Shown: positions 1 to 24,589 of the stretch, in pieces
How the letters are laid out: every line of letters starts with the position of its first letter
Numbering within the stretch: position 1 is the stretch's first letter
Source of the DNA: a virus
Direction: 5' to 3' (one strand)
Virus record (IMG/VR): IMGVR_UViG_3300033979_000169
Span: 1-24,589 of that record
DNA length: 24,589 bases
The notes under the pieces: model-generated
What the model saw: only the letters and a program-made list of their open reading frames with translations
The model's database searches: none
Told to the model about the DNA's origin: nothing
Made by a program: the position numbers and the translations under genes

Positions 1-920
1 AATACTATTGTAGCGGCGTAGTTATCATCGTACACTACTTCGAAAATCTTGTCCGATACGCCCGAAGCAAAATAAATGTTGGGCACTTCTTTGTATGCCC
101 CAGTTATAGCTGCATTAGTTGAAGTAATGAAAACTTCCATACTTCCGTCTACAACAGGACTTTGAGTTAAATTTATTGTTTTAATAGATTCTGTGGATGC
201 AAAATCTCCACGATCAATAACAAGAGATCCTTCCTGTAATACTAAGCTATTAAACTTTCCGGTTAGTGCATCAGTATCCGTCATAGGACAATCTAATGCT
301 ATGAAGCCAGTATTACTTCCGCTTTCTACAATACCGTTTTGAACTCTATAAAGTGTATAGGTTGTAAGTCCGCCATCTTCAGGGGAAGGAATAGTTATAA
401 CTCTATTGTCTGGATCAATAACTAATGATAATTGTGTTACTACCCCTAGAATATTAAGAAGGATAGTATTAAAGTCTTGAATAAAATTTCCTGTAGGAGC
501 AAATCCCGCTGTTATCAAAAGACTAATTATTGACGTAGGTAATGAGATTGTATTAGCATCTACCTGGGCATTTGCTGCTGCTGATAATGGACCTCTCATT
601 CTAGTGCCGATTAGCTCTAGCAACTTCTTGACGCTTGATCGTTGTCTAGCAGTTACGAAGAAGTTCTCGTTTGCCAACATATCTGTTTTCATAGACATGA
701 CAGCGCCCATATAAGCTACAAGTTCTATGAACATCATTCCAAGGTCGGATTCAGCAAAGTATTGGTATTCGTTTGGGTAAACAGCTTTAATATACTTTAT
801 TAAGGAATCCCTAAGAGTTACGAAATCCGTCGCTGCAAAGTTTATTAAATTTGGTTTTTTGAAATCAGGAAACTCTGTTAGTTTCATGAAGTCTGATTCT
901 ATTAAAGATGATAATGTCAT
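1..920 (-). CDS. Baseplate wedge protein, T4 gp6-like (3' part cut off by window edge)
   Basis: An open frame starts at the ATG at 920-918 and runs without a stop to the left edge, about 306 codons. The translation has the gp6/J-like wedge signature near its N-terminus: a segment about an early-bound sheet (YPNEYQYF), then LGMMFIELVAYMGAVMSMKTDMLANENFF and so on at roughly residues 50-90, where family members have the helix leading into a TAR-Q-S motif (here TARQRSS). In T4, gp6 dimers join neighbouring wedges into the baseplate ring. The start codon overlaps the stop of the upstream gp25-like gene as ATGA, so the two are translationally coupled. T4 gp6 is about 660 residues, so around half is probably outside the window. 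Gene 25 next to gene 6 is the normal neighbourhood in T4-like phages outside T4 itself. Confidence 0.8.
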   Translation of the reverse strand, partial: MTLSSLIESDFMKLTEFPDFKKPNLINFAATDFVTLRDSLIKYIKAVYPNEYQYFAESDLGMMFIELVAYMGAVMSMKTDMLANENFFVTARQRSSVKKLLELIGTRMRGPLSAAANAQVDANTISLPTSIISLLITAGFAPTGNFIQDFNTILLNILGVVTQLSLVIDPDNRVITIPSPEDGGLTTYTLYRVQNGIVESGSNTGFIALDCPMTDTDALTGKFNSLVLQEGSLVIDRGDFASTESIKTINLTQSPVVDGSMEVFITSTNAAITGAYKEVPNIYFASGVSDKIFEVVYDDNYAATIV

Positions 921-1384
921 TGAATTTTAACCTCTACGTCAAACACTTTTAAATCGTCCTCATCCAAACTTAATATTAATCTTACAAGCAAAGAGTTTCC
1001 TCCACCTGGTCCGACATCTCCTAATGGGATAACGGCTAATCTTTTAATCCTAGCTCCAACAATATAGTTATTGAAAGAATACTGTATCTCTTCCTTTATT
1101 TCCTCGAAGGTTATTTCATCCAATGGTTGGAATAAGAATCTTCTTAAGTTACACCCAAACTTAGGGAGAAGGACTCGCTCTCCTCTCTCGGTTTGTAGTA
1201 ATTGTATTATAGCATCTTTAATAAGTGCTATCCCGGATTTCTTGGCGAAGAATCCCCCAGAACCCCTTACCTTACCTAAAGGAAAGCCTAATCCGTAGAT
1301 AGCTTTCTTCTTCTGTTTAGGTGCATCCTCAATAAATCTATTCTGAGTAATGCCATAAATGTTTACTGTTTTATTTGCGGCCAT
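917..1384 (-). CDS. Baseplate wedge protein, gp25/GPW lysozyme-like fold
   Basis: This 155-residue protein has the size and signature of the gp25/GPW family, which links the tail sheath to the baseplate in contractile phages and in type VI secretion. The family hallmark is visible at residues 68-87: GERVLLPKFGCNLRR followed by FLFQP, the equivalent of the conserved E-x-R-P-x-F-G-x-L-x-x-x-L-F pattern. A preceding helix (GIALIKDAIIQLLQTE, residues 51-66) also matches the family layout. The N-terminal 45 residues are basic and probably an extension. The start ATG is at 1384-1382 and overlaps the stop of the LamG-domain gene by one base. Its own stop overlaps the next start. It belongs to the co-transcribed baseplate operon running from 10744. 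Confidence 0.88.
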   Translation of the reverse strand: MAANKTVNIYGITQNRFIEDAPKQKKKAIYGLGFPLGKVRGSGGFFAKKSGIALIKDAIIQLLQTERGERVLLPKFGCNLRRFLFQPLDEITFEEIKEEIQYSFNNYIVGARIKRLAVIPLGDVGPGGGNSLLVRLILSLDEDDLKVFDVEVKIQ

Positions 1385-4080
1385 TAGATTAAGATAGATT
1401 TAAAGAAGCCTTTTTGGGCTTTGTAATTCTGTAAAACCTCACTTTTATCTAGCGGGCGGGAATAAAACTTCAAACTTCCTACGAATCCACGAAGGCCACT
1501 AACTATACCGCTTCTTGGTCCCATGAAGTTCCCGTACTTATACATACCGTCTGTATATCCCCCACCTACAATCCAAGGGGTATAGAACGTATTTAGCTTA
1601 GGCCCTGATTTTAATGTAGTAGGACCATCTACCGTAGAAGTATTATATTCAAAGCTATTGTTCTTTTTGAAGGATGGTAAGTTTAAAGTACCAAAAGGCT
1701 CTACCCCGAATACTTCACTTATTCCAGAAGTAGCTATTAACTCCCCATCTGCGAACATAGAGATCTCATTAGATCCTGGGTCCACGGTTATTGCTACTTG
1801 GATAAACTGAGACGATACTTGCCCAAAAGCTGTTGAAGACAAGTCTACTTTCATCTTAAAGTAAGAAGAGCTGTTTTGGCAGGAGTCGTCATTTATAAAC
1901 GATGCTGACGAAAAATCTCTTGATTGAGTTGGGGCGATAAAGAAGCTTAGGGACGAGGTAGGATTATTTAAAGCATTATCGTCACTATAAATAGCTGAGG
2001 CTTGAGTTATTCTTCTATCTCTTGTAAAGCCACAAAGCAATCCTCTGACGTAACTATCTCCCTTATCGTTCTTTAGGTAATCTAAATCTCGAAGCTCGCC
2101 CATAGAATTTAGTGCGGATACTCCTGATTTAACTCCTACGTTCTCGCACCCAAGTAAAACCTTAGTCAATGAAGAAGTAGAGCCGCTTAACCAACCTACT
2201 CCTGCATTGGTTATATTAGGAACATGCACCCAGCATTCCATAGTGAATCCGCTAGGAGAATATGTTAGTTCTCTAAACTCTTTAGTATCAGGTAGTTTAA
2301 CGTAAGAACCTAATCCCGAAGCTGATGATACGCTAGTGGATTTATTCTTAACTATGCCTTCTAGGTACGGAATAGCTAGACCTGAAAAAAATACTGATCC
2401 TTTCGACGGAGCAACTAACTGAGCCGTATTGTACATATCAGGCGTTGCACAATTAGTTACTGGAAACTCTATTGATGAAGGTAGGACTGTTGTTGCCTCT
2501 AAGAAGTTGTAGATAGCGAACAATCCATTTGATACTACTTCATCCGTTAAGGATAACATAGTACCCCCTTGAGTACCTGATGCAGTATAGATAATAGACC
2601 CTTGGCCTACTTTAGGTACATGTAAGTGAGAGAAGTTTAGCGATTGGGCTCTTCTCATCGACTTGGTAAACTTAGGAGATATAGGCAACACTATGCCCGT
2701 TACTTCTGCATGTTCAAAAGTAAGAGACTTCTGCTTCTCTAAATCTACAGATAAATCATACTCTTGCAAGTATGAGAAATCGTTAATAGGCACTTCTCCA
2801 TGTTTGAATATTGGAGACGTTTTCTTTCCATAAACAACAGGAGCTTTAATAGCAATCTCTATTTGTTTCTTTCTTCTGTCAACTTTAAAGTTATGGTTGG
2901 CTAGCTCTGAGATTATGAGTTGTTTATGGTTTTTAACTATAGAAGAGTTAGCCCCATAGGTTGATGTAAACTCATTCAAGGTACTAGACAAATCGAACAT
3001 CAACTTATCCCGCTGCCCTAACAGAACTTGCAAGAAGTGGTCATTATCGTAGAACTCTTGAATGCCTACGCTATCGTCTATTCTCTTAGGATCGAATAAG
3101 TTATCCGTAAACTTATTCAATGATTGGATAGAGACTGCTTGGCCTTTACCCCCTAAGTTAGGATCGTAGTTAAATTTCCAAGCTTCTCCAACCGGAACTA
3201 TACCTGATATGGCTAAGTAGATCGGATCTAGTCCACCCGATTGAGAGTCGTAATAGAGACCGTCAGACGTGATGACGTACTGACCGATTGTTGAGATTGG
3301 AGGTCCATAGGACAACCGGAAGACCTCTGTTTCATCCTCTAGACCTGGATCGTCAACCGAGCTACGCTTGAAGGTAGTATTAGTTAAAAACTGATCGAAC
3401 TCAGAACTATCTGATATCTGGGGCTCTAGCTTAGGATTAGCTCTTCGTGCCGCCAAGATTGAATTTATATCATTCAGGGATTTATTACACTTGGTGATAA
3501 AAGCATTAGCTTCTTCGAGTCTTCTTCTATTGGCTCCGTAAAGCTTTTCTAGTAATGCCTCTCTTTCTGCTTTTGCTAATAAATCCTTTTGGTTAGCCGA
3601 GGAACCTGTTTGGAACTTTTTGATCTCATTCCAACTACCAAGACAGTCTTTAATGGCTTGAATGTCTTGTTTAACTATATTGTAGTTATTGTATAGTTGG
3701 GCTCCTACGTCAGCAGCATAAAATAAAGCGTCTAGGATGCCCGTAGAGTTTTCATCACTCTGAGCGTTATCGTAATCGAAACCAAGGAAAGAGAATAATG
3801 ATTTATACTTTAATAAACCTTGCTCAGTACCAAACTCAAGAATACCTGTATCGTAGAATATCTTCTTGAGGCTTTCTTTGATTACTTCCCCAGCCTTAGA
3901 TTTGCCGCCAAAGATATTACCACTTATTTCATTAAGTAAAGACGAAGGTAATAATTGAAGAATCTCAGCTCCAATATTAAGTAAACAGCTCGGCAAGCCG
4001 TAAGCCATGCCTACAGATTTAAATAACCCTGAGCCGTTACCTTTTACCTTTAAGAAGGTTTCTAGATCGAATGATGCCAT
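1384..4080 (-). CDS. Large tail/baseplate-associated protein with C-terminal LamG (concanavalin-like) domain
   Basis: This 898-residue protein sits between the spike and the gp25-like gene. The N-terminal third is helical and includes a charged coiled-coil-like stretch at about residues 165-205 (LLAKAEREALLEKLYGANRR). The middle third is beta-rich and unrecognised. From about residue 595 to 890 the sequence reads as a laminin-G-like jelly roll: SGFTMECWVHVPN early, SMFADGELIATSG in the middle, and GFVGSLKFYSRPLDKSEV near the end, the usual closing strand of LamG-3 domains. Such domains bind glycans or protein ligands, so an exposed, host-contact or cell-wall contact role is plausible. The position within the baseplate operon argues that it is a structural virion component. 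I do not know a named T4 counterpart. Start ATG at 4080-4078, one base after the stop of the spike gene. Confidence 0.7.
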   Translation of the reverse strand: MASFDLETFLKVKGNGSGLFKSVGMAYGLPSCLLNIGAEILQLLPSSLLNEISGNIFGGKSKAGEVIKESLKKIFYDTGILEFGTEQGLLKYKSLFSFLGFDYDNAQSDENSTGILDALFYAADVGAQLYNNYNIVKQDIQAIKDCLGSWNEIKKFQTGSSANQKDLLAKAEREALLEKLYGANRRRLEEANAFITKCNKSLNDINSILAARRANPKLEPQISDSSEFDQFLTNTTFKRSSVDDPGLEDETEVFRLSYGPPISTIGQYVITSDGLYYDSQSGGLDPIYLAISGIVPVGEAWKFNYDPNLGGKGQAVSIQSLNKFTDNLFDPKRIDDSVGIQEFYDNDHFLQVLLGQRDKLMFDLSSTLNEFTSTYGANSSIVKNHKQLIISELANHNFKVDRRKKQIEIAIKAPVVYGKKTSPIFKHGEVPINDFSYLQEYDLSVDLEKQKSLTFEHAEVTGIVLPISPKFTKSMRRAQSLNFSHLHVPKVGQGSIIYTASGTQGGTMLSLTDEVVSNGLFAIYNFLEATTVLPSSIEFPVTNCATPDMYNTAQLVAPSKGSVFFSGLAIPYLEGIVKNKSTSVSSASGLGSYVKLPDTKEFRELTYSPSGFTMECWVHVPNITNAGVGWLSGSTSSLTKVLLGCENVGVKSGVSALNSMGELRDLDYLKNDKGDSYVRGLLCGFTRDRRITQASAIYSDDNALNNPTSSLSFFIAPTQSRDFSSASFINDDSCQNSSSYFKMKVDLSSTAFGQVSSQFIQVAITVDPGSNEISMFADGELIATSGISEVFGVEPFGTLNLPSFKKNNSFEYNTSTVDGPTTLKSGPKLNTFYTPWIVGGGYTDGMYKYGNFMGPRSGIVSGLRGFVGSLKFYSRPLDKSEVLQNYKAQKGFFKSILI

Positions 4081-4081
4081 A

Positions 4082-5176
4082 TTAGTATGTAGTTACGCCC
4101 TCTGGATAATGGCTATCTACGTCTCCTGTATTTGGGTTAGCTGGTTGAGATCTTCCTGAGTTTAAGAAAAGAAAGGCTCCGTCTATATTAACGTTACCTG
4201 ATCCTAGAACATTAACTTGGCTTCCGGCTTGAATTTTAACTTGGTTCCCTGCTCTTATGTCAATATCGTTAGCGGCCTCTAAAGCTATATTGTTAGCCAC
4301 TATATCTACTTTGCCATTAGTTATAATCCTAATAGCTCCATTAGATCCGTGAGTTTGGATTTCGATAACCTGATTATTACCCGCTGAGTTTAAACACTCA
4401 ATAAAGATTCTACCTGAGTCTCCTAATGAGATAAGGTTAATGTCTTTGTACCGGCTTTGAAGATTAATATTACCATACTCTTCTGAATTCTCGCCAGGAG
4501 CATGAGTACCTACTGAGTTATTAATAAGCTGTAGTTCTCTTCCGTCCTTTACGAATAAAGTAGTTTGAGACGCTAAGTTGACAAAATCCTGCGGGCCAGT
4601 CGTTTTAACCTCTAATCCGTTTGCTTGAATGAAATCTGTTTGTGGATCATCTCCACCCAAAGTAATCATTCCAACACCAGTCTTACTTCCTGTATTTAAA
4701 ATAATGGCGTCTATTCCTCGACCATCATTTAACAATACTTCCTTGCCCATAGGGGTATAAAGTTTAGTTCCTATATGTTGGGCTTTTGGAGCACGAGTAT
4801 TGGTTATCTCTAATCCGGCACCCATTGTACCTTGAAGTCTTATTGTTTCTGGGTTTCCTGTTCCTGCTAGGTCTAAAGCTGGCTTAGCGTCTAAACCTTG
4901 GTTATTATCTGTCTCGACAATAGCGTTTCCTGTATTCAATCCACTCTCAGGAACCGCAGCTAGAAAATACCACTCTTCGCAGCCATCAGGTTGACAAACT
5001 AAAACTACTACTCCAGGCTCAGGAGGAGGAGTAGTAAAACCACTTTCTCCATGAAAATACGGAGTCGTATAATAAACGTATCTATCTGCTCCACCTAAAG
5101 ACTCTATCTTGGCTAAGAAGTTTCTTCCTTTAAGAATATCAAACTTCTCTCTTACTTCCGCTCTGGATATTTTCAT
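4082..5176 (-). CDS. Baseplate central spike protein, gp5/gpV-type, without lysozyme domain
   Basis: The 364-residue product has the architecture of a membrane-puncturing spike. An N-terminal OB-fold-like region (about residues 15-80) contains the alternating strands and the P-x-x-G-V-V-V-L-V core typical of gp5 and gpV N-domains (PPEPGVVVLVCQPDG). The C-terminal part, about residues 230-345, is a run of short alternating hydrophobic/polar repeats (VDIVANNIALEA, IDIRAGNQVKIQAGSQV, VNVLGSGNVNID) that suggests a trimeric beta-helix needle. Unlike T4 gp5 there is no room or motif for a lysozyme domain between the two. The ATG (5176-5174) overlaps the stop of the hub gene as ATGA. Spike directly after hub fits physical contact of the two proteins at the tail tip. 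Confidence 0.75.
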   Translation of the reverse strand: MKISRAEVREKFDILKGRNFLAKIESLGGADRYVYYTTPYFHGESGFTTPPPEPGVVVLVCQPDGCEEWYFLAAVPESGLNTGNAIVETDNNQGLDAKPALDLAGTGNPETIRLQGTMGAGLEITNTRAPKAQHIGTKLYTPMGKEVLLNDGRGIDAIILNTGSKTGVGMITLGGDDPQTDFIQANGLEVKTTGPQDFVNLASQTTLFVKDGRELQLINNSVGTHAPGENSEEYGNINLQSRYKDINLISLGDSGRIFIECLNSAGNNQVIEIQTHGSNGAIRIITNGKVDIVANNIALEAANDIDIRAGNQVKIQAGSQVNVLGSGNVNIDGAFLFLNSGRSQPANPNTGDVDSHYPEGVTTY

Positions 5177-7482
5177 AGCTCGTCAACCTCTAGAGATTCA
5201 CTTTCAGCTTCTTTTTCTGGTGAAACCTGCATTGCAAGTTTTACTAATGAGAACTCTGAGTAAATCTCATTAGGAGTAATAGTATTAGTTATCCCTTGAA
5301 TAACGTAATGTCCAGTTAAGAACTTATCTATTAAAGTAGAAGGCTTCTTTAAGGTTTGTATTACTCCTGGTAGTTGGGCAAATAGTAAACAAGACTTACC
5401 TAAGTTAGCTACCCTACTTATGTGGAACATAGGTAAGGATTTTATAGTTACGTTAAGAGCAGTAGAATAAAGCCTTTCTCCTATATCATAGGTTAAGTTT
5501 ATAGGATCTCCTGGGAATAACTGATCTATCTTTATTACTGGGCGATCTTCTTGTAGAAGTCTTAAATAAAGATCTAAACAGTATTGAGCCTTCTCTTCGG
5601 CGCTTGATCCTAATAGCAATGGGGCTAAGTTAGAGTCGTTTTTTAGTTTATCTGCTATCTCTCTTAATACTAGCTTCTTAGCAGGGCTACCAGATCCTAT
5701 TTGTCTTTCTCGGTATCTAATGTACGCAATAATAGCGTTAATGTCTTGGAACTCAAAGTTTCCATACTTGGTAGGGATAACTCCAGAGATTCCTAATGAA
5801 GCTTTTCTATTTACGTCCTTTACTATGGCAAAAGTTAATGCGGTCATATAAGCAGCATTGAACTTTCCTGTTAGATCTAATACGTTAGGATTAACCGTGT
5901 TGTATCTGAATACAGGAATCGACTCGGATTGAATAGTTGCAGCAGCAGATTTTGTTCCGTCATCAAAATTAAAACTAAACTCGTCAGGAATTTCAGAGAC
6001 AGATCCATAAGCGGATACTAGTTTTCTCTTAGGGTTGATTATGTTGTTGACGTTATCCTGATACTGCTGGTTCATCAAGATAACCTTATCATAAGGAAAC
6101 AAGTAATCAATTACGTCCTCAGACATCTTCTGAGCGTATAAGTATTCGTTTATTAATCTTAAGTCTCCATAAATAATGGTTGGCTTAGTTTCATCAAACT
6201 CGTAAAATAAAGGTAGATTTCTATATTTTGGATCAGCCCATAGTTTTGACAGGAGTAAGCTTGATTCGTAAATAACGTGAATCTGTGGTCTACTGGTTCC
6301 TCTGCAAGCTTCGACTAGACTAGCAGAGATTTCATTCAATCCTTCTTGGAGATTAGGGAGTCCATCTTCGGATCGTTTAATTTTAGCTCCGTAATAGATT
6401 CTATCCGTAATACTTCTTTTTGCCCTTTCCCAAAAAGATGTGGCTTTATCTTGTTGTTGGATAGCATTTAAATATGGATTAGATATGGTAGATTTATATT
6501 CTACTTCCTTAGAAATGTATTCTAATCCAAATAACTCTAATGTACTTATTAAAGTATTAACCCTGTCTATAGCTACTACGCGCTCACCAGTATTATCTAA
6601 TGAGTTAGGGTCACTAGGAGGATTAACATACTTAGTAGCTTCCTCTAAAGCCTCAGAACAAACTTCCTTTAAATCAGGAAGTAAAACTAAAACATTAGAT
6701 TTATTATTGGTTGATTTTCTAATGTAGCTTTTAATTATATCAGAAACCAATAAGTGAACATCTAAAGTTTCTGGTGGTATTGTATTATTAACTACTGGAT
6801 TGGAAGCTAACTCATTTACATATTGTTCTCGGTAATAAAAATTTTTATTAAGTTCAAACGGATAAGATAAAGCTTCTACTTCTATTGGAAGACCTTCATT
6901 AAGATCAATGTATTCATTATACATTCCTCTTCTAGACCCGTAGCTCAGTCCTATGTCTGGGGAGAAGTCTAAGGTTAGTTTTCTAGCTCCTTGAACTCCT
7001 AGATCTGCACCGATCAAAGTTACTATATGAGGGCCTGACCAGGTATCGAGATCATCCCCAACTCCGTACATAATGTAGAATCGCTTGTTTATATCTTCCT
7101 TTATCAAAGAAGTGTATCTATCAATTATATTAAGTTTAGTTTTAAGCGCATTCTCTTGATCTTTTTTTTCTGCTTCTACTATAAGGTTTTTGGTTAGTGG
7201 AAATTGCGAGTAAGAATACTCTGCAAGATTAGATGAAACAAATCTATTTTCTATCTTACCTGTAGGATCTATAAACGACAGTCTAAACCTAGTCCCCTGT
7301 TCTCCGAGGATTGAGTGCTTAAACTCTAATAGGTTTGCTGAAGAATAGTTGTTAAGTAATAATACGTTAGGATCGTCACTTAGCTCTTTTATTAATGATT
7401 TATAGGTAACCCCCTCAGTAAAGAATCGTTCTATTGATTCTCGGGAGAAACTTAAAATAACATTAGGGGCCGGAACTTTCAT
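5173..7482 (-). CDS. Putative baseplate hub protein, gp27-like
   Basis: This 769-residue protein is encoded directly upstream of the spike and directly downstream of the gp53-like gene. Near its C-terminus (about residues 725-755) it has FLTGHYVIQGITNTITPNEIYSEF followed by SLVKLAMQV, the pattern seen at the end of hub proteins of the gp27/gpD class, where a strand reading G-h-Y-x-V-x-x-I-x-H is followed by a long beta hairpin. The rest is mixed alpha/beta with no motif I recognise, and it is about twice the length of T4 gp27 (391 residues), so an inserted or additional domain is likely, perhaps the helical region around residues 560-650. The acidic C-terminal tail (SPEKEAESESLEVDEL) is notable. 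Hub identity rests on position and this C-terminal pattern, not on full-length similarity. One-base stop-start overlap (TAATG) with the gene upstream. Confidence 0.55.
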   Translation of the reverse strand: MKVPAPNVILSFSRESIERFFTEGVTYKSLIKELSDDPNVLLLNNYSSANLLEFKHSILGEQGTRFRLSFIDPTGKIENRFVSSNLAEYSYSQFPLTKNLIVEAEKKDQENALKTKLNIIDRYTSLIKEDINKRFYIMYGVGDDLDTWSGPHIVTLIGADLGVQGARKLTLDFSPDIGLSYGSRRGMYNEYIDLNEGLPIEVEALSYPFELNKNFYYREQYVNELASNPVVNNTIPPETLDVHLLVSDIIKSYIRKSTNNKSNVLVLLPDLKEVCSEALEEATKYVNPPSDPNSLDNTGERVVAIDRVNTLISTLELFGLEYISKEVEYKSTISNPYLNAIQQQDKATSFWERAKRSITDRIYYGAKIKRSEDGLPNLQEGLNEISASLVEACRGTSRPQIHVIYESSLLLSKLWADPKYRNLPLFYEFDETKPTIIYGDLRLINEYLYAQKMSEDVIDYLFPYDKVILMNQQYQDNVNNIINPKRKLVSAYGSVSEIPDEFSFNFDDGTKSAAATIQSESIPVFRYNTVNPNVLDLTGKFNAAYMTALTFAIVKDVNRKASLGISGVIPTKYGNFEFQDINAIIAYIRYRERQIGSGSPAKKLVLREIADKLKNDSNLAPLLLGSSAEEKAQYCLDLYLRLLQEDRPVIKIDQLFPGDPINLTYDIGERLYSTALNVTIKSLPMFHISRVANLGKSCLLFAQLPGVIQTLKKPSTLIDKFLTGHYVIQGITNTITPNEIYSEFSLVKLAMQVSPEKEAESESLEVDEL

Positions 7483-7787
7483 TATAGTTTAGGTATTAAA
7501 ATCTTCTGATTCAATAGGAAACCTTCTGCTGGATCTGAAATGTTATTAACCAACATCAGAAGCCACCAGTTAGTAGGTTTATTATAGAACGTATTGGCGA
7601 TCAAATCAGGACGATGTTCGTATCCTGCTGGAATATAACCTATTTCGTAGTCGTAAACCTTATCCATGTTTTTAATCATGTTATCAAAAGTAAGCGTATT
7701 GAGCATAGTGGTTACTTTAACTCCTCTATGCTCGACTACGTTTACTTCTAATGAGTAAGGTCCATTATTCTTATTTAAAGCTGTCAT
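7482..7787 (-). CDS. Baseplate wedge protein, gp53/LysM-like
   Basis: A 101-residue protein whose second half carries the gp53-type signature: HRPDLIANTFYNKP at residues 58-71 followed by NWWLLMLVNNISDP at 73-86 and a closing KILIPK strand. This R-P-D-x-I-A...W-x-L-L-x-x-N-x-I-x-D-P pattern is shared by T4 gp53-like wedge proteins and small LysM-like tail proteins. In T4, gp53 completes the wedge and helps join wedges around the hub. The T4 protein is about twice as long, so this is a minimal version; a LysM-like hub adaptor is the alternative. It overlaps the downstream gene by TAATG and the upstream gene by ATGA, placing it firmly in the baseplate operon. Confidence 0.75.
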   Translation of the reverse strand: MTALNKNNGPYSLEVNVVEHRGVKVTTMLNTLTFDNMIKNMDKVYDYEIGYIPAGYEHRPDLIANTFYNKPTNWWLLMLVNNISDPAEGFLLNQKILIPKL

Positions 7788-8791
7788 AATAGTGTAGCAT
7801 ACCCTGGATCCATAGATCTATTCTTCTCATCCATAACCGCTTCCCAGCCAGCTAGATTATCTCTTTGTATGATATCTCGTGTATTAAACTTACCGAAGTC
7901 TCCTGATCTCATTTCTTCTAGAGATAATGATATGTTAAGTCTTCTTGGAAGTAGAGTCTCTAAATCATATCCTGCTACTTCATCATGTTCGATACTGTAA
8001 TCCGTACAGATGCAAGGAACATTTTGATACATGATTCCATGACGTAATCTTAGGATTGGTGGGCCTGCTGTTGGATCTTGGGCATTATTAACTACGCTTG
8101 AACGAATTATATTAACCCAATAAACGATAACGTCGATGATCTTATATTTAAGATCAAAAGCATCTCTAGCTGCTTGATTAGTTTTACCCGCACCGAAGAA
8201 GTTTAATAAGTCTCCCAGGAACGAATCATCTAAGCTATTATTCCCATCTACAGCTCGGTATCGGTTATCCTGAGAGTAGACATTAGATTCGTCTAAACCA
8301 TAAAGCAATCTAATGTAATTCTTCTCTTCCGGGGTTATACCTCTTAAAGCCCACTGACTAGATAAAACTTGCTTAGCTGATTCCTTTAATCCGGTTAATT
8401 CTCTAAAGAAGAATCTACTTAAACTTCCACTACCTAAGTGTCTGAATACGTCCCCAACAGGTGTTCTGAACTTTAATCTAGCTGCTTCTGGACTTTCTGC
8501 TATTTCAGAAAATCTCATATTACTATGCTCTTGAAGCAAGTGTGGAAGCGTTATAGTGAACTCTACTTTGAACTGTCTTGAATCTGCTCCTAAGTAAGTG
8601 TACAAATCACTAGATCTAGAGATTAAAGAATGCTTTTGATATCTAGCTCTTTTTGATTCCTTTATTTGGGGGTTCTCAAAAAAGGGAAGTTCTACTCGGT
8701 AATAATCAATTCCCTCTCCTGTATTAGGAAAGTAGAATATTAGCTTTGATCTATCAGGTAGCTTCCTGTCGATAATGTACTGTCCTGTCAT
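7784..8791 (-). CDS. Putative tail-tube-cap/baseplate protein (gp48/gp54 or LysM-adaptor type)
   Basis: This 335-residue protein has two family-like features. Early on (about residues 60-85) it has TYLGADSRQFKVEFTITLPHL, resembling the strand of tube-type proteins in which A-x-S-R-x-h is followed by a long hydrophobic beta strand. Near the C-terminus (about residues 250-305) PPILRLRHGIMYQNVPCIC is followed by a long strand pair and RRLNISLSLEEM, the pattern seen in tube initiator and LysM baseplate proteins, where a P-P-x-h-x-h motif precedes a strand ending in h-x-h-x-h-x-E. These proteins join the tail tube to the hub. The exact class cannot be decided by eye. The position between the putative tape measure and the gp53-like gene suits a tube/baseplate connector. 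Start ATG 8791-8789, one base from the stop of the gene before it. Confidence 0.45.
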   Translation of the reverse strand: MTGQYIIDRKLPDRSKLIFYFPNTGEGIDYYRVELPFFENPQIKESKRARYQKHSLISRSSDLYTYLGADSRQFKVEFTITLPHLLQEHSNMRFSEIAESPEAARLKFRTPVGDVFRHLGSGSLSRFFFRELTGLKESAKQVLSSQWALRGITPEEKNYIRLLYGLDESNVYSQDNRYRAVDGNNSLDDSFLGDLLNFFGAGKTNQAARDAFDLKYKIIDVIVYWVNIIRSSVVNNAQDPTAGPPILRLRHGIMYQNVPCICTDYSIEHDEVAGYDLETLLPRRLNISLSLEEMRSGDFGKFNTRDIIQRDNLAGWEAVMDEKNRSMDPGYATLL

Positions 8792-8792
8792 T

Positions 8793-10322
8793 TTAGTATC
8801 CCATCACTGGTGGAGTAATTGGCTCTCCCTTAGAGTTAGCTTGCATGTTAATATCTACTAAGTCTCGCATGTTTCCAGCTATATCCTGTAGGTATACAAT
8901 ACTTGAGTCTTTCTTTATTCCTAGAATCTTCTCTATGGATTCTGAGAGAAGCATTTGAGTTTCGTTTAAATACTTAGATCCTGATACAAGATCAGGTGTT
9001 TTATCATTTATGGCTTTAAGGTGGGCTTCTGATTTTTTATCCCAAAAAGATCCATTCTCCATCTCCTTTAACATGCTACCAAACATATTAGTTCCAAGTT
9101 TGTCGTCTCCCATTTTTTTAAACATATCAAACATAAACTTTCCTATGTCTGGGAGATCTAACAAACCTTTCGTTGGCATTTGATAGCCTTCTTGGAATGC
9201 CTTAAACGTAGTTTTAACTAAGCTAAAACTATCTAAAATTAAAATTGAAGCTGAGGTTAAGCCTTGGGCAAATGCTCTAGCAGCACCTTCTACTCCTCCG
9301 AAGGTATCAATATAAGAAGCTATAGAGGTAGAAATTTTATTTGATAAAACGGAGGCTACCCCGTAAATTTCTAATATAGAAGGATAAAGTTTAGTTTGGA
9401 ACAATTCTATTAACGGACTAAAAAATTCTTGCTTTAAGTTAGTTAATGTTAATCCAAAATCTACAACTTCATTAGAAGAATTTTTTAATCTCTTTCCAAG
9501 AGCATCCGCAACAGAAGTATAAGCAAAAGCACCTTTACCAAAAGTATCCGCAGCTGCTCCTAACATAATATAAGAATCTGCTGCGTTACCAACCATACTA
9601 CCAACTTTTCTAGAGGCGGTTTGGATACCTTCCAAGACAATAGCATAAGTCTCTTCATCTGACCTTGATCTAGCTATTCGTTCTCGGATATCGGCAATTC
9701 CAAGCTGTGCCAATCTCCCGTAAGCTTCCATGCTTGGATCTAGTATGTCCCTGCTTATGGATTGGACCTGTTTTGCAAATTGTGGGCCTAGATCAGATTG
9801 AAGTCTTGCAACGGCGTTTACAAAACCAGAACCAAACCCAGCTAGTTCTTGAAGTGGGAAAGTGTCTTCCAACGAAGCAATGGCATTAACTAACTGATCT
9901 GTCTTGACCTGGTTAATATTACCGTACTTTATTATATTTAAACTTAACTGGTTAGTTCTCTCGTTACCTAAGTTTAAAATAGAAACTAAAGCAGATTGGG
10001 TCTTAAAAGTATTACCAAAAGCTGTTCCGGTTAGTTTCTGCTGATTAACCAGTAAAGCCATTCCAGCTACGTTACCTTGAAGACCAGTATTAAGAGCTTC
10101 TAATCCAGTGGCAACTTTTCCTTCAAAAGAACCTCTAAGATTATCAATGGAAGGTTTTAATAGGGCGGTAGAATTCTTAAAGGTTAAACCTAAACCTAGA
10201 GAATATTTTTGTGCATTATCGGAAAATTTAAACGAGCCTGTTATAGCCTCAGTAAGCTCTCCAATCTTACTTATTAAATCTGCGTATACGTTTCCTAACG
10301 TAATATCTAAGACATTGCCCAT
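8793..10322 (-). CDS. Putative tape measure protein
   Basis: The 509-residue product is predominantly helical, rich in Ala, Gly, Ser and Leu, and low in Cys, with a long central amphipathic part and a weakly hydrophobic section (about residues 300-365, for example ASILILDSFSLVKTTF). That composition, together with its place upstream of tube-cap and hub genes, is typical of tape measure proteins, which set tail length and are injected with the DNA. T4 gp29 is 590 residues, so the size is in range. Around residues 225-275 there is an A-A-x-x-Y-x-x-L-G-A-A-A-D-T-F-G-K-G-A-F-like stretch reminiscent of tape-measure glycine patterns. I see no diagnostic domain, so this remains a positional and compositional call. 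An internal head or ejection protein would be the alternative. One-base overlap with the upstream gene. Confidence 0.45.
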   Translation of the reverse strand: MGNVLDITLGNVYADLISKIGELTEAITGSFKFSDNAQKYSLGLGLTFKNSTALLKPSIDNLRGSFEGKVATGLEALNTGLQGNVAGMALLVNQQKLTGTAFGNTFKTQSALVSILNLGNERTNQLSLNIIKYGNINQVKTDQLVNAIASLEDTFPLQELAGFGSGFVNAVARLQSDLGPQFAKQVQSISRDILDPSMEAYGRLAQLGIADIRERIARSRSDEETYAIVLEGIQTASRKVGSMVGNAADSYIMLGAAADTFGKGAFAYTSVADALGKRLKNSSNEVVDFGLTLTNLKQEFFSPLIELFQTKLYPSILEIYGVASVLSNKISTSIASYIDTFGGVEGAARAFAQGLTSASILILDSFSLVKTTFKAFQEGYQMPTKGLLDLPDIGKFMFDMFKKMGDDKLGTNMFGSMLKEMENGSFWDKKSEAHLKAINDKTPDLVSGSKYLNETQMLLSESIEKILGIKKDSSIVYLQDIAGNMRDLVDINMQANSKGEPITPPVMGY

Positions 10323-10744
10323 TATTTTTTCCTCTTAGGTCTCTTCTCTTTAAACTTCTCTACATCATAAGTCTTACTATTAACTTTTCTTAATGGCCCT
10401 TGAATCTTCTGGATTATGTAAGTTCGATAGTTCTCTTCTGGTAGTTCCTTATTTTTATATACCTCGGTAAAGTCTTTATCCGAAAAAGACCAATCGTAAG
10501 GAAATCTGAACCCAGTTAGTAGTAAGTTACCAGTTCCAGGAAGTTTAACAACGGGCTCTATTATTAAAAATATTCTGTACCCGGAGCCTAAGATATAGTC
10601 TGGGGGAATAGTCGGGTACTTGAAAAACAAGATATCCCCTGGTCTCCCACAAGATTTATTCTTCGGAACGATAGCTACGTTCAAATAAGGGTCAGCCCCT
10701 ACTTGTTTTAAGAAATCTCTGATTTTTTTGGAAAATACTGACAT
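10322..10744 (-). CDS. Unrecognised 140 aa protein, first gene of the tail/baseplate operon
   Basis: I do not recognise this protein with confidence. It is basic, with an extremely Lys/Arg-rich C-terminus (EKRPKRKK). A central beta-rich region starts with GRPGDILFFKYP and continues with hydrophobic strands (YRIFLIIEPVVKL, LLLTGFRFPYDW), ending with an ENYRTYIIQKI helix. The general order (P-G-x-h-x-F-F-K-Y, then a hydrophobic strand pair, then G-F-x-h-x-Y, then Y-R-x-Y) reminds me of small conserved proteins of unknown function in marine T4-like phages, but I cannot confirm the link. The start ATG at 10744-10742 has only a weak Shine-Dalgarno (aagag). A TATATATA element lies just upstream. 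Its gene leads the operon and overlaps the putative tape measure gene by one base. Confidence 0.6.
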   Translation of the reverse strand: MSVFSKKIRDFLKQVGADPYLNVAIVPKNKSCGRPGDILFFKYPTIPPDYILGSGYRIFLIIEPVVKLPGTGNLLLTGFRFPYDWSFSDKDFTEVYKNKELPEENYRTYIIQKIQGPLRKVNSKTYDVEKFKEKRPKRKK

Positions 10745-10753
10745 GAGAAAACT

Positions 10754-10765
10754 CTTATATATAAG
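10754..10765. promoter_or_regulatory. Candidate bidirectional promoter core in a 44 bp divergent gap
   Basis: The perfect 12 bp palindrome cttatatataag lies between the divergent genes starting at 10744 (minus) and 10789 (plus). On both strands it reads TATATATA, one mismatch from the TATAAATA late-promoter core of T4. It lies 10 bases from the minus ATG and 23 from the plus ATG. No -35 element is evident. An AT-rich palindrome can arise by chance, so this is a candidate only. Confidence 0.3.
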
Positions 10766-10788
10766 CTATCTAATTATTTAAACCCTCT

Positions 10789-11082
10789 ATGGATAATATA
10801 AATACAGAACTATATGAATATCTAGACTTGATAAACGATACTTTAAGCTTAGCCTTTGTAGAGAAATGGAGGTTTAAATACTCAGAGAGGTTTATTAAGC
10901 ACTTTCAGTTGAAGCTTTTAGATAGCTTTAATAGAAAGAAGCCTCTAAAGAAAGATATACTCTTTAACTACTTAGTTAAAAAGTGTAAGTACTCACCTGA
11001 ACAAGTAAAGTCCTTCTTTGAGTCTATAGATATTGATATGTACTCCCCATTTATTTTTGGGCGTCTTTCTTCAAAGCTTTGA
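10789..11082 (+). CDS. Small 97 aa protein, possible gp33-type late transcription co-activator
   Basis: This short plus-strand gene is divergent from the tail operon. The protein is helical, basic and rich in Lys, Phe and Leu. Its C-terminal half (residues 52-97) reads LKKDILFNYLVKKCKYSPEQ, then VKSFFESIDIDMYSPF, then GRLSSKL. The spacing L-V-K...S...V...E...I-D...L-x-x-K-L matches my recollection of the helical core of the phage late-transcription co-activator family (T4 gp33). It lacks the clamp-binding tail that follows this core in T4 gp33, so the match is weak. The start ATG has no Shine-Dalgarno; the next Met is at residue 84, leaving no useful alternative. The last 32 bases overlap the convergent nuclease gene. 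Confidence 0.55.
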   Translation: MDNINTELYEYLDLINDTLSLAFVEKWRFKYSERFIKHFQLKLLDSFNRKKPLKKDILFNYLVKKCKYSPEQVKSFFESIDIDMYSPFIFGRLSSKL

Positions 11083-11830
11083 GTTCATCAATCCGCTTGG
11101 TTACTTGTTCGCAGGTGTTAAACTCTGGACATGCCTTTTTGAAAGGGCACCAATCGCAGAATTCGTTCTTGGACGGTTTAAACTCAGTAATCTTCTTTTT
11201 TCTGATTGTCCAAACGTCTTTAACTACTTTGTTTACAAATTCTAGAATTTGAATATTACTGTACTTCAAGGACACGAAAGTATCTGTTAAAGGGTAATAA
11301 TGGGAAACAGTTATCTTCTCTAGAGGAACCCCATAAAGCTTACTAGCTGCAAAAGCGTAACCCTTTAACTGAGTATCATTATACAGGTCAATCTTGGTTT
11401 TTTGACGTTTACCTGTTTTGTAGTCGATGATAAGTAAGCCGCCTTCAAGCCCTTTAATCACTCGGTCGATTATACCGTTATAAGTAATATCGTCCTTAAG
11501 TGGAACCTCGAACTTAGTTTCCTTAGCGATGGTCTCCCCCAGCTTAGCGTTAAACTTAAGGAAGTTTTTAATACATATTAAATCTTTACCCCGGTAAGCC
11601 TCTGATATCTTGTATCTCGGTCTTATCTCCTCCGCCAGCTTTATTAGGTCGGCCTCGCTAGATAACTTATCCCCCTCCTCGAAGATCTGGTGGATATAAG
11701 ACCCAAATTGAAAATGCTCTATTGAGTCCTCTTCTGGGACTGGCAGGTAATCTATATAACGATACTTGTACTTCAATTGGCATTCCTTGTATGTGCTGTG
11801 CTTACTTTCAGATATAGTTTTTATGAACAT
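11051..11830 (-). CDS. PD-(D/E)XK nuclease with Fe-S cluster, Cas4/RecB-like
   Basis: The 259-residue protein has all motifs of the Cas4/AddB/RecB exonuclease group. Motif I is GSYIHQIFE (His47), motif II is GIIDRV with Asp122, motif III is IIDYKTGK with Asp136 and Lys138, and the following Q-x-x-x-Y is QLKGY (Gln154, Tyr158). An iron-sulphur cluster is predicted from one N-terminal cysteine (Cys17) and three C-terminal ones (Cys225, Cys228, Cys234), the standard 1+3 arrangement. Such enzymes resect DNA ends 5' to 3' or 3' to 5'. In a phage, likely roles are recombination-dependent replication, nucleotide salvage or end processing. The SD aggtg lies 5 bases before the ATG at 11830, inside the coding region of the divergent primase gene. 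Its 3' end overlaps the convergent 97 aa gene. Cas4 in the CRISPR sense is not implied; there is no array or other cas gene here. Confidence 0.88.
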   Translation of the reverse strand: MFIKTISESKHSTYKECQLKYKYRYIDYLPVPEEDSIEHFQFGSYIHQIFEEGDKLSSEADLIKLAEEIRPRYKISEAYRGKDLICIKNFLKFNAKLGETIAKETKFEVPLKDDITYNGIIDRVIKGLEGGLLIIDYKTGKRQKTKIDLYNDTQLKGYAFAASKLYGVPLEKITVSHYYPLTDTFVSLKYSNIQILEFVNKVVKDVWTIRKKKITEFKPSKNEFCDWCPFKKACPEFNTCEQVTKRIDELKALKKDAQK

Positions 11831-12830
11831 TTTAACACCTCAGTATATCATAGACTACCTTACCGGCAAATTTGAGGGTAAGGGTAGATTGGTTGGATCA
11901 GGCAAAGAATTCGTTATGGAGTCCATCTTCGTACCAGATGACTACAAACGTCATATGTCAGTTAATACTCAGACTGGTCTATGGAGGTGTTTCAAGACGG
12001 AGAGAAGTGGAAACTTCTTTTCCTTGTACGCGATTACTGAAGGCTTAACTTACTTCAAAGCCCAAACTAAAGTCTTACTAGAGAACTTTAATAACTTCTC
12101 TATGGACTGTTTGGAGCCATTAAAAGTTCTTCCTAGAAATCCTGTTTTCAACTCAGTTAGACTAAATGACCTACAAGAGGTCCTACCTAACTCAGATCAA
12201 TCAAAATACGATAGTCTTCGGGCAGCTCATGCTTACTTAAAGGGACGAGGTATAGTTGGGGCTCTGTTGGATAGATTCACTTTCTATGTATCCAACGACA
12301 CAGAATCTCCAATTTATAACCGTCTGGTCATTCCGTTCATTAAAGATAACTTGTTCTACTTTTATCAAGCTAGAGCACTGTTCAATGAAGTACCTAAGTA
12401 CTTAACTCCCCCTTCCGCCGACGGAGTTAAAGGCTCTGATATTTTGTATCCTTTCGATGAGACGAAAGATTACCTCATCATTACCGAAGGCCCTTTTGAC
12501 GCAATCTCGTTGTCTATCCACGACTTGAATGCTACTTGCACTATGGGATCTTCTCCAAGCCTTCAACAAGGCGAAATCATCAAGCAGTTCAAAGGCAACG
12601 TAATTCTAGCTTACGATAACGACCGAGCAGGCCAAGAAGGAGTAGTTAAGTTTGAAAAGTTACGAAAGAAGCTTATGTTCCCTAATTTCTATGTGGCTAA
12701 TCCCCCAGTAGGCTGTAAAGACTGGAGTGATGCCCATAGCAGAGGATTCGATCTAAAGACTGAAATACGAAGAGCAGTTATTGCTGACGAATACTATTTC
12801 ATGAATCTAGAACTTAACCAGGTCAAATAA
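11823..12830 (+). CDS. DnaG-type DNA primase with TOPRIM domain (T4 gp61-like), zinc site degenerate
   Basis: From the ATG at 11823 the protein is 335 residues, close to T4 gp61 (342). The N-terminal 70 residues look like the primase zinc-binding fold (ILTPQYIIDYL, then HMSVNTQTGLWRCFK, then GNFFSLYA), but only one cysteine (Cys56) of the usual C-x-x-H/C...C-x-x-C ligands remains. The catalytic TOPRIM domain is intact: ITEGPFDAIS with Glu222 and AYDNDRAG with Asp264 and Asp266. The preceding Y-N-R-L-V-I-P-F strand also matches DnaG cores. It would make RNA primers for lagging-strand synthesis with a replicative helicase encoded elsewhere. An in-frame ATG at 11766 is rejected because the residues before Met20 are not primase-like. 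No SD is visible before 11823. The start overlaps the divergent nuclease start by 8 bases. The last 8 bases overlap the convergent structural gene. Confidence 0.85.
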   Translation: MNILTPQYIIDYLTGKFEGKGRLVGSGKEFVMESIFVPDDYKRHMSVNTQTGLWRCFKTERSGNFFSLYAITEGLTYFKAQTKVLLENFNNFSMDCLEPLKVLPRNPVFNSVRLNDLQEVLPNSDQSKYDSLRAAHAYLKGRGIVGALLDRFTFYVSNDTESPIYNRLVIPFIKDNLFYFYQARALFNEVPKYLTPPSADGVKGSDILYPFDETKDYLIITEGPFDAISLSIHDLNATCTMGSSPSLQQGEIIKQFKGNVILAYDNDRAGQEGVVKFEKLRKKLMFPNFYVANPPVGCKDWSDAHSRGFDLKTEIRRAVIADEYYFMNLELNQVK

Positions 12831-13815
12831 CTTCGAAGTACATCGGTCCTACAACGTAAATATTTTGTAGGACTGCATACTTAACGTATAAAGCGTAAGT
12901 TCCTGCAATTCCACCAAAAGCTGTACTTGAGTTTCTTGATAGTAAGTTAGCAGCTAGTTGGGTCGTATCTAAGGTGTACAGAATAGTATTATCGGAAGTA
13001 GTATTGGTAGCAGAAGTAAAGTAGCCTGTACCAGAATCACCTGTTGCTGGCAATCTAGCAGGAAGTGAAGTTGAGTCCTCGTTAATCTTTTCAATCTTAA
13101 CTGTAGCTCCTGATACACCAAAGTTCTTGAATAGATTTAGAATTTCGTCATTAACTGATTTATTCTGAACGGTAATATCTGTAGTTACTTTTAGATCTAT
13201 TTTAGAGCCTAGAGTTATCTTTTTATTAACCAATCTGTTACTTGTGGTTAATAGAAGAGGCTCGGTCAACATAATTACAGCATCGTCATAAAGTTTAAAC
13301 TTATTTATGAAAAGCTGATAAAGTGACCCTTGGAACATTTTAACTGTCCAAACATCAATATATTCCTGAACTGAAGAAGCAGTATTAGCTATTTGAGTTC
13401 CACTGTAAACTCCTGATAGGTTTAATGTGCCATCAAGGACAGCTACATATTCTCCTCTTGATATTCTGTAAATTCCGCTAGCATTAGTAGCTGGAGTATA
13501 AAGAGTAGAGCTGACCCAAGCTAAGTTTTCGCTTGTGGTACTTCCTGGCGCTCCTGTGTGAGCATTGGCCGTACCAGAAATACCGAAGTTCATTACTACA
13601 GAGGTAAGGCTTAGGTCTGGATCAAGTAGTCTGTCCTCATCGTCCATAATGGAATTAGGACTTAGATTCGCTGATCTAGCGAATATAGTACATGACGAGA
13701 TATCGTAGGGGTCTACATATTCCCCATCATTAACGAAGTAAACTCTTAATCCGACCTTAGATTGGACACCAGGTCTATTGTTCCGATCAACTAAATCATT
13801 ATTGTTTAAAAGCAT
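12823..13815 (-). CDS. Unrecognised 330 aa probable virion structural protein
   Basis: I do not recognise a family. The protein is rich in Ser, Thr, Asn and Gly and reads as all-beta. An N-terminal region has GLRVYFVNDGEYVDPYDISS and then SCTIFARS, resembling strand patterns of small Ig-like or jelly-roll phage proteins. A middle part has GIYRISRGEYVAVLDGT, similar to strand-turn patterns in neck, collar or sheath-associated proteins. The C-terminus ends in aromatic strands (YALYVKYAVLQNIYVVGPMYF). There is no signal peptide or membrane segment. A strong Shine-Dalgarno (gaggag) sits 5-10 bases before the ATG at 13815, inside the -1 frame extension of the gp26-like gene. Being downstream of a tail assembly chaperone gene suggests a tail or neck role. 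The stop region overlaps the convergent primase gene. Confidence 0.6.
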   Translation of the reverse strand: MLLNNNDLVDRNNRPGVQSKVGLRVYFVNDGEYVDPYDISSCTIFARSANLSPNSIMDDEDRLLDPDLSLTSVVMNFGISGTANAHTGAPGSTTSENLAWVSSTLYTPATNASGIYRISRGEYVAVLDGTLNLSGVYSGTQIANTASSVQEYIDVWTVKMFQGSLYQLFINKFKLYDDAVIMLTEPLLLTTSNRLVNKKITLGSKIDLKVTTDITVQNKSVNDEILNLFKNFGVSGATVKIEKINEDSTSLPARLPATGDSGTGYFTSATNTTSDNTILYTLDTTQLAANLLSRNSSTAFGGIAGTYALYVKYAVLQNIYVVGPMYFEVI

Positions 13816-14709
13816 CTTTTCTCCTCTCTAGGTCTTGGTGTAAAATCTTAGCGAATATAGTCCTTTCTATTCTCGTCATCTGTTTAACATCAGAATAGGT
13901 AAAGTTACCTTCCTTTACTAATATGTAGGCATGTAAAAGAAGGTCGTCTATATTAGTTACATCTCTGAGTTCACTTCGAAAAAATTTTCGTTCAACGGTA
14001 AATCAACCACAGACACGGCTTTACAATGTCTGCAATCGAGTTTCACCTTTCTCTCCACGCCGTACTGAGTCTTCATCGTCTTTAAGATTAACTTTAAGTC
14101 TACCAAAGGAAGCTTCTTAATAACCGCTGCAATTACGGCAGCATCCTTTGATCCACCAATAGAAACAACGAATCTCCATAGATTGGACTCTAGAGACTCA
14201 ATATCATCTAAGTGGCGCTCATCTTTAACTCTAGGGAATCTTACTTGAGCCTCTCTTTTGATTCCGGGCAGCTTAATAGTCTCGACGCCATCGAAATCAT
14301 CTGGTACATAGTTTACCGACAAGGTTGACAGTTTTATGGTTACTTCGTTCTCCCCTTGGCACTTAGGGCAAATAAGTAGTACTTGGTAATCGTCCCCGTA
14401 AGAAATCTCTCTTAGTTTTAATAGTAGGAACATCTTATCCATAGGATAAAGCTCTGAAACTACTATATTACTAACGCATCTTTGGAGAATGATATTAATA
14501 GGGTCTGAATCCTTAGAACCTAAGATCATGGATTTCTCATCCTCAAAGGTCATTGGACGAACAGTAATAGGTCTACCGGGATCAGGAAGTTTGTATCCAC
14601 GAGCCTCAGATGGAAGTTCTACTTCTATTTCTGTTTGGGATGGAATATCTTTTAAGATCTCATCTATAATATCTTGCTTTTGTGCAGCGTTTTGAGGGAT
14701 TTGATTCAT
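13799..14709 (-). CDS. Predicted -1 frameshift product: gp26-like protein fused to gp51-like extension
   Basis: If ribosomes shift -1 at the T TTT TTC heptamer (13984-13978), the gp26-like protein loses its last 6 residues and gains 59 from the -1 frame, giving about 303 residues. The added segment is helical and well formed: LLLHAYILVKEGNFTYSDVK, then QMTRIERTIFAKI, then charged helix to the stop at 13801-13799. It follows a pattern common in short phage tail-assembly proteins downstream of gp26, in which a Y-x-L-V-x-x-G-x-F-x-Y segment is followed by M-x-x-x-E-R-x-x-F. The -1 frame is open from 14002 to 13799 and contains no ATG, GTG or TTG before the Met at 13879, so independent initiation of the full peptide is unlikely. 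Homology and position are from reading; frameshift efficiency is unknown. Confidence 0.65.
13957..14709 (-). CDS. Baseplate hub assembly protein, T4 gp26-like (zero-frame product)
   Basis: The protein (250 residues from the ATG at 14709) has the layout of the T4 baseplate assembly family that includes gp26. After a variable N-terminus comes LPSEARGYKLPD, then PITVRPMTFEDEKSM, then the helix region with KMFLLLKLREISYGDDYQV, followed by a zinc-ribbon-type knuckle CPKC (residues 114-117). A second pair, CRHC (226-229), near the end could complete the metal site. In T4, gp26 and gp51 act in hub assembly. The frame could be read from a TTG at 14772, but the residues before Met22 look like noise and 14709 leaves a proper divergent gap to the helicase gene. 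A TATAAT lies upstream on this strand (14736-14731). A GGAG lies about 12 bases before the ATG, slightly far. Confidence 0.8.
   Translation of the reverse strand: MNQIPQNAAQKQDIIDEILKDIPSQTEIEVELPSEARGYKLPDPGRPITVRPMTFEDEKSMILGSKDSDPINIILQRCVSNIVVSELYPMDKMFLLLKLREISYGDDYQVLLICPKCQGENEVTIKLSTLSVNYVPDDFDGVETIKLPGIKREAQVRFPRVKDERHLDDIESLESNLWRFVVSIGGSKDAAVIAAVIKKLPLVDLKLILKTMKTQYGVERKVKLDCRHCKAVSVVDLPLNENFFEVNSEM
13978..13984 (-). promoter_or_regulatory. Programmed -1 ribosomal frameshift site T TTT TTC
   Basis: On the minus strand the zero-frame codons AAT TTT TTC contain the slippery pattern X XXY YYZ as T TTT TTC, correctly phased. Both tRNAs can re-pair on TTT TTT after sliding back one base. 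It falls in the 46-base window between the last -1 frame stop (14005-14003) and the zero-frame stop (13959-13957), which is the only place a productive shift could occur. I see no strong downstream hairpin or upstream SD-like stimulator. Confidence 0.65.
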
Positions 14710-14741
14710 ATGTAAATAATTCTCCGGTCTATTATAGTGTA
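14710..14741. promoter_or_regulatory. Short divergent promoter region between gp26-like gene and helicase gene
   Basis: The 32 bp gap between the opposing start codons holds a TATAAT on the minus strand (14736-14731) reading toward the gp26-like gene, and an overlapping TATTAT reading toward the helicase on the plus strand. If the latter is used, the helicase mRNA would have almost no leader. No good -35 boxes are visible. Confidence 0.35.
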
Positions 14742-16109
14742 ATGAAGATTCATGTGGACACAATAAACTCAAGAATTGAGACTGATAATGATGAGCTACT
14801 TAAGGCTCTGATAGAGTTATATAGCTTTAAGGCTCCTGGGGCTCAATATACCCCCTCCTTCAGAAAGCATGGTTGGGATGGCAAAAAGTACTTTATATCC
14901 CAAAAAGGAGTTTTTAAATCAGGTTTATTAAATAAACTTCTGGTAGACTTAAAAAAGATTGATTGTACTCCTGAAATAGTTATTAGAACTAACAAAGAGC
15001 TAAACTTAAATAGCATTGGAATTCCAGCTTTCACTTATTACGATTACCAGGAAACTTTAATAAAAGAAGCTTTAAGAAGAAAAAGGTGCGTTATAAAGTC
15101 TCCTACAGGCTCAGGTAAAACTCTGATAATGGCAGGTATAGTAAAAGCTCTAGAAGATTATAATATTGTTATCCTATTTAACTCCAAGCAATTAGTAACC
15201 CAAACTTACGAATTCTTAAAAAAGTGCGGAATTAAGAGCCTGGGGATCAACTTTGGTGGCGGATTTGAATTCGGCTCGATAATGCTTAGCACTGTTCAGA
15301 GTATCGAAAAGATAATGGATACTCATATAGCAAGTGCTGATGTTTTATTAGTTGATGAGTGTCACGAGTTTTCTAACGGTAAAATAACTCTAGAAGCTAT
15401 CCAATCCTTTCCTAATGCAACTTACAGATTTGGATTTACTGCTACCCCTCCGTCAGACCATATCCCCAGACATAACCTAGAAGGGGCATTTGGAGAAATA
15501 CTAGAAGTAGTAGATACGTCGGATCTAGTTGATACAGGAGTTTTAACTAAGCCTGTTATCCAACTAATAAATAGAACTTATGATGCTAGTGGGGTAGATG
15601 ACGATATGTCTTACATGGAAGTATATGATACTTTTATAGTAAACAATACTTCTCGTAATAATAAGATCCTAGACGTAGTAAACTTTATATTAGAACAAAA
15701 TCCTAACAAAGCAAAGATTCTAATACTAACTAAGTCCCTAGAACATGGTAGAATACTACAGAATCTAATAAAGACTGATTGTGATTTCCTTGAAGGTGCT
15801 ACTAATCTAATTGATCGCTATGATACGATCTCTAAGTTCAAAGACTCCAAGAGAAGCAAAGTCCTTATTGGTACTAAGATTCTACAGACAGGAGTTAATA
15901 TAGAAGAGATTACTCACCTTATCAATGCTAGGGGGCTTAAGTCTGAAATAGCTACTCTACAAGCTTTAGGTAGAGCACTTAGAAAGCACCACTCAAAAAG
16001 TAAAGTCTACGTTTATGATTTTATGGACCAAGAGAAGTATCTAAAGACCCACTCTAAAAATAGAAAAACTCATTACAAGAATGAGGGACACGAGGTTAAA
16101 CTAATATGA
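14742..16109 (+). CDS. uvsW: UvsW-like SF2 DNA helicase
   Basis: From the ATG at 14742 the product is 455 residues and resembles T4 UvsW along its length. The N-terminal DNA-binding domain has the family pattern FKAPGAQYTPSFRKHGWDGK (residues 29-48), equivalent to the F-x-F-R-x-x-x-W-D-G region of UvsW. The helicase motifs follow: Walker A SPTGSGKT (120-127), DECH (205-208), TATP (233-236), a TGVNIEEIT motif V and LQALGRALRKH motif VI. UvsW unwinds R-loops and recombination branches and switches phage replication from origin- to recombination-dependent mode. An upstream in-frame ATG at 14682 would add 20 residues not seen in the family. The stop overlaps the start of the 75 aa gene as ATGA. 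No SD is visible before the ATG. Confidence 0.92.
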   Translation: MKIHVDTINSRIETDNDELLKALIELYSFKAPGAQYTPSFRKHGWDGKKYFISQKGVFKSGLLNKLLVDLKKIDCTPEIVIRTNKELNLNSIGIPAFTYYDYQETLIKEALRRKRCVIKSPTGSGKTLIMAGIVKALEDYNIVILFNSKQLVTQTYEFLKKCGIKSLGINFGGGFEFGSIMLSTVQSIEKIMDTHIASADVLLVDECHEFSNGKITLEAIQSFPNATYRFGFTATPPSDHIPRHNLEGAFGEILEVVDTSDLVDTGVLTKPVIQLINRTYDASGVDDDMSYMEVYDTFIVNNTSRNNKILDVVNFILEQNPNKAKILILTKSLEHGRILQNLIKTDCDFLEGATNLIDRYDTISKFKDSKRSKVLIGTKILQTGVNIEEITHLINARGLKSEIATLQALGRALRKHHSKSKVYVYDFMDQEKYLKTHSKNRKTHYKNEGHEVKLI

Positions 16110-16333
16110 AGTCTAAAGAAGAAGTAAATAAAAACTTAGGTAAACTTAAAGAAGAAGAGTTGAAAGCTATCGAAGGTATCGTATTCGATCTTACAAACTT
16201 TGCCAAAGAGAAGAAAATCACGGAAGATTCAATACAAACACTTAGTAACGCCCTAGTAGCTTTAGGAGCGTTAAAAGATATGATTACTTGGAAGTTGATT
16301 AGATTGTTGAAACAGGATCATATGCTAGACTAG
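16106..16333 (+). CDS. Small helical protein downstream of UvsW, UvsW.1-like by position
   Basis: The 75-residue product is a charged three-helix protein (EEVNKNLGKLKEEELKAIEG, then FDLTNFAKEKKITEDSI, then LSNALVALGALKDMITWKL). T4 has a 76-residue UvsW.1 immediately after uvsW, so size and position match; I cannot compare the sequences residue by residue from memory. It is translationally coupled to the helicase gene by an ATGA overlap, suggesting a shared role or fixed dosage. No Cys, no membrane segment. It ends 61 bases before the 3' end of the convergent tail fibre gene. Confidence 0.7.
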   Translation: MKSKEEVNKNLGKLKEEELKAIEGIVFDLTNFAKEKKITEDSIQTLSNALVALGALKDMITWKLIRLLKQDHMLD

Positions 16334-16394
16334 CACAGCTACTTCCCCTTTCAACAATGAGCTACTTCTGGGATCATCCATCGTTTAAGCATCA

Positions 16395-18689
16395 TTAGAA
16401 TTTCCTCTCTATGTATAAGTTGCTTACTGTAGGGTATAAATAATGTCTGCTCGCTGAACTAGATCTTATTCTAGGTCTAATAATATCATTAGCACTTAAG
16501 CTTCTAACGGTAGACATACCTATATTTACTGGCTGAGCTGCTTGGTTTAGTACGAATATAGAAGATACAACAATAGCACTATTGATCTCTATTGCCCCTG
16601 AAACGTTAGGGCTTACCCCAGAGGATGTACCTAAAACAAAGTTACATTCTATTTTGTAAATACCAGCATTTAGTACAGTAACAGATTTTTCTGTGTTAGT
16701 GTTGTCAAAAGTAAAGTAATTATCTCCGTTAGGTGCTGTAGAACTTAATAAACTTATAGTAGCACCACTAGCCCAAGAGTGCCATGCAGTAGTTCTATGG
16801 TCAGCACTTGTGTCTATTCTAACAAAGCAGAATGGTTGTGGGACTGGACAATCTCCGATGGTAACCCTTTCTCTATCAATAAGAACATTTACATCCGTTC
16901 CTATAGTAACTGAATCCGCTGGAGATGAGTTTACAACATCAATACCAGAAGTTGTTATACCACTAGCAATACTGAGCAATACCCTTGCATCGACTTGTTC
17001 TTCTGTTAACCCTCCACCACCTCCAGGAAAACTTATAGCAGAAGCTACCCAAGCGGTTCCGTTCCAAGCTAATACGTTATTTGATCCTGGGGAACCTATA
17101 GTAACGTCTCTTACGGACCCACTTAGGCTCAAACCTGAGTAGTTCGTAGCCGACATCGTAGTTGCGCTAAGAGACGACAAGTAGAACGCATTGTTCGAAG
17201 AATCTCCCGAAGCGTTCAAATAGTTTGTATTTAAAGTAACTAAGTCCCAATGTACCGCAGAAGCTAAGTGATCGGATACTGTAGTGCTTAAGTTGGTATT
17301 AGTAGTAACTAATACATACTGAGGATGGTCATTATCCCCTAAGCCTGTTAAAGCACCGTGATCAGTAGTATTAGTATCTGTAGACCAAGCGGCCTGGTTA
17401 GCTGCAATATAGGCAGATAAATCAACAGTTGAAGTTTGAATATTGCCTACGAGAGAGCTAAGGTTTAGGTTAGTAGCACTTAAAGTGTATTGAGGGTGGT
17501 CATTATCTTCTAAACCTGTCAATAGCCCGTGATCTGTTACTCCTGCCGGAGAAGTGGATGGAGTCCAATCTGTTCCATTCCAAGTTAGAACTTGTCCCGT
17601 TGCGGGGGTACTTATGTTTGTATCTGATAACCCAGATAAAGCAGCATTGGCAATATAATTATTGACCAAGGAACTTAAATTAGTGTTTGTGGTAACTAAT
17701 ACATATTGGGGGTGATCATTGTCCCCTAAACCTGTTATACTCCCGTGGTCTATATCCCCTTGTTCAAAGTGTATTGTAGTATCTGCAATGTGAGTAGAAA
17801 TATCACTTGATACAGCGGTAACTAAAGTACTTAAAGCTAAGTTAGTAGCACTTAGAACATACTGTGGGTGGTCATTATCCCCCAATCCTGTTACTGTACC
17901 GTGATCTATTTGCCCTTGAGTAAAGTGTACAGTCGAACTAGCGGCGTGCGCGTTATAAGCGTTGCTAAGGTTTAAGTTAGTAGAACTTAAAGTATACTGA
18001 GGATGGTCATTATCTGGGAAAAGTCCTGTTAACGCACCGTGATCTGTAGCTCCGCCAGCTAACCAAGAAGCTTCATTAGCATTTATATATGAAGAAAGGT
18101 TTACTGTTGAAGTTTGAATATTAGAAACTAAAGTACTTAAGGCTAAGTTAGTAGCACTTAAAGTATACTGAGGATGGTCATTGTCCCCTAAACCTATTAT
18201 CACTCCGTGATCTATTTCATTTTGCTCAAAGTGAATTGTAGTATCAGCAATGTGCGTATTTACGTCATTTGATACGGCCGTAGCAAAAGCACTAAGATTT
18301 GTATTAGTAGCACTTAAAACATATTGTGGGTGATCATTAGCGGATAACCCTACTAAAAGATTGTGTACAGTAACGCCCGCAGGAGAGGTAGAAGGGGTCC
18401 AATCTGTACCATCCCAAGTTACAACTTGTCCCGTAATAGGAGAAGTTATATTAGTATCGGTTAATGCTGAAAAAGCTGTAGCTCCTCCACTACCCAAAGA
18501 ACATACGTCAATGTAGTTTTGAGTTACAGAGGAAGCTTGTTCAGCCGCTAATGCATTTACCGTACCAGAAAAGTTATTAGTGCCTGTACCACCATACTCA
18601 GTAGCGATTGGCTCTGCCGCAGTATAGGCACCTAATTTGTCTGGTCGGTTATCACTATTAAGCTTAGCGTAAACCGGAATCTTTGTCAT
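16395..18689 (-). CDS. Tail fibre protein with seven DHG-GL-DNDHPQY repeats and C1q-like C-terminal head
   Basis: This 764-residue protein begins with a phage fibre start (IATEYGGTGTNNFSG, residues 28-42; the E-Y-G-G-T-G motif is common in fibre N-terminal regions). It then has a GQVVTWDGTDWTPSTS module, and seven repeats of about 45-75 residues (residues 108-480) built on a core reading DHG-x-x-x-GL-x-DNDHPQY followed by T-N-x-x-L-S and a spacer. Such H/D/Q/Y repeats occur in trimeric fibre shafts. The last 145 residues (from about 620) look like a C1q/TNF-type jelly roll: NAGIYKIECNFVLG, then GAIEINSAIVVSS, then SLSANDIIRPRI, then NLYIER. This head is the likely receptor-binding part. The start ATG overlaps the stop of the 612 aa gene by TAATG, with GAGG ahead. 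Confidence 0.85.
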   Translation of the reverse strand: MTKIPVYAKLNSDNRPDKLGAYTAAEPIATEYGGTGTNNFSGTVNALAAEQASSVTQNYIDVCSLGSGGATAFSALTDTNITSPITGQVVTWDGTDWTPSTSPAGVTVHNLLVGLSANDHPQYVLSATNTNLSAFATAVSNDVNTHIADTTIHFEQNEIDHGVIIGLGDNDHPQYTLSATNLALSTLVSNIQTSTVNLSSYINANEASWLAGGATDHGALTGLFPDNDHPQYTLSSTNLNLSNAYNAHAASSTVHFTQGQIDHGTVTGLGDNDHPQYVLSATNLALSTLVTAVSSDISTHIADTTIHFEQGDIDHGSITGLGDNDHPQYVLVTTNTNLSSLVNNYIANAALSGLSDTNISTPATGQVLTWNGTDWTPSTSPAGVTDHGLLTGLEDNDHPQYTLSATNLNLSSLVGNIQTSTVDLSAYIAANQAAWSTDTNTTDHGALTGLGDNDHPQYVLVTTNTNLSTTVSDHLASAVHWDLVTLNTNYLNASGDSSNNAFYLSSLSATTMSATNYSGLSLSGSVRDVTIGSPGSNNVLAWNGTAWVASAISFPGGGGGLTEEQVDARVLLSIASGITTSGIDVVNSSPADSVTIGTDVNVLIDRERVTIGDCPVPQPFCFVRIDTSADHRTTAWHSWASGATISLLSSTAPNGDNYFTFDNTNTEKSVTVLNAGIYKIECNFVLGTSSGVSPNVSGAIEINSAIVVSSIFVLNQAAQPVNIGMSTVRSLSANDIIRPRIRSSSASRHYLYPTVSNLYIERKF
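17248..18368 (-). repeat. Seven tandem coding repeats in the fibre shaft
   Basis: Each unit encodes a DNDHPQY (first unit ANDHPQY) core and a TNxxLS stretch. On the plus strand the cores appear as recurring ggrtgrtcatta blocks near 18327, 18173, 18001, 17866, 17710, 17493 and 17322. Spacers differ in length and sequence, so they have diverged and were not copied recently. The fifth unit carries a second copy of the GQVLTWNGTDWTPSTS module that opens the protein. Confidence 0.85.
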
Positions 18690-20527
18690 TAATCAACCTC
18701 TTGAATCGGAAGCTTAGAGTTCTTATCTTCCTTTGGTTTTCCCTTAGCTTTTGGATTTTCTTTCTTTGCAACAGGAGCTTCCTCGGTTGGAGCAGAGTTA
18801 TCTGGAATTCCAATCTCAGCAGCTAGGTCAGCTAACATATTCTCTAGGTCTATTACATCTTCCAAGGTTCTCTTTTGATCCTGTGGATTTGGGGCGACGG
18901 CACCTTTACTTGCTTGGGCCGCCGCGTCTTCTTTTTTTGATGGAATTCCGGCCTCCGGTGGAACTTCCCCACCTTCCTCTGGAGGTAATTCTGTTGGCGG
19001 AACCTGCTCTTGAGCGTTAGGTTTTGCAACTGGTTTGGTTGATTTTGGCTTGGATGTCGGCTCTTTTCCGGCGGACTTCTTGCCCATCTTTGCACCTTTT
19101 TCCATTGGAGGGGCTTCTTCGCCTTCTCCACCTTCAAGTCCAGACTCCAAAGCTTCCTTATCGACACTCTCTTCTGAGTCCATTTGGCCTACAGAAGTTT
19201 CTACTCTTTTCTTGATATTACCAAGTAAAGACTGGGCGTTGTCGATGTTCTTAACTATTCTCTTAAGGTTCATCTTACCTTTAGGTTTAGCCACTTCCTG
19301 TTGAGCCTCAACCAAGACTTCAGCGTAGCCTGCATCAGAGAATAGTTCGAAAACATAATCGTTAACGTCGATAGTCTCAACACCTGATTTACTCTTAAGC
19401 ATGTTGCCCATTTCTGATAGGACTTGCTTTAGTACGCTTCCTTTTGGAACTATTCTTGTCAAAGCTTCAAATATTACTATTTGGGTATTGACCAAGCTCT
19501 TGAATGTTGGCGGCTCTTTGAGATTCTGAATATCGACACCATACTTCTCGTTGATTGAATCAATGAAGAGCTTCTTGGCTTCTTTCTTGATTTCGAAGAT
19601 TCTAGCGACGTGGGCATGGATATCAGACTCATTGATACCAATACCATCAGCTTTACCGAGACAATTAGTTATAGTTTCCATCAAAGCCTTTTTGGAGACT
19701 AGAGCTAAGTAAGGAACCTCTTTCAAGGCTTCGAACAAGCTTTCTAGAACTACTTCATCGCTTTCGAATACGGTATTGGCAAGAGCGATTACTTTTTCGT
19801 TCGTAGCCCAAATGGTATCAAAGTCTCTCTTGGACTCCAATAGTTCTTTCTTGACTAGCTCTTGACGGCAAATCATCTCGTAGATTGAATCCCCAGTACC
19901 ATTAACTAATCGGTACGAACCACCTTCGTTAAGATCTTCGTAGGACAATCTAGGGAAGTTGAAAGCCTGGGAGACGGTATTAGAGAGGTTGACAGCGTTT
20001 CGAATCTCGGCAATGTTCTTAACCTTGTCGAAGTTATCTTCTAAAAACTCTTGAAGTTGTGGAGTAACTTCTAATAGTTTTTGAAACTGATCCGTGTCTA
20101 CGATCTTTTCAATCAACGCTAGGCGCTCTCTCTTTTCTACAAGCTTTTCCTGTAGAGAATTAAGTTTGAGCCTGTTACGCCAAAGAGATAGAACCTCTTC
20201 GAAAGAATCTTCAGCTTTGGTATATTCGCTGTAATAGATTCCTTCTACTAGATTACCTATACGCTCTTTAACGTATCCGTCGAAGACTTCACCGTTATTG
20301 AAGACCTCAGACTCTTGGATAGTGATATTGGTTAGTTCAATATCTTTGTCCAAGGAGTAGGTTCCGGTTATGATCTTACCACTTTCGGTAAGGTAATTAA
20401 CTTGAGCATTGGCTGAATCAATGGTAAAGATACAGACATTTTCTCTCAAGGAACGTCCTAAGCAATCACCTAACTTGATTAGGTTGGTTATAGTTTTATC
20501 TCGGCTTTCGAATAAATGGTCAAACAT
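18689..20527 (-). CDS. Unrecognised 612 aa protein between portal and tail fibre, probable head-associated structural or scaffold protein
   Basis: I do not recognise a family. The N-terminal 430 residues are mostly helical, with a coiled-coil-like segment around residues 130-165 (LQEKLVEKRERLALIEKIVD) and a small beta-rich start (FTIDSANAQVNYL). From about residue 435 the sequence becomes low-complexity: runs of Lys, Pro, Glu, Ala and Gly (GEGEEAPPMEKGAKMGKKSAG) interrupted by a helix (EDVIDLENMLADLAAEIGI, about 553-571). Long helical, charged, disordered proteins beside the portal gene are often prohead core or scaffold proteins, but the usual gp21 protease and gp22 are not recognisable here. 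A GGAG precedes the ATG at 20527 by about 8 bases, and only 20 bases separate it from the portal gene. Confidence 0.6.
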   Translation of the reverse strand: MFDHLFESRDKTITNLIKLGDCLGRSLRENVCIFTIDSANAQVNYLTESGKIITGTYSLDKDIELTNITIQESEVFNNGEVFDGYVKERIGNLVEGIYYSEYTKAEDSFEEVLSLWRNRLKLNSLQEKLVEKRERLALIEKIVDTDQFQKLLEVTPQLQEFLEDNFDKVKNIAEIRNAVNLSNTVSQAFNFPRLSYEDLNEGGSYRLVNGTGDSIYEMICRQELVKKELLESKRDFDTIWATNEKVIALANTVFESDEVVLESLFEALKEVPYLALVSKKALMETITNCLGKADGIGINESDIHAHVARIFEIKKEAKKLFIDSINEKYGVDIQNLKEPPTFKSLVNTQIVIFEALTRIVPKGSVLKQVLSEMGNMLKSKSGVETIDVNDYVFELFSDAGYAEVLVEAQQEVAKPKGKMNLKRIVKNIDNAQSLLGNIKKRVETSVGQMDSEESVDKEALESGLEGGEGEEAPPMEKGAKMGKKSAGKEPTSKPKSTKPVAKPNAQEQVPPTELPPEEGGEVPPEAGIPSKKEDAAAQASKGAVAPNPQDQKRTLEDVIDLENMLADLAAEIGIPDNSAPTEEAPVAKKENPKAKGKPKEDKNSKLPIQEVD

Positions 20528-20547
20528 AATTTTACTCCACTGATTAT

Positions 20548-22335
20548 TTAGTCTCTATTTTTAATCTCTACTAAGGATTCTTGGGTTTTTTCGATCGCCC
20601 TGTCTAGAATCTCTCTATCCTTCTCTTCGGTGATATATCTGGATAGCTTGCTTAAAACGAACGATCTACCTTCCTTTTGGGAGTTTGGATTGTTCTCTTG
20701 AGGCTCCTGACCGCCTGCTTCTCCATAACCAGCATTTCCACCAGGAGGAGCTTGTCCAGGTTGAGGAGGTCCACCCATTCCAGGCATCATCCCTTGTTCA
20801 GCCTGTTTTTGGGCCATCTCCTCCTGTTCCTGTTCTAGTTCTGTCATTATTCTCTCAATCTCGTCTTCAGACATATCGTAATACTGTCGGTAGATTTCTT
20901 TGTTCGAGAATAATTGTAAACCCTTAACCGCCTGAATAACTCTGGTTTTTTGCTCGTCCAAGTCTAGCTTTCTCTTGGCCGACATATCAGAAGGCTCAGG
21001 GAGTTCTATTCTAAGCTCTTTGATAAGTCTTGATGGGTAGCCCTTTAATTGAAGGTGTCGTTTAGCAATATTCTCTAAACCGACCTCAACATTCATCTGG
21101 ACACGCTTAATCGCTCTGGCGAACTTAACGTCCAACTGAGACAAGTTAGCTTTACGTTCTGGGGACTTGTCCTTCTCTACTATGTAATCCTTTGGAATTT
21201 TTAACATAGCAAGAAGCTTATTTTGGAAATATCTTACGTCATCAATATCACCTAGGTTTTGAGCACCTGGTAGAGTATCAATCTTAGACGTACTTCCCTG
21301 TCTCATTGGAACGTAGAAGTCTTCATCTACGGAAGGAGGATTATATCTGGCATCTACTGTTCCCTTAGAACTATTGTAATACGCTTGTTTCTTGAAGTTT
21401 TGCTTTACTCGTTCAACATAAGCTTCAGCCTTAGAGGTTGGAAGAGCACCAGTGTCAATATAAAATATTCTACGCTCAGGGGCTCTAGAAAGACGATAAA
21501 TCATCATAGCGTCTTCCATCATTCTTAATGACCGGAAGGTACTGTGACAAGCTGCTACTATGGATTTACCGTAAGGGTAGAAGTTAGGATCTGAGGTGTG
21601 AAGTCTAAAGTGGATGATCTGATTCTTGTCTAGGTCAATATACTTAGATGGGTTCTGATCAAACGAGTTGTACCCATAATCATTATCGTCTTTAGGGATT
21701 TCCTGTAAGAACTTCTTTAAGTATCCGTACTTATTCTCTATACGGATAATGTAAGTTGGGTCTAGGACTTTAAGCTTCTTTAAACCCTGTTCTGGTTTAG
21801 TAACATCTAGAACTAGTTCTAGGAAACAATCACCGAACTTACAGGAGTTTCTTATAATGTCCCAAAGGAATCTTTCTAGCCTAATAGTTTCAAAGAGGCT
21901 TTCGACCTCTTTAACCACCATCTCGCTTTCAGACTTAATTTTCCACTTCTCGTTCTTTGGACCTCTCTGGCTAGCATCGTCAGCATAAATATCAAAAGCT
22001 GCTGCGATCTCAGGGTAGCCATCCATCTCCTCGTAATCACGATAACGCTTTCTTCTATTGTATTCCCCTTGGGCTAGAATAGCGGTTGAGCTTCTGGAAC
22101 CGGCAGCATGGCCTTCGAAAGGATCTTTATTGACCTCGGTATTGGTAATGGTATCACCACCTTCCGTGGTTGCAACACCAGTATCCATTTCCTGCTCTAG
22201 TTCTTTAGCAGCAGGAGAAGCAAAGAAGCTAGCAAAGAATCTACGAATAGGGCCAAAAAATCCAGGGGTTGTTGGGGTTGATCCAGCAAATTCCGTAAAA
22301 TTCTCGTCTAGCTTTTTATTTATTTGTTGAACCAT
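20548..22335 (-). CDS. Portal vertex protein, T4 gp20-like
   Basis: The 595-residue product is a clear gp20 homologue. It has the family stretch MDGYPEIAAAFDIYADDA (about residues 103-120), then SRAPERRIFYIDTGALP (about 278-294), and SKIDTLPGAQNLGDIDDV with the helix-rich region following (KLLAMLKIPKDYI). These are signature segments of T4-type portals, which form the 12-mer through which DNA enters and to which the neck binds. The N-terminal 70 residues and the Gln/Pro/Gly-rich tail (from about 500: MAQKQAEQGMMPGMGG) are low complexity. A strong SD (GGAGGA) lies nine bases before the ATG, within the end of the terminase gene, which overlaps by 16 bases. Terminase next to portal is the expected motor arrangement. 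Confidence 0.93.
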   Translation of the reverse strand: MVQQINKKLDENFTEFAGSTPTTPGFFGPIRRFFASFFASPAAKELEQEMDTGVATTEGGDTITNTEVNKDPFEGHAAGSRSSTAILAQGEYNRRKRYRDYEEMDGYPEIAAAFDIYADDASQRGPKNEKWKIKSESEMVVKEVESLFETIRLERFLWDIIRNSCKFGDCFLELVLDVTKPEQGLKKLKVLDPTYIIRIENKYGYLKKFLQEIPKDDNDYGYNSFDQNPSKYIDLDKNQIIHFRLHTSDPNFYPYGKSIVAACHSTFRSLRMMEDAMMIYRLSRAPERRIFYIDTGALPTSKAEAYVERVKQNFKKQAYYNSSKGTVDARYNPPSVDEDFYVPMRQGSTSKIDTLPGAQNLGDIDDVRYFQNKLLAMLKIPKDYIVEKDKSPERKANLSQLDVKFARAIKRVQMNVEVGLENIAKRHLQLKGYPSRLIKELRIELPEPSDMSAKRKLDLDEQKTRVIQAVKGLQLFSNKEIYRQYYDMSEDEIERIMTELEQEQEEMAQKQAEQGMMPGMGGPPQPGQAPPGGNAGYGEAGGQEPQENNPNSQKEGRSFVLSKLSRYITEEKDREILDRAIEKTQESLVEIKNRD

Positions 22336-23393
22336 TCAAAATCTTCCTCCAACATAACTCCATAAGTACCTTTGTTATTTACTCTTGAGATTACTGGATA
22401 ATCAGGAATTTTCAGATTTTTAGTATCAACAGAGTAATCTATCGGCGTAGAGTTCTTAACATCATTATAAACATGGATCGCAATAGCCAGGCTCATAATA
22501 AGGTCGTCGGTATATCCTTCATCAGCTTCGACCTTACCTGTATCGGTTATAATAAAAGTGGAAAGCTCATCACAAGTTCTAGTAGAGTTAATTTTAACCT
22601 TATTAGTTCTAATGGCGTCTTCCATGTTGGATAGAATAAAGTCTCTAGATTTATTGGATACTTGGAAACCAAAATCGCCTTTATCGTCCATCCATAGGTT
22701 CTCGTACTGGTGATAAGTAAAGAGCCAGTCTATAACATTGGAGCCGATTCCGTTACGTTCTACTACGACGTGGGCTAGATTGTACCGTAACCCTATTCGG
22801 TTGATGACCTCAGCAAACTCATTAACCGGGACTTTGTTACAGTAATATTCAGCTACCTGTTGGCCGTTATAAAGGTTAATAACGTGGAAGGCGGAATAAT
22901 CCTTTCCTCTTCCTAAAGCTGTATCTGCTCCAATGACGTATTGATATTGAGGCTCGGGCTGTTGCCAGATTCTTAATCTGCCCCGATCCTCTTTAATATA
23001 ATCCTCACTGGTATTGGAAGTTACTTCCTGTAGAACTTCACCATCAACATAGGTATCACCCGTACCTTGGAAAGCGCAGTTATGGTTTACAAAACTATTT
23101 CCAATATAAGAATGGGTATCTCTTACATTGATTGGGTCGAATAGTTCTATATCCTCTATACTAGGATTTATAGTTAATATCTCTTCTACGCCCTCTGAAG
23201 CTACAAGCTTATCCCCTGGGTATAGATCTTGAGCAAAAGCCCAAGTATTATCTTCTTTTAATAACTTATGGTCAAATGAACAAGTTAAAATATTCTTATC
23301 CGTAACAATCTCTAAAAACTTTGATTTTATAGTCTTTCGTATAAAATCAAAGTCTTTAAATCCTTCTTGTGTTAAAATCTGATATTTAGACAT
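22320..23393 (-). CDS. Large terminase C-terminal half: intein-C plus nuclease domain (gp17-like)
   Basis: Residues 1-105 are the C-terminal piece of a split intein, ending in the HN dipeptide before Cys106 (coordinates 23079-23393). Residues 106-357 are the C-extein: CAFQGTGDTYV, matching the linker before the gp17 nuclease domain, then VIGADTALGRGKDY (Asp157), VVVERNGIGSN (Glu212) and YTDDLIMSLA (Asp296 or Asp297), the D-E-D metal ligands of the RNase H-like terminase nuclease. Walker A and B are absent because they belong to the N-half encoded at 24030 and beyond. The ATG at 23393 overlaps the stop of the endonuclease gene by 8 bases and has no clear SD. The intact terminase should form only after protein trans-splicing with the N-half. 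Confidence 0.92.
   Translation of the reverse strand: MSKYQILTQEGFKDFDFIRKTIKSKFLEIVTDKNILTCSFDHKLLKEDNTWAFAQDLYPGDKLVASEGVEEILTINPSIEDIELFDPINVRDTHSYIGNSFVNHNCAFQGTGDTYVDGEVLQEVTSNTSEDYIKEDRGRLRIWQQPEPQYQYVIGADTALGRGKDYSAFHVINLYNGQQVAEYYCNKVPVNEFAEVINRIGLRYNLAHVVVERNGIGSNVIDWLFTYHQYENLWMDDKGDFGFQVSNKSRDFILSNMEDAIRTNKVKINSTRTCDELSTFIITDTGKVEADEGYTDDLIMSLAIAIHVYNDVKNSTPIDYSVDTKNLKIPDYPVISRVNNKGTYGVMLEEDFEWFNK
23079..23393 (-). other. Split intein C-fragment (Int-C, 105 residues)
   Basis: This fragment carries block B, seen as TCSFDHKLL (His42), the GD-L-V strand (PGDKLVAS, 59-66), block F (FDPINVRDTHSYI, 85-97) and block G (SFVNHN, ending at Asn105), followed by the nucleophilic Cys+1. It resembles my recollection of the AceL-TerL Int-C (about 104 residues), including QEGF near the start and the FDPINV stretch. 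It lacks block A, which is on Int-N. Confidence 0.9.
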
Positions 23394-24000
23394 TCCAAGT
23401 TTTTCTTGTTACTATAGCTCTAATTCCAGCAACGGTCATATTATATTCTTTATGTACTAACTTAGAGAACTGTTGTTCTTTAATAAGTAATTTACCGTTT
23501 TTACCTACAAATGGAGTAAACTCAAATTTCTCAAATCTTTCTCTAATTTCTTTTACCTGCTCTAAAGTTAGTTTAGTGTTAACTTGGACTCCCTTTCTTT
23601 CCCTAGACCATTTCTCTAAGACTTCTTTTGATAAGTAGCCAGTCTTTCCTTTATTCCAGGGAATCTTACCTTTATGTATCTTGCTCATTTTTAATTTAGT
23701 TGCGTCTGTGTGTTTATAACCTAAAGTAGTCCACAAATGGCTTTTGTATCCTCCGTGCCCAGTAGGAGTTCCATTTAATCCGTTTTTCCAAGTATCATAC
23801 AACTGGACGTAGTATTTTTCTCTTTTTAGAACATCTTCATATTCTAGTATACCCTCTTCTAAAATTTCCTTAGTAAATGTATGATCTCTAAACTTTTTAG
23901 AGTATCGGTGCTCATTCATTCTTTTATTGATTCGGGCTTTGGTAGTTATGCCTATGTAAAGTTTATTATCTGATCTTGTTAATTTATACACTACAAACAT
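23386..24000 (-). CDS. Free-standing GIY-YIG homing endonuclease with NUMOD-type DNA-binding modules
   Basis: The 204-residue protein has a GIY-YIG nuclease domain: VVYKLT (residues 3-8) and KLYIGIT (13-19) stand in for the GIY...YIG pair, followed by Arg27, His31, Glu61 in LKREKYYVQLYDT and Asn76 in the GLNGT motif. Residues 97-120 (HTDATKLKMSKIHKG) are a NUMOD3-like DNA-binding motif. The C-terminal 60 residues read as a helix-turn-helix or AP2-like tail (KLTLEQVKEIRERF, then MTVAGIRAIVTRKTW). Its likely target is an intein-less terminase allele at the same site. AGGAAGG ends 10 bases before the ATG at 24000. The gene lies exactly between the two intein fragments and is Lys-rich relative to neighbours, consistent with an invading element. 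Confidence 0.93.
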   Translation of the reverse strand: MFVVYKLTRSDNKLYIGITTKARINKRMNEHRYSKKFRDHTFTKEILEEGILEYEDVLKREKYYVQLYDTWKNGLNGTPTGHGGYKSHLWTTLGYKHTDATKLKMSKIHKGKIPWNKGKTGYLSKEVLEKWSRERKGVQVNTKLTLEQVKEIRERFEKFEFTPFVGKNGKLLIKEQQFSKLVHKEYNMTVAGIRAIVTRKTWNV

Positions 24001-24029
24001 GGTGAGTATTCCTTCCTAGGAATATATAC

Positions 24030-24589
24030 TCATCCGGCGTATAAATCTCCGATTTTTTTATTGAATATTTCTCCTGTTTCTTTATCCCTAACAGTTATTA
24101 AAGTGTTATACCCAACGCACTCATATTCGCTGAGCCACTTTTTAATAGGAATGTTCGATCGGGTAATCTCTTCCCACTCGTCAACATTAAGCCCCTTGGA
24201 CTCCATTTCCTTATAAAGGTGTTCGTATCCTGGATGTCGCTTATACTCTGGGTGATCTTGCCAACGGATGTCAATAGCATTAAAAGTGTTGGTCTTTTCA
24301 ATAGCGCCGAGATACATTTTGTGGAACCAGTTACCAACGCCGTTAACCGTTGATAAGGCGAACACTCGACCACCAGTTGAAATCGTAGGATAAGCAGCGG
24401 CCCAAATGGTATCAATATGCTCAATGAAAGCAGCTTCGTCCAGAATAAGTAAAGATCCCGCCAAACCTCGGCCAGCCTCTTTACCAGAAGCTCGGGTACG
24501 GATAACAGAGTTATTCTCTAGCTTGAAAGTATGCTTGTTGCTTTCTATGATCTTGGGTCTAAAGAACGAGGGTAGCTCATCATACATGA
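24030..24589 (-). CDS. Large terminase N-terminal half (ATPase part) ending in intein-N; 5' end outside window
   Basis: This minus-strand gene continues beyond the right edge; the visible ATG at 24587 is internal. The visible extein has Walker B LLILDEAAFIE (residues 46-56 from that Met), the coupling motif ALSTVNGVGN (77-86) and the helices leading to KKWLSEYE, as in T4 gp17. Walker A must be to the right of the window. Residue 157 (Cys) starts the 29-residue Int-N, and the gene stops after it (TGA at 24032-24030). Its product can become a working terminase only after joining to the C-half. Twenty-nine bases then lead to the endonuclease ATG at 24000. Confidence 0.92.
   Translation of the reverse strand, partial: MYDELPSFFRPKIIESNKHTFKLENNSVIRTRASGKEAGRGLAGSLLILDEAAFIEHIDTIWAAAYPTISTGGRVFALSTVNGVGNWFHKMYLGAIEKTNTFNAIDIRWQDHPEYKRHPGYEHLYKEMESKGLNVDEWEEITRSNIPIKKWLSEYECVGYNTLITVRDKETGEIFNKKIGDLYAG
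24033..24119 (-). other. Split intein N-fragment (Int-N, 29 residues)
   Basis: The fragment begins with the catalytic Cys1 and reads as intein block A (CVGYNTLITVRDKETGE, then IFNKKIGDLYAG), ending immediately before what would be block B. It is followed directly by a stop. The split is therefore between blocks A and B, unlike canonical split inteins that break near the endonuclease site between N-block B and block F. AceL-TerL, with its roughly 25-residue Int-N, is split the same way. Confidence 0.88.

What the first reader, a model, noticed from the sequence alone, without database searches (positions are those of the whole stretch)
23079..24589. Fractured large-terminase gene with an atypical split intein
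The terminase is encoded as two separate genes. The N-half (Walker B, coupling motif) ends in a 29-residue Int-N beginning with Cys1; the C-half starts with a 105-residue Int-C ending HN before Cys+1 and continues into the RNase H-like nuclease with its D-E-D residues. The split lies just after block A, so nearly the whole intein is on the C-piece. Established knowledge: fractured genes with split inteins are known from viral metagenomes, and an atypical split of this kind was described as AceL-TerL in the same protein. I infer that packaging depends on trans-splicing, that this is another member of that small class, and that it shares the AceL-TerL insertion site.
Basis: partly seen in the sequence, partly recalled or inferred. 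Interest (0 to 1): 0.9.

Follow-up and report, generated by a model that had tools for sequence, protein, structure and literature searches.

The report
Split-intein DNA-packaging gene in a phage

Summary
Window 22320-24587 (minus strand) holds a T4-type large terminase in two genes. The N-half ends in a 29-residue Int-N (24033-24119) that starts at Cys1. A 204-aa GIY-YIG/NUMOD3 homing endonuclease (HEG) follows in another frame (23386-24000). The C-half then starts with a 105-residue Int-C (23079-23393) ending HN|Cys. A second IMG/VR assembly (L002) shows the same break, with only three synonymous differences, and supplies the whole N-half. About 140 fetched relatives have the uninterrupted gene, so the element sits precisely at KWLSEYE|CAFQGTG. 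Profiles built without the window recognise the Int-N (E 1.5e-9), Int-C (1e-4) and HEG (1e-24). Contigs encoding AceL/Cat-TerL-like Int-C lie at the same terminase site with the same layout. No intron RNA was found. This is a divergent new member of the AceL-TerL class of fractured, atypically split inteins. Splicing itself is inferred. The class is not small: 133 IMG/VR stretches and 48 phage records carry relatives. Side finds: loci that lost the HEG, one contiguous copy, and three contigs whose terminase is in three pieces with two split inteins.

The parts
24030..24587 (-). TerL N-half (ATPase: Walker B SLLILDEAAF, coupling motif STVNG), cut by the window end; the whole 294-aa gene is L002:1528-2412
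24033..24119 (-). Int-N, 29 residues, Cys1; directly after N-extein ...KKWLSEYE
   Evidence: HMM built without the window: E 1.5e-9, match starts exactly at Cys1
24001..24029 (-). 29-nt spacer with Shine-Dalgarno-like AGGAAGGA before the endonuclease ATG
   Evidence: the AceL class has 28-34 nt here
23386..24000 (-). GIY-YIG + NUMOD3 homing endonuclease gene, 204 aa, out of frame with the N-half
   Evidence: full-length match to the AceL-class endonuclease profile, E 1e-24
23386..23393 (-). 8-nt overlap ATGTCTAA: start of the C-half / stop of the endonuclease
   Evidence: the same 8-nt overlap in 30 of 36 measured AceL-class loci
22320..23393 (-). TerL C-half gene, 357 aa
23079..23393 (-). Int-C, 105 residues: block B CSFDH, block F DPINVRDTHSY, C-terminal NHN
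   Evidence: PDB phmmer to CatC 6DSL and VidaL 6VGV; AceL-class profile E 1e-4
23076..23078 (-). Cys+1 codon, first C-extein residue; defines the insertion site E|C
   Evidence: uninterrupted relatives read WLQEYE|CSFLGTGDT
22320..23078 (-). C-extein: RNase H-like packaging nuclease with D-E-D residues
   Evidence: Pfam Terminase_6C and alignment to T4 gp17
20548..22335 (-). Portal protein (T4 gp20-like), next gene; shows the head-packaging context
   Evidence: Pfam Portal_T4 E 7.9e-85

Best explanation
This is a fractured terminase gene of the AceL-TerL kind. A mobile cassette made of a class 1 intein, broken after about 29 residues by a GIY-YIG homing endonuclease gene, sits exactly between Glu and Cys of the conserved WL(Q/S)EYE|C motif, at the join between the ATPase and nuclease parts of TerL. 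Shown from sequence: the three genes, the splice-site and HINT motif residues, the insertion site, the empty site in relatives, and homology of all three cassette parts to the AceL class. Inferred: the Int-N and Int-C bind each other, splice through Cys1, Cys+1 and the terminal Asn, and join the exteins into a normal ~517-aa TerL. Also inferred: the endonuclease cuts intein-free terminase genes of co-infecting phages and so spreads the cassette.
For: Two-gene layout plus endonuclease, repeated in a second assembly with only synonymous differences. Precise empty site in relatives (overall 58-62% identical in TerL, up to 72% in the N-half), with no extein residue gained or lost. Int-N profile E 1.5e-9; Int-C to CatC E 3e-6; fused profile 25.7 bits against a shuffle maximum of 12.7; endonuclease profile E 1e-24 over its full length. 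Cys1, CSxxH of block B, the block F Asp, the penultimate His, terminal Asn and Cys+1 are all kept. AceL-class contigs share site, split position, gap, 8-nt overlap and GIY-YIG enzyme. AceL-TerL and GOS-TerL splice in vitro (PMC11766414).
Against: No splicing is shown. The window's Int-C is one of the most divergent of the set (about 30-35% to the AceL class), and its place in an Int-C tree is unresolved, on a long branch.
Confidence: 0.93

Rival explanations
1. The halves work as two separate subunits (ATPase and nuclease) without splicing, and the intein pieces are relics.
For: The break falls at the border of two domains; genes-in-pieces that work unspliced are known for a phage ribonucleotide reductase (cited in PMC10448857).
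Against: All splice-site and block residues are intact in a strongly divergent intein. The only differences between the two assemblies are synonymous, although three is too few for a test. A relic would be expected to lose Cys1 or the HN end.
Confidence: 0.04
2. The gene is joined at RNA level by a group I or II intron that carries the GIY-YIG gene, as terL of phage ICP1 is spliced as RNA.
For: GIY-YIG/NUMOD3 enzymes are common in phage introns (NCBIfam calls it a group I intron endonuclease, sub-threshold); ICP1 terL is spliced as RNA (PMC10448857).
Against: No intron family at E up to 10 in Rfam over 22000-24589. The sequences flanking the endonuclease are coding and match intein Int-N and Int-C. 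The 29-nt and 8-nt borders leave no room for a ribozyme outside the ORFs.
Confidence: 0.01
3. It is an assembly or sequencing error in an ordinary cis intein with an in-frame endonuclease.
For: Metagenomic contig; other phages (Vibrio VP-1, 1.244.A) do have the endonuclease fused to Int-N.
Against: The same break is in L002; 65 AceL-class contigs have the same three-gene layout, with a conserved 8-nt overlap; cultured Providencia and Serratia phages have three genes too.
Confidence: 0.01

Closest known systems
AceL-TerL / GOS-TerL / Cat atypically split inteins
   Same: Same host protein, same E|C insertion site, same short Int-N (25-37 aa) and long Int-C (about 104 aa), Cys1/Cys+1 as in AceL, GIY-YIG gene between the halves in IMG/VR relatives
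   Different: Int-C only about 30-35% identical; sits in a different, T4-like phage clade whose nearest fetched relatives lack the intein; splicing untested
Fractured genes with split inteins (Dassa et al. 2009)
   Same: Host gene in two parts, each carrying half an intein, with a free-standing endonuclease gene between
   Different: There the new enzyme family is not GIY-YIG (from memory; the paper was not held); here it is GIY-YIG, as in AceL NrdHF (PMC7891396)
AceL NrdHF split class 3 intein
   Same: Fractured gene with a GIY-YIG gene between the halves
   Different: Class 3, canonical split (98+48 aa), in ribonucleotide reductase
Vibrio phages 1.244.A, K469 and VP-1 TerL
   Same: Same TerL site and homologous Int-C; the endonucleases of 1.244.A and K469 are the best full-length matches to the window's among phage records
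   Different: Endonuclease is fused in frame to Int-N (seen in 1.244.A and VP-1), so two ORFs rather than three
T-even phages HY03, TG1, SEA1, kaaroe TerL
   Same: Fractured TerL with a short Int-N and long Int-C
   Different: Inserted at the Walker B DEC|AF site; enzyme is TnsA/endonuclease I-like where tested (HY03, kaaroe), not GIY-YIG

Membership tests
AceL-TerL class (atypically split TerL intein) | Int-N of about 25-37 aa, Int-C of about 103-115 aa | tested here: met
   29 and 105 aa; class mostly 28-29 and 103-109
AceL-TerL class (atypically split TerL intein) | Inserted before Cys of E(F/Y)E|C-x-F in TerL | tested here: met
   Window SEYE|CAFQG; CatC-like loci VEFE|CEFLG; empty site WLQEYE|CSFLG
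AceL-TerL class (atypically split TerL intein) | Sequence homology of Int-N, Int-C and endonuclease | tested here: met
   E 1.5e-9, 1e-4 and 1e-24; fused profile 25.7 bits
AceL-TerL class (atypically split TerL intein) | Class 1 catalytic residues: Cys1, block B His, block F Asp, terminal His-Asn, Cys+1 | tested here: met
AceL-TerL class (atypically split TerL intein) | HINT fold formed by the two pieces together | tested here: inconclusive
   AF2 of window Int-C alone poor. The contiguous class member L185 gave a modest model (pLDDT 65) matching 6DSL, E 2.2e-10, but with TM 0.41 and disordered ends, and at 68% identity
AceL-TerL class (atypically split TerL intein) | Trans-splicing activity | not testable with these tools
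   Needs co-expression of the halves
Fractured gene with free-standing homing endonuclease | Host gene in two ORFs with an endonuclease ORF between | tested here: met
Fractured gene with free-standing homing endonuclease | Endonuclease cuts the intein-free allele | not testable with these tools
   Empty alleles exist; cutting not tested
Group I/II intron with GIY-YIG ORF | Ribozyme core around the ORF | tested here: not met
   No Rfam intron match in 22000-24589 at E up to 10

The most novel reading that the evidence does not exclude
The broken state is held in place by the endonuclease: the 8-nt stop/start overlap couples translation of the C-half to the endonuclease, so losing the enzyme gene would cost the phage its terminase unless a new start arises. 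The class would then show every stage of escape: split with HEG (65 contigs), split without HEG (6), and re-fused into one contiguous intein (1).
Probability: 0.25. Interest if true: 0.6.

Novelty: new member of a known kind. Interest (0 to 1): 0.42.

Why it matters
It adds a divergent natural split intein with a 29-residue Int-N, short enough to synthesise, which is what protein-labelling work uses. It also gives a clean occupied/empty pair for the same terminase site. More broadly, the comparison shows that terminases in pieces are widespread in phages, many in culture, so dependence of DNA packaging on trans-splicing and on homing can now be tested in laboratory phages rather than only with metagenomic fragments.

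Tried and rejected
RNA intron: Rfam found nothing. Sequencing error: same break in L002 and in the class. A broad Int-C alignment (A1) was too diverse to scan with. AlphaFold2 of Int-C alone gave pLDDT 49 and was not used. [quoted passage not shown] An Int-C tree left the window unplaced on a long branch, so kinship rests on the endonuclease, site and layout. An Int-N profile from AceL-class members alone missed the window; a broader one, still without the window, found it. No relative in bacterial genome contigs. Dassa 2009 was not held. Promoter and terminator scans were no better than shuffles.

Full report
What is there. The window is a fragment of a T4-like phage (IMG/VR record, 24,589 bp), with a T4-type portal gene next to the terminase. 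On the minus strand the large terminase is split in two. The N-half stops at 24030 and ends in a 29-residue Int-N that begins with Cys directly after KKWLSEYE. After 29 nt with a Shine-Dalgarno-like AGGAAGGA comes a 204-aa GIY-YIG/NUMOD3 gene (23386-24000). Its last 8 nt, ATGTCTAA, are also the start of the C-half (22320-23393), which carries a 105-residue Int-C ending NHN, then Cys+1 and the nuclease domain. The nuclease aligns to T4 gp17 with its D-E-D residues in place.

Is it real? A second IMG/VR contig, L002, holds the same three genes plus the missing start of the N-half (294 aa) and differs at 3 of 6476 positions, all synonymous. I cannot exclude that the two assemblies derive from related samples. 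Relatives give the empty site: in 78 of 79 N-half relatives the frame runs on past the site (the last was not examined further, and one search suggests it is L289, a contig that simply ends there), and portal relatives whose contigs cover the site read WLQEYE|CSFLGTGDT or close variants without a break. Over both sets, which overlap, the residue after the site is Cys in 118 contigs, Gly in 12, Ser in 9 and Ala in 8. The closest N-half relatives (about 72%) have Gly and no intein. Joining the window's exteins leaves no residue gained or lost.

Is it an intein? Int-C's best PDB hits are CatC 6DSL (E 3.2e-6), the consensus engineered from GOS-TerL and AceL-TerL, and VidaL 6VGV (6e-6). A profile of Int-N pieces made without the window matches it from exactly Cys1 with E 1.5e-9; hits not explained by other inteins of this kind stay above E 0.5. 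Concatenated Int-N+Int-C aligns end to end with the AceL-class profile (25.7 bits; best of 2000 shuffles 12.7). Cys1, CSFDH in block B, the block F Asp, HN and Cys+1 are kept. No group I or II intron was detected.

Does it belong to the AceL-TerL class? I could not retrieve the original AceL-TerL record, so CatC served as its proxy. A scan with CatC's sequence found 133 IMG/VR stretches, 80 of them fetched. All 80 sit before CEFLG, at (V/I)EFE|CEFLG wherever the N-half is present: the window's site. Their layout closely matches the window: Int-N 28-29 aa in 70 of 71, a gap of 28-34 nt, a GIY-YIG gene of 189-191 aa, an 8-nt overlap in 30 of 36 measured loci, and Int-C mostly 103 aa. A profile of their endonucleases matches the window's enzyme over its full length with E 1e-24, more strongly than any other sequence tested, whereas the Int-C match is weaker (E 1e-4). 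An Int-C tree does not resolve the window. Among 50,697 phage records, the endonuclease's best full-length matches are the ones inside TerL of Vibrio phages K469 and 1.244.A, at the same site in 1.244.A. So site, layout and enzyme all place the window in this class, as a divergent member in a phage lineage whose other sampled members lack it.

How it likely works. Inferred from the class: the short Int-N threads into the partly folded Int-C, Cys1 and Cys+1 exchange the extein, Asn cyclises, and a normal ~517-aa terminase results. AceL-TerL and GOS-TerL have been shown to splice in vitro (PMC11766414). The endonuclease presumably cuts intein-free terminase genes. The 8-nt overlap and the weak ribosome site before the C-half suggest that C-half translation is coupled to that of the endonuclease; this is a hypothesis.

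Wider picture. Phage records with homologous Int-C number 59, of which 11 are in UvsX/RecA genes and 48 in or beside terminase genes (some duplicate accessions). They include cultured Campylobacter, Escherichia, Salmonella, Yersinia, Providencia, Serratia, Vibrio, Pseudomonas and Shewanella phages, often annotated as hypothetical protein. There are several TerL sites (Walker A, just before Walker B, Walker B, and the nuclease junction) and several enzyme types at the break: GIY-YIG, TnsA/endonuclease I-like, T5orf172 and Vsr/DUF559-like. GIY-YIG in a fractured gene was already known from AceL NrdHF (PMC7891396). Of 72 AceL-class contigs where the N-half was visible, 65 are split with the endonuclease, 6 are split without it and 1 (L185) is contiguous. 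Three contigs (L147, L150, L181) have a second split intein at Walker A, so TerL there is in three polypeptides.

Verdict. New member of a known kind; splicing remains to be shown.

Noticed in passing
L147:301-2908, L150:1304-3911, L181:2135-2753: TerL in three polypeptides with two atypically split inteins (Walker A site RQTGK|C...HN|STT and the AceL site). In L147 and L150 each break carries its own endonuclease gene (Vsr/DUF559-like and GIY-YIG). The two Int-N/Int-C pairs would have to avoid cross-reaction in one protein.
   Followed up: partly
L185:3330-3707: Contiguous (re-fused) copy of the AceL-type intein, 126 aa, no endonuclease, all splice residues kept: looks like reversal of the gene fracture.
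   Followed up: partly
L188, L190 (near 3973), L199 (near 2490), L204, L207, L174: AceL-type terminases still split but with the endonuclease gene gone; where read closely, the C-half follows or overlaps the N-half stop within a few nt (L174 was only classed by script).
   Followed up: partly
L034 (Campylobacter phage CP21) 1541-5827: TerL with three inteins: contiguous at Walker A, split just before Walker B with a T5orf172 gene, and contiguous at Walker B. C-half annotation in the record starts far too late.
   Followed up: partly
L035:2178-5086 and L038:2136-5098: Providencia and Serratia phages have the split intein one codon upstream (QEH|CAEF instead of EYE|CAF), still before a Cys, with a SegE-like GIY-YIG gene.
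   Followed up: partly
L003:3441-5921: Split TerL intein at RGKAVS|CLIIDE with a GIY-YIG gene; Int-C ends in His-Gln instead of His-Asn.
   Followed up: no
L002:1528-2412: Walker A reads KFRQAGCTT, Cys where Lys is usual; the same in 138 matches among relatives, so a trait of the clade.
   Followed up: partly
L044:628-2589 and L045:1322-3538: Vibrio phages carry the endonuclease fused in frame to Int-N, an intermediate between a cis intein and a fractured gene.
   Followed up: partly
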